IMG/VR virus record: IMGVR_UViG_3300032205_000005
Span: 1-44,996 of that record
Strand: one strand, 5' to 3'
DNA: 44,996 bases
From: a virus
In this document: positions 1 to 44,996 of the stretch, in pieces
Position numbering within the stretch: position 1 is the stretch's first letter
Layout: every line of letters begins with the position of its first letter
The notes under the pieces: model-generated
What the model was told of the DNA's origin: nothing
Seen by the model: the letters and a program-made list of their open reading frames with translations, nothing else
Database searches by the model: none
Position numbers and translations under genes: made by a program

Positions 1-67
1 CATCGGTCGGGTTGTGCGGCGGAAAGCCGAGCGCGATGAGCTCGCGGCGGATGCGCTTGCGCCTCAT
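1..67 (-). CDS. Small terminase, 5' fragment (partial at window edge)
   Basis: The first 22 codons of the small terminase start at the ATG at 67-65 and run off the left edge. The full gene is at 44420-44908. The ATG overlaps the stop of the Acb2-like gene as ATGA, so the two are contiguous in the circular genome. This is the same gene as the right-hand copy, not a second gene. Confidence 0.93.
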   Translation of the reverse strand, partial: MRRKRIRRELIALGFPPHNPTD

Positions 68-155
68 TCGAGGTCCTCGTCGCCGAGCCGCTGCGGCTGG
101 AAGACCGCCCGGGCGGCCCACATCGTCCCGGTCTGAATGTGGCTGCGGGCGAGCG
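1..155. repeat. Terminal direct repeat, left copy
   Basis: The 155 bases here recur at 44842-44996 with one difference (g at 29, a at 44870). The repeat lies inside genes: it contains the end of the Acb2-like gene and the start of the small terminase, and both reading frames continue correctly when the ends are joined. This is the usual sign of a circular or terminally redundant genome written out with an overlap, rather than a functional repeat. The mismatch is a silent third-position change in Leu13 of the small terminase, which suggests a mixed population or an assembly artefact. Confidence 0.95.
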
Positions 156-312
156 CCAGGCAGCGCTGCGGCTCGCCGGGGTCGAGCCACTGGCCGAGCG
201 CATCCACCTCGCGCAGGAAGCGCTCCTCGGCCACCTTCACCGCGTTCACGGCCTCGATCGCCTCCGGCGACTGCGTCGGCTTGTAACCCTTCACAGGCAA
301 TCCTTGCGTCAT
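64..312 (-). CDS. Acb2/Tad1-type hairpin protein, putative anti-CBASS/anti-Thoeris nucleotide sponge
   Basis: This 82-residue protein has the layout of the Acb2/Tad1 hairpin family: an N-terminal GYKP motif (residues 9-12), a helix with IEAVNAVK (19-26), a short turn, then a second helix with LALARSHIQTGTMWAARAV (52-70) ending in QPQR. Family members are small phage proteins that bind cyclic dinucleotides, cyclic trinucleotides or cyclic ADP-ribose variants made by CBASS and Thoeris, and so stop effector activation. Tyr10 and Lys26 lie close to the ligand-contact positions I recall for Acb2 (Tyr11, Lys26). The gene overlaps both neighbours by ATGA and so is translated with the late operon just before small terminase. 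The ligand is unknown. Family assignment is by sequence pattern only. Confidence 0.7.
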   Translation of the reverse strand: MTQGLPVKGYKPTQSPEAIEAVNAVKVAEERFLREVDALGQWLDPGEPQRCLALARSHIQTGTMWAARAVFQPQRLGDEDLE

Positions 313-1052
313 GCGGCGTCCTCCCGATCGAACGGCGTCGGCGCCGGCGGCTGCGGCGTGACGAGATACTCGAGGATCGACGGATCGTCGTCGTCCTCCG
401 GCTCGAGCCGGACCAACCCGCCGGGCAGCAGCGGCCGGAGCTCCTCGAGGTCCTTCGCGGTGATCGCCTCGGCGACGCGGAGCTCGTCGCCGGCGAGCTC
501 GTAGCGGACCGCCTTGACGCCGGATGCCGAGGCACTGACGACCCAGCGGGTCGGCGCCGCCGGTGGCGGCGGGGCGAGGGCGGCGAGCTCGTCGTCCGTC
601 AGGGGCTTGGCACCATCGTCGGCGCGATCGTCGGAGAAGACCGGCCGGCGCACGAGCCGGGGCGCCTCGCCGGGGGCGGCGATGATGATCTCGTCGACGC
701 GCAGGAGGCTGACGTCGGGCAGCCACTCGATGCCGTCGCGGATGCGGCCGATGCTGTCGGCGCGGATCGGCGCCAAAAACCCGGTCGTGGGGTCGATCGC
801 CAGGATCAGGGCGCGGCCGGCGACCTTCGCCTGGCCGTCGCGGAAGCGCCAGTAGCGCTGGCCGGCGCCGCGCAGGAGGCCGAAATTGTCGATGAACATG
901 CCGAGCAGGTTCTCGGCGATGCCGACGAGGTCGAGCTGCCTCGCCTGGATGGCGCGGCGGACGTGGTCGAGGAACTCCTGGCCGTCGCCGGCCTCGAGCT
1001 GCTCATGAATGTCGGTGACCGTCTCGGTGAAGGGATCGATGAGAAATCCCAT
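309..1052 (-). CDS. Conserved hypothetical protein, first gene of the late operon
   Basis: A 247-residue protein whose family I do not recognise. The N-terminal half (about 1-130) looks globular and mixed alpha/beta. Residues 140-170 form a Pro/Ala-rich linker (APPPPAAP) and the C-terminal part is acidic (EPEDDDD near 220). There is no signal peptide, membrane segment or catalytic motif. The ATG at 1052 has only a weak Shine-Dalgarno sequence. The gene follows the 630-bp regulatory gap and ends in an ATGA overlap with the Acb2-like gene, so it is probably the first cistron of the long late transcript. It could be a packaging accessory or regulator; nothing decides this. Confidence 0.75.
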   Translation of the reverse strand: MGFLIDPFTETVTDIHEQLEAGDGQEFLDHVRRAIQARQLDLVGIAENLLGMFIDNFGLLRGAGQRYWRFRDGQAKVAGRALILAIDPTTGFLAPIRADSIGRIRDGIEWLPDVSLLRVDEIIIAAPGEAPRLVRRPVFSDDRADDGAKPLTDDELAALAPPPPAAPTRWVVSASASGVKAVRYELAGDELRVAEAITAKDLEELRPLLPGGLVRLEPEDDDDPSILEYLVTPQPPAPTPFDREDAA

Positions 1053-1271
1053 GCGCGCAAATCCCAGATGGGACCCGCCCTGTTGGTGGGGGGCCCCAAG
1101 GGATGGGACCCTACGGGATCAGCGGGTGGGCGCAAATGGGTGGGGCAAATCCCGGTGCGCTTTGTCGTTGGACCCTCGCGCCGGCGGGGGGCCCCGTGAT
1201 TTTGCCCAGAGGGGGCCGCACCCCCTCGATTCGGTTTCGATCGGCGCCTGATAGGGGTCCCTGTCCTGGCT

Positions 1272-1300
1272 ATGTCCGATAATTTAAGATTATCGGACAT
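1272..1300. repeat. 29-bp perfect inverted repeat resembling a Tn3-family resolvase (res) subsite
   Basis: Arms ATGTCCGATAAT (1272-1283) and ATTATCGGACAT (1289-1300) flank the 5-nt spacer TTAAG. The half-site closely resembles the TGTCYGATAATTT consensus I recall for gamma-delta/Tn3 resolvase, and total length and symmetry fit one res subsite. No recombinase gene is recognisable in the window. On the minus strand the arm contains GATAAT, which could be a -10 element, so the palindrome could instead be an operator over the late promoter. The repeat itself is certain; its function is not. Confidence 0.9.
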
Positions 1301-1302
1301 GA

Positions 1303-1354
1303 AATGCGCAGTTAACGCATTGATATCATTGAGTGTGCAACACAGTGCATGCAC
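1303..1354. promoter_or_regulatory. Cluster of small palindromes next to the 29-bp inverted repeat
   Basis: Within 52 bp lie AATGCG/CGCATT arms around CAGTTAA (1303-1321) with GTTAAC at the centre, TGATATCA (1321-1328) and GTGCATGCAC (1345-1354). The stretch is visibly more AT-rich than the rest of the genome. Such clusters are common at replication origins and multi-operator promoters. I could not pick a convincing -35/-10 pair. Confidence 0.5.
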
Positions 1355-1582
1355 CGTGCTAGCCCAAGGTAGCGCACCAGTACCAGACCAGTAGGGCAGG
1401 CAGGGCACGAATGTTAGAGCGTAGCGCGTACCAGGGCCGCGCGGGCGCGTGCGCCTTGCGAGGCTAGGTCGCGACGAGGGGTGAATTGGAGGGTGTTGCG
1501 GTCAAGCTTGTGGTTCACGCTCCGATCCTGATTCTCCCCTGCCGGGCAGCCATGGCTGCCCTGCCGGCGAGCGTTGGCTCGG

Positions 1583-1688
1583 GGGTGAAGCAGGTGAAGC
1601 AGGTGAAGCACTTCCCCATTTAAATTTGCAACGCGCGCGTCATGTGACCCAACCAGGAAATTGACCTTCTGCTTCACCTGCTTCACCC
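1583..1688. repeat. 20-bp inverted repeat built from 9-bp GTGAAGCAG units
   Basis: GTGAAGCAG occurs at 1585-1593 and 1594-1602, with a third copy ending in C at 1603-1611. Its reverse complement CTGCTTCAC occurs at 1669-1677 and 1678-1686. The outer arms 1583-1602 and 1669-1688 are perfectly complementary over 20 bp with a 66-nt loop, and the right arm includes the helicase stop codon. This could be an iteron set for replication initiation or a long mRNA hairpin at the end of the helicase message. No U-tract follows on the minus strand, so a simple terminator is unlikely. Confidence 0.85.
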
Positions 1689-3107
1689 GTAATTCAGTTT
1701 CAAACCTACGATTACATTCCCTTGCTTCGTGTGCTTCGTCGATAGTCCTGTGATCGTCGTGAGCCTGGTTGTGAACGGATTGCGCGTGCCTGCCTGGCGC
1801 CCGGCCATGCTGGCAAATTGCCTGTAGTTCTCGAACAGCGTCGTCGTCCGCGTCTCCCAGGCGCCGGGATCACCGGCGAGCTCGTCGACCGTCGCGAGCT
1901 CGCAACGCTCCTCGAGGAACTGCCGAACCATGTCCTCATCCGAGAAATATTTCTGAGAGGCTTTAACGATCGCCGGAGCCACGAAAAGGTCGTCTGCGGC
2001 CAGCCTCGCGCGTGCCCCCTCAAGAGCCCACGCGAGGATGGCCGGGCCCTCGGCATCGACCAATTTGATGTCATAAGCCCGGATTGGCTTGGCGATCGTC
2101 GCTCCGAAATCGATTAGGAGGAAACGCCTACGGATCGCCTCGTCGACGTTGTTGAGCGCCGGCTTTTCATTGCCCGCAATGCTGATCGAGCACGCCGGCA
2201 GGGCATCGAAAAAGTTCTGATGCATGAACCGCGTAGCGAGGATGTCCCCGCCGGTCAGCTGTTTGATCAGGGCCGTGTTCCAGGCCGCGTTGTGCGGCAC
2301 CTCGACGGCCGTCACCATCCGCGCCTTGACGATCTTCGCAATCCCGGCCGGGTGATCGCCGCTGCCCGCCTTGGCGATGAGCAGGCCCGGGTCGGCGGCC
2401 TGGTGATAGCCGCCGACGAGCCGGGCGATGACCTGCAGGAAGACGCTCTTGCCGTTCCCGCCCGGCCCAAACAGGAAGACGATACGCTGGTCCGGCGCCC
2501 GGCCGGTGAGCGACGAGCCGATCCACTCCTGCAGCGTCCGCTGCACCTCGCGATCGCCGCCGGTGACGAGATCGAGGAACGCCTGCCACATCGGCGCCGG
2601 CGTGCCGGGGGCCGCCGGCGCGACCGGCACGAGAATGGTAATCCGATCGGCCGGGTGCGCCGGCCGCATCAACCCCGTCTTGAGGTCGACCGTGCCGCCC
2701 GGCGTGTTGAACAGGTACGGGTCGACGTCGAACTCGTCCTGCATCGCGAGCATCGTCGGCAGCACGCGGCAGGCCTTCTCGATCGCCCCGTGCGTGCGCT
2801 GCGAGTGCAGCGTCTTGCGCTCCGCCGGCGTGATGTGGTTGCCCATCAGCAGTATGTCGGAGATCGTCGAGACGTATTCCGCGACCAGCTGCAGGAACTG
2901 CGGCGATCGCCGCCGGGCCCAGTGCGTGCCCTCCCAACGCAGCCAGTGCCCGGCATCGTGATCGTAGAGCCAGCCCTCGTCGACCTGGCGCGCAATCGCC
3001 CGGGCGAAGCGCGCCTCCGTCGCCGCGTGATTGTCCTGCATCCATTGCGCCGCGAAATTCCGCCCCTGTTGCCGGAGCGCGTCGAGCTTGTCGGGCTTGG
3101 CCGCCAT
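1683..3107 (-). CDS. D5/P4-type superfamily 3 replicative helicase (primase C-terminal half)
   Basis: A 474-residue protein of the phage/plasmid P4-D5 primase-helicase family. The N-terminal 200 residues form a D5_N-like region (LYDHDAGHW, FNTPGGTVDLKTG). The SF3 ATPase follows with Walker A GPGGNGKS (about 224-231), a later acidic strand TAVEVP, and the arginine-rich EAIRRRF motif. It would unwind DNA as a ring helicase. The ATG at 3107 is chosen because AGGAGG lies just upstream and the stop of the primase-polymerase gene overlaps it as TGATG. The primase domain, fused in many relatives, is here a separate gene immediately upstream, so the two products probably act together. Confidence 0.9.
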   Translation of the reverse strand: MAAKPDKLDALRQQGRNFAAQWMQDNHAATEARFARAIARQVDEGWLYDHDAGHWLRWEGTHWARRRSPQFLQLVAEYVSTISDILLMGNHITPAERKTLHSQRTHGAIEKACRVLPTMLAMQDEFDVDPYLFNTPGGTVDLKTGLMRPAHPADRITILVPVAPAAPGTPAPMWQAFLDLVTGGDREVQRTLQEWIGSSLTGRAPDQRIVFLFGPGGNGKSVFLQVIARLVGGYHQAADPGLLIAKAGSGDHPAGIAKIVKARMVTAVEVPHNAAWNTALIKQLTGGDILATRFMHQNFFDALPACSISIAGNEKPALNNVDEAIRRRFLLIDFGATIAKPIRAYDIKLVDAEGPAILAWALEGARARLAADDLFVAPAIVKASQKYFSDEDMVRQFLEERCELATVDELAGDPGAWETRTTTLFENYRQFASMAGRQAGTRNPFTTRLTTITGLSTKHTKQGNVIVGLKLNYG

Positions 3108-4105
3108 CAAGTCCTCCTCTGCAATCGATTGATGAAATCCAGGGCCTCGCCGAGCCCCTCGACGCCGATGCCGGCGCGCGCGAAGGGCCGATGCGTCAGG
3201 CCGGTTTTGAAATCGACGATGGCGAGGCCGCGCGTCCGCGACCACGACACCTTGGCCCGGGCCGAGCCGGTCGAGAGTGGATCGCCTGTGAACGAGCCTG
3301 TGAGCCGCATGGGCGGCTCTTTGAGCTGATGCCGCGCCTTTGCCGCCGCCTCGAGCTCGTCGAGGCTGTAGGCCGTCCCATCAGGCTCGTGAAAGACCGT
3401 GTCGTCGCCGAGGTCGTAGACCGCCAGCTGCTGCGCCGCGCCCGCCTTGACGCTCGAGTCGAGCGTCAGGCCGGGCCAACCGGCGAGGACCTCGTCGGCC
3501 GCATCGATGAGGCCGAACACCGCCGCCCGATCAAGCGCCGGCAGCATCGCCAGCGGCACATCAGCTGGTGAATCACCGCGCCAGGCATAGCGCACGAGAA
3601 CCGCGCCGGTGTTCTTGTCGTGGCTGTGCGGGCCGAACGCTCCGAACTGCTGCGCGCCGCCGCCGCCGGCGAAGGCCTGGACCTGAAACGTCTTCTCGGC
3701 CTTGAACCGGCGCGTGTGGATTTCGTGGAAAGGCTCGCCGTCATAGCGCAGGAAAGCCGCCTCTTTCGGCGGGTTGCCGACGCGCCAAAGCGCCTTGGAA
3801 AGGCCCGGCGCGATCGTCTTCGCCCGCACCACCACGGCGGCCAGGATATCCATCCGCGGCAGGTCGAAATCGATGACGAGAAGCGGCGGCTCGACGCGCA
3901 ACCCGATCGCCGGCCAGCGCAGCTGCCGGGCCCACAGGGCGGCCTGCTGCCGATCGACGAGGACCGAGGGCCAGCCCTTGAGCATGCAGGCCTTGTCCCG
4001 GTTCGGGAGCGGGACCCAGCCGTTCTGAACCAGTTGCGGGAAAAGGTGGCGAACAGTATCTGTGATCACGGCGAGACCTTTCCTGGCACGGTTGGGGCGC
4101 GTCAT
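3107..4105 (-). CDS. Primase-polymerase (PrimPol N-terminal type)
   Basis: A 332-residue protein of the bifunctional primase/polymerase family found with D5-type helicases. The catalytic acidic motif is LLVIDFDLP (Asp79 and Asp81), followed by the conserved stretch QVQAFAGGGGAQQFGAFGPHS (about 150-170), where the His is expected to bind incoming nucleotide. It would make primers for phage replication with the downstream helicase. The ATG at 4105 lacks a close strong Shine-Dalgarno sequence; instead GGACCCCACCA lies 17 nt upstream on the same strand. The terminus after residue 250 is less conserved. Confidence rests on the acidic motif plus the helicase neighbour. Confidence 0.85.
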   Translation of the reverse strand: MTRPNRARKGLAVITDTVRHLFPQLVQNGWVPLPNRDKACMLKGWPSVLVDRQQAALWARQLRWPAIGLRVEPPLLVIDFDLPRMDILAAVVVRAKTIAPGLSKALWRVGNPPKEAAFLRYDGEPFHEIHTRRFKAEKTFQVQAFAGGGGAQQFGAFGPHSHDKNTGAVLVRYAWRGDSPADVPLAMLPALDRAAVFGLIDAADEVLAGWPGLTLDSSVKAGAAQQLAVYDLGDDTVFHEPDGTAYSLDELEAAAKARHQLKEPPMRLTGSFTGDPLSTGSARAKVSWSRTRGLAIVDFKTGLTHRPFARAGIGVEGLGEALDFINRLQRRT

Positions 4106-4122
4106 TCGAGGCTCAGAACCTG

Positions 4123-4133
4123 TGGTGGGGTCC
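4123..4133 (-). promoter_or_regulatory. GGACCCCACCA motif upstream of primase-polymerase
   Basis: On the minus strand this 11-mer is identical to the one in front of four plus-strand genes, but here it lies 17 nt before the ATG. Its function is unknown; see the finding on the motif. Confidence 0.6.
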
Positions 4134-4145
4134 GAGCCGCACGTC

Positions 4146-4190
4146 AGGGCCGTCGGGGTTTTCCAGCCTCCCCGACGGCCCTTTGCTTTT
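4146..4190 (+). terminator. Rho-independent terminator, plus-strand orientation
   Basis: A 13-bp perfect stem, AGGGCCGTCGGGG (4146-4158) with CCCCGACGGCCCT (4170-4182) and an 11-nt loop, is followed by TTGCTTTTGTT on the plus strand. The minus strand has no T-run after the hairpin. Both flanking genes are minus-strand, so the terminator would stop transcripts running antisense to the primase/helicase operon. On the minus strand the same hairpin could still act as a processing or partial termination site between the nuclease and primase genes. Confidence 0.75.
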
Positions 4191-4191
4191 G

Positions 4192-4533
4192 TTAGGCTTG
4201 CGCTCGTGAATCGTCGAGCCAGCGAAGAAAATTATCGACCTCGTCGAGCGAGCGCAGGGTCGCGATCTCGGCGCCGGCGGCGCGGTACTGCTCGTGGCGC
4301 TGCTTCTGGTGCGGCGACAGCCGGCCGCCTTTGGGCCGCTTCAACTCCACGAACACCACCCGGTGGCCGAGCACGACGACGCGATCGAAATAGCCGCGCC
4401 GGCCGATCGCCGTCGTCTTGTCGGCGAGGCCGCCGCGGGCCTTGATGCCTTCGACGAGATGTTTCTCGACCGTGGCTTCTGATACAGGACGAGGGGGCAG
4501 TTTGCCCTGAGAGGACCCCACCAATGCCTTCAC
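4192..4533 (-). CDS. VRR-NUC domain nuclease
   Basis: A 113-residue single-domain VRR-NUC (PD-(D/E)XK superfamily) protein. Visible motifs are the N-terminal VEKHLVEGIKARGG, GRRGYFDRVVV with the catalytic Asp, VVFVELKRPKGGRLSPHQ with the E-x-K core, and a C-terminal helix typical of the family. Stand-alone VRR-NUC proteins are common in phage replication modules with DUF2800 nucleases and SNF2 helicases; they cut branched or flap DNA. The GTG at 4533 overlaps the divergent nuclease start by 10 nt; TTG 4524 or GTG 4521 are alternative starts. Confidence 0.88.
   Translation of the reverse strand: MKALVGSSQGKLPPRPVSEATVEKHLVEGIKARGGLADKTTAIGRRGYFDRVVVLGHRVVFVELKRPKGGRLSPHQKQRHEQYRAAGAEIATLRSLDEVDNFLRWLDDSRAQA
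4513..4523 (+). promoter_or_regulatory. GGACCCCACCA translation-initiation motif
   Basis: The motif sits directly before the ATG at 4524 and includes an AGGA Shine-Dalgarno core 8 nt from the start. It is one of five copies of the same 11-mer in the window. Confidence 0.65.
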
Positions 4534-5768
4534 GTCATTCCTCCGTTGTCGGCGGTAGCTCCGCCGCCATGCTCGTCAATTGCCCAGGCTCGAGGGCCAT
4601 GCTGGCGCGCATGCCGGCGATCGTCGACCGCGACTCGTCCTACTCGATCGACGGCACGGCCCTGCACACGGTGATCGAGGAGCTCATCACCGGCAAGACG
4701 AGCCTCGACGAGCTCCGCGGCCGGCGCCGCCAGGTCGACGCCCGCGACGCCGTCGTGACGATCACCGACGAGCTCATCCACGACGCCCTCGAGCCGGCCT
4801 GGCAGTTCTGGGAGAAATTCCTCGAGGACGTCGACACCTGGCAATTGGAAACCGAGGTCGCCTTCCCGGGCATCCCGGGATCGTTCGGCACGGCCGACGT
4901 TCTCGCCCGCGACGACGTCGAGAACATCACGCATGTGGTCGATTGGAAATTCGGTGTCGGCGTCGGCGTGCAGGCCTCGTATGTCGACCCCGACGACGAG
5001 GATTTCGAGGTCGTCAATGAGCAATTGCTTTTCTACGCGACCGCCGCCTGGCACACGCTGCCGGACCTGTTCCCGCCCGGCGCCCGCGTGATCCTCTGGA
5101 TCGTGCAGCCGCGGGCCCAGGATCAGAGCCCCGTCACCGCCGTCGAGGTATCGGTCGCCGATCTCATCGCCTTCGCGAAGGAGATGGGTGAGGCCCTGGC
5201 CGTGTCGAAGGTCGCCGGCGCCCCGATCAAGATGGGCCGCTGGTGCCGTTTCGCCGCCTGCCGCACCATATGCCCGCTGCATACCGGGCCGCTCCTCGAC
5301 CTCGAGGCGATCAGCCAGGGCGCCGCCTCCGATCGGGCGGACCCGGCCTACAAGACGATGTTGCTCGACATCCTGAAGGCGGCGCCGGTGGTCGAGAAGC
5401 TGATCAAGGAAGCCCGGGGGCAGGCCCACGTCATGCTCGCCAACGGCGAGGAGCTCGAGGGTTGGAAATTGGTTCAGAAGCGCCCGACGCGGCAATGGAC
5501 CGTCGACGAGGCCGAGCTCGCCCGCGTCTTGCGCAAGGCCCACAAGGTGAAGAAAGCGCAACTGTACGACAGCGTGCTCAAGTCGCCGGCGCAGGTCGAG
5601 AAGATTCTGCCGCCGAAAGGCAAGCTACCGGAGGGCCTCGCCCTGCCCGTCTCCTCCGGCACTTCGCTGGCGCCGGCGAGCGACAAGCGACCGGCGATCG
5701 CGATCGAGGCCGGCGCCCTGTCGAAGGTCCTCCTCGATGCGCTTGCCCAATCCGTGGAGGGCGAATAG
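4524..5768 (+). CDS. DUF2800 family PD-(D/E)XK nuclease (Cas4/RecB-like)
   Basis: A 414-residue protein with the DUF2800 architecture. The N-terminal segment GGSSAAMLVNCPGS is typical. The nuclease core shows GTALHTVIEE, GTADVLARD and VVDWKFGVGVGVQA (Asp and Lys of the catalytic triad), followed by NEQLLFYATAAW. A Cys cluster, CRFAACRTICPL (about 242-253), resembles the iron-sulfur or zinc site of Cas4-like nucleases. Its role is probably recombination or end processing beside the polymerase and helicase. The ATG directly follows the GGACCCCACCA motif. It is the first gene of the plus-strand operon and starts inside the divergent VRR-NUC gene. Confidence 0.87.
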   Translation: MPSRHSSVVGGSSAAMLVNCPGSRAMLARMPAIVDRDSSYSIDGTALHTVIEELITGKTSLDELRGRRRQVDARDAVVTITDELIHDALEPAWQFWEKFLEDVDTWQLETEVAFPGIPGSFGTADVLARDDVENITHVVDWKFGVGVGVQASYVDPDDEDFEVVNEQLLFYATAAWHTLPDLFPPGARVILWIVQPRAQDQSPVTAVEVSVADLIAFAKEMGEALAVSKVAGAPIKMGRWCRFAACRTICPLHTGPLLDLEAISQGAASDRADPAYKTMLLDILKAAPVVEKLIKEARGQAHVMLANGEELEGWKLVQKRPTRQWTVDEAELARVLRKAHKVKKAQLYDSVLKSPAQVEKILPPKGKLPEGLALPVSSGTSLAPASDKRPAIAIEAGALSKVLLDALAQSVEGE

Positions 5769-5780
5769 CCTCGATTCACG

Positions 5781-5802
5781 GCCGCCCTGCTACCGGGGCG
5801 GT
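5781..5802 (+). other. Intergenic hairpin
   Basis: CCGCCC (5782-5787) can pair with GGGCGG (5796-5801) in the 57-nt gap before the next gene. No T-run follows, so it is more likely an mRNA structure or partial terminator than a strong terminator. Confidence 0.4.
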
Positions 5803-5825
5803 CGTCTACCGGAAAGGGTTACCCA

Positions 5826-6632
5826 ATGCCGACAGACGACAACGATCTGCCCGCTTCCCCCGACGCCTCCCGTGCCAACCTGCCGGACCACGCCCGGCGC
5901 ATGCAGGACCTGCTGGGCGGCCTCTCTAACGTCGCTGCGACGATCGCCGACGCCGGTGGCGTCGCCGGCCAATATCCCTTCATCGGCATCAACAATTCGG
6001 GCGTCTGGGCCTTCGGCCAGGACCGCACCGAGGTCGAGGCCGGTTCACTCTGGGCCGTCGACGTGCGCTCGTGGAAACACGGCTACATCGCCTGGCCGGA
6101 CGAGAAGGCCAAGGAGCGCAAGCCCCTCGGCGAGCGCATGGTGCCGGCGAACGCGCCGCTGCCGAAACTCTCGGACCTGCCGGAGGTCGGGGCGCCCTAT
6201 CAGGTGCAGTTCTCGTTCGAGATGCTGTGCATGAGCGGCGCCGATACCGGCACCGTGGCCCTGTGGAAGAACGGCAGCCACGGCGCCAAGGTGCTGGTGC
6301 AGACGCTCGTCGAGGAGGTTCGCAAGCAGGCGCGGATCAATCCCGATCGCCTCTGCCCGGTCGGCGAGCTCCTGATTCGAACCTACTTTCACCAGCAGTG
6401 GAAGAAGGATATCCACAATCCGGTCTTCGCCATCCGCAAGTGGATTCCGTTCGCCGACTACGACGGCTTCGACAAGCCGAGTGAGGCTGCTCCCGAGCCG
6501 CAGTCGCCGGCCTCGCCGCCGGCCGCCGCCGGCACCGGCCGCAAGCCGGCACCGGCCGCCGAGGCGCCTGCGGCCGCAGCTGCCGGCGTTGGCCGCCGCC
6601 GGCCGCGCGAGCGCACGCAGCCCGCCGCCTGA
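5826..6632 (+). CDS. Conserved replication-module protein, possible ssDNA-binding role
   Basis: A 268-residue protein. Residues 45-210 form the conserved part (YPFIGINNSGVWAFGQDRTEVE, SLWAVDVRSWKHGYIAWPDE, LGERMVP, NPVFAIRKWIPF). The last 50 residues are a disordered Pro/Ala/Arg tail. I have seen similar proteins between nuclease and polymerase genes of other phages but know no proven function. Position and domain-plus-tail layout make single-stranded DNA binding plausible, but the tail is basic rather than the acidic tip of classical SSBs. The ATG at 5826 follows GGAAAGG. A clear terminator lies after the stop. Confidence 0.78.
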   Translation: MPTDDNDLPASPDASRANLPDHARRMQDLLGGLSNVAATIADAGGVAGQYPFIGINNSGVWAFGQDRTEVEAGSLWAVDVRSWKHGYIAWPDEKAKERKPLGERMVPANAPLPKLSDLPEVGAPYQVQFSFEMLCMSGADTGTVALWKNGSHGAKVLVQTLVEEVRKQARINPDRLCPVGELLIRTYFHQQWKKDIHNPVFAIRKWIPFADYDGFDKPSEAAPEPQSPASPPAAAGTGRKPAPAAEAPAAAAAGVGRRRPRERTQPAA

Positions 6633-6646
6633 CCCTGCCCCACTGA

Positions 6647-6676
6647 GGGCCCCGCGCGAGCGGGGCCCGTCTTTTT
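6647..6676 (+). terminator. Rho-independent terminator with GNRA loop
   Basis: GGGCCCCGC (6647-6655) pairs with GCGGGGCCC (6660-6668) around the tetraloop GCGA, followed by GTCTTTTT. This is a canonical strong terminator just 10 nt before the polymerase start codon, so polymerase expression must depend on readthrough or antitermination, or on a promoter inside the upstream gene. Confidence 0.88.
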
Positions 6677-6686
6677 GGCGGGTCCG

Positions 6687-8855
6687 ATGAATCCCTACGC
6701 CCCCGACGCCCTCGTCTGGTTCGATTTCGAATCGCGCTCGCCGGTGCCGATCAAGCGCGGCGCCTATCGCTATGCGGTCGAGGCCGAGGCCGTGCTGCTC
6801 GCCTATGCGATCGGCGCCGGGCCGGTGCAGCTGGTCGACCGCCGCGGCGCCGCCCTCACCTACGCCGATTTCCCCGACGAGCTCCGCCAGGCCTACGAGG
6901 CCGGCCGCATCTTCTGCGCCTGGAACACCGGCTTTGACCGGGCGATCTGGAACTTTGCCGTCGCCGGCTCGCCGTTCCTCGCCCCACAGCAGGTCATAGA
7001 CGCCCGTTCGGTCGCCCTGGCTCACAATCTACCCGACGACCTCGAAACGGCCTCCACGAGGCTGGGAGGGCCCGGCAAACAGAAGGACGGGAAAACCCTG
7101 ATCGCCCGCTTCTGCGGATCGGAGGCCGTCACGGCCGAGGACGACCCCGAGGCCTGGGCGCGCTTCTGCACCTACGCCAAGCGCGACGTCGACGAGCTCC
7201 GCCGCGTCTTCCGGGTCATGCTGCCGGCCTTCACCGCCTACGACTGGGAGGTCTACCAGGCGAACGAGGTCGTCAACGACCTCGGCGCCGACGTCGACCT
7301 CGCCTTTTGCCGGGAGGCGGCGCGGCTCGCCGCCGAGGACGAGGTCCGCACCGGCGCCCGCCTTTCGGTGCTCACCGACGGCGCCATCACGTCGATTCAC
7401 CAGAACGTCCGCATCGCCCGCTTCGTCCACGACCGCCTGCCCTCGGCCGAGGCCCGGCTGATGATGTCGACCGTGTTCAAGGAGGAGGCCGACGGCGAGA
7501 ATGACGAGGACCTCGTCGAGCGCGTCCAGCTGACGATCAAGCGCGGCGTCGTCGAGCGCCTCCTCGATCTTCTCCGCGCGGAGAAAACGCCGGTCGACCC
7601 GGTCCTGATGGAGGTTCTCGAGCTCCGTGAGTTCGGCGCCTCGGCGGCGCCGAAAAAGTTTCGCGCCATCCTCGAGCAGCACGTCGACGGCCGGCTCTAC
7701 GGCCAGTTCCAGTTCAACGGCGCCGGCCAGACCGGGCGTTTTTCGGGCAAGGGGGTGCAGCTGCAAAACTTGACCCGCACCGTCCTCGGCACAGACCCGG
7801 GCGACGACTACGGGTTTTGGGAGGAGCCGACGGTGGCGCTGATCGCCGACGGCTGCTCCCTCGAGGAGCTCGCCGAACACGGTCGCGGCGAGGTTCCGGC
7901 CCGAAAGCTGGCGCTCACGATTCGCCCGGCCTTCATCGCCCGGGGCAGCAAAACCCTGGTCAAGGCGGATTACAGCCAGATCGAGGCCCGCGTGCTGCCG
8001 TGGCTGTCGAAGTCCCGTGGCGGCGAGAAGCTGCTCGACTCCTTCCGCCTCGCCGATCGCGACCCCTCGGCGCCGGACCTGTACAAGGTCACTGCCGCCG
8101 GCATGCTGCACAAGACGCCGGAGGAGATCGGCAAGGAAGAGCGCCAACGCGGCAAGGTCGCGGTTTTGGCCTGCGGCTACCAGGGCGGGCGCAACGCCCT
8201 GCACTCGATGGCCGCCAACTACCGCATGCACTTTTCGGACGCCGAGGCGCAGGCGATCGTCGACGCCTGGCGGGCGGCCAATCCCTGGGCGCCGCTGTTC
8301 TGGGGCAAGCATTCCCGCGACGGCAGCTATGGCCTGTTCGGCGCCGCCCGGCGGGCGATCGAGACGCCGCAGACGCCGATCGAGGTCGGCCGCGTCACCT
8401 TCGTCTACGTCCCCCTGCGAAGGGACGGCATGCTGCTCTGCATCCTGCCCTCCGGCCGGCCGCTGATCTATCCCAGCTGCAAAATGCGGGACTATGACAT
8501 CGTCGACAAGACGACGAAGAAGGTCCTCGACACCCGGCACGGCCTGACCTTCCGGCGCGCTCGAGGCATCATCGCGCTCTATGGCGGCCGGTTCGCCGAG
8601 AACGTCACCCAGGCCGTCGCCGCTGACCTGTTGCGGGAATCGATCGTCAGCCTCGTCGGCGCCGGCTTTGCGATCGTCTCGCATGCCCATGACGAGATCG
8701 TCGTCGAATGCGAGCGCCGCGATGCCGAGGAGACGGCGGCGGCGATGCGCGAAATCATGACCCGAGACAGGCCCTGGGCCGAGGGCCTGCCGCTCTCTGT
8801 CGACGTGACAGAGCGCTGGTACTATTCGGCTGCAAAGAAGGACCCCACCACATGA
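6687..8855 (+). CDS. Family A DNA polymerase with 3'-5' exonuclease
   Basis: A 722-residue phage DNA polymerase I-type enzyme. The exonuclease domain shows motif I WFDFESRS (Asp11, Glu13), the CAWNTGFDRAIW region and motif III YAKRDVDEL. The polymerase domain has the finger/palm motifs GQTGRFSGKGVQLQN, VKADYSQIEARVLPW (motif A), RQRGKVAVLACGYQGG (motif B region) and SHAHDEIVVE (motif C HDE). It should replicate the phage genome with the separate helicase and primase. The ATG at 6687 is preferred over the TTG at 6675, which lies in the terminator T-run. It ends in an ATGA overlap with the next gene. Confidence 0.96.
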   Translation: MNPYAPDALVWFDFESRSPVPIKRGAYRYAVEAEAVLLAYAIGAGPVQLVDRRGAALTYADFPDELRQAYEAGRIFCAWNTGFDRAIWNFAVAGSPFLAPQQVIDARSVALAHNLPDDLETASTRLGGPGKQKDGKTLIARFCGSEAVTAEDDPEAWARFCTYAKRDVDELRRVFRVMLPAFTAYDWEVYQANEVVNDLGADVDLAFCREAARLAAEDEVRTGARLSVLTDGAITSIHQNVRIARFVHDRLPSAEARLMMSTVFKEEADGENDEDLVERVQLTIKRGVVERLLDLLRAEKTPVDPVLMEVLELREFGASAAPKKFRAILEQHVDGRLYGQFQFNGAGQTGRFSGKGVQLQNLTRTVLGTDPGDDYGFWEEPTVALIADGCSLEELAEHGRGEVPARKLALTIRPAFIARGSKTLVKADYSQIEARVLPWLSKSRGGEKLLDSFRLADRDPSAPDLYKVTAAGMLHKTPEEIGKEERQRGKVAVLACGYQGGRNALHSMAANYRMHFSDAEAQAIVDAWRAANPWAPLFWGKHSRDGSYGLFGAARRAIETPQTPIEVGRVTFVYVPLRRDGMLLCILPSGRPLIYPSCKMRDYDIVDKTTKKVLDTRHGLTFRRARGIIALYGGRFAENVTQAVAADLLRESIVSLVGAGFAIVSHAHDEIVVECERRDAEETAAAMREIMTRDRPWAEGLPLSVDVTERWYYSAAKKDPTT
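8840..8850 (+). promoter_or_regulatory. GGACCCCACCA translation-initiation motif
   Basis: This copy lies inside the last codons of the polymerase gene, one base before the ATG at 8852. AAGGA is the likely Shine-Dalgarno core. Confidence 0.65.
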
Positions 8856-9712
8856 ACGAGCTCGCTGTCACCACCACTAAACTCAGCCCCTACGTGAAGA
8901 TGCAGTCGGCGATCGCGCGCTGCTATTCGATCGACGAGTGCAAGCTTATCGCCGGAGAGGCGCAGGCGATCGCCGCCTACTACAAGCAGATCAAGGACGA
9001 TGAGACGGTCCGCAAGTTCCTGCAGATCAAGATCAGGGCCTGGCGGCGGATCGGCGAGATCATCCTCGCTGCCAAGGTCGACCGCGCGCGGTGCCTCGGC
9101 AAGAACGGCGAGCCCACCATGACCGCCTACATCCGCCGCATCAAAGAGACGTTTCCAGACGAGCCGGCCGTGCAGAACCTGATGGATCACGAGTTTCGGC
9201 AGGCCATCAAAATCGCCGAGGTTCCAGCTGATTTTTTCGACGCGAACGTTGCCGAGCACAGCAATATCGACGGCCTCGTTTATGCCTTTTCGCAGCTGCA
9301 GCGGCGCGAATGGGAGGCCTCGCCGGAAGGGAAAGCCGAGATAGCCCGCCGCCGCGCCCGCGATCGGGAGGAGCAGGCACGCGCCATCAAGCAGCAGGCC
9401 GAGGCCGCCGCCGACGACAAGAAACGGCAAGCGGAGGACGAGATAAACTCGCGCCGCCTGGCGCGGCTGTACCAGGCCGACGACATCGCTATGAAAGAGG
9501 TCGGCATCACCCTTGCCCGGCGTGATCGCGAGGACATGCACGAAACCGTCTTTCTGCTCAAACGCTCAGTGCATGAAGTGCTGCGCCGGGCCGCTTTCGA
9601 GAAGCGCATGACCATGCAGGCGATTCTGCGGGCTGGCCTTCTGATGTGGTTCGCGGCGCACGATTACGACGTCTCGGCCAAGGACATGGTGCCGACGAAG
9701 AACGAGCGGTGA
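8852..9712 (+). CDS. Conserved hypothetical protein with helical N-terminus and coiled coil
   Basis: A 286-residue protein. The N-terminal 60 residues (AIARCYSIDECKLIAGEAQAI, then IKIRAWRRIGEII) resemble a helical region common in phage and plasmid proteins of unknown function. Residues about 170-235 are highly charged and predicted coiled coil. The C-terminal 60 residues look like a small globular helical domain. No enzyme motif is visible. It sits between DNA polymerase and SNF2 helicase and starts in an ATGA overlap with the polymerase, so a DNA-metabolism accessory or DNA-binding role is likely but unproven. Confidence 0.82.
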   Translation: MNELAVTTTKLSPYVKMQSAIARCYSIDECKLIAGEAQAIAAYYKQIKDDETVRKFLQIKIRAWRRIGEIILAAKVDRARCLGKNGEPTMTAYIRRIKETFPDEPAVQNLMDHEFRQAIKIAEVPADFFDANVAEHSNIDGLVYAFSQLQRREWEASPEGKAEIARRRARDREEQARAIKQQAEAAADDKKRQAEDEINSRRLARLYQADDIAMKEVGITLARRDREDMHETVFLLKRSVHEVLRRAAFEKRMTMQAILRAGLLMWFAAHDYDVSAKDMVPTKNER

Positions 9713-9713
9713 C

Positions 9714-11099
9714 ATGCGCGCAAAATCCGATCTCCGCCCCTACCAGAACCGCGTCGTCACGGCGCTCTACGAAACCACCGGCCTCGTCGCCGTGCTCAAG
9801 ATGGGCGCCGGCAAGACGGTCGCCGCGCTGACCGCCATCGACGAGCTCATCGGCGACGGCCTCATCCGGCACGGCCTCGTGCTCGCCCCGAAACGGGTCG
9901 CCAACATGACCTGGCCGGCGGAGATCGCCGACTGGGCCCACATCCGCGGCCTTCCCTATGCCGTGCTCAACGGCGAGCCGGCGCGGCGCTCGAGGCTTCT
10001 CGGCGACGCCGGCAATCGCCAGCTGACGATCGTCGGCATCGACAACACGCAATGGCTTTGCGACGAGCTCGCCAAATTGCCCGACGAGCATCCGATCTTC
10101 GACCTGCTCGTCATCGACGAAATCTCGCGTTTCCGATCGCCGAAATCGAAGCGCGCGAAAGCCCTGCTCAAGCACGTCAAGCGGTTCAAGGCGATCTGGG
10201 GCCTGACCGGCACGCCGAGGCCCTCCGGCTACGAGGACCTGTTCAAGCCCCTGGCGATCGTGTCGCGTGAACAGCTGTGGGGACGCTCGTTCTACGCCTG
10301 GCAGAAAGAGCGGTTCTATCCGGTCGATCGCAACGGTTACGAGTGGGCCATCTTCCCCGATCGCGAGCAGCAGACGATCGACGAGGCCAACCGCTTCATG
10401 CTGACGCTGTCGGACGCCGACATGCCGACGCTGCCGCCGGTGAGCGTCGTCGAGCACTACGTCGACATGCCGGCGGAGGTCGTCCGCGAGTACCGGCGCA
10501 TGAAGCGCGAGCTCCTCGTCGAGCTCGAGAACGGCCGCGAAATCCTCGCCGCCTCGGCCGGCGTCGCCTCCGGCAAAATGAGCCAGATGGCGGCCGGCTT
10601 CATCTATGGCGAGGGCGGCAACGAGGACGTCGAGCAGCTGCACGACGCCAAGGCGGAGTGGATTGAGGAGCTCGTCGAGGACCTCGCCGGCGACCCCCTG
10701 TTGATCATCTACGAGTTCATCGAGGACCTGCGCCTGCTGCAACGCCTGTTCGGCGCCGGCCTGCCCTACCTCGGCCAGGGCGTCACGGACCGCCAGGCGG
10801 CGATTCACATCGACGCCTGGAACGCCGGCAAGCTGCCGCTGATGGCGCTGCATGCGGCCAGCGGGGGCCACGGCCTGAACCTGCAGTTCGGCGGCTCCGA
10901 GATGGCCTGGCTGAACCTGACGTGGTCGTCGGAGCTCTACGAGCAGACCGTCGCCCGCATCGTCCGGCCGGGGCAGACGCAGAAGTGCTTCATCCACATC
11001 TGCCTCGCCCGGGGGTCCGTCGACGAGGTCAAGCGCATGCGCGTCCTGCACAAGATGAGCCTGCAGGAGGCCTTCGCGGTCTGGCTGAAAAAGGTCTGA
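9714..11099 (+). CDS. SNF2-type DEAD/DEAH helicase
   Basis: A 461-residue superfamily 2 helicase of the small SNF2 type common in phage replication modules. Visible motifs are the Q-like LRPYQNRVV, Walker A KMGAGKT (about 29-35), Ia LVLAPKRV, the DEAH-equivalent VIDEISRF, GLTGTPRPSG (motif III), then ASGGHGLNLQ (motif V) and VARIVRPGQTQ (motif VI with arginine finger). With the DUF2800 and VRR-NUC nucleases it probably handles recombination or replication restart. It starts one base after the preceding stop. It converges with the small minus-strand operon, leaving a 3-bp gap. Confidence 0.94.
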   Translation: MRAKSDLRPYQNRVVTALYETTGLVAVLKMGAGKTVAALTAIDELIGDGLIRHGLVLAPKRVANMTWPAEIADWAHIRGLPYAVLNGEPARRSRLLGDAGNRQLTIVGIDNTQWLCDELAKLPDEHPIFDLLVIDEISRFRSPKSKRAKALLKHVKRFKAIWGLTGTPRPSGYEDLFKPLAIVSREQLWGRSFYAWQKERFYPVDRNGYEWAIFPDREQQTIDEANRFMLTLSDADMPTLPPVSVVEHYVDMPAEVVREYRRMKRELLVELENGREILAASAGVASGKMSQMAAGFIYGEGGNEDVEQLHDAKAEWIEELVEDLAGDPLLIIYEFIEDLRLLQRLFGAGLPYLGQGVTDRQAAIHIDAWNAGKLPLMALHAASGGHGLNLQFGGSEMAWLNLTWSSELYEQTVARIVRPGQTQKCFIHICLARGSVDEVKRMRVLHKMSLQEAFAVWLKKV

Positions 11100-11102
11100 G
11101 CG

Positions 11103-11342
11103 TCAGTCCGCCGGCGGGTCCTTGAGCTCGCCGGCGGCGACGAGGCCGAGCGGGTCGCGCTCCAGCTGCTTGGCGGCATAGATGTGATAGAGATACCCGC
11201 GGCCCCCGGCGAGCCGGTGGCCGACGACATAGCGATAGTCGCCCATCCACGTCTTGAACACGGCGACGACCTCGCCGGGCCCTTCGTAGCCGGCGCCGCG
11301 CTTGTAGACGGCATCGCCGAGGCCGAACCGGATCGTGTTCAT
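11103..11342 (-). CDS. Small SH3/KOW-like hypothetical protein
   Basis: A 79-residue protein, last of a three-gene minus-strand operon. The pattern GDAVYKRGAGYEGPGEVVAVF then YRYVVGHRLAGGRGYLYHIYAAKQLE matches a family of short phage proteins I recognise by layout, likely an SH3-like beta barrel. The function is unknown. The ATG at 11342 overlaps the upstream stop as ATGA. The gene ends 3 bp from the convergent helicase stop, with no terminator between them. Confidence 0.78.
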   Translation of the reverse strand: MNTIRFGLGDAVYKRGAGYEGPGEVVAVFKTWMGDYRYVVGHRLAGGRGYLYHIYAAKQLERDPLGLVAAGELKDPPAD

Positions 11343-11440
11343 TCGTCGAGCACCACAGCCAGGACGATGCGTGCGACGATCCAGAGCACCATCAGCGCGC
11401 CGGCCCACATGCCGATGCGGTCGACGATCTCGATCGTCAT
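11339..11440 (-). CDS. 33-residue single-span membrane protein
   Basis: The peptide has a short charged N-terminus (MTIEIVDRI), one hydrophobic segment (about 11-30, GMWAGALMVLWIVARIVLAV) and an acidic end. ATGA overlaps on both sides tie it to its neighbours. Such mini-proteins in phage early regions sometimes act in superinfection exclusion or membrane-based host takeover; here that is only a guess. Confidence 0.65.
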   Translation of the reverse strand: MTIEIVDRIGMWAGALMVLWIVARIVLAVVLDE

Positions 11441-11808
11441 TGCGGCCAGCCTTCCGCGATCTCGAGGCGCAGATGCGGCGTGATTTCGCGCTGCGCCGCG
11501 GTCATGTCGGAGAGCTCCTGCGCTGTCCATGAGCCCACGCCGACGTCGGCGATGACGTGGGTCAGGACGGCGACGAGGGCCGCCAGGCGGTGACGGAACG
11601 GCAGGGCGCGAAAGAGCGGATGCGGCGCATCGGCCTCGGCGAGGGAGTTGCAGAGCGAGATGATGTTCGTCGCGGTGATGGCGAACAGCAGCATCCGCAC
11701 TTCCGCGTCATCCTCGAGCAGGCTCACGGCGCGGGTCACCTGTATGTCGAAGCGCTCCGAGACATGCTGCGCCAGGTCGGCGATGACCCGATTCCTTTTG
11801 TCGCTCAT
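11437..11808 (-). CDS. Hypothetical helical protein, first gene of the embedded minus-strand operon
   Basis: A 123-residue, mostly helical protein with no recognised family. It has a moderately hydrophobic middle (LLFAITATNIISLCNSLAEA) that falls short of a clear membrane segment. The ATG at 11808 has a strong GGGAGGGGGG leader. The gene is divergent from the methyltransferase at 11888, so the 79-bp gap between them must hold promoters for both directions if this operon is transcribed separately. Confidence 0.75.
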   Translation of the reverse strand: MSDKRNRVIADLAQHVSERFDIQVTRAVSLLEDDAEVRMLLFAITATNIISLCNSLAEADAPHPLFRALPFRHRLAALVAVLTHVIADVGVGSWTAQELSDMTAAQREITPHLRLEIAEGWPQ

Positions 11809-11887
11809 ACGGCCCCCCTCCCTGCCCTTGCCGGCCGGGGCAGGACGACTCAAGCTAGCAGCCCCACCACACGCCGACGAGGCCCCC

Positions 11888-12442
11888 ATGACCGTGATTT
11901 GGAGCCCGCTGCCCGCGGGCCCGTTCGACCTTTGCTACCTCGACCCGCCCTGGCGTTGGAAGACGCGCACGCCCGCCGGCGACGGCAAGGCGCCGCCCTA
12001 CGGCCGCGTCGAGCTCGAGGACCTGAAGCGCCTGCCGATCGGCGACATCCTCGCCGCCGACGCCATGGTCGCGATGTGGGTGATCGACAGCCACCTCGAG
12101 CAGGCGATGGAGCTCGCCCGGGCCTGGCGCCTCTCCTACCGCACCGTCGGCTTCTACTGGGTCAAGCGGACCGTGAACGGCAAATGGCACGTCGGCACCG
12201 GCAAATTGACCAGGGCAAACCCGGAGCAGTGCCTGCTCTTTCGGAAGGGTCGCGGCGTCGCCGTCAAGAACCACGGCGTCCGGCGCCTGGTCGAGGCCCA
12301 GGTCCGCGAGCACTCGCGCAAGCCGGACGAGGTCCGGCGCGGCCTCGAGGCCCTGTTCGGGGAGTGCCGGCGGGTCGAGCTCTTCGCCCGGGAGTACGCC
12401 AAAGGTTGGACGGCCTGGGGCGACGGACTGCCCTCCCCGTAG
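11888..12442 (+). CDS. MT-A70-type DNA N6-adenine methyltransferase
   Basis: A 184-residue protein with the MT-A70 signature DPPW (CYLDPPWRW, about 18-26), the following AMVAMWVIDSHLEQA strand-helix, YRTVGFYWVKR, and the SAM-site-like C-terminal ELFAREYAKGWTAWGDG. Family enzymes transfer a methyl group from SAM to adenine N6. With no restriction enzyme nearby it is probably an orphan methylase protecting phage DNA or timing its use. The first hairpin of the following structured leader overlaps its stop codon. Confidence 0.92.
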   Translation: MTVIWSPLPAGPFDLCYLDPPWRWKTRTPAGDGKAPPYGRVELEDLKRLPIGDILAADAMVAMWVIDSHLEQAMELARAWRLSYRTVGFYWVKRTVNGKWHVGTGKLTRANPEQCLLFRKGRGVAVKNHGVRRLVEAQVREHSRKPDEVRRGLEALFGECRRVELFAREYAKGWTAWGDGLPSP

Positions 12443-12505
12443 GGGGCAGGCTATTGTCCCGCAGGGGACAATGGGCTAGAGAGGGGGCGGGCGAATTGCG
12501 CCCGC
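12428..12505 (+). promoter_or_regulatory. Three consecutive hairpins in the leader of the TGT-like gene
   Basis: In order: CTGCCC/GGGCAG (12428-12449, over the upstream stop), ATTGTCCC/GGGACAAT with loop GCAG (12453-12472), and GCGGGCG/CGCCCGC with loop AATTG (12487-12505). None has a T-run. The last ends directly before the AGGACCCCACCA initiation motif. This could be a structured 5' leader, or protein binding sites at DNA level for the 20-bp central palindrome. It does not match a preQ1 riboswitch as I know them. Confidence 0.6.
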
Positions 12506-12506
12506 A

Positions 12507-12517
12507 GGACCCCACCA
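12507..12517 (+). promoter_or_regulatory. GGACCCCACCA translation-initiation motif
   Basis: The copy lies two bases before the GTG at 12520 and supports that non-ATG start. Confidence 0.65.
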
Positions 12518-12519
12518 CC

Positions 12520-13353
12520 GTGAACAAGCTGACCGTGTACGGCCTCCCCCTCAACCCGATGCCCGCCCTCAACGCCCTCCGTGGCGCCTCGTTCTGCGTC
12601 TCCTACGCCACCCGGCAGAAGCTGGGCCGGCAGCTGGCCCAGGCGATCGAGCTCGTCGGCGAGGACCAGATGCTCCTCGTCGACAACGGCGCCTTCACCG
12701 CCTGGAAATCCGGCGTCGACACCATGAACGACGAGGCCTACCTCGAGGGCTTCGCGGCCTGGGCCAACGACATCCTGGCGCGCTGCCCGCAGGCCGTCGC
12801 CGTGCTGCCGGACGTCATCGACGGCACCGTCGAGCAGAACGCGCAGCTGGTCCGCGAGACGATGACGATGTTCGACGACTGCGACCGCCTGATGCCGATC
12901 TGGCATCTGCACGAGCCGATCTCCTACCTGCTCTACCTCTGCGAGACGTTCTCCTTTGTCGGTTTCGGCTCGAGCGGCCAGTACGCTTCGCCGCACAGCC
13001 CGCTCTGGGCCGCCCGCATCGAGGAGGCCTTCGCGGCGATCGCCAGCTGGGAGGCGGAGAGCGACGGCGCCTACGTCCGCCCGCGCATCCACATGATGCG
13101 GGCCCAGTCGAAGCATCACCTGTACCCGTTCGACTCGTCGGATTCGACGAACGTCGCCGTCAACCACGGCGCCCAGCGCAAGCGCGGCGAGGACCTGCCG
13201 GCCTTCGCGGCCCGCGTCGACGGTAAGATCCAGGCGAGCGCCGGCCCCTCCGCCCCGCATCAGGTCGCCCGCCCGCTGCTCGCCCATCTCGAGGCCGCTG
13301 CGGTGCGGGAGGCCTGGTCTTTCGAGGAACCCGAGCTCCGCCTGGCAGCCTGA
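12520..13353 (+). CDS. TGT/DpdA-like protein, putative 7-deazaguanine base-exchange enzyme
   Basis: A 277-residue protein whose motifs follow the TIM-barrel tRNA-guanine transglycosylase fold as seen in phage DpdA-type proteins: LLVDNGAFTAWKSG (about 52-65), AVLPDVIDG with a candidate catalytic Asp (about 99), MPIWHLHEP, FVGFGSSGQYA (about 147-157) and PFDSSDSTNVAVNHGA (about 208-223). DpdA enzymes exchange guanine for preQ0-type bases in DNA; TGT proper acts on tRNA. No queuosine-precursor synthesis genes are visible, so host precursor would be needed. The GTG start is set by the upstream motif. It directly follows the MT-A70 methylase. The substrate is inferred. Confidence 0.65.
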   Translation: MNKLTVYGLPLNPMPALNALRGASFCVSYATRQKLGRQLAQAIELVGEDQMLLVDNGAFTAWKSGVDTMNDEAYLEGFAAWANDILARCPQAVAVLPDVIDGTVEQNAQLVRETMTMFDDCDRLMPIWHLHEPISYLLYLCETFSFVGFGSSGQYASPHSPLWAARIEEAFAAIASWEAESDGAYVRPRIHMMRAQSKHHLYPFDSSDSTNVAVNHGAQRKRGEDLPAFAARVDGKIQASAGPSAPHQVARPLLAHLEAAAVREAWSFEEPELRLAA

Positions 13354-13367
13354 GACTTTCCCCCAGG

Positions 13368-13407
13368 CGCCGGCCCCGGCCGGCGTCTCAGGGAGCGCCT
13401 TTGCTCC
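13368..13407 (+). other. Paired intergenic hairpins
   Basis: CGCCGGC (13368-13374) pairs with GCCGGCG (13379-13385), and GGAGC (13392-13396) with GCTCC (13403-13407). There is no T-run. They lie in the 68-nt gap before the next initiation motif, repeating the hairpin-then-motif arrangement seen before the TGT-like gene. Confidence 0.4.
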
Positions 13408-13411
13408 GAGA

Positions 13412-13422
13412 GGACCCCACCA
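13412..13422 (+). promoter_or_regulatory. GGACCCCACCA translation-initiation motif
   Basis: The last A of the motif is the A of the ATG at 13422. The preceding GAGAGGA supplies the Shine-Dalgarno sequence, as before 4524. Confidence 0.65.
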
Positions 13423-14027
13423 TGACCACCGCGACTACCGTCAAGCATACCTCAAACACGATCGCCTGGCCGCGCGACTACGGTTCGGGCGCCTGGGAAC
13501 AGGATTTTCGTTCCGTCTACCAGCTTCACATCGCCGGCGAGCATCGCGGCTGGATCGTCCTGCCGCACGGCTTCGGCAAGGCCTGGATGCTGCTGACCCT
13601 GACCGATGGACCGGCCAAGCATCGCGTTCGCAAAGCCAGCAGCCGGCACGCGCGGTCGGCCGAGGACCGCCGTGCGCCGGAGGCCGACGATCCGATCCGC
13701 GAGCTTCTCCTCTGGGCCGCGGAGCGGCCGTCGCTGTTCCTGACGCGCGCGGAGGAAAAAGCCGCGAAGGCCGAGGCGAAAGCTGCCGAGGAGGCCGCCG
13801 AGGCGAAATGTGCGGCCGAGCGCCAGGCGCGCGTCGATGAGGGCATCGCGCTTACGATCGGCCTCTATCGGCTCGCCAAGCGCCTCGAGGCGCATCGCAG
13901 CTTCGGCTTCGAGGTTGCCGAGCTCCTGCGCGGTGCGGCCCGCGAGCTTCCCGGCGCCTTTCCGCCGGGTATCCGCAACGCCGTCACCGCGCTCCTCATC
14001 GCCGATCAGAACGAGGAGATTGCGTGA
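13422..14027 (+). CDS. Hypothetical protein with Ala/Glu/Lys coiled coil
   Basis: A 201-residue protein. The N-terminal 60 residues contain aromatic beta-type sequence (RGWIVLPHGFGKAWMLL). Residues about 108-140 are an Ala/Glu/Lys coiled coil, followed by a short helical C-terminus. No family was recognised. The start follows the GGACCCCACCA motif. It overlaps the next gene by one base (TGATG). Confidence 0.75.
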   Translation: MTTATTVKHTSNTIAWPRDYGSGAWEQDFRSVYQLHIAGEHRGWIVLPHGFGKAWMLLTLTDGPAKHRVRKASSRHARSAEDRRAPEADDPIRELLLWAAERPSLFLTRAEEKAAKAEAKAAEEAAEAKCAAERQARVDEGIALTIGLYRLAKRLEAHRSFGFEVAELLRGAARELPGAFPPGIRNAVTALLIADQNEEIA

Positions 14028-14236
14028 TGCCCTTCGCTCGCACCGACAACCCGACGCCGGCCGCGCTCGCGAAGCGCATCCGGCGCCTTGCCGAGGCGCT
14101 CCGCCTCTCCGCGAATCTCATGCCGAACGGCTGGCTGATCGTCGACCCGACGACCGGCTATGCCGACGGCTACAAGCTGACCGCCGAGCAGGCGCTCGAG
14201 CTCCTCGAGCGCCGCAAGGCGGCAAGGAGGCGGTGA
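14027..14236 (+). CDS. Small hypothetical protein
   Basis: A 69-residue basic protein with the segment LMPNGWLIVDPTTGYADGYKLTAEQALELLERRKAA, suggesting a beta hairpin and a helix. The ATG at 14027 is favoured over the GTG at 14024. It overlaps both neighbours by one base. The function is unknown. Confidence 0.7.
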   Translation: MPFARTDNPTPAALAKRIRRLAEALRLSANLMPNGWLIVDPTTGYADGYKLTAEQALELLERRKAARRR

Positions 14237-14583
14237 TGCGCGGCGTCCGCCTTTCGCACCGCAACCTGCGCTCCTACGGCCTGCCGCAGGCCGCGCGGCC
14301 TCTGGCCGCCCGGGCCCTCCGCGAGGCCCGCGAGCTCGTCATGCCGATCGGCGACATGAATCGCCATCGCAACAGCGAGGGCCGCGACCTGCGCGGCTAC
14401 CTCCACTCCGTCGCCGTCCTGCAGGCGGCCCGGGACCTGGCGCAGCAGTACCTCGAGGACTGCTTCTTCGATGCGGACCCGGCGGAGTTTCCGCCGGATT
14501 ACGAGGACCTCTGGTTCCACACGGCCGTGGCGATCGACAACCGCCTCGGCGTTCACGGCCTCACCGTGGAGGACGCGGGATGA
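14236..14583 (+). CDS. Hypothetical protein
   Basis: A 115-residue protein with a basic N-terminus and acidic C-terminus, no membrane segment and no recognised motif. AAGGAGG lies 5 nt before the ATG, a strong site. It overlaps the next gene as ATGA. It belongs to the same run of small genes. Confidence 0.75.
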   Translation: MRGVRLSHRNLRSYGLPQAARPLAARALREARELVMPIGDMNRHRNSEGRDLRGYLHSVAVLQAARDLAQQYLEDCFFDADPAEFPPDYEDLWFHTAVAIDNRLGVHGLTVEDAG

Positions 14584-14843
14584 GCCGCGCCCTTCTCATC
14601 GCCGCGGCGATCGCCGGCGCCGTCGCCGGCTCCGCCGCCCTCTCAGCTGCCCGGGCCGAAACCTGGCCGGAGCACATCGAGGCGGCGCTGCGCCACAACG
14701 CGGACCGCTTCGACCTCGACCCCGAGGAGCAGGCCGAGCGCCGCCTGTCCCTCGAGCACCAGCGCTACTGCACGGCGCCGTCGGTGTTCAGCCGGCGGGT
14801 CTGCGAGGCCCGGCGGCGGCTCTTCGAAGAGCGTCAGCCATGA
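14580..14843 (+). CDS. Putative periplasmic small protein with signal peptide
   Basis: An 87-residue protein. Residues 1-26 form a hydrophobic Ala-rich signal sequence ending in AARA before ETWPE, a good signal-peptidase I site. The mature part is charged and has two Cys (CTAPSVFSRRVC) that could form a disulfide. There is no lipobox. It is followed by a single-span membrane mini-protein with an ATGA overlap. The pair recalls cell-envelope accessory genes, but spanin identity is not supported. Confidence 0.72.
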   Translation: MSRALLIAAAIAGAVAGSAALSAARAETWPEHIEAALRHNADRFDLDPEEQAERRLSLEHQRYCTAPSVFSRRVCEARRRLFEERQP

Positions 14844-14941
14844 AGCGCCACTCGTTCGCGGTCCTCATGGTCCTCAACCTGGCGCTTTGGGCCGGCCTGC
14901 TTATCCTGGCCGCCTGGCTCGTGCGGAGTAGCTGGCCGTGA
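14840..14941 (+). CDS. 33-residue single-span membrane protein
   Basis: The peptide has a basic N-terminus (MKRHSF) and one hydrophobic segment (about 7-28) ending RSSWP. ATGA overlap upstream and GTGA overlap downstream show it is embedded in the cistron chain. The function is unknown. Confidence 0.68.
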   Translation: MKRHSFAVLMVLNLALWAGLLILAAWLVRSSWP

Positions 14942-15294
14942 GGACCACCATCACCGAATACCGCTGCGATCGCTGCGGTTACTGCGAGGGCGCCCGCGAG
15001 GGCGCCCTTTGCGTTACCGGCCGCTGGCGCCGGCTGTTCATCACCGGCCTCGAGAACGGCCCGGCGCCGGACACCGAGGCCGAGCTCTGCCCGGCCTGCG
15101 TCGCCGGCGTCGCGGCCTGGTTCAAGCGTCCGGCCGAGATCGACGCGCGGATCGCAGACGGGCCCGCCGCTCCCGCATCGCCAGAGGCTTCAGGGCCAGG
15201 AAGCCCCCGGCCCGGTCGAACCCGACGGCCTGGACGAGCTCGCGCCATTCCGGCGGAAGATCGTCGTACACGGCCGTCTCGGCGTTTGCCCTAG
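14938..15294 (+). CDS. Small zinc-ribbon-like protein
   Basis: A 118-residue protein starting at a GTG that overlaps the previous stop. It has CDRCGYC near the N-terminus and CPAC at about 52-55, which could bind one zinc. The conserved-looking part ends around residue 75. The remaining 40 residues are Pro/Arg-rich and lie antisense to a late gene, so the real terminus may be read-through of noncoding frame. It is the last plus-strand gene and converges with the late operon. Confidence 0.65.
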   Translation: MRTTITEYRCDRCGYCEGAREGALCVTGRWRRLFITGLENGPAPDTEAELCPACVAGVAAWFKRPAEIDARIADGPAAPASPEASGPGSPRPGRTRRPGRARAIPAEDRRTRPSRRLP

Positions 15295-15370
15295 CCAGAT
15301 ACTCCTCGGACACGGAATCGCCGTCCACGGGCCTGTACGGCCGTTTCTGCAGGGTCCGGCGGCGCGGCAT
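15122..15370 (-). CDS. Small hypothetical protein, last gene of the late operon
   Basis: An 82-residue basic protein with a central segment, AVYDDLPPEWRELVQAVGFD, that looks folded. The ATG at 15370 overlaps the stop of the 57-residue gene as TGATG. Its 3' part overlaps the convergent zinc-ribbon gene by 173 nt. No terminator is visible at the end of the operon. Confidence 0.65.
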   Translation of the reverse strand: MPRRRTLQKRPYRPVDGDSVSEEYLARANAETAVYDDLPPEWRELVQAVGFDRAGGFLALKPLAMRERRARLRSARRSRPDA

Positions 15371-15543
15371 CAGCGGCTGAACTTCTTGCCGATGCTGAGG
15401 GCCTTGGCCGCCTTGGCCGCGAAGGTCGGCGCTTTCGGCGCCTTCGCCATCATCGGCGAGGCGACGGGTTTCGCCTGCTTCGGCACGCCGAGGGTCGGCA
15501 TGGATTTCGGCATGGTGACGGTCTTCGGCTTTCCGGCTTTCAT
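15370..15543 (-). CDS. 57-residue Lys/Ala/Pro-rich protein
   Basis: A very basic peptide (MKAGKPKTVTMPKSMPTLG, later FAAKAAKALSIGKKFSR) with no hydrophobic segment. ATGA overlaps the endolysin stop and TGATG overlaps the next start, so it is translationally coupled to both. The function is unknown. Confidence 0.72.
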   Translation of the reverse strand: MKAGKPKTVTMPKSMPTLGVPKQAKPVASPMMAKAPKAPTFAAKAAKALSIGKKFSR

Positions 15544-16286
15544 GTCTCATCCCCGTTGATGACCTGAACGTCGATCCTGACCCCGGGCGGCGCCGAGATG
15601 ATGACCGAGACGACCTGCTCGCCAGGCTCCGGCTCCGGCTCCGGCTCCGGCGACGGCTCGACATAGGCCGCCGTGAGCGCCGCCATGAACGCCTCGTGGT
15701 AGCCCTTGATCAGGTTGCCGATCGAGACGCCGTTCGACCACGAGGGCACGGTGTTCTTGTCCCCGTTGATGATCTCTCTCGCTTCGAAGACGTCATTTTT
15801 GGTCCCAGAAAAATATTTGGCGAGATTGTTCGGCGTGCCGCCCGACGAACGGAACCAACCTTCGTTCATTCCGACGAACATCGTCGGGCTCGCGTACTCG
15901 AGGGTCAGCTGGAGCTCCGGCGCCCAGTAGCAGGAGGTGTTGTTCTTCCACCCCATCCTACTGTCGGCCTTTTTGTAATTGTCGGCCCAGGTAAGTTGGA
16001 TCAGGCCGCGCCCATAATACGCCTTGCCCGTCGTCGGATCAGGCTTGGCGTAGCTGGCGTTGCCGCCTTTGCCGTACTCCTCGATCGGCCACATCTTCAT
16101 GCCCGTCTCGTGCGCAGACTGCGCCAATGGATTCGCGAGGTAGCGCAGGTCTGAGTTCGACGGCTCCCAGCCGTCCTCCCAGGCGTCGAGGATGGCGTTG
16201 AGGCCATCGACCTGCTGCTGCGTCAGCGAGCCGGCGAACGGCTTTTGGCGGACCTTCGAAAAGAACACGTCGCGATCGATCGGCAT
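15540..16286 (-). CDS. GH19-type (chitinase-like) endolysin
   Basis: A 248-residue lysin with the glycoside hydrolase 19 fold used by many phage endolysins. The catalytic Glu is in SAHETG (Glu60), with Glu69/70 nearby. The substrate-side motif is AYYGRGLIQLTWADNYKK (about 89-106). After the domain there is a short Pro-Glu linker (EPSPEPEPEPEPG) and a small beta-type C-terminal module. There is no signal peptide or SAR domain, so export depends on a holin. GGGGAG lies upstream of the ATG. It follows the cluster of membrane mini-genes. Confidence 0.9.
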   Translation of the reverse strand: MPIDRDVFFSKVRQKPFAGSLTQQQVDGLNAILDAWEDGWEPSNSDLRYLANPLAQSAHETGMKMWPIEEYGKGGNASYAKPDPTTGKAYYGRGLIQLTWADNYKKADSRMGWKNNTSCYWAPELQLTLEYASPTMFVGMNEGWFRSSGGTPNNLAKYFSGTKNDVFEAREIINGDKNTVPSWSNGVSIGNLIKGYHEAFMAALTAAYVEPSPEPEPEPEPGEQVVSVIISAPPGVRIDVQVINGDET

Positions 16287-16298
16287 GTGCCACTCCCC

Positions 16299-16379
16299 TC
16301 ATATCCAGACCCACCAGATCACGCCCAGGGCGAAGATCACTGCCGCAATGCCGAGCGCGATGCCGACGTCGTCCTTCAT
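16299..16379 (-). CDS. 26-residue single-span membrane peptide
   Basis: MKDDVGIALGIAAVIFALGV is followed by IWWVWI: one membrane segment after a short charged start. ATGA overlaps the previous gene, and the endolysin Shine-Dalgarno lies just after its stop. It may be a holin accessory. It is short, but hydrophobic composition and coupling argue that it is real. Confidence 0.6.
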   Translation of the reverse strand: MKDDVGIALGIAAVIFALGVIWWVWI

Positions 16380-16483
16380 GGCGTGTTCCACGCATACCAG
16401 AGGCCCCACAGGATGATCGCGGTCACAAAAGCGCTGATCACCACGGCAATGCATCCCAGCTGCGTGTCCTTGTTTTCCGTCAT
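16376..16483 (-). CDS. 35-residue single-span membrane peptide
   Basis: MTENKDTQLG precedes one hydrophobic segment (CIAVVISAFVTAIILWGLWY). ATGA overlaps on both sides link it to the 64-residue holin candidate and the 26-residue peptide. It may be a holin or antiholin component. Confidence 0.66.
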   Translation of the reverse strand: MTENKDTQLGCIAVVISAFVTAIILWGLWYAWNTP

Positions 16484-16674
16484 CGCAGGTTGATGCCGGT
16501 GTTGTAGCCGATCGCGTTGAGCAGGAGGACGCAGACGATGATCACCGCGACGACGACGACGCCGAACCGGACAACCTTGCCCAGCGGCTCCGGCGGCGGA
16601 AACGTCTGCAGGGCATAGAAGACAACCCAAACCACGACCAGAACGATGATGAGGCCGACGGCGAGCGTGATCAT
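16480..16674 (-). CDS. Holin candidate, two membrane spans
   Basis: A 64-residue protein with two hydrophobic segments (about 2-20 and 38-56) separated by a short loop with Pro and Lys (FPPPEPLGK). Length, two-span topology and position just before the endolysin fit a class II holin. It overlaps neighbours at both ends. No dual-start motif was seen. Confidence 0.72.
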   Translation of the reverse strand: MITLAVGLIIVLVVVWVVFYALQTFPPPEPLGKVVRFGVVVVAVIIVCVLLLNAIGYNTGINLR

Positions 16675-17108
16675 TACTTTTTCTCCCGTGTCCGTTGGTC
16701 GGCGAGAATGGCGCGCAGGAGCCCGCCCATCTCCAGCATCGTCTTGCAGGCCGAGGCCGCGTCGGTCGCCGTGATCGTCCCGGGCACCTTCGTGCCGACG
16801 ACAATCTCGAACTGGCCCAGCACTTCGACGCCCGAGATCACCGCCGTCTTCTCGCTCTGTCCCGAGAACGAGTAGGTGATGATCTGGCAGGGCACCTGCA
16901 TGTCGATCTCTTTCGCGTACGACATGATCTCGCGGCGGAGCTCGCTGTCGTGCAGCAGCTGCCAGACCGCATACGACGGAACCGCCAGGACGACGAGGAT
17001 CGCCATCACGAGGACGTTCTGGAACGTCAACGACCTCAAAATATTCGCCAGCGTCTCAATGACGCCGAGACGTGAACCGTTGCGCGTCGGTGTCTCCGGG
17101 GCGCTCAA
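16674..17108 (-). CDS. Membrane-anchored lysis-region protein
   Basis: A 144-residue protein with a cytoplasmic N-terminus of about 30 residues, one membrane span (about 31-50, NVLVMAILVVLAVPSYAVWQ) and a 90-residue outer domain with two Cys (CQIITYS, ACKTML). The TTG start has GGAGG 5 nt upstream and overlaps the preceding stop. Topology and place fit an inner-membrane spanin-like or holin-regulatory protein, but no outer-membrane lipoprotein partner was found. Confidence 0.68.
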   Translation of the reverse strand: MSAPETPTRNGSRLGVIETLANILRSLTFQNVLVMAILVVLAVPSYAVWQLLHDSELRREIMSYAKEIDMQVPCQIITYSFSGQSEKTAVISGVEVLGQFEIVVGTKVPGTITATDAASACKTMLEMGGLLRAILADQRTREKK

Positions 17109-17521
17109 TTAGACCTCCGTCCGATCTCCCGCCCTGGGCTGGTTGTCTGCTGCGGAAAGGGATCGGCTGGGAGACGCGACAGCAAGGCTGCGTTCTCCTT
17201 CGCCATCCCCAACAGCGCATCGAACTCCTGCTTGTGCATCGTCAACAATTCCGTCGTCTGTGTCTGTTGGACCTGAAGCAGCGCCTCCAGATGTTTCTGT
17301 TGCCCCGTGATCAGGATGTTCAAAAAATAGACCGCCGCTGCGATGCCGATGCAGTTCAGGATGACGACGCCGAGCATCCACGGCGCACGCCCCTGTGTCG
17401 TCGACAGGCCTTCGACCACGGCCGACGTCGCATGCCCGGCGAGCTGCATGGTCGAGGTCGGCAATGGTCGTCCGGCCGGATCATTCACGGCGATGCCTAC
17501 TCCGAGCGTGTCGCTCGTCAT
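17105..17521 (-). CDS. Membrane protein with coiled coil, lysis region
   Basis: A 138-residue protein with a central membrane span (about 50-70, MLGVVILNCIGIAAAVYFLNI) followed by a Gln/Glu-rich coiled coil (HLEALLQVQQTQTTELLTMHKQ). The ATG at 17521 is chosen because it overlaps the fibre-gene stop as TGATG, although GTG 17533 is in frame. It could be a holin partner or an i-spanin-like protein. Confidence 0.68.
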   Translation of the reverse strand: MTSDTLGVGIAVNDPAGRPLPTSTMQLAGHATSAVVEGLSTTQGRAPWMLGVVILNCIGIAAAVYFLNILITGQQKHLEALLQVQQTQTTELLTMHKQEFDALLGMAKENAALLSRLPADPFPQQTTSPGREIGRRSN

Positions 17522-18744
17522 CAATAGACCCACTCCAGGTCGACGTAGCTGTCAGCCGCGAGCGTGACGGCGTTGCCGTGTGCGCCGAAACTCAGTGCCT
17601 TGAGAACGGTTGGCGGATTGAAGGCTGCACCGGCAGCCCAGAACTGGATCAAGCCCTGGTAGTGGTTTCCCGATTGCAGCGACGTGCTGTAGCACTTGCC
17701 GAGCAAGAGTTGCGTGCCGGTGCGGCTGAGTTGCAGCGAACCATCGAACTTGACCGGGCAGTTTGCAGAGGCACTTGAGATCGTCATCAGCGCATAGGAT
17801 GCCGTCGCTGACGGCAAGGCGGCCGGGCCGGCGACGCTGCCGAAATAAGAGCCGGAATAGCTGTAATCTGCCGCGCCGGCAGGGAACGTCGTCCCGTCCA
17901 CAGACCAGCGCATCGAGGCCGACAGCGACGCGGCATTGTTGCCGATATTGATGCTGCCGGAAAACTTCACGGCCCGCGCGTTTGTCGGCACCGCAACCGG
18001 CACCCCGACTTGCGTCGCACCGTCGAGAACGAGCGTCTGCGACTTCAGCCGCCAGATTCCATTGACACGAACATACTCGCCTCCCGTCTGCGGCGCTTCG
18101 CCGGGCGCGTTCGACTGCGGGATGTCGGCCGACGCGCCGTGCCACTTCAACTTGACCCAAGAGCCGACACCGAAAGCGCCTCCCCCTGTCAGCAGGAAGC
18201 GCAGAGCCGCAAGGCGCAGTGCGCTGGTCGCTGTTGTGTTCGCATACCCATAGCACCACGCTGAGATAATACCGCTCGTGGTATCGAGCGTTTTTGAATA
18301 AGCGCGCGCGACGAAAACATCACCCGCCTTCCTCTCGACCGTCACAAACGCATCGATTTGATGGGGTGCATTAATGTTTGAACCCTGCAATCCAAGCTCA
18401 ATCATGTTCTTAGCAGTGTTCGCATTGCCGCTCCACAAAGGCGTCGGCAACTGAACGTGCCATCCATTCTCAGTAGCATAATCCGATGCGCCGGAAGCGA
18501 ACGTCGTCCCATCTCCCGACATCCGCAGCGCAAGCTGCTGACTGGCAACGGGAATGATCGAGGCGATGATTTCGACGCCCTTCGCCCACGTTGGCACCGG
18601 CACGTCCTTGGTGACCAACCCCGCGAGATCGAAGAACTGCTCTGTCGGCGTGCCGGCAATCGGCCCGCCGGCCCAGCCGACGCCGTTAAAGACGTAGCCG
18701 TTGCTCGCGTCGCCGATAGCGGGGTTAGCGGGGAAATCGAACAT
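17521..18744 (-). CDS. Tail fibre-type protein with two copies of a receptor-type domain
   Basis: A 407-residue protein. The N-terminus [19 protein letters not shown] matches the start of its neighbour and is typical of tail-fibre attachment segments. Two beta-rich domains of about 170 residues follow, each with the pattern VPVP-T, then LRMSGDGTTFASGASDY (first) or MRWSVDGTTFPAGAADY (second), so the gene arose by internal duplication. They are probably receptor-binding jelly-roll domains. TGATG overlaps both neighbours. Which copy binds the host is unknown. Confidence 0.82.
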   Translation of the reverse strand: MFDFPANPAIGDASNGYVFNGVGWAGGPIAGTPTEQFFDLAGLVTKDVPVPTWAKGVEIIASIIPVASQQLALRMSGDGTTFASGASDYATENGWHVQLPTPLWSGNANTAKNMIELGLQGSNINAPHQIDAFVTVERKAGDVFVARAYSKTLDTTSGIISAWCYGYANTTATSALRLAALRFLLTGGGAFGVGSWVKLKWHGASADIPQSNAPGEAPQTGGEYVRVNGIWRLKSQTLVLDGATQVGVPVAVPTNARAVKFSGSINIGNNAASLSASMRWSVDGTTFPAGAADYSYSGSYFGSVAGPAALPSATASYALMTISSASANCPVKFDGSLQLSRTGTQLLLGKCYSTSLQSGNHYQGLIQFWAAGAAFNPPTVLKALSFGAHGNAVTLAADSYVDLEWVY

Positions 18745-19676
18745 CACAGCCACTCCACGATGACGCGGCCGTCGCCCATCGCTTGCCCGCCCGCAAGCAG
18801 TATCTTCATCGCTTTCAACCGAGCATTCGACGGTGCCGAGCCGAAAGCTCCGCTGAGATAGTTCGACATCACCATGGTGCGATAAGCGACGCCCGCCGCG
18901 TTGCTGTAGACGGAAGAGCGCGCCGTGATCTCCCACACGCTGTTCGGCAAGCGCTGCAACGAGACTTCCGCAATGCCTTGATGCCCGACTGATGTATTCT
19001 CACCGCCATAGTCGAGGAACGCATAGGTGTATCCCGTCACGATGGAATAGCTGACCGATGGCGTGGGACTGCCTTGCCCAGTGATACCGGCATTGTAGTA
19101 GTCGTTCAGCGCGGACGGGAAGGTCGTCCCGTCTAGCGAGCAGCGCATGATCAGACTGTAGGCCGATCCCGTCGCGCCGGCATGGCTGATGAACCACGTC
19201 AGCCGCGCCATCATCGGGTTCCACGATGTCGGCACCGGAATGTCGAGCTGTGTCGCGCCGGACGCGATGTCGAACTGCTGCTTCTTCACCCGCCACAGGC
19301 CGTTGACCATGACGTATTCGGCACCATCGGCCGGCGGCAGGATCAGGCTCGCGTTGACTTGCAGCCAGTGCTTCTCGCCGGTCGGATCGGGATAGCGCAG
19401 CCAAAGTGCTCCGGTGTCCGTTTCGAACCACATTGATTTGTCTTGCGGCAGCGTCGGAGCGGTGTCGCCAACCTCGATCACAAGGCCGCCGGTCGGCCCT
19501 GGTGCGCCATCGGCCCCAGGCGGACCCTGCGGCCCCGTCGCGCCCGCCGGCCCCTGCGGGCCGACGTTCCCCGACTGCATCAGCCATGCGCCCTGGGCGG
19601 CGCTCCACTGGTAGCGTGTCGTGCCGAGCGTGACCTGCTGGCCGTCCGTAGGCGTCGCGGGAAAATCAAACGGCAC
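18744..19676 (-). CDS. Tail fibre-type protein with short collagen repeat and one receptor-type domain
   Basis: A 310-residue protein starting at a GTG that overlaps the previous stop. The N-terminus [15 protein letters not shown] is paralogous to the next gene. A Gly-X-Y stretch follows ([19 protein letters not shown], about 38-63), then a spacer, then one copy (about 140-310) of the domain found twice in the neighbour ([26 protein letters not shown]). Collagen-like repeats form trimeric shafts. The two genes probably encode alternative or stacked adsorption proteins. Confidence 0.83.
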
Positions 19677-21681
19677 CGGCTGCGGCCTCCAGGGCCTCGA
19701 TGCGCGCCTGCTGGCGCTTCACGACCTGCTGCAGGGCCGCGACGATGCCAGCGAGGTCGACGTGGACGATGTCGAGCTTGTCCTCGTAGATCGGCGCGCC
19801 CTGGCGCTCGACCTCGATGGTGGCCGGCGGCTCCTCGCCCTCCTTGTCGCCCGCCTGCCACTCCATCCAGGCCGGGTTCGGGGCCTGCTCCTTGATGACC
19901 TCGTACCCGACAAGGGTCTGATCCTCGCAGGCCGAGAAGCGCGGGTCGGTCGCATAGGCCTGCTCCGCCGAGAAGCCATAGCGCGTGAAGCCCTCCGGGT
20001 CCGCCGTGCCCTTGGGTCGGTAGTAGATCGGCACGAGGTCGAGGACCTTGTCGGCCCAGGGGTCCTGCAGCATCTCGATGTCGGTCTTGTAGCGTACGCT
20101 CGACGTCGTCCGGCGGATGGCCCCGCCGGTCGTGCAGTTGGTGTTCGCCGTCGAGGACAGCACGTCGGAGCCGGTAAGCGCCCCGATCAGGTAGCCCTGG
20201 ACGTTGATGTTGCCGGAGGACTGCACCTCGGAGCCGGCCTGGAACGTGCCGCTGCCGTAGGCGGAATAGCCGCCGTAGCCGCAGATCATGTAGTACGAGC
20301 CCGACGCGCCGAAACCGATGACGCCGCCGAGAGCGCCGGGGTTGCCCTGGATGGCGTACTGGTTCGACGGCCCCGTGACGCTGATCGGCTTGGCGAACGT
20401 CGCGCCGCCGCTGACGGTGAGGGTGCCGGCACTGTCGACGTAGAGCTGCCCGGTCGCGCTGCCCACCCCGTTCGGGCGCAGGTAGACCACCCCTGCGCCG
20501 GTTGCCCCGAGGATCGCCGCAGCGCTGCTAGAGATGAAATTCGAGACTGCGGTGACGTTGCCGCCCGCCGTGAGGTTGCCCGCAGCCGACAGGCTGCCGC
20601 TGATCGTGCCGCCCGATTGCCACGCCGCGCCGGAACGCAGGTAGGCATTGGAGTCGATCGGGGCCTCCGGCATGCCGGCGGCGTTCACCTGGACGTACTG
20701 GGTCGAGTTCGGGTCCTGATAGTTCAGGAACAGGGCCCCGAGATCGCTGTCGAACCAGAGGCTCGAAACCGGCGCGCCCACCGGCTTGGTATCGCTGACG
20801 AGGATCGGCGTCCCGGCCGGCCCCACAGGCCCCTGCGAGCCCGTGGAGCCGGTATCGCCCTTCGGACCCTGCGGACCCTGCGAGCCGGTCGCGCCGGTCG
20901 GCCCTGGGTTTCCCTGCGGTCCCTGCGGCCCTGTCGAGCCGGTGGCGCCGGGCGGCCCCGGCACGGTCGAGGCGGCGCCGGTGGCGCCGGTGTCGCCTTT
21001 GTCGCCTTTGGCGCCCTGCGGGCCGGTCGGCCCCTGGACGCCGGGCACGCCCTGGATGCCCTGCGGGCCCTGCGGGCCGGTCAGGCCCTGGTCGCCGGAC
21101 GCTCCCGGCGGGCCGGTGGCGCCTGTCTCGCCGGGCAGCCCTTGCGGGCCCTGCGGGCCGGGCGGGCCGGTGTCGCCCTTCTCGACGGCGACCCATTCTC
21201 CGTCCTGCCTCCCCCAGACTTGGCCGTCGTCGGGGGCATCGGCCGGAATCGCCGAGACGGGGATGCGCCGGACCTGATCGGGCGTGGCCCCCGGATTCCA
21301 GGCCGGAACGTAGGTCGTCGAGGGGTCGAACGGCCCCGCCGCCTCGAGCTTCGAAATGTCGAGGTTGATCGTGTACTCCGGCGCCTGCTGCTCGACGCGG
21401 ATGCCGATGCCGCCGTTGAGCCGGCCGGGGATGGCAACGTAGCCAAGCCCGATCTCCTCGGCCGCGCCAGGCTGCTGGTTCGGGATGACGAGGGAGCGCG
21501 GCTCCTGGCGCAGTGCATTCGCGGCCGGGTCAGTGACCGGGCCGGCGACCGGGGAGCCGCCGGCGCCGATCGCCGGCGGCGTCGTGCGCGGCTCGACATG
21601 GGTCGGCCAGCCGACGGCCGGGTCGACGTCCGGCCCGACGTACAGGGTCGGCGGCGGCAGGGCGTTCGGGCCGCGCGTCAT
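19666..21681 (-). CDS. Collagen-like tail fibre with S74 intramolecular chaperone
   Basis: A 671-residue protein. The N-terminal 165 residues probably attach to the tail. Residues about 168-295 are Gly-X-Y repeats ([16 protein letters not shown] and so on), a trimeric collagen-like shaft. A beta-rich region with Gly/Ser repeats follows. The C-terminus has the peptidase S74 chaperone: [12 protein letters not shown] (with the cleavage Ser), YGFSAEQAY and a terminal coiled coil ([15 protein letters not shown]). S74 domains fold the trimer and then cut themselves off. It is likely the main fibre. TGATG overlaps the upstream gene. Confidence 0.93.
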
Positions 21682-22103
21682 CAGAGCACTCCCGCGACGA
21701 GGGGCAGGCGGCCGATGAGCAGCTGCGCCCGCGAGCCTGTATCCTTCTGCCGGTACTGGATGCCGACATTGACGCCGCCGGGCCCCATCTGCCGGATGGC
21801 GTTGTGGGGCACGACAATCGAAATCAGATTCGGGTCGAGCAGGCTGACGACGCCCGAGCCGTCGTCCGAGCTCGCCTGGTAGAACGGCGCCGTGTCATAG
21901 CCTGGCGCGTCGGGAAAGCTGCGCGAGCGCAGGCCGTAATCGTCCCAGCTGACGGCGTCCGGCGACATGCCGAGCACGACGAGATCGACCGCCTTGTCCC
22001 AGCCGTTGATGCCCGGGACCAATAAGCGGTAGGGGAAAACCCAATCGGCGCCGGCCGAGGCGGTCTGAAATTCGACGCGCTTGACGCCTTCGTAGCCGGG
22101 CAT
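21681..22103 (-). CDS. Conserved structural protein between fibre genes
   Basis: A 140-residue, beta-rich protein ([70 protein letters not shown]) with no recognised family. It lies between the collar fibre and the collagen fibre, so it is probably a tail or fibre-connector protein. It starts 11 nt after the upstream stop. Confidence 0.75.
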
Positions 22104-22113
22104 CGGCGGCCTC

Positions 22114-23424
22114 CTAAAGCTTGATGTACCAGCACACGAGCAACATCGGCGGCACGGTGTTGTGCGGCCGGTCGCCCATGTCGGTGCCGTTCGAACCGTC
22201 GTTGGTGATCGGGTAGTTCTCGGTCTTGTTGTGCCACTTGTCGTCGCCGGTGCCGTAGGCCGGCGCCGGCGGTGTCGTCGCGGGCTTCGCCGAGAACGCG
22301 CCGATGTACTGCAGCGTCGTGCCGTAGCCGACTTGGCCGGAGGTCGCGTTCCAGTTGACGAGATAGACGCCGGCCGTGTGATTCTGAATCGAGATGCCGG
22401 CGCCGTGGTCCTGAATGTTGACGCCCGACTGCGAGAACAGCGGCGCGTGCCCGCCGGCGCTGTCGTTCCAGAGCGAGTAGGAGTTGCCGCCGCGCGCGAC
22501 GAAGGCGTTCGACTCCGTCGGGTCGGAGAGGACGCCGTGCGTGTGCGAGGGGTCGGTGACGCCGTGAATGTGGCCGTCGTCGTGGACGACGTGCGTGTGG
22601 CCGCGCGCATCAATCCAGTCGTGCAAGTGAACCGCGAGCTCCGTCGGCGTCAGCTTGTGGACGGCCTCGCCGCCGTTGGCGCCGAGCATCCAGGGTTTCT
22701 GGTAGTCCTCCGGCTGATATGGCTTGTCGGCCTCGGTGATCAGCGGCATCAGGTTGAAGGTGCCCTTGTCGAGGCGGCCCGACACCGAGATGTTGTTTGC
22801 GGCGTCGAAGCCGTCGACGCCGCCAATCAGCCGGCCCCACATGTCCGGCGTCGCGATCTGCTTGTTCAGCTGCCAGTCGCCGTCGGCCGAGGCGCCTTTC
22901 ACCGGCATCAGGATGTTGTAGGCGTCCTGGCCCCACAGCCAGATGAAGAGGTCGTAGCAGTCGTCATGCGCCATGCCGGTGGCGTTCGACAGCGCGCTGC
23001 CGATCGTCTTGCCGGAGCACTCGACCCAGCCGTCGATCGAGGCGTGGTTCGACCACATCGGTTTCATGTCGCCGGTGCGCGCGAGCGCCGTCGGGTCGGG
23101 CACGTCCGGCGCCGGCGGCGGCACCGTCGGCACCGCCGCCGGCAGCATATCCAAGTCCTCGATCAGAACTTGGAATTGATCGAACACGCGGACGCGGTAG
23201 CCGGGATAGGGAAATTCGCCGACATAGATCGGCGGCATGCGCGAATAGCCGGTCGTGACGACCGGCTGCGTGAACGGAATCGTCAGCGCCGAGTCGGTGT
23301 AGACGACGATCGGGTCGAGCGTTTGCGCCTTGTAGAAAAAGGCGTTCGCCTGCTTCGGTTGACCCGTCGCCTGGTCGAACCACGAGGTCAGCGAGAGTGG
23401 GCAGAGGATTGAGTTTTCGGCCAT
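22114..23424 (-). CDS. Tail fibre with His-rich motif and collar-like C-terminus
   Basis: A 436-residue protein. The N-terminal part (about 1-90) resembles phage adaptor segments describing a film or thread (FYKAQTLDPIVVYTDSALT). The middle has a collar-like fold (GWVECSGKTIGSALS, TPDMWGRLIGGVDG). A His cluster (HTHVVHDDGHIHGVTDPSHTHG, about 273-294) resembles metal-binding fibre tips. It ends VPPMLLVCWYIKL, like tail-collar proteins. It probably binds the cell surface. Confidence 0.85.
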   Translation of the reverse strand: MAENSILCPLSLTSWFDQATGQPKQANAFFYKAQTLDPIVVYTDSALTIPFTQPVVTTGYSRMPPIYVGEFPYPGYRVRVFDQFQVLIEDLDMLPAAVPTVPPPAPDVPDPTALARTGDMKPMWSNHASIDGWVECSGKTIGSALSNATGMAHDDCYDLFIWLWGQDAYNILMPVKGASADGDWQLNKQIATPDMWGRLIGGVDGFDAANNISVSGRLDKGTFNLMPLITEADKPYQPEDYQKPWMLGANGGEAVHKLTPTELAVHLHDWIDARGHTHVVHDDGHIHGVTDPSHTHGVLSDPTESNAFVARGGNSYSLWNDSAGGHAPLFSQSGVNIQDHGAGISIQNHTAGVYLVNWNATSGQVGYGTTLQYIGAFSAKPATTPPAPAYGTGDDKWHNKTENYPITNDGSNGTDMGDRPHNTVPPMLLVCWYIKL

Positions 23425-23425
23425 C

Positions 23426-25585
23426 TCAGCGCCCCTCCGCCTCGCGCCGCCGGCGCTCTTCCTCGTCCATCAGCTGCTGCTGGTAGGCGCCGTAGCCGCC
23501 GACGAGGCTGGGCCCGCCCGGCGGCAGCCGCTTCTCGCCGCGGGTCCGATAGACCTGATCCAGCTGCGACAGGAACGCGCCCGGGTCCGGCGCCGTCATG
23601 ATGCGGGCATGCGAGATGTTCTCGGCCCGGTTGCGGCCCTGCACGAAATCGGGCGCGAACTTTTCGTAGAGCTTTTTTAGGCCGCCGATGACCGCTTGGT
23701 CCCAGGTCGGCGCCTCGGTGAGGGGCGCCTTGACCTTGACGCCCTCGACGTCGGGAATCTCTTTCTGGCCCTGCTGCCGGCCGGCCGTCGCCGAGGCCGA
23801 CTCGATCTTCTGATGCGTGCCCTGCTGCCGCGCCAAGCCCTCGAGGCGGGCATTGAAGGCCGCCGCCTCGTCGTTGCCGAGCATGATCCGCAATTTCTGC
23901 TGCGACCAGTCCGAGCGCAGGTTGTTCATGCCCTGCGACCAGTCGTTCGTCGCCGGCCCCATGAGCTCGTTGATGCCGTCGCGGGCGCCGATCCGAAAGG
24001 CCGTCTGCTCCTCGCTCGACATGTCGCGCCAGCGGCGCTGGAACTCGTCCGGCCGCTCCGCGCGCTTGAAGAGCTCGCGGCCGTTGTTGACGGCGTCGAC
24101 GATGTCGCTGTCGGTCTTGTAGGTGCGCGAGGCCTCGCCGTAGGCGGAGGTGTTGTCCGGCCGTCGGCTCGCGTTCTCGAGGGCCTCGTTGACGAAACTT
24201 CGCGCCGTCTCGAGGTCCTTCGTCGAGCCGCCGGCGCGCTTCGTCTTGTCGATGCGATCGGTGAGGAGGTCGCGCAGCTGCGTCGAGGAGGTGTAGCCGT
24301 GTTCGCCGCGCGCGTAGTCGCCGAGCTCCATCCAGGCCTGATGTTCGGGCAGCGGCTTCAGCGTGCCCTTGTGGACCGCGTCCGGCACCATGGTGTCGAT
24401 GAAGGCCGCCGCCCGGCCCTGGTCGACCGGCTGGTTGCCGACGAGCCGTTCGGCCTCGTCATAGAGCGCTTTGGCGCGCTGCCGGCGGGCGTCGCGGAGG
24501 TTCTCCGTCATGTCGGCGAAGTTGCTCTCCCGGGGCGCGATCACGCGATCGAGAGCGGAGTTCAAAAGGCTGTTCTCGCCGCGCAGGGATTCGAGCCGGC
24601 GGGTCAGGAAATCGCGGATCGTCTGCTGCTGCGGCCCGGGCTTCGTGTAGAGCCCTTCCGTCTGCCCGCGCAGGCGCGGCGAGACGTCGGACAGCGTCGC
24701 CTCCGGCCCGACGGCCTCGAGCTCCGCGCGGACGCGGGTCGGGCCGCCGGTGTCCTCGATCGCCTGGCCGGCACGGATGGCGGCGGCGGTCCGCGTCGGG
24801 CCGACGCCGGGCAGGTCGATGGTCGCGGCGGTCCGCTCCGGCCCCATCGCCTTGGCGCCGGCGGCGCCGCCGACGGCGCCGCCGACGATGCGGCCGATGT
24901 CGGCCCATTTCTCGAGGCCGAGCTGCTCGAGGGTGTAGCCGGTGCCCTCGGAGATCGCCGCCGGCGCGACGCCCTGGGCAATGAGCTCCTTGATCAGGGC
25001 GACGCCCTTCGCCGAGAGCGGCCCCACCTGGCGCAGGGCGCCCATGACCGAGGTCGGCCCGGCGCCGCCGACGAACTCGCCGACGATCTGCCCGTAATGG
25101 CCGGCCTTGCCGGTCGGCTGATAGTTGATCACCGGGTCGAGGGCGGGGATGCGCTTGACGGCGTCCTGCCGGAAATCCTCCCCCGACGGCCAGACCTTGT
25201 CCGGCTGGCCGGCGATCTGCGCCTCGAGCTTGGCACGATGCTCCGGCCCGTAGAGGTTCTCTTGCAGGTCGAGCCAGCCCTTCTGCAGGCCCTGGTAGAT
25301 GTCGGTCGGGGCGCCGCCGATGCCGACGATGCCGCGAACGACGCCGGAGCCGGCGCCCTTCAGGGCATCGCCGACGACGCCGGAATTGCGCTGCGCCTCG
25401 AGCTCCGCCCGGCGGGCGTCGACGGAAGCCTGGAAACTGTTCCCGGGCGGCAGGGCCGGAGCGCCAGGTGCCGGGGCGCCGGGCGCCGGAGCGCCAGGTG
25501 CCGGGGCTTGCGGCCCGCCCTCGCCGCCGGCGAGCTCGCGGCGGCGCTTCTCGACCCGTTCCTGAAAGCTGGGACCGCCCGCCAT
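23426..25585 (-). CDS. Putative internal virion/DNA ejection protein
   Basis: A 719-residue, mostly helical protein. An N-terminal Pro-Ala-Gly repeat region (APGAPAPGAPAPG, about 25-48) is followed by Gly/Ala-rich segments at about 170-240 that could insert in membranes (GRIVGGAVGGAAGAKAMG), then long charged helices. Size, composition and place after gp7-like and lysozyme genes match the P22 gp20/gp16 slot. The ATG at 25585 is chosen over GTG 25588: GGAGG lies 6 nt upstream and it overlaps the stop as TGATG. Confidence 0.78.
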   Translation of the reverse strand: MAGGPSFQERVEKRRRELAGGEGGPQAPAPGAPAPGAPAPGAPALPPGNSFQASVDARRAELEAQRNSGVVGDALKGAGSGVVRGIVGIGGAPTDIYQGLQKGWLDLQENLYGPEHRAKLEAQIAGQPDKVWPSGEDFRQDAVKRIPALDPVINYQPTGKAGHYGQIVGEFVGGAGPTSVMGALRQVGPLSAKGVALIKELIAQGVAPAAISEGTGYTLEQLGLEKWADIGRIVGGAVGGAAGAKAMGPERTAATIDLPGVGPTRTAAAIRAGQAIEDTGGPTRVRAELEAVGPEATLSDVSPRLRGQTEGLYTKPGPQQQTIRDFLTRRLESLRGENSLLNSALDRVIAPRESNFADMTENLRDARRQRAKALYDEAERLVGNQPVDQGRAAAFIDTMVPDAVHKGTLKPLPEHQAWMELGDYARGEHGYTSSTQLRDLLTDRIDKTKRAGGSTKDLETARSFVNEALENASRRPDNTSAYGEASRTYKTDSDIVDAVNNGRELFKRAERPDEFQRRWRDMSSEEQTAFRIGARDGINELMGPATNDWSQGMNNLRSDWSQQKLRIMLGNDEAAAFNARLEGLARQQGTHQKIESASATAGRQQGQKEIPDVEGVKVKAPLTEAPTWDQAVIGGLKKLYEKFAPDFVQGRNRAENISHARIMTAPDPGAFLSQLDQVYRTRGEKRLPPGGPSLVGGYGAYQQQLMDEEERRRREAEGR
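25455..25507 (-). repeat. 23-bp direct repeat encoding Pro-Ala-Gly units
   Basis: A 23-bp word starting GCCGGAGCGCCAGGTG occurs at 25455-25477 and 25485-25507, period 30 bp. It encodes the APGAP repeats of the internal virion protein. Such repeats may vary in number by slippage. Confidence 0.8.
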
Positions 25586-28500
25586 CACAGGCCTCCCGCG
25601 TTGAAGCCGTACTCTTTTTTGCCGGTCTGCGGGTTCGTCCAGACGTACCAGCCGGTGACCCGAACGGCCTCTTCCTCGTCCCTGACCGGAATCGCGGTCT
25701 TCTTCGTCTCACCGGGCTGCGGCCCGGTCGTGCGGACCGTGCCGTCGGTGTTCTTGTCGGGAAAGGCGGCGTCGTCGACGCGCTCGAATTGCTGCGGTTT
25801 CCAGCCGCCGGTGACGTCCTCCGGCTTGAGGCCGGCGGAGCGGGCCCGGTTCTCCCAGCCGCGCGTGTGGCTTTCGACGCCGCCGCGACGCTCCTCGAGG
25901 ATTTGCCGGGCGACGTTGAACATGCGCGCGCGGCCGGTCGCGGTCAGCGAGCCGCCGCCCTGGATTTGGTTGAAGAAGCCCCAGAGGCGTTGGTCGACGC
26001 CGCCGGCCGACTGCGCGTTCGCGGTTTCCGTCGCCGACACCGTGGAGTTCGGATCGATCGATTTGAACAGCTGCACGACGGCGACCATGTCGGAGATGCC
26101 GTTGCCCTGGCTCAAGGCGCCGCGCAGGCCGCCGACGGCGTTTTCGAGTTTGCGGTAGTCCTTGACCGCCTCGTTGCCCTCCCAGGCCGTGGCGTACTCG
26201 CGGATGCGCTCCGGGGTCTTCGACTCGCGCTCGTCCGGCATCGAGATCGGTTCGGGCTTGATGTTGCCCTTGTCGTCGCGGGTCATGCGCCAGGGGCGTT
26301 TGTCGTCCTTCGTCGTGAAGCGCTCGCGGCGCGGGTCGCCGGGCAGGATGATCTCGTCCTGATTGCCCTGCGCACCGCGACCCGGGATGACCGGGATGTA
26401 CTGGCCGCCGGGCGTGCGCTCGTAGACCGTGCCGTCGGCGCCGGTCACCGTCTGCGCGTTCTTGCCGGCGCCGGTCGTCGCCGCCGACATGGCGTTGATG
26501 CCGCCGACGATCGCGCCAACCATGCCGGCGTCGCCGGACTGAATCGCGTAGCCGAGCGAGCGCATCATGCCCGGCGTCATCATCGAGAGCGCGTCCGGCA
26601 CCAGGCCGAGGCGGTTCGCGGCGGCGACGGCGTGCGCCGGAATCCCGCCGGTCGCCTGCGGATCGCCGGGTCGCGGCTGCGGCTGCTGCGGTGCCGGTGC
26701 TGGTGTCGGCGCCGGGGTCGGCGCGGGTGTCGGCGCCGGGGTCTGCACGATCGGCGCCGGCACGGCCGGCGCGTTGCGCTGACCCGGTCCGGTCTGCCGG
26801 CGCACGGACGGCGTCGGTTCGGTTTGCGCGTCGATGATCGGCTGCATCGGCTCCGAGCCGACGACGGCGCCCTCGCCCTGCGGGCGCGGCTGCACGACGA
26901 GGCTCGCCTGCGGCCCCGAGCCTGGCGGCGGCGGCGGCGGCTGCGCCTGGGCCAGCTGCTGCGGCACGAAGTTAGGATCGGCGGAGGCGACCTGCACGCC
27001 GCCGTCGGGGCGGCGCGGCATCTGCGGCGGTGGTTCCGGCTGCGGCGTCGGCGCCGGCAGCGGCTGCGCCACGGCCTCGGCGGCCTGGCCGGGGAGGGGC
27101 GCGATCGGCGGCGTCTGCGGCGGCGGCGCCCCCGGGGGAGCTCCGCCGCCGCCGCCGAGCGGCACCGGCTGGAACAGTGGCGCTCCGGCATTCGTCTGCG
27201 AGGGGACCGGGTTGCCGGGTGTATTGGGGGCGCCGGGCGGAACGCCGCCTGGTGCGCCTGCGGGGCCCGCTGGCGGGCTTCCGCCCCCTCCGGCCATGGC
27301 ACCACCCACGGCCTTGGCAATGCCGCCCAGGACGCCCCCAGGGCCGCCCTGACCGCCGCCCTGGCCCTGCATGCCCTGCACCATGCCGTTCAGCTGCCCG
27401 AGCATGCCCTGCAGGCCGCCGGGGACCCGGGAGGCCATCGCCATGAAGGCCTGGCGGATCGGCGCCGGCGCCTGCGCCAGGGCGGCCTCGATCTGCTGCA
27501 TGGTCGGAACCCCGCCGGCGGGAGCTCCGCCGGCGGGTCCTCCAGCGGCGGGAGCCGGCCCGCCGCCAGGCGCGCCGCCGCGAAGAGCGTTCAGGACAGG
27601 GAGGCCCTCGTCTGGCTCCTTCTCGCCGCGGATTTCGCCGTGGCCTTTGACACGGTCGACGCCGATGCCGAGCTGCCCCTGCAGCTGCTTCGTCAGCTTC
27701 GTCGCCGCCTCGATCTGCTGCGGCGTCGCGTCCTTGGAGTTGCCGACAAGCGAGATGCCGATGCTGTTCGAATTGTCGAAACCGCTGCCGGCATGCGTGT
27801 GGTTGGTCCGCGCCGAGAGCGGCGCCGCCTGCACGATCGAACCGTCGCGATCGACGAGGAAGTGGTAGCCGTAGGGCACGCCGCCCCGGTTCGGATCGCC
27901 GCGCGAAATCTTCAGAGCGCTGTCGAGGTCGGGCGTCGCCGTGTGGTGCAGGACGATGCCGCTAAACGGCTGCGCGTTCGCGGTCGCGGTCTGCCCGAAT
28001 CTCTGCCCCGGCTGAAACACCGGCCGGACCTGCAGGTCGGGCGACTGGAAGACGTCGCCGCTCCCGCCGGTGCCGATCGGCCGCGCCGGCGGCGTCGGCT
28101 GCGGCTGCGCGGCGGTGCCGCCCTGCTGCGCGTAGACATTCGGCGGAATGCTCTTGATCAGCTTCTGGAAATCCAATTTTTCCATCGGCCGGCCGTCGAT
28201 CGAGAACTGCCCCGGCAGGCCGTTCGGCGCCTGCTTCAGGCGGCCCTCGCGCACGGCCTTGATGAACTCCGGCGAGTCGCCGATGCGGTTGAGCTCCGCC
28301 TCCGAGATGCCGAGCTTGCGGCCCATCTCGATGAAGCTCTGTGTGATCGGACCCTTGAGGCCGAGGGCGGCCTGGGCCTGCTGCGCCGGCGCCTGCGGCA
28401 CGAACGTGGGATCGTTCGACGCCAGCTGCACGCGGCCCTGCGGGCCCTGCGCGACGTTGCCGGGGATCGGTACGGTCGCCGAACCGGCCGGCGCCGGCGC

Positions 28501-29502
28501 CGGCGCCGTGGCAGCCGGCGGCGCCGGCACGGGTGGCTTTGGCGGCACCGCAACGGCCGGCGCGGGCGCCGGTCCAGAGCCGGTCGCCGTCGAGTATTCG
28601 GGACCCGGTGCCGGCTGGCCGCCGGCGCCGCCGCCGGCGGCAGCAGCTGCACCTGGCGCGACGTAGGTCCGCACGCCCGGCTGGCCGGGCACTTTCGCCA
28701 GCTGCGGCGCCGCAGCGGGACCGGCCGTCGAGCCCACCTGGCCGGTCCAGTGCCGGACGAAATCGCCGACGGTCGCAGTCTTCGGCAGGGGGCCGAGATT
28801 CGACAGCGCGTTCGTGCCCAGCACGCTCGCGACCGGCGCGTTCGGATCGGCGCGGAACAGCTTCGTCGCGCCGCCGACGCCCTGCTGGTGCGCCAGGTAG
28901 AGCTCGCCCGGCGTCGGCTCGCGGCCGAGCACGGCGGCGAGCTCCGCCTTGTTGCCGAGGGTGAACTGGTTGAAGGCGCGGAACTGGTTGTCGACGTCGG
29001 CGAGATTCGCGTTGGTGACGCCGTACTGCTTGCCGGTCGACGGCAGAAACTGAAACAGCCCCATCGCGCCGGAGGTCGGGTTCTTGATCAGTGGATTGGC
29101 GCCGCCGCCACTTTCGACGCCGATGACGCGGCGATAGTAGTCCTCCGGCAGGCCGCTCTGCTGCGCGGCGGCCTTGATCTTCGCCTCGATGTCGGCCGAG
29201 AGCGGTTTGTTGGAGAGCTCCTGCGGCGACGACACGCCGGGCGGCAATTGCCCCGGCTGACCGGAATAGGGACCGCCGGGCTGTGACAGCTTCGAAGCGT
29301 CGAGCCATTCCTGGCCCGATTTGCGCTGGAGCTCGCGGGCGTAGCTCGTGTCGTACTGGTTCTTGAAGGCTTGCCCGATGCCGGCAATGCCCTTCTGCAG
29401 CTGTTCGGAAACGTCGACCGGACCCCAGACCGGCTTTGACGGCGCCGGCGTCGGCGTGAGCGGGTTGTTGCGGACAAGGAACGGGGAAATCTGCAGCGCC
29501 AT
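25585..29502 (-). CDS. Giant virion protein with lytic transglycosylase and amidase domains
   Basis: A 1305-residue protein. A lytic transglycosylase domain lies at about 100-220 (YYRRVIGVESGGG with catalytic Glu130; SGAMGLFQFLPSTGKQYGV). An Amidase_2/PGRP domain lies at about 508-640: IVLHHTAT with His519/520, YGYHFLVDRDG, SIGISLVGN, VKGHGEIRGEKEPDEG with zinc-ligand candidates His621 and Asp631. Pro/Ala/Gly-rich linkers separate them (about 285-345) and follow (about 640-990). A helical C-terminal part ends the protein. It lies among ejection genes, so it probably enters the virion and cuts peptidoglycan at DNA entry, glycan strand and peptide stem both. The cytoplasmic lysin is a different gene. 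Confidence 0.88.
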   Translation of the reverse strand: MALQISPFLVRNNPLTPTPAPSKPVWGPVDVSEQLQKGIAGIGQAFKNQYDTSYARELQRKSGQEWLDASKLSQPGGPYSGQPGQLPPGVSSPQELSNKPLSADIEAKIKAAAQQSGLPEDYYRRVIGVESGGGANPLIKNPTSGAMGLFQFLPSTGKQYGVTNANLADVDNQFRAFNQFTLGNKAELAAVLGREPTPGELYLAHQQGVGGATKLFRADPNAPVASVLGTNALSNLGPLPKTATVGDFVRHWTGQVGSTAGPAAAPQLAKVPGQPGVRTYVAPGAAAAAGGGAGGQPAPGPEYSTATGSGPAPAPAVAVPPKPPVPAPPAATAPAPAPAGSATVPIPGNVAQGPQGRVQLASNDPTFVPQAPAQQAQAALGLKGPITQSFIEMGRKLGISEAELNRIGDSPEFIKAVREGRLKQAPNGLPGQFSIDGRPMEKLDFQKLIKSIPPNVYAQQGGTAAQPQPTPPARPIGTGGSGDVFQSPDLQVRPVFQPGQRFGQTATANAQPFSGIVLHHTATPDLDSALKISRGDPNRGGVPYGYHFLVDRDGSIVQAAPLSARTNHTHAGSGFDNSNSIGISLVGNSKDATPQQIEAATKLTKQLQGQLGIGVDRVKGHGEIRGEKEPDEGLPVLNALRGGAPGGGPAPAAGGPAGGAPAGGVPTMQQIEAALAQAPAPIRQAFMAMASRVPGGLQGMLGQLNGMVQGMQGQGGGQGGPGGVLGGIAKAVGGAMAGGGGSPPAGPAGAPGGVPPGAPNTPGNPVPSQTNAGAPLFQPVPLGGGGGAPPGAPPPQTPPIAPLPGQAAEAVAQPLPAPTPQPEPPPQMPRRPDGGVQVASADPNFVPQQLAQAQPPPPPPGSGPQASLVVQPRPQGEGAVVGSEPMQPIIDAQTEPTPSVRRQTGPGQRNAPAVPAPIVQTPAPTPAPTPAPTPAPAPQQPQPRPGDPQATGGIPAHAVAAANRLGLVPDALSMMTPGMMRSLGYAIQSGDAGMVGAIVGGINAMSAATTGAGKNAQTVTGADGTVYERTPGGQYIPVIPGRGAQGNQDEIILPGDPRRERFTTKDDKRPWRMTRDDKGNIKPEPISMPDERESKTPERIREYATAWEGNEAVKDYRKLENAVGGLRGALSQGNGISDMVAVVQLFKSIDPNSTVSATETANAQSAGGVDQRLWGFFNQIQGGGSLTATGRARMFNVARQILEERRGGVESHTRGWENRARSAGLKPEDVTGGWKPQQFERVDDAAFPDKNTDGTVRTTGPQPGETKKTAIPVRDEEEAVRVTGWYVWTNPQTGKKEYGFNAGGL

Positions 29503-29511
29503 CGCCCGCTC

Positions 29512-30606
29512 CTATTTGCCGAGGAAGCCGCCGAGGAAGCCACCGCCGCCGCCGAACAGACCGCCGAGAATCTGGCCGCCGAGTTGTAGGCCTCCCATCA
29601 TCGCGCCGGTGCGGTTTGCCGCCGCCTGCTGCCCGGCCATCATGCCCTGCTGCCCGGCGCCGATGACGGTGTTGTAGTAGTTGTTCGTGGCGCCGGCGAT
29701 GTCGTTCATGTAGCCGAGCGACGTGCCCGCGAGCGCGTTGCCGAAATTTGTCGAGAGCGATGCGCGGTCCTGGCCGTACTGCGTCGCGCCCTGCGCGAGC
29801 GTGCCCCAACCGGCCATCGTGTTCGCGGCCATGCCGCCATAGCCGGCGCTGTGAATCGCGGCGAGGTCCTTGCCCTGTCCGATCTGCGCCGTCGAAACGT
29901 CGCGACCCTGGTTCGCGTAGAGCGAAGCCAGCTGGTTCAATTGCCCCGCGTAACCACCCGTCGCCTGGCCGGCGGCGCCCTGGTAGCCCTGCAGATTGCC
30001 GAGCCATTGGTTGTACTCTTGGTTCGCCATGTTCGACGACAGCCGCGTGATCGCGTCCGTCGTGTTGCCGCCGTACAGCTGTCCGGTCCTGTTGGCGGCG
30101 CGCTGCGCGCCGCGCTGCGCCTCGCCGGTCTGCCAGGCGTAGCCCGGGCCGGCCTGGAACGCCGCCTCGGCGCTCGCGCGTCCCTCCGGCCCACCGAGGC
30201 CGAGGGCGTTCGAGTACATGTCGTAGCCGACGTTCGCCCTGTCGAGATTCGCCTTCCAGGCGTCGACGCCGATTTGCGACTGCCCCTCCGCCTTTCCGTA
30301 CATCTGGTTGAGCGTGTCGATGCCCTGGCCGTAGCCCTGGTTCACGTCGCCGACGGCTGCGGTCATGCCCTTGTTGATCAGGGCGTTCGACCGATTCATG
30401 CCGGTGACCGTGTATTTCTTCGAGCGGGCGTAATAGTCCTTGAGGTCCTTCGCCGACGGTAAATAGCCGACGTTCGTCAGCTTGTTCTCGGCGCGGTCGT
30501 AGCCGGACTTGTAGATGCCCTTGAGCTCGTCCAGCTGCTGGCCGGCCATTTGCGCCGTCCAGATCGCCGCGTTGCGGCCGGCCTTGCCGGAGAATGAACT
30601 CGCCAT
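29512..30606 (-). CDS. gp7-like DNA ejection protein
   Basis: A 364-residue, Gly/Ala/Gln-rich protein. The segment FQAGPGYAWQTGEAQRGAQRAANRTGQLYGG (about 150-180), followed by NMANQEYNQWLGNLQGYQG, matches the pattern of P22 gp7-type and related podoviral ejection proteins. The C-terminus (GGLFGGGGGFLGGFLGK) is Gly-rich and may be membrane-active. These proteins leave the capsid with the DNA and help form a channel across the envelope. It overlaps its upstream neighbour by TGATG. Confidence 0.8.
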   Translation of the reverse strand: MASSFSGKAGRNAAIWTAQMAGQQLDELKGIYKSGYDRAENKLTNVGYLPSAKDLKDYYARSKKYTVTGMNRSNALINKGMTAAVGDVNQGYGQGIDTLNQMYGKAEGQSQIGVDAWKANLDRANVGYDMYSNALGLGGPEGRASAEAAFQAGPGYAWQTGEAQRGAQRAANRTGQLYGGNTTDAITRLSSNMANQEYNQWLGNLQGYQGAAGQATGGYAGQLNQLASLYANQGRDVSTAQIGQGKDLAAIHSAGYGGMAANTMAGWGTLAQGATQYGQDRASLSTNFGNALAGTSLGYMNDIAGATNNYYNTVIGAGQQGMMAGQQAAANRTGAMMGGLQLGGQILGGLFGGGGGFLGGFLGK

Positions 30607-30998
30607 CAGGTCAACTCCACCTTCAGCACGCCGAGATAGGCGCGGCCATTGGCGTCGGTGGCGCGGATGCCGACGGAGTGCTTACCGATCGGCCCGGCGG
30701 GGTCGAGCGTCGTCTTGAGATCGGCGCCGGTGAATCCAACCTTGAGGCCCGAGGGGTTATCGCCGAGCACGTAGATGATCGGCGCCAGGGCGCCCTGGAT
30801 CGTCATCGACGCGACGACGCGGCCGACGGCGCCGGCGGCCTTCAGCGTCGCCTCCGTCGGCCGGAAATCGGAGGCCTGGCCCGGTTCCGTCGCCGCCGCG
30901 AAGGTCGTCGTCAGCCACTGGTGAAACTCACGCGACGGCGTGCCGTCCTCGTTCGCGATCTTGACGTTCGGCGGCAGCGGCTTGCGGAAGACGGCCAT
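30606..30998 (-). CDS. Structural protein with cadherin/Ig-like domain
   Basis: A 130-residue protein. The N-terminal 55 residues (MAVFRKPLPPNVKIANEDG, EFHQWL) look like an attachment segment. Residues 60-130 form an Ig-like beta sandwich of the cadherin-like type (GLKVGFTGADLKTTLDPAG, HSVGIRATDANGRAYLGVLKVEL). It is probably a minor capsid or tail decoration. TGATG overlaps both neighbours. Confidence 0.72.
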   Translation of the reverse strand: MAVFRKPLPPNVKIANEDGTPSREFHQWLTTTFAAATEPGQASDFRPTEATLKAAGAVGRVVASMTIQGALAPIIYVLGDNPSGLKVGFTGADLKTTLDPAGPIGKHSVGIRATDANGRAYLGVLKVELT

Positions 30999-32842
30999 CA
31001 GCCCACCGCCGAGCTCGAGGGCGTGCCCTCGTTAGCGGCGAGCGGGATGCGCCCGCGCGACCAGAATTGCAGGATTTTCTCCGGGTGCAGGCCGGTGGCG
31101 CGGGCCGTCTCCTCGATCTGCGAATTGAGCAAATCGGGGATCGAGGATTCCGGCGAGCGCAGGCCGGTGCGCGGCCCGTAGTGAAACCACATCTGCGCCT
31201 GCGCCTCCGCCGGCGCGATGCCGAGCTGCCGCGCCGCGATGTAGCCCGGCTCCGTCAGGATGCCGTATTCGGTCTGGCGCTTGCGGCCCTTGATCGCCTC
31301 GTGCGGCAGCTTGTCGGACAGGTCGTAGGGCAGCTTGCCGGGCGCGAAACCGCCGCGGTCCTTGTAGGCCTTGAACGCTTCGTCGCTCGTGAACCACTCG
31401 CGCGGCAGCTGGCCCTTGTAGATGTCGTCGAGCTTGCCGAGCGTGCCGCGGATATAGTGCGTGTCGCCGGTGACATCAGCCATGTTGCCGGCCCAGTTGC
31501 CCTGGAACGTCCCCGGCTTCGGGTTGCGCCAGTAGTCGTGCGTGCCTTCCGCGAATCCGCGCCCGAGATTGGCGTGCATGTCCATCATCGGAAAACCGGA
31601 CAGGTTGCCCTCGGCGGCGCGCGTCTCAGCGTCGAGCGGGAAGCCCTGGCGATCGCGCCAGAGCAGGTAGGAGGCGTTGCGGAGATTCGACGGCGTTTTC
31701 GTGCGCGGCGAGGTCGCGGAGCCCTGGCCGCTCCAATCCTCCATGTGCTGGACCGCTTCCTTGGTCGACAGCCCGGCCTTGTCCTCGAGGCCCTCGAGGA
31801 CCGGGCCGGTGTAGTAGAACGAGCGCTGCTTGGCGACGTTGCCGCGGCCCTGGCGCAGGTCGTCGGCGATCGCCGTGCCGATCTCCTCGGCCTTGTCCTG
31901 AATGATGCGCGCGCGGTCATTCACCGGCAGCGGCTTGTTGCGGCCCGGTTCCGGCCCGGGCAGGCGATCGCGGATCGATTCCTGCGACACCCGATCGAGA
32001 GTCGCCTGGCGGCCGAGGTCCTCGCCGAGGGTGAACACCGGCTCTTTGGCCGGCGGGTATTTCGGGGTCAGGTTCTCCGGCCGCTCCGCGTGCCGGAAGA
32101 TGGCATCAGTTGCCGCCTCCGCCTCGTCGCGCAGGATCGCCGGCGCCGACGGCTTGTAAACCGTCTGCTCGAGCTTCTGCGCGGCCTCGGCGGAGGGTGG
32201 CGGGGCCAGGATGCGACCGCCGCCGCGCTCGTCGCGGGCGACGTCTTTGACGATCGCTGCCGCCCGGCGCGCGGCCGGCACAGCGGCAGCGGCCGTCGAC
32301 ACGGCGCCCTTCGCGAGCGCAAGCGGTCCGTGCAGGCCGGCTGTGTCGAGGGCCTGCGTCAGGCCGCCGGTGGCGTAGTTGACGGCGGCCTTCGGATAAT
32401 CGCCGCTCTGCGCCGCAGCTGCCGCCGTGCGGTAATCGCCGGCGCCGTAGTCGGGCACCAGGGCCGGCGCGACCTCGCCGGCCGCCTCGGCCTTCCCGCG
32501 CAATTCCGGCGGCACGTAGTATTTCGCCGCGTCCCAGGCCTTGGCGGCGTAGTTCGCGGCGGCGTCCGCCGCCGGCTGAACGTAGGGGCGCAGGCCGCCG
32601 CGCTGATACCAGGCCGGTTGCTCCGGCGGCGGCTGCGGCCGATCGACGACCGTGTTGACGGTGTCGACCTGCGGCGCTGCCCCGGTCGGTTGGGCCTGGC
32701 TCCAGCCTGGCGATAGCACGCCGGCCGGCTGCGACTGCCCGAAATCCCAGGCCTGCTGTTGCTGTTGCAGGCGCGCGAGGCGGCGCCCTTCCTCGGTGTC
32801 GAAATAGGATCGGCCGACGTCGAGGGCTGCACCAGCGGACAT
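30998..32842 (-). CDS. Putative internal virion protein of unknown family
   Basis: A 614-residue protein. Residues 1-200 are low-complexity, Ala/Pro/Gln-rich. The better conserved-looking part runs from about 290 to 610 (YYTGPVLEGLEDKAGLS, SPRTKTPSNLRNASYLLW, GFPMMDMHANLGRGF, GDTHYIRGTLGKLDDIY, QAQMWFHYGPRTGLR). The order SPRT, then a GDTHYIRG motif, faintly recalls a domain (DUF7178) of phage structural proteins; I am not certain. It sits between the DNA-stabilisation gene and ejection proteins, so it is probably packaged in the head. Confidence 0.72.
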   Translation of the reverse strand: MSAGAALDVGRSYFDTEEGRRLARLQQQQQAWDFGQSQPAGVLSPGWSQAQPTGAAPQVDTVNTVVDRPQPPPEQPAWYQRGGLRPYVQPAADAAANYAAKAWDAAKYYVPPELRGKAEAAGEVAPALVPDYGAGDYRTAAAAAQSGDYPKAAVNYATGGLTQALDTAGLHGPLALAKGAVSTAAAAVPAARRAAAIVKDVARDERGGGRILAPPPSAEAAQKLEQTVYKPSAPAILRDEAEAATDAIFRHAERPENLTPKYPPAKEPVFTLGEDLGRQATLDRVSQESIRDRLPGPEPGRNKPLPVNDRARIIQDKAEEIGTAIADDLRQGRGNVAKQRSFYYTGPVLEGLEDKAGLSTKEAVQHMEDWSGQGSATSPRTKTPSNLRNASYLLWRDRQGFPLDAETRAAEGNLSGFPMMDMHANLGRGFAEGTHDYWRNPKPGTFQGNWAGNMADVTGDTHYIRGTLGKLDDIYKGQLPREWFTSDEAFKAYKDRGGFAPGKLPYDLSDKLPHEAIKGRKRQTEYGILTEPGYIAARQLGIAPAEAQAQMWFHYGPRTGLRSPESSIPDLLNSQIEETARATGLHPEKILQFWSRGRIPLAANEGTPSSSAVG

Positions 32843-32845
32843 GGG

Positions 32846-33262
32846 CTACCTCGCATAAGGCCAGGAATTGACGATGCCGTTCGGCACCGGGCCTTGCACC
32901 GTGCCGGGGCCAACGTTCGGAGCCGCCGGCATCTGGCCGCCGATCCCCGATTGCACCGGCGGAATGACGCCTGCACCGGGCGGTGGCGACCTTCCCAGGC
33001 CCTGCATGCCCTTCATCAGCGGCAGCAGCGTCTGCGCCCAGCCGCCGCCTCCGCCGCCTTCCTGCTGTTGGCCTCCGCCCCCACCGGGTGCGGCTCCGGC
33101 TTGCGCGGGGGCGGCCTGCCCGCCTCCACCACCAGCGGGGGCGAGGGGGCGGTTCTGGACTTGGAACGCCTGCGGCTGGAACGCCCTGCCCTGCTGCGGC
33201 GGGCCACCCTGGCCGTACATCTGCTGCAGCTGCTGCAGCTGCGCGAGTTGCGTCGGGTCCAT
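32846..33262 (-). CDS. Gly/Gln/Pro-rich low-complexity virion protein
   Basis: A 138-residue protein with a Gln-rich start (TQLAQLQQLQQMYGQGG), a Gly-rich centre and a C-terminal segment ending NGIVNSWPYAR. It has no folded domain by eye. Placement between gp10-like and internal-virion genes suggests a minor structural or scaffold-like role. The start follows the upstream stop by one base. Confidence 0.68.
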   Translation of the reverse strand: MDPTQLAQLQQLQQMYGQGGPPQQGRAFQPQAFQVQNRPLAPAGGGGGQAAPAQAGAAPGGGGGQQQEGGGGGGWAQTLLPLMKGMQGLGRSPPPGAGVIPPVQSGIGGQMPAAPNVGPGTVQGPVPNGIVNSWPYAR

Positions 33263-33263
33263 G

Positions 33264-34706
33264 TCAGTTCTCCACCTGGCGAGCGCGCGAGAAGGTGCCG
33301 CGCGTCGCGACGCCGGAGCGCAACACGGCCGGGACGGGGTCGACGACGTCGAGGCGGATCATCAAGCCTTGCGCCGTGCTGCGCCCAAGACCGTTCACCG
33401 TGATTTTGCTCGCGTACCGGCCAATGCGGCCAAACGAGCGCGCGACCGGCCTCCCCCAGGTCGCGCCGCCGTCCTTCGACCATGAGATCATCGCCGCCGG
33501 ATTCGTCTGATAGGGCGAGGGGACGTTTTGCTGCCCGAGCGCATTCGTCATGTCGATGTCGACATTCGGAATGCGCGTCGCGAGCGGAAACTGCCGCATC
33601 GGCGCCGACACGACGCGGTAGCGCAAGCGCTCCATGTCCTCTTCGTAGACGTTCGCCATGACCTCCTGCACGCGGGCGTGCTTCAGGTCCTGCACGAACC
33701 AGCGGTTCTGCCAATTCGTCGCCCAGACGCCGCGCCAGTGCTCGAGGCCGTAGCTATCGCGCCGGTGCCAGACGTTGGTGACGAGGTTGAACTCCCAGGT
33801 CCAGTCGGGCGTCGTGATCGTGAACACCGCCTGCGATTCGAAGTCATAGACCTGCGCCCAAATCTCGTTCGGCCGGCCGCGGTACAGGTAGATGTCGTTC
33901 GACACCGAGTCGTTGGAAACCGGGCGCGGATTGTAGCCGTCGAAGGTCCGCACCGTGTAATCGTTCGCCACCCAGAACACGCCGTTGCCCCAACGGTTCG
34001 AACCGCCGGCGACGGCCCACATGCCGAGCAGGCCGGTGTCGATCGCCGTTTGCCGCGTCAGCGGAAATGGAATCGAGCCGACGTCGGTCCAGACCTCGAT
34101 CGTGCGAGCGCCGAACGCGAACAGCGAGTCGCCGGCGCTTTTCAGGCGCAGCAACGGATCGGAGGAATACTCCGCCTCGGCGTCCGAGAAATCGGGGATG
34201 ACGACGTCTTGGAGCTCCGAGCCGACGATCGTGTTGGTCGGCGACGTGAAGAAAAAATAGCCGCTGTGGTACTCGACGCTCGTCACGTTCGGCAGCTTCG
34301 CGTCGGGATAGGGGTCGAGCTGGCTGTTGACCTCGTCGACGAGGAAGGCGTGGCCGTCGCCGGTGACCATGACCAGCTGCGGCCCATCCTGGCGAATATT
34401 GACGGCGAACGTCACCGGATCGGTGCCGGTCACGGTGCCGACAATGACGCCGTCGGTGCCGGCCAGGTTGCGGTAGTGGAGCGTCTGGTCGTAGACGAAA
34501 TAAAGCCGGGTGTTGGTCGCGAACATGCCACGCGCCTTCAGCGGCGCGTCGTCGACCTGAATGAATCGCTTGAGGCCCGGCGTGCGCCGGATCATCAGCT
34601 GCTCGCCCACCTTCGTCGCGTAGGCGTTGCACAAATCGCCCTGGCTCTCGCCGGGGCGTTTGCCGGGCTGGGCGTTCGTCGGCCAGGGGACGGCAATGGC
34701 CGGCAT
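33264..34706 (-). CDS. P22 gp10-like packaged DNA stabilisation protein
   Basis: A 480-residue tail-hub protein of the Phage_stabilise family. The N-terminus MPAIAVPWPTNAQPGKRPGESQGDLCNAY, then GLKRFIQVDDAPLKARGMFA and VMVTGDGHAFLVD, follow the P22 gp10 pattern of repeated beta-propeller-like strands; P22 gp10 is about 472 residues. It would plug the portal channel after packaging, below the gp4-like adaptor. The ATG at 34706 overlaps the adaptor stop as TGATG. Confidence 0.9.
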   Translation of the reverse strand: MPAIAVPWPTNAQPGKRPGESQGDLCNAYATKVGEQLMIRRTPGLKRFIQVDDAPLKARGMFATNTRLYFVYDQTLHYRNLAGTDGVIVGTVTGTDPVTFAVNIRQDGPQLVMVTGDGHAFLVDEVNSQLDPYPDAKLPNVTSVEYHSGYFFFTSPTNTIVGSELQDVVIPDFSDAEAEYSSDPLLRLKSAGDSLFAFGARTIEVWTDVGSIPFPLTRQTAIDTGLLGMWAVAGGSNRWGNGVFWVANDYTVRTFDGYNPRPVSNDSVSNDIYLYRGRPNEIWAQVYDFESQAVFTITTPDWTWEFNLVTNVWHRRDSYGLEHWRGVWATNWQNRWFVQDLKHARVQEVMANVYEEDMERLRYRVVSAPMRQFPLATRIPNVDIDMTNALGQQNVPSPYQTNPAAMISWSKDGGATWGRPVARSFGRIGRYASKITVNGLGRSTAQGLMIRLDVVDPVPAVLRSGVATRGTFSRARQVEN

Positions 34707-35056
34707 CAGAAATAGCTCGCGCGTTGCGGCACGTAGGTCGGGCCGCGGGTCCGCAGGAAGCGCAGGGCGGCCTCGGCCATGGCAGCGTTCTGCTGCACGG
34801 CCTGGAGCTCGTCGGCCTGCAGGCCGAACGTCTGCGCATATTCGTAGGCGAGATAGCGGGCGAGCTCGACGACGGCGTCGTCGGGGATGTTGTCGAGATC
34901 GTCCACCGTGTAGATGTGCGCCCGCGCCATCGCCTCGAGGCGGAACGGCAGGCCCTCCTCGACGACGCGATAATCCTCCGGCGGCAGGTCTTGCCCGGTT
35001 TCCCAGGTCCCGCATTCCTTCAGGATTTCGCGGATCAGGAGGGCCTTCGTCGCCAT
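34706..35056 (-). CDS. gp4-like head-tail adaptor
   Basis: A 116-residue helical protein of the P22 gp4 tail-accessory type by position and pattern (LLIREILKECGTW, VEEGLPFRLEAMARAHIY, LARYLAYEYAQTFGL). P22 gp4 joins the portal to gp10. The protein is shorter than P22 gp4 (166 residues), so assignment leans on context with the gp10-like gene next door. Confidence 0.75.
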   Translation of the reverse strand: MATKALLIREILKECGTWETGQDLPPEDYRVVEEGLPFRLEAMARAHIYTVDDLDNIPDDAVVELARYLAYEYAQTFGLQADELQAVQQNAAMAEAALRFLRTRGPTYVPQRASYF

Positions 35057-35060
35057 CGCT

Positions 35061-35477
35061 TTAGCTCCGCGGTGACCGCGACAGGGCCGGGCCCTCGGAG
35101 GTGTCCTCCGGCGTCTCGCCCTTCTTGCCGGTCGCCGGCTTGCCGAGCTGGTTCGTCGGCGTCGGGCCGCCGGCAGCCTTGGCGGCCTCGTCGCGGCGTT
35201 TCTCCTCGGCCTTCGCCTTGGCCTCGTCGACCTTCTTCTGCGCCTCGTCGCGGGCCTTGGCCTGCTTCTCGAGGTCCGGTCCGCCGTCGACCTTGAAGAA
35301 CGAATTGCCGGCGAGCTTCGCCAGGAGCGTATTGGCGCGAGCCTCGCCGAGCAGGTCGACGACGTTCACGGCCTCGCCCTTCACCATCGGCACGCCGCCG
35401 ACTTCCGTCGTCTCCGGCTCGCCCTCCGGCGGGTTGTAGGTGACGTTCGGTCCGAGCTTCTGTTCCTTGTCTGCCAT
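35061..35477 (-). CDS. Conserved head protein with charged coiled coil
   Basis: A 138-residue protein. The N-terminal 60 residues have the pattern VTYNPPEGEPETTEVGGVPMVKGEAVNV and LLAKLAGNSFFKVDGG, which I recognise from phage head-to-tail regions without a known function. Residues 70-105 are a Lys/Glu/Ala coiled coil and the end is disordered. GGAGG lies 5 nt before the ATG at 35477; GTG 35480 is in frame. Confidence 0.74.
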   Translation of the reverse strand: MADKEQKLGPNVTYNPPEGEPETTEVGGVPMVKGEAVNVVDLLGEARANTLLAKLAGNSFFKVDGGPDLEKQAKARDEAQKKVDEAKAKAEEKRRDEAAKAAGGPTPTNQLGKPATGKKGETPEDTSEGPALSRSPRS

Positions 35478-35487
35478 CACGGCCTCC

Positions 35488-35937
35488 TCAATCGAATTTC
35501 GTGTAGTAGCGGACGATCGCGTCCCACCGTCCGGCGGTGAGCGGCGCGGCCGACGTCAGCCGGCCGAACACATACCGGCGCTCGTTCGAGTAGCCGAGCG
35601 CCGGCTCCGTCCCGGTCGGAAAGAACGAGCCGGCGGCGTCGAGCGACGTCGCCGGAAGGAGGCTTTGCGGACCGACGGTGGTCGAGATGTCGTTCGCCGT
35701 CAGGAGCTCGTAGGTGGCGCCGGCGGCGAGGCCGCCGGTCGTCACCACCAGCTGCGCACTGATGATCGAGGAGCGGGCCTGGATCGTACCGAGCAAAACG
35801 TACTTGCCCGGGACGATGCCGAGGCCTGGCGCGTTCGGGTCGACGTTGAACGAGCCGCGGATGCCGAGAATGGCATTCAGGTTCGGGTAGTCGCGCGCCG
35901 GCTTTGGCTTCGGGATGAGGGTTGCTGCGAGCGCCAT
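35488..35937 (-). CDS. Head decoration-type protein, paralogue B
   Basis: A 149-residue beta-rich protein. Its start (KPARDYPNLNAILGIRGSFN) and end (RYYTKFD) match those of the preceding gene (KPARTYPSVNAIMGINFHYK, QFYTQKD), so the two are tandem paralogues. Position directly after the major capsid gene fits capsid decoration or cement proteins. It starts 4 nt after the upstream stop. Confidence 0.78.
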   Translation of the reverse strand: MALAATLIPKPKPARDYPNLNAILGIRGSFNVDPNAPGLGIVPGKYVLLGTIQARSSIISAQLVVTTGGLAAGATYELLTANDISTTVGPQSLLPATSLDAAGSFFPTGTEPALGYSNERRYVFGRLTSAAPLTAGRWDAIVRYYTKFD

Positions 35938-35941
35938 GCGG

Positions 35942-36400
35942 TCAGTCCTTCTGCGTGTAGAACTGCAGCACGACGACGACCTCGCCGGTGGTCGTGCCGG
36001 TGCCGCCGAGAAGCGCGAAGACCGGCGTGTCCTGGGCAACGAAACCGTTCAGGGCGCCGACGACGGCAGCGTTGACACCGCTCGCCATCAGCACGGCGGA
36101 GGTCGCGAAGGCGTCGGGATCGGCGACGACCGGATTACCGGCCGCGTCCTTCGTCGGGCCCGTGCCGATCTCGAGCGTCGGCGTGGTTCCGTTCGGCACC
36201 GCGATCGTGTGCTTGAACCCGGCGAGCACGATCGAGCCGCCGGGGATGGTGCCGATGTGTTTCGGCACGCCGGCCGTCAGGCCGACAGCGCCGAGAGTCG
36301 GGTCGGGATTGTCGGCCTTGTAGTGAAAATTGATCCCCATGATCGCATTGACGGAGGGGTAGGTCCGCGCCGGCTTTAGGATTTTCGGGTAGGTTGCCAT
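35942..36400 (-). CDS. Head decoration-type protein, paralogue A
   Basis: A 152-residue, Gly/Thr/Val-rich beta protein immediately downstream of the major capsid protein. It is paralogous to the next gene at both termini (see paralogue B). It is probably a capsid surface or cement protein. GGGAGC precedes the ATG by 5 nt. Confidence 0.78.
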   Translation of the reverse strand: MATYPKILKPARTYPSVNAIMGINFHYKADNPDPTLGAVGLTAGVPKHIGTIPGGSIVLAGFKHTIAVPNGTTPTLEIGTGPTKDAAGNPVVADPDAFATSAVLMASGVNAAVVGALNGFVAQDTPVFALLGGTGTTTGEVVVVLQFYTQKD

Positions 36401-36453
36401 CGCATGCTCCCGTTATGGGTCCTCTTGTTCGTGGTGGGCCTTTTACCGACATA

Positions 36454-36475
36454 CCCAGGTCGTTCGGACCGCTGG
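36454..36475 (-). terminator. Weak hairpin after the major capsid gene
   Basis: In the 87-bp gap after the capsid stop, CCAG and GGTC can pair with CTGG and GACC around a short loop. No T-run follows on the minus strand. It might give partial termination or mRNA 3'-end protection to raise capsid expression. Confidence 0.3.
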
Positions 36476-36487
36476 TGAGCGATCCGA

Positions 36488-37654
36488 CTAAGCGTCCGCC
36501 GGCGCCGCGACGAAGACGGTGACGACACCGAACTGCACCAGCTGCGCGGTCTGGCTGTCGGGGTCTTTCTTCGTGAAAACTTTTCCGACGCCGTACACGG
36601 ACTCGACGCCGCGACCGATGATGAACTGGTAGTCATCCTCGCGCCGTTCGGTCGGCTTCGGCATCTGTCCCCAGGCGACCGCAGCGGCGTTCTGACCGCA
36701 CAGGAACATCATCTGCACGTCATCGCCGCCGTTGCCGGCGCCGGGCAGCGTGCAAAAATCGGAAATCTCCGGCACCTCTCTGATGATCACGCCGCGATAG
36801 ATGAGATCACCATCTTGGAAGATGGGGTTTTTCTCCATGCCGCCGCCTTCACGCGGACGCGCATTGAGATTGGCGTTGTAGATCGCCGGATCGGCCGCGA
36901 GATCGCGGAAAGGCTCCTGACCGCAGAACAGGACGAAAAATTCGCGGCCCTGGTCCTCGTTATCCCTGTACGGGGTGATGCCCGGCACGACCGAGCGCGC
37001 GATGCGCTTGGCGAGCAGGACGAGCGCCGCCGAGGCCTTGTCGTCGACCTTGTCGACGTTGAGCAGGGAGCCGGACACGGAGCCGAGCACCTGATTGCTC
37101 TTCTTCGCGCCGAACAGCACCCGATCGGTGTTGTCGCTCAACCATTTGTTCTTCTGCGCCGTCGTCGCCGAATCCCAGAGGATGCCGTTGACGCGCTGAC
37201 CGGCCGTTGCCTCGTTGCCTAGATTAGCCGGAGGCATTTCCGTAGGAAGCGCAGCAAACGCCTGAACGAGCTCGTCACGAAGCAAGCAATTGCCCCACTC
37301 CGTGAGCAACGGCCGAACAATTTCAAGTTGTTCGAAAGAACTTTTCCGCTGTTGTGCTTTCGTCAACAGCACTGCGTTGCGAGACCAGTCGACCCACAGC
37401 CTCATGCCGTAGTTGATGAGCTTCTCTTCGTTGCCGGTCAGCGGTCCAGTGCTGACGCCGGGCCCGCGCAGGCTCGAGACGATCGGGATATTGATGATAT
37501 CGCCGCCGTCCTTGAGCTCTTGCGTCACCTGAATAATGGCGGTGGGGCCTTCTCCCATGTACGGGGAGAAGTAATTACCGCGCCGCCATTCGCGGAATAT
37601 TGATTTCCGCCATTTGATGAGTTGGTTGTTGATATGGGTCTGGGTAACGGCCAT
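36488..37654 (-). CDS. Major capsid protein (DUF4043/N4-gp56-like)
   Basis: A 388-residue protein with the pattern of the DUF4043 / N4-gp56-type coat family: an N-terminal THINNQLIKWRKSIFREWRRGNYFSPYMGEG segment, then QELKDGGDIINIPIVSSLRGPGV, LRLWVDWSRNAVLLTKAQQRK and a C-terminal GRGVESVYGVGKVFTKKDPDS. It should have the HK97 fold and form the icosahedral shell. It follows scaffold by 33 nt and precedes two decoration genes, the standard head order. Confidence 0.9.
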   Translation of the reverse strand: MAVTQTHINNQLIKWRKSIFREWRRGNYFSPYMGEGPTAIIQVTQELKDGGDIINIPIVSSLRGPGVSTGPLTGNEEKLINYGMRLWVDWSRNAVLLTKAQQRKSSFEQLEIVRPLLTEWGNCLLRDELVQAFAALPTEMPPANLGNEATAGQRVNGILWDSATTAQKNKWLSDNTDRVLFGAKKSNQVLGSVSGSLLNVDKVDDKASAALVLLAKRIARSVVPGITPYRDNEDQGREFFVLFCGQEPFRDLAADPAIYNANLNARPREGGGMEKNPIFQDGDLIYRGVIIREVPEISDFCTLPGAGNGGDDVQMMFLCGQNAAAVAWGQMPKPTERREDDYQFIIGRGVESVYGVGKVFTKKDPDSQTAQLVQFGVVTVFVAAPADA

Positions 37655-37687
37655 CGGACGACCTCATCAGGTCGCCGGGCGGAGCTC

Positions 37688-38557
37688 CTATCTGCGTGCG
37701 TCGCGCCCGGCTGCAAAGATCGCCTCTTCGCTGCCGTCCTCGGCCGGGCCTTGCAGGCCCGAGCCGTTGGTCGCGCCGAGGCGCGACGTGGCAGTGGGAA
37801 GACGCGGGGCTCGCGGCGCTGGGGCGAACGTGCCGTCGTCGCGGCGGGGCTGCGGAGGGCGGCCCTGCCCGGCGAGGTACTCGTCGATGATCCGTTGCTT
37901 GTAGGCGTCGAGATCGTCGCCGATCTCGTTCTGGCGCTGTTGGTGTCCGTACCAGGCGACGATCGCTTCCCCCGGCGAGGCCGAGTTCATGACCCCGAAA
38001 TAGGTCTGCGGATCGGTGCCCTGTGAGACGTGGCCGTACCAGGCCTGCCAGGCGTCGTTCCAAACGTCCGCGTGACGCATCGAGGCGAGCTCGAAATCCG
38101 TCGTCACACGGGTCTTCGCAATCTCCGCGCGGAACTGCTCCTCGAGGCCGCTCCGAATTTCGGAAATCACTCCGTCTGGGTCTTCGAACAGGCGTTGCGA
38201 CAGCGGCGTCTTCGCAGCTTCCGCCGCGCGTTGCCGCTCCTGCTCCTGCTGTTCGAACCGACGCGCCCTCTGCTCCCATTCCTGCCGCCGTTCACGCTCG
38301 CTCATCAGGGCCTGCAGGACGCCGCCCAGTGAGCGGTCCTCCGGCACGCCGTCGTCTTGCGAGGGACGCTGTGTCGGCGCCGGCTGCGACGCCGGCGTCT
38401 CGCGGGACCGTTGTGGAGTCGGTCCCTGGCGGTTGATCGTGTCGATCGCGTCGGAAACGGCGTGATCGACGGGAGAGCGGTCATCAATCAGGCGTGACGG
38501 GGGCGCGGAGTCGTCAGGCGCGGTTGCGCTGTCGAAAATCTCGCGATCGTCCGCCAT
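37688..38557 (-). CDS. Scaffolding protein
   Basis: A 289-residue, highly charged helical protein with a Glu/Gln/Arg coiled coil (SERERRQEWEQRARRFEQQEQ, about 85-110) and a disordered basic C-terminus (RRDDGTFAPAPRAPRL). Composition and position directly before the capsid gene are typical of scaffolds, which direct procapsid assembly and bind coat through the C-terminus. The ATG at 38557 is favoured because AGGGG lies 9 nt upstream; the ATG at 38566 overlaps that site. Confidence 0.82.
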   Translation of the reverse strand: MADDREIFDSATAPDDSAPPSRLIDDRSPVDHAVSDAIDTINRQGPTPQRSRETPASQPAPTQRPSQDDGVPEDRSLGGVLQALMSERERRQEWEQRARRFEQQEQERQRAAEAAKTPLSQRLFEDPDGVISEIRSGLEEQFRAEIAKTRVTTDFELASMRHADVWNDAWQAWYGHVSQGTDPQTYFGVMNSASPGEAIVAWYGHQQRQNEIGDDLDAYKQRIIDEYLAGQGRPPQPRRDDGTFAPAPRAPRLPTATSRLGATNGSGLQGPAEDGSEEAIFAAGRDARR

Positions 38558-38566
38558 GCGATTCAT

Positions 38567-38847
38567 CCCCTGGGCCTGTCACGTCGGCCCGGCCACGCAG
38601 CGCCCGAAACAGGCGGCGACCCTGAAACGCCCTTCGCAGGAGGCGGCCCTGAAGCACCCGTTGCAATGCGGCCGGCGACGCCGCTTCGGCCGTTTCAGCC
38701 CGGCCGGGGATGGCGTTTTATGCGCCGTATGCATGGGGAGGGCAAGCTGGGACCGCCGGAGGGGGGCCGCATCAGCGGCTGAACGCCGATCCTTCCCCCT
38801 CCGGGGCCCGCGATCGCCGGTTCGGGTTCAACGTCTTGAGGACGTCC
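38567..38847. other. 281-bp gap before scaffold with tandem repeat and hairpin
   Basis: The gap holds a degenerate 27-bp tandem repeat (38601-38627, 38628-38654, partial copy after 38655) and a 10-bp stem (CCGGAGGGGG at 38756-38765 with CCCCCTCCGG at 38795-38804) whose loop carries a smaller hairpin. Neither is followed by a T-run. The region may contain a secondary late promoter or an mRNA processing site in front of scaffold and capsid. The plus-strand frame through it is not supported as a gene. Confidence 0.6.
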
Positions 38848-39111
38848 CTAAAGGGCGACCGAGGGGGCGTAGGTTTTCACGAAAGCGTCGTTCGTGAAAA
38901 CCAAGAACGCTTGCGTGTCGTCTTTGACAACCCAATCGAACGGCAGGACCTGCAAAGTGCCATCCTGCGTCGATACAAGCAGGTTGCCGTCGGGGATGTA
39001 GCGCACGACCGACGGCTGCGTGAACTGCTCGACGGCATAGAGGCCGTCTTCTCCGCCCTGCCACTGCAGGGCAGTTACTGTCTGCGGCAGGCGCGCGTAG
39101 CTGTCAGGCAC
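38848..39111 (-). CDS. Small phage protein of the PGDW-type family
   Basis: An 87-residue protein. The pattern VTALQWQGGE, then DGTLQVLPFDWVVKDDTQAFLVFTNDAFVKTYAP, resembles a small phage family with a conserved DW(I/V)V segment and a C-terminal F-x-x-TY motif. The function is unknown. The GTG start at 39111 overlaps the previous gene by 8 nt. Confidence 0.72.
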   Translation of the reverse strand: MPDSYARLPQTVTALQWQGGEDGLYAVEQFTQPSVVRYIPDGNLLVSTQDGTLQVLPFDWVVKDDTQAFLVFTNDAFVKTYAPSVAL

Positions 39112-39394
39112 TGGGGTCGACCAGGCGCGCCTCGAGCGCCTTCAGGCGCCGCATCATGTCGGTGACGGTCGCCTCGAGGGTCTTAATGCGGGCGTCGTCG
39201 GTCGACGGCGGATAGGTCACGAGCTTGCCGTGCGCCTCGAGCTCCGCCGGTTCGGCGGGCCGCAGCGGCGGCGAGTCCAGCTTGCGATCGACCATCGGCA
39301 GACTCTCGTCGAGCGCGAGTTCAGCCTGGCGCGCGTCACGGTAAGGCGCCATGGCCGGATAGCCCTGCGGCAGGTAGTCCATCGGCCGGCTCAT
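39104..39394 (-). CDS. Hypothetical protein with C-terminal coiled coil
   Basis: A 96-residue protein. The N-terminal half is Pro-rich (MSRPMDYLPQGYPAMAPYRD). The end (IKTLEATVTDMMRRLKALEARL) is a coiled coil. ATGA overlaps the previous gene. It is probably a minor head protein. Confidence 0.72.
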   Translation of the reverse strand: MSRPMDYLPQGYPAMAPYRDARQAELALDESLPMVDRKLDSPPLRPAEPAELEAHGKLVTYPPSTDDARIKTLEATVTDMMRRLKALEARLVDPSA

Positions 39395-39576
39395 GCGTCG
39401 TCGTCCTCATCGTCGCGGCCGTCAAGCGCGGATGCCGCGCGCTCGAGCGCCTCGGCGATCTCCTGCTTCGAATGGCCGTGTTTCTGGGCCTCGTCGACGA
39501 CGTCCTTGATGTGGCCGTCGAGGTCCTTGATTTCCTCGGCGGTCGAGGGATCGCCAGGCTTGCGGTCCGTTCCCAT
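39391..39576 (-). CDS. Small acidic hypothetical protein
   Basis: A 61-residue helical protein (EEIKDLDGHIKDVVDEAQKHGHSKQEIAEALERAASAL) ending DDEDDDA. GGAGGAG lies before its ATG, and it starts 3 nt after the portal stop. The function is unknown; it may be a head accessory. Confidence 0.72.
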   Translation of the reverse strand: MGTDRKPGDPSTAEEIKDLDGHIKDVVDEAQKHGHSKQEIAEALERAASALDGRDDEDDDA

Positions 39577-39579
39577 CGT

Positions 39580-41808
39580 TTAAGCTCCTCCGGTCGGCGC
39601 CGGCCGCGGCGGGGGTTTCTCGAGCATGCCGGGCGGCGCCTGTTCGATCGTGTCACCCTCGAGATTGGCCTTGCGGGCCTGGGCGGCAAGCAACATCGCC
39701 TTCATGGCCCCGTCCTGCTGGCGCAGGCCGAGGTCGGTGCCCTGCTGCTGTGCCGCCAGCTGCTGGTCGCCGTAGATTTTGTCGATGCCGGCGCGGCCCT
39801 GCTCGAGCGACATCTGAGCGCCGGTCTGCGCCGCGTCGGCCTGGGCATGCGCCAGGCGCGCCTTGGCCTGGTTGACTTCGAACAGGCCCGGCTCCTGCAC
39901 CGGGAGATGGCCGCCGGAGGACACCCGGGCCTCGATCTCGCCGGCCTTCGCCAGGTCGAGCCTCGCCTTGGCGAGGTCGGCGGCGGTGTCGATCTGCTGG
40001 TTGCCGCCGCCGTCCATGCCGGCGGTCGCGGCCTCGGCGTGCGCCTTGGCGGCGTTCGCCATATTGAGCTCCGCCTTCGACTGCAGTTCCTGAATCTGCG
40101 CCTGCATGCCCTGCATCTTCAGCATGATCTCTTGCTGCTGGATCGGTTGCGGCTGCGAGGCCTTGGCGAGCTCCATGAGCACGCGCTGCTTCACGCTCGA
40201 CGGCAGCGGCGACAATTCGACGATCGCCGTCGGCGGCACCTGAATGCCGCCCTTCGCGAGCAGCACCAATGTCTCGAGCGTGTCGGCTTGCGCGTTCAGC
40301 GCGTCGCCGCCCTCGTCGATGATGATGTCGACGTCGAGGCTCGCCAGCTGGTTGATCGCCACGACCTGGCCGGTGATTTCGTCCTGCTGCCAGCCGTTGA
40401 CCTGAATGAATTGCGCGAGGTTGTCGTCGTCGGTGACACGAATCCAGCGATCGCTCGTCCAGTATTTCTGCACTGTGTTCCACGTCTTGCGGTACACGCG
40501 CAGTTTCCAATTGCGCCACGCCAAAACAAAGCCACCGAGTTCGGCTATGCCTGCGGCCTGCAGCAGCTGGATCGCGCGACCGCTTTCGGCGGGTATGTCC
40601 GTACCTATGAGGCCTGGGTTGGGCCCGTAGGTATCGATCTCGTTTTTGGCATCCTCGAGCAGCGTCAGATTGCCTTGCACGATCTGCGCCGACTGCTGAT
40701 CCTCGGTGAGAATTTCCTTGCCGGGATTTTTGACAACCCAACCATCGCTGCGCGCATATTCCCTTCTCGCGACCTCGACGTCGTCGACGGCGCCTTCATC
40801 GGCGATGACCTTGCGCGAGTTCAGCGTGTGCAAGGCTTTCGAGCGGCGATGATTGATCTCATCCTGCGGTGATTTGAGATCGCGGAAGAAGCCGTAGCGA
40901 TCGCCGTCCTGATCGACCTCGGCGGAGAATATTTCGTACTTGTGGACGCTGACGCCGCGCTCGTCGAAATAGGGCGAGCGGCCGAACTCAAGCACGATGT
41001 TGCCGCAGTAGATGCAGTAGTGCCAATCTTTGCCGAGCTTGTACCACATGTCGACGATGCGGACCTGGCGCTCCGGCTTTGAAATCCAGGCGATGCGGTT
41101 GCGCTCGTCGCCGCGGTTCCAATCGGTCTGCGGTCCATTCTCGATGTAGTCCGCGAGATCATCGGCTGAATCTGGAAACGCATCCTGCGCCTCGTCCAAA
41201 TCGACCCAGCGGCTCGTGCCCATGAAGCGCGCGTCGTCGAAATCATCCCGGGTCGAGCGCGCGTCATAGAAAAAATCGCGCATGTCGACCGGGTCCCAAC
41301 CGATCTCTGGATCGCCTTTGTCGCCCTGGATGGTGACGAGCTCGACGCCGGCGATGCCGCGGATGGCGCAACGGCGGGCACCGTTCGCGGCCTTCTGCTC
41401 CCAGTCCCAGCCGAGCGCGTATTGAATCACCTTCGTCGCGATTTCGGCGCCGTCGTCGGAGGCGCGCTGCGGGTTGCGCGGGTAGGCCTTCGGCGATTGC
41501 CGCAGTTTCTCGAGGATGCCGCAGACGGTGTTGATCTTGCGCTTGATGCGGTTGAACGTGACGACCGGCTGGTTGCGGTCCTTCAGCGTCTTGAGCTCTT
41601 CGCGGTCCCATTGGACGGCGTGGTAGTAGCGCTCCGCCTCCGCCGCCTCGGCGTTCTCGTCGGTCTTCGCCGAAACGGCGTTCTCAAACTTTTTCTTGAG
41701 CTTCGTGAGCGACAGGCGCGGGCCGTCGTCATCACCGCGCTGTTGCGGAGCGCGGGGATCAGGAGGCCGTCGGGCGGGGAACGGCAGAACCTGAGCGGTT
41801 GCGGCCAG
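39580..41808 (-). CDS. P22-like portal protein with apparent CTG start
   Basis: A 742-residue P22-type portal (P22 gp1 is 725). Conserved parts are ERYYHAVQWDREELKTLKDRNQPVVTFNRIK (wing), DPEIGWDPVDMRDFFYDA, GFFRDLKSPQDEINHRRSKALH (stem), GPNPGLIGTDIPAESGRAIQLLQAAG, and a Gln/Ala-rich C-terminal barrel. No ATG, GTG or TTG occurs in frame between the upstream stop (41871-41869) and GTG 41430, which would delete the conserved N-terminus. CTG 41808 has GGAG (41819-41816) 7 nt upstream and follows the previous stop by 4 nt, so it is the proposed start. A frameshift or sequence error upstream is the alternative. Confidence 0.9.
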   Translation of the reverse strand: MAATAQVLPFPARRPPDPRAPQQRGDDDGPRLSLTKLKKKFENAVSAKTDENAEAAEAERYYHAVQWDREELKTLKDRNQPVVTFNRIKRKINTVCGILEKLRQSPKAYPRNPQRASDDGAEIATKVIQYALGWDWEQKAANGARRCAIRGIAGVELVTIQGDKGDPEIGWDPVDMRDFFYDARSTRDDFDDARFMGTSRWVDLDEAQDAFPDSADDLADYIENGPQTDWNRGDERNRIAWISKPERQVRIVDMWYKLGKDWHYCIYCGNIVLEFGRSPYFDERGVSVHKYEIFSAEVDQDGDRYGFFRDLKSPQDEINHRRSKALHTLNSRKVIADEGAVDDVEVARREYARSDGWVVKNPGKEILTEDQQSAQIVQGNLTLLEDAKNEIDTYGPNPGLIGTDIPAESGRAIQLLQAAGIAELGGFVLAWRNWKLRVYRKTWNTVQKYWTSDRWIRVTDDDNLAQFIQVNGWQQDEITGQVVAINQLASLDVDIIIDEGGDALNAQADTLETLVLLAKGGIQVPPTAIVELSPLPSSVKQRVLMELAKASQPQPIQQQEIMLKMQGMQAQIQELQSKAELNMANAAKAHAEAATAGMDGGGNQQIDTAADLAKARLDLAKAGEIEARVSSGGHLPVQEPGLFEVNQAKARLAHAQADAAQTGAQMSLEQGRAGIDKIYGDQQLAAQQQGTDLGLRQQDGAMKAMLLAAQARKANLEGDTIEQAPPGMLEKPPPRPAPTGGA

Positions 41809-41812
41809 GCGG

Positions 41813-42001
41813 TTACTCCGGCGGGGCGGCGGGAGCGGCGGCGGGCTCGTTCCAGGGTGCAGATGGCATCACGGCGAGATTCGAAATCTCGAGCAGCACG
41901 AGATGGACGTCGGACGGTTCGACGCCGAGCTCGCGGTGCTCGCGGATGGTGTCGATGAGGGCCTGCTTGAAGGCCTCGCGCACGGCGGCAGGCGTCGACA
42001 T
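41813..42001 (-). CDS. Small hypothetical protein upstream of portal
   Basis: A 62-residue protein (VREAFKQALIDTIREHRELGVEPSDVHLVLLEISNLAV), helical with an Ala/Pro tail. AAGGAGG precedes the ATG at 42001. Its stop codon is 4 nt from the proposed CTG start of portal, so portal translation may be coupled to it. Confidence 0.73.
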   Translation of the reverse strand: MSTPAAVREAFKQALIDTIREHRELGVEPSDVHLVLLEISNLAVMPSAPWNEPAAAPAAPPE

Positions 42002-42068
42002 GGCGGCCTCCTTCAGGGACGCGCGGTCGGGGGAGAAACGGAAGAGCCCGGCCGCGCGGTTGCCTCGA

Positions 42069-42476
42069 TCAGGTGAGCGCACGCTGGGCGCGCTCGAGAG
42101 AACGGCCGAGACTATCAAGCACGGCGCCGATTTCGTCCAGGGCCGCCATCTGGCGCTTGAACAGCGGCGCATCGGGATGCCCCGGCCGGATCATCTGCTT
42201 AAGCCCGGCGTCCGGCGAGATGCCGCCCTCGAGGGGGCCGGCCAGGGCGATCTCCAGAACGAGGGCCTGCTTGGATAGGTCCTGCGATCGCTTCAGGAGC
42301 TCCTCCAGGCGTTTTCCGACAGCGCCGGCCCCAACCGGGCCGGGCAGGTCCCGAAACGGCTCAGAGGCCATTTTCGGGCGTTCCCGGCCCTCTTGGATTG
42401 GGGCCAGCCGGCCCGCCATCGTCCGAATGTCCTTCTCCATGTCGAGGACGGCCTTGTCTTCGTTGGTGTCGGGCAT
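42069..42476 (-). CDS. Hypothetical helical protein
   Basis: A 135-residue protein predicted almost wholly helical (EDKAVLDMEKDIRTMAGRL, RQMAALDEIGAVLDSLGRSLERAQRAL). No family was recognised. It overlaps the preceding gene by 116 nt in another frame, an unusually long overlap here. Confidence 0.7.
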   Translation of the reverse strand: MPDTNEDKAVLDMEKDIRTMAGRLAPIQEGRERPKMASEPFRDLPGPVGAGAVGKRLEELLKRSQDLSKQALVLEIALAGPLEGGISPDAGLKQMIRPGHPDAPLFKRQMAALDEIGAVLDSLGRSLERAQRALT

Positions 42477-42630
42477 GGGCGCGAGCCTGCAGGTTGGCGA
42501 GGGATTGGGAGAGAAGGCGGTTCTTGTAGGCCTCCGCCTCGCGGAGCGTCATCCGCGGCGCCGGCGGCTGCCACAAACCGAGGGCGCGAAAAACAGCGCT
42601 AAAAACCCGGGCGAAAAACGCGCGGATCAC
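42361..42630 (-). CDS. Small basic hypothetical protein
   Basis: An 89-residue protein with an amphipathic or membrane-associating N-terminus (MIRAFFARVFSAVFRALGLW) and a helix (LREAEAYKNRLLSQSLANLQ). The last 40 residues overlap the next gene and look unstructured. The GTG start overlaps the previous stop as GTGA. The 3' half could be incidental. Confidence 0.55.
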   Translation of the reverse strand: MIRAFFARVFSAVFRALGLWQPPAPRMTLREAEAYKNRLLSQSLANLQARAHARHQRRQGRPRHGEGHSDDGGPAGPNPRGPGTPENGL

Positions 42631-43001
42631 GGCAGGTCCTGCAATTCGGCGAGGCCGGCGTCAGTCAGGGTGACGCCGAGCATCTTTTCGGTGCGGCCGG
42701 GAACGTGCGTCGCGGCCTCGCGCCAGGCGACCTGGCTGCCCTGCACCCGCGGCTCAAAATAGGAATCGCAGGTTTCGACCAGGCCGCGCTTTTTCAGGGC
42801 CCGAATCGCCCGCCGCGTCGAGTGCTCCGCCTGCTCGATCGCCTTGGCCTCGCCAAGCTTCGTGGCACCGTTCGGCCAGAAAGCCCGCCGGAGCTCGCGG
42901 ATCGGCCAGGCCGGCCGCACGGAAAACACCCAGTCGGCCGGCGCCGGCGCGGCGAGGAGGCCGAGGAGGCGGCGCTGCTGTTTCGAGATGCCCGGTTTCA
43001 T
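42627..43001 (-). CDS. Winged-helix-type DNA-binding protein
   Basis: A 124-residue protein. KAIEQAEHSTRRAIRALKKRGLVETCDSYFEP (about 50-80) has the recognition-helix and wing pattern of winged helix-turn-helix proteins, with LTDAGLAELQDL at the end as in MarR-like dimerisation helices. It may regulate late genes. It lies between TerL and portal, an odd place for a regulator. Confidence 0.72.
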   Translation of the reverse strand: MKPGISKQQRRLLGLLAAPAPADWVFSVRPAWPIRELRRAFWPNGATKLGEAKAIEQAEHSTRRAIRALKKRGLVETCDSYFEPRVQGSQVAWREAATHVPGRTEKMLGVTLTDAGLAELQDLP

Positions 43002-43014
43002 GGGGGCAGGATAG

Positions 43015-44490
43015 CTAAACCACCTTCGCCGTCGACGCCGATTTTTGCCCCATCACCTTGTAGCCGTTGACGAGGGTGAGGGACGGCTTTTTCGGCAACT
43101 TGCCGAACACGGCGACGTCGAGCAGCTGGCCGACGAGGCCGAGGGCGTCGTGGATGTCGTCGTGCCGGCCGCGGGGGAAGGCAAGGAGCTCCGCCTCCAG
43201 CGCGTGGCGCTCGAGCAGGTTCTTCGAATACCACAGGCCCCGGGTGGCAATGTAGGCGCGCATCGACTGGGCGCGGATGCCCTTGTCGCCGCGGGCCGGA
43301 AACTGCTGCCGATCGGTATGGGCATGGCGCTCGCTCGAGGCGCGCTCGAGCCAGGGCCCGACGCCGGCCTGGATTTGCCCGCTTTCCTCGGCCCAAGACA
43401 GGGGCCGCCACCAGCGCACGAGATCGCACCATGTCTCGACCCAGATGTCGGAGGTCACCCGCTCGCGCCAGAGATCCAAGAGCCAGGGCCGGTCATAGGC
43501 GTCGAGGCCGATGACGACATGAACCGTGTAGTCGCCGCCGTCGGCAGTGGTGGCGTAGTCCGAACCGCCGTAGACCCGCAGCTGCGCGCGCGGCGGCATG
43601 TTCTCCTCGCTGACCGGATGCAGCCAGGAGAGCTTCCAGTAATCGCCCTCCGGCGCCGTCGGCCGCTGCTGGTAGAGGGACAGCCACAGCTGCGGGTCGC
43701 GCTGCGCCTCGACAACCATCTGGTCGGTGAACCATTCCGGCCAGAGCCGCTCGCCCTCGGCGCGGCCGAGGGGGTCGTCCTTGCCCTCCGCAATCATGGG
43801 GATCGAGAGCACATCCCATTCCTCGCCCTCCTCCTCGAGCAGAAAGCCGGCGAGGTCGTTCTCGTGCCAGCGGGTGAGGATGATCAATTGCCTCGCGTGA
43901 GGCTTTAGGCGCGGTCTGAAATCGAATTTATACCAGTCGATCGTCTTCTGACGCTGCGTTTCACTTGCCGCTTCTTCTCTTCCTTTGACAGGATCGTCGA
44001 TTGTTCCAAAATCTGCTCGAAAACCTTGAATCTGACTTCCGACGCCGGCGGACAGGTATTCCCCCATCTGTTCGGTGCGATCACCCTCCCGGGGCGCCAG
44101 CTGCCAGCGGCCGGCGGCGCGATTGGTGAGCGAGAGCGAGATGCCGAGGGTCGGCTCGTGCTCGTCGATGAGATTGCGGACGCGGCGGCCGAACCGCTCC
44201 GCGAGCTCCTCGCTGTGCGACGCGGCGATGACCGATCGGTAGGGGTTGCGGGCGAGGAACCAGGGCGCGAACAGGACCGAGCCGTAGGTCGATTTGGCGC
44301 TCCCGGGCGGCATGAAAATCATCTGCTTGCGCTTGCCCTCGCCGCCCTCGAGGCGCTCGAGCGCCGCGATGATCAGCCGGTGATGCTGGGCCGGCTCAAA
44401 GCCGGCGTGCTGGCACCACTCAGTGAGGCTTTCGCGGACCCGAAACAGGGTCTTCGCGCGCAGCAGCAGTTCCGTTTGCCGGTCGATCAT
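43015..44490 (-). CDS. Terminase large subunit
   Basis: A 491-residue packaging motor. The ATPase has an atypical Walker A, MPPGSAKSTYG (about 60-70), Walker B-like FGTIDDPVKG (about 160-168) and the coupling segment LIILTRWHENDLAG. The nuclease domain has YGGSDYATTADGGDYT and the distal HDDIHDALG acidic site. This form (PPGSAKS) is common in podoviral terminases. It cuts concatemers and pumps DNA through the portal. It overlaps the small terminase gene by 71 nt. Confidence 0.95.
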   Translation of the reverse strand: MIDRQTELLLRAKTLFRVRESLTEWCQHAGFEPAQHHRLIIAALERLEGGEGKRKQMIFMPPGSAKSTYGSVLFAPWFLARNPYRSVIAASHSEELAERFGRRVRNLIDEHEPTLGISLSLTNRAAGRWQLAPREGDRTEQMGEYLSAGVGSQIQGFRADFGTIDDPVKGREEAASETQRQKTIDWYKFDFRPRLKPHARQLIILTRWHENDLAGFLLEEEGEEWDVLSIPMIAEGKDDPLGRAEGERLWPEWFTDQMVVEAQRDPQLWLSLYQQRPTAPEGDYWKLSWLHPVSEENMPPRAQLRVYGGSDYATTADGGDYTVHVVIGLDAYDRPWLLDLWRERVTSDIWVETWCDLVRWWRPLSWAEESGQIQAGVGPWLERASSERHAHTDRQQFPARGDKGIRAQSMRAYIATRGLWYSKNLLERHALEAELLAFPRGRHDDIHDALGLVGQLLDVAVFGKLPKKPSLTLVNGYKVMGQKSASTAKVV

Positions 44491-44908
44491 CGGCGGGCCC
44501 CTTCAGCCGGGCGAGCTCGCGCTCGACCTCCTTCAGCGTCAAGACGATCGCCGGCCGGCTGTCGTCGGGCTTCTCGGCCTCGGCCGCCTTCGGCTCGCGC
44601 CAGGCCGGCAGGCGGGTTTTGAGCAGGGCCTCGTTCGCGCGGAGCGCGACGCCGAGGTCGACCCGCTGGCTCGCGAGCTCGAGCATGTTCGCCGCCGCGG
44701 TCGCCAGGATTTCCGCCTCGCTGTAGCCGAGCTCGCGGCCGTACCAGTAGCGCAGCACGGTGAGGTCGACGCCGAGGATGTCGGCGATCGTCTGCTCCGG
44801 TATCCGGTTGAAGGCGTGCAGGCGGACCGTGGCCCGGGTGGCATCGGTCGGGTTGTGCGGCGGAAAGCCAAGCGCGATGAGCTCGCGGCGGATGCGCTTG
44901 CGCCTCAT
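44420..44908 (-). CDS. Terminase small subunit
   Basis: A 162-residue protein. An N-terminal helix-turn-helix (EQTIADILGVDLTVLRYWYGREL, about 36-58) for DNA recognition is followed by a helical oligomerisation core (AAANMLELASQRVDLGVALRANEALLKTRLP) and a C-terminal tail that would touch TerL. The ATG at 44908 overlaps the Acb2-like stop (ATGA). The gene spans the artificial ends of the window; its 5' part is repeated at 1-67. Confidence 0.9.
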   Translation of the reverse strand: MRRKRIRRELIALGFPPHNPTDATRATVRLHAFNRIPEQTIADILGVDLTVLRYWYGRELGYSEAEILATAAANMLELASQRVDLGVALRANEALLKTRLPAWREPKAAEAEKPDDSRPAIVLTLKEVERELARLKGPADDRPANGTAAAREDPVSGPRKPH

Positions 44909-44996
44909 TCGAGGTCCTCGTCGCCGAGCCGCTGCGGCTGGAAGACCGCCCGGGCGGCCCACATCGTCCCGGTCTGAATGTGGCTGCGGGCGAGCG
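44842..44996. repeat. Terminal direct repeat, right copy
   Basis: This is identical to 1-155 except at 44870. Joining the two copies gives one circular map of about 44,841 bp. Confidence 0.95.
44905..44996 (-). CDS. Acb2/Tad1-like protein, 3' fragment (partial at window edge)
   Basis: This is the C-terminal 30 codons or so of the gene at 64-312, present because the ends overlap. The reading frame and stop are the same as in the complete copy. Confidence 0.93.
   Translation of the reverse strand, partial: LARSHIQTGTMWAARAVFQPQRLGDEDLE

Follow-up and report, generated by a model that had tools for sequence, protein, structure and literature searches.

The window, by which we mean the whole stretch of viral DNA that was analyzed (44,996 nt), encodes a P22-type portal protein on its minus strand. 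The portal frame is open from stop to stop across positions 39580-41868 (762 codons). It matches positions 1-593 of the 594 in the Pfam profile PF16510, with 344.2 bits against a cutoff of 26.1, and this full-length match above the gathering score marks it as a P22-like portal. The P22_portal domain spans frame residues 58-608 (40045..41697, minus strand; E = 1.9e-102), and PHROGs assigns the protein to phrog_156, portal (E = 2.3e-90). The gene sits in a head gene block together with TerL (43015-44490) and MCP (36488-37654), both identified with PHROGs. The gene at 37688-38566, which occupies the scaffold position of Pam1 and Pam5, had no family match.

The two ends of the contig (1-155 and 44842-44996) overlap by 155 nt with a single mismatch, G at 29 and A at 44870, which is silent and lies at a third codon position. 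So, the genome is probably complete, either circular or circularly permuted, with a length of about 44.84 kb, and the sample contains strain variation or occasional errors. Elsewhere in the window, 11660-13353 (plus strand) encodes a DNA methyltransferase of the MT-A70 type and, after it, a protein resembling queuine tRNA-ribosyltransferase, which is possibly a DNA-modification gene of the DpdA type. Also, a 1305-amino-acid protein at 25585-29502 (minus strand) has transglycosylase-like and amidase-like regions and is a candidate virion-associated cell-wall-degrading protein.

The portal frame does not contain any ATG, GTG, or TTG ahead of the GTG at 41430 (41428..41430, minus strand), as an earlier note on this DNA had described. 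This codon lies 146 codons from the open end of the frame and 126 codons after a CTG at 41808. Starting at the GTG would remove about 90 residues of the P22_portal domain, and the GTG has no Shine-Dalgarno (SD) sequence, so we rejected it as the portal start. This leaves the portal gene with no canonical codon that is usable as a start. When codon usage was scanned across the window, in no other gene did the coding signal begin around 100 codons ahead of the first canonical start. The portal gene is therefore an exception, and CTG starts do not appear to be in general use by this phage.

The CTG (41806..41808, minus strand) has a GGAG core at 41816..41819 (minus strand) with a spacer of 7 nt. 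The TAA of an upstream open reading frame is at 41815-41813, so that the CTG begins 4 nt later (TAA-CCGC-CUG). Translation from this codon gives 742 amino acids (39580..41808, stop codon included). All of these details had been given correctly in the earlier note, which proposed the CTG as the start. The combination is uncommon by chance: of the 1652 CTGs that the window contains, just 3 are preceded by an SD core at 5-9 nt and also have a stop triplet close before them. On the other hand, the strength of the predicted duplex with the anti-SD (-6.1 kcal/mol) is typical of this phage, and there is no super-SD to compensate for the codon.

To compare this start to those of related proteins, we scanned IMG/VR and GTDB contigs with alignments, which gave many relatives. 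Single-sequence scans of viral and genome collections found no relatives, so alignments were needed. In a collection of named phages, the matches were at most 34% identical, and none of the portals reached 80% coverage of the query. The closest relatives (L150, L006/L151, L007, L152, L153, and L154) are 54-63% identical over the aligned protein. L150, which is the closest full-length relative, has 742 residues, just like the product from the CTG, while the others have 685-702.

Eight distinct close relatives share an N-terminal motif, MAA.AQVLPFP. Their N-termini include MAAGASPNVLPFPG (L150), MAGASAAILSFLPR (L006/L151), MASSANVVPFPRR (L007), MAAGAKVLPFPQR (L152), MAAQVLAFPTA (L153), and MAASAQILQFPAS (L154). 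The motif is also seen in L155, which has a TTG start (LAATVLAFPG), and in L160/L161/L210 (MPAQVLQFPQ). In the window, the N-terminus is (CTG)AATAQVLPFPARR, and the conserved tail, AATAQVLPFPAR, corresponds to residues 2-13 and lies directly 3' of the CTG (41770..41805, minus strand). Relative to all 8 of the 8 motif-bearing relatives (seven with ATG and one with TTG), CTG 41808 is at the start of the motif. In a multiple alignment, it shares a column with the ATG of L007, L152, and L154, whose N-termini are of the same length; L150 is two residues longer, L151 is one residue longer, and L153 is two residues shorter. At the DNA level, the block [ATC]TGGC is shared at the start codon, with TTG in L155.

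We also built a profile from the first 13 residues of the relatives, excluding the window, from a small alignment that was made by hand and in which the TTG of L155 was entered as M. Against the six-frame translation of the window, the only significant match was at this site (E = 0.0004; the next best was 4.9). Finally, the distance from the start to the conserved core is mostly 10-50 codons in 167 complete relatives, and the CTG is at 40. Because the CTG occupies the homologous start position, with an SD at 5-9 nt and a stop just before it, its proposal as the start has held up: the sequence comparisons strongly support this position, about as well as such comparisons can settle it.

How unusual is a CTG here? 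Among 170 distinct relatives, we counted 138 ATG, 13 GTG, and 16 TTG starts; these were chosen automatically from the SD and the codon, so the counts are approximate. For the other three (L071, L103, and L187), no start was chosen, as they are cut off by contig ends. The earlier note had proposed such a comparison of start codons across related phages: a canonical start is present in each of the 167 complete relatives, and none of them has a CTG. The window has the only non-canonical start among 168 distinct complete portal N-termini (itself and the 167 relatives). We also inspected five relatives whose start is near the core (L111, L118, L124, L139, and L145) for hidden CTG starts and saw ordinary ATG or TTG codons by eye. 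A general leaning of portals towards weak starts is not seen, as 83% use ATG. TTG is the most plausible start in the portals of L155 (3001-3003), L089 (2935-2937), and L072; in L155, this codon, a weaker start than ATG, aligns with the CTG of the window. Across bacteria, CUG accounts for 0.024% of initiation codons (PMC11497404).

The stop codon just before the CTG belongs to a small open reading frame of 62 amino acids (41813..42001, minus strand), which is a candidate for translational coupling. It has a strong SD of its own (AAGGAGG, -11.7 kcal/mol) and a weak coding signal in the codon-usage scan. In coupled pairs, the stop and the start overlap or are a few nucleotides apart, as they are here (4 nt from TAA to CTG), and reinitiation is efficient only over short distances and drops steeply with distance (PMC10666635). 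L152 has the same layout of SD, stop, and start but with ATG (GGAGGGCTAAGCGATG), and in L020 and L023 a stop abuts the ATG of the portal. Coupled initiation at the CUG would therefore be plausible, although we did not find a homolog of the 62-residue frame in the fetched loci and its coding signal is weak. More broadly, there are three small open reading frames (124, 135, and 62 amino acids) between TerL and the portal (41813-43001, minus strand). Part of the 135-residue frame matches sequence that precedes the portal of L150, and in L153 and L155 TerL almost abuts the portal.

We propose that this is a natural CUG-initiated portal gene that starts at CTG 41808 and encodes a 742-residue P22-type portal protein, with a probability of roughly 70%. 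The CUG would have arisen by a single base change from the ATG or TTG that the closest relatives use, and it would be read as formyl-methionine by the initiator tRNA. The ribosome would be placed by the GGAG seven nucleotides upstream, probably with help from termination of the 62-residue frame four nucleotides before the CUG, so that initiation would be partly coupled; coupling might then make up for the weak codon. It is observed that the gene lacks a canonical start, that the CUG is at the homologous position, and that an SD and a stop lie just upstream of it; the proposal supposes in addition that the C is truly present in the phage DNA. Several observations count against it. CUG gives just 0.86% of the protein yield of AUG, compared to 58.4% for GUG and 29.8% for UUG (PMC11497404), so that an essential protein would be poorly served by it. 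Furthermore, the SD is only average, no relative has a CTG, and the upstream frame lacks a homolog in the fetched loci.

The main competitor is a one-base error in the metagenome consensus, or a strain chimera, so that the true codon at 41806-41808 would be canonical and the gene would be ordinary. CTG is one substitution away from each of ATG, GTG, and TTG, and one of these is found in every complete relative. Also, the mismatch between the overlapping contig ends points to variants or errors in the sample, so this base might be an error or a minor variant. The sequence is a single contig, and an exact DNA scan for a second one with this start region found none. However, the mismatch between the ends is silent and at a third position, which is more like strain variation than error, and no frame breaks are evident in the other genes of the window. 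By our rough, unmeasured judgement, an error at exactly this base and with this change should be rarer even than CTG starts are among annotated bacterial genes. We consider an error or chimera to be unlikely, though it deserves the most weight among the alternatives; this weight and the probability given above are judgements, not computed probabilities. The earlier note had raised an indel as the possible artefact, which is not needed: because homology stays in a single frame across the start region, no indel is involved, and the anomaly would disappear only if one base of the start codon were wrong.

That same homology bears on the idea that the portal has no initiation of its own and is made as a frameshift product of the upstream frame, or from an out-of-frame ATG at 41732, through either a -1 shift or an indel that escaped detection. 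The neighboring frame does have this ATG, and third-position G+C is high upstream of it in that frame (as judged by eye), which is what suggested the idea. But the tail from 41808 to 41732 matches the relatives in the portal frame itself, a change of frame near 41720 would spoil that match, and ATG 41732 has no evident SD. We rejected this scenario as very improbable. Starting at a downstream near-cognate codon, such as CTG 41787 or CTG 41715, seems only slightly better. It would give a shorter N-terminus, like that of Pam1 or CBW1004C-Prop1, and in some portals the conserved core does follow the start by only 10-15 residues, a length that CTG 41715 would fit. Neither codon has an SD, though, and all close relatives include the VLPFP-like tail, which is kept in the window, upstream of 41715. 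A downstream start would leave the conserved frame and the motif without a reason.

If CTG 41808 is the start, is its weakness useful? The earlier note suggested that a CTG could limit the portal to its 12 copies. This does not hold: relatives with ATG (Pam1) and with GTG (Pan3) also form 12-chain assemblies in the PDB (from its sequence, 9vyf appears to be the Pan3 portal), and 138 of the 167 relatives use ATG. The number of 12 follows from assembly of the ring, whose size is a feature of the protein itself. It would be a reasonable, weaker conjecture that low synthesis of the portal is tolerated since few copies are needed. It is doubtful that the CUG was selected as a low-efficiency start, with about one per cent of the strength of AUG and used mainly by ribosomes that finish the upstream frame, so that the portal would be scarce relative to the capsid protein and its output would depend on coupling or on the level of IF3 in the host.

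Gene callers restricted to ATG, GTG, and TTG would shorten this portal by about 126 residues or overlook where it truly starts, so this case shows that aligned homologs can reveal CTG starts that are hidden by annotation. If the base is real, then this phage is a natural test of how an essential single-vertex protein can be made from a start that is around a hundred times weaker than AUG.

It is useful to compare this gene to known systems. The P22-type portals of alphaproteobacterial (Rhizobiales-associated) and related phages, including L150, L007, L152, and Pseudanabaena phages Pan3, Pam5, and Pam1, belong to the same Pfam family and have a similar order of head genes (TerL, portal, scaffold position, MCP). 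The closest of them have the same N-terminal tail and start at the same aligned position. They differ in the start codon, which is ATG, GTG, or TTG in the relatives, while the window has no canonical start. CTG has been proposed as the start of other phage genes: ORF10 of phage phiB124-14 (PMC3338817), ORFs 1 and 52 of RsoM1USA (PMC6389784), and orf55 of TP-J34 (PMC3952083) are predicted CTG-start frames. In the passages that describe them, these are annotation calls, while the position in the window is backed by aligned homologs. For an essential packaging gene, the closest precedent that we found is terS of the Streptococcus thermophilus phage TP-J34, which also has a non-canonical start with an SD (AAGGAGGT) close upstream (PMC3952083). 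It starts with AUU instead of CUG, encodes the terminase small subunit instead of the portal, and had its start confirmed by re-sequencing. Together, these cases suggest that a CTG-initiated portal is uncommon but not unprecedented, and most likely a rare example of something already known.
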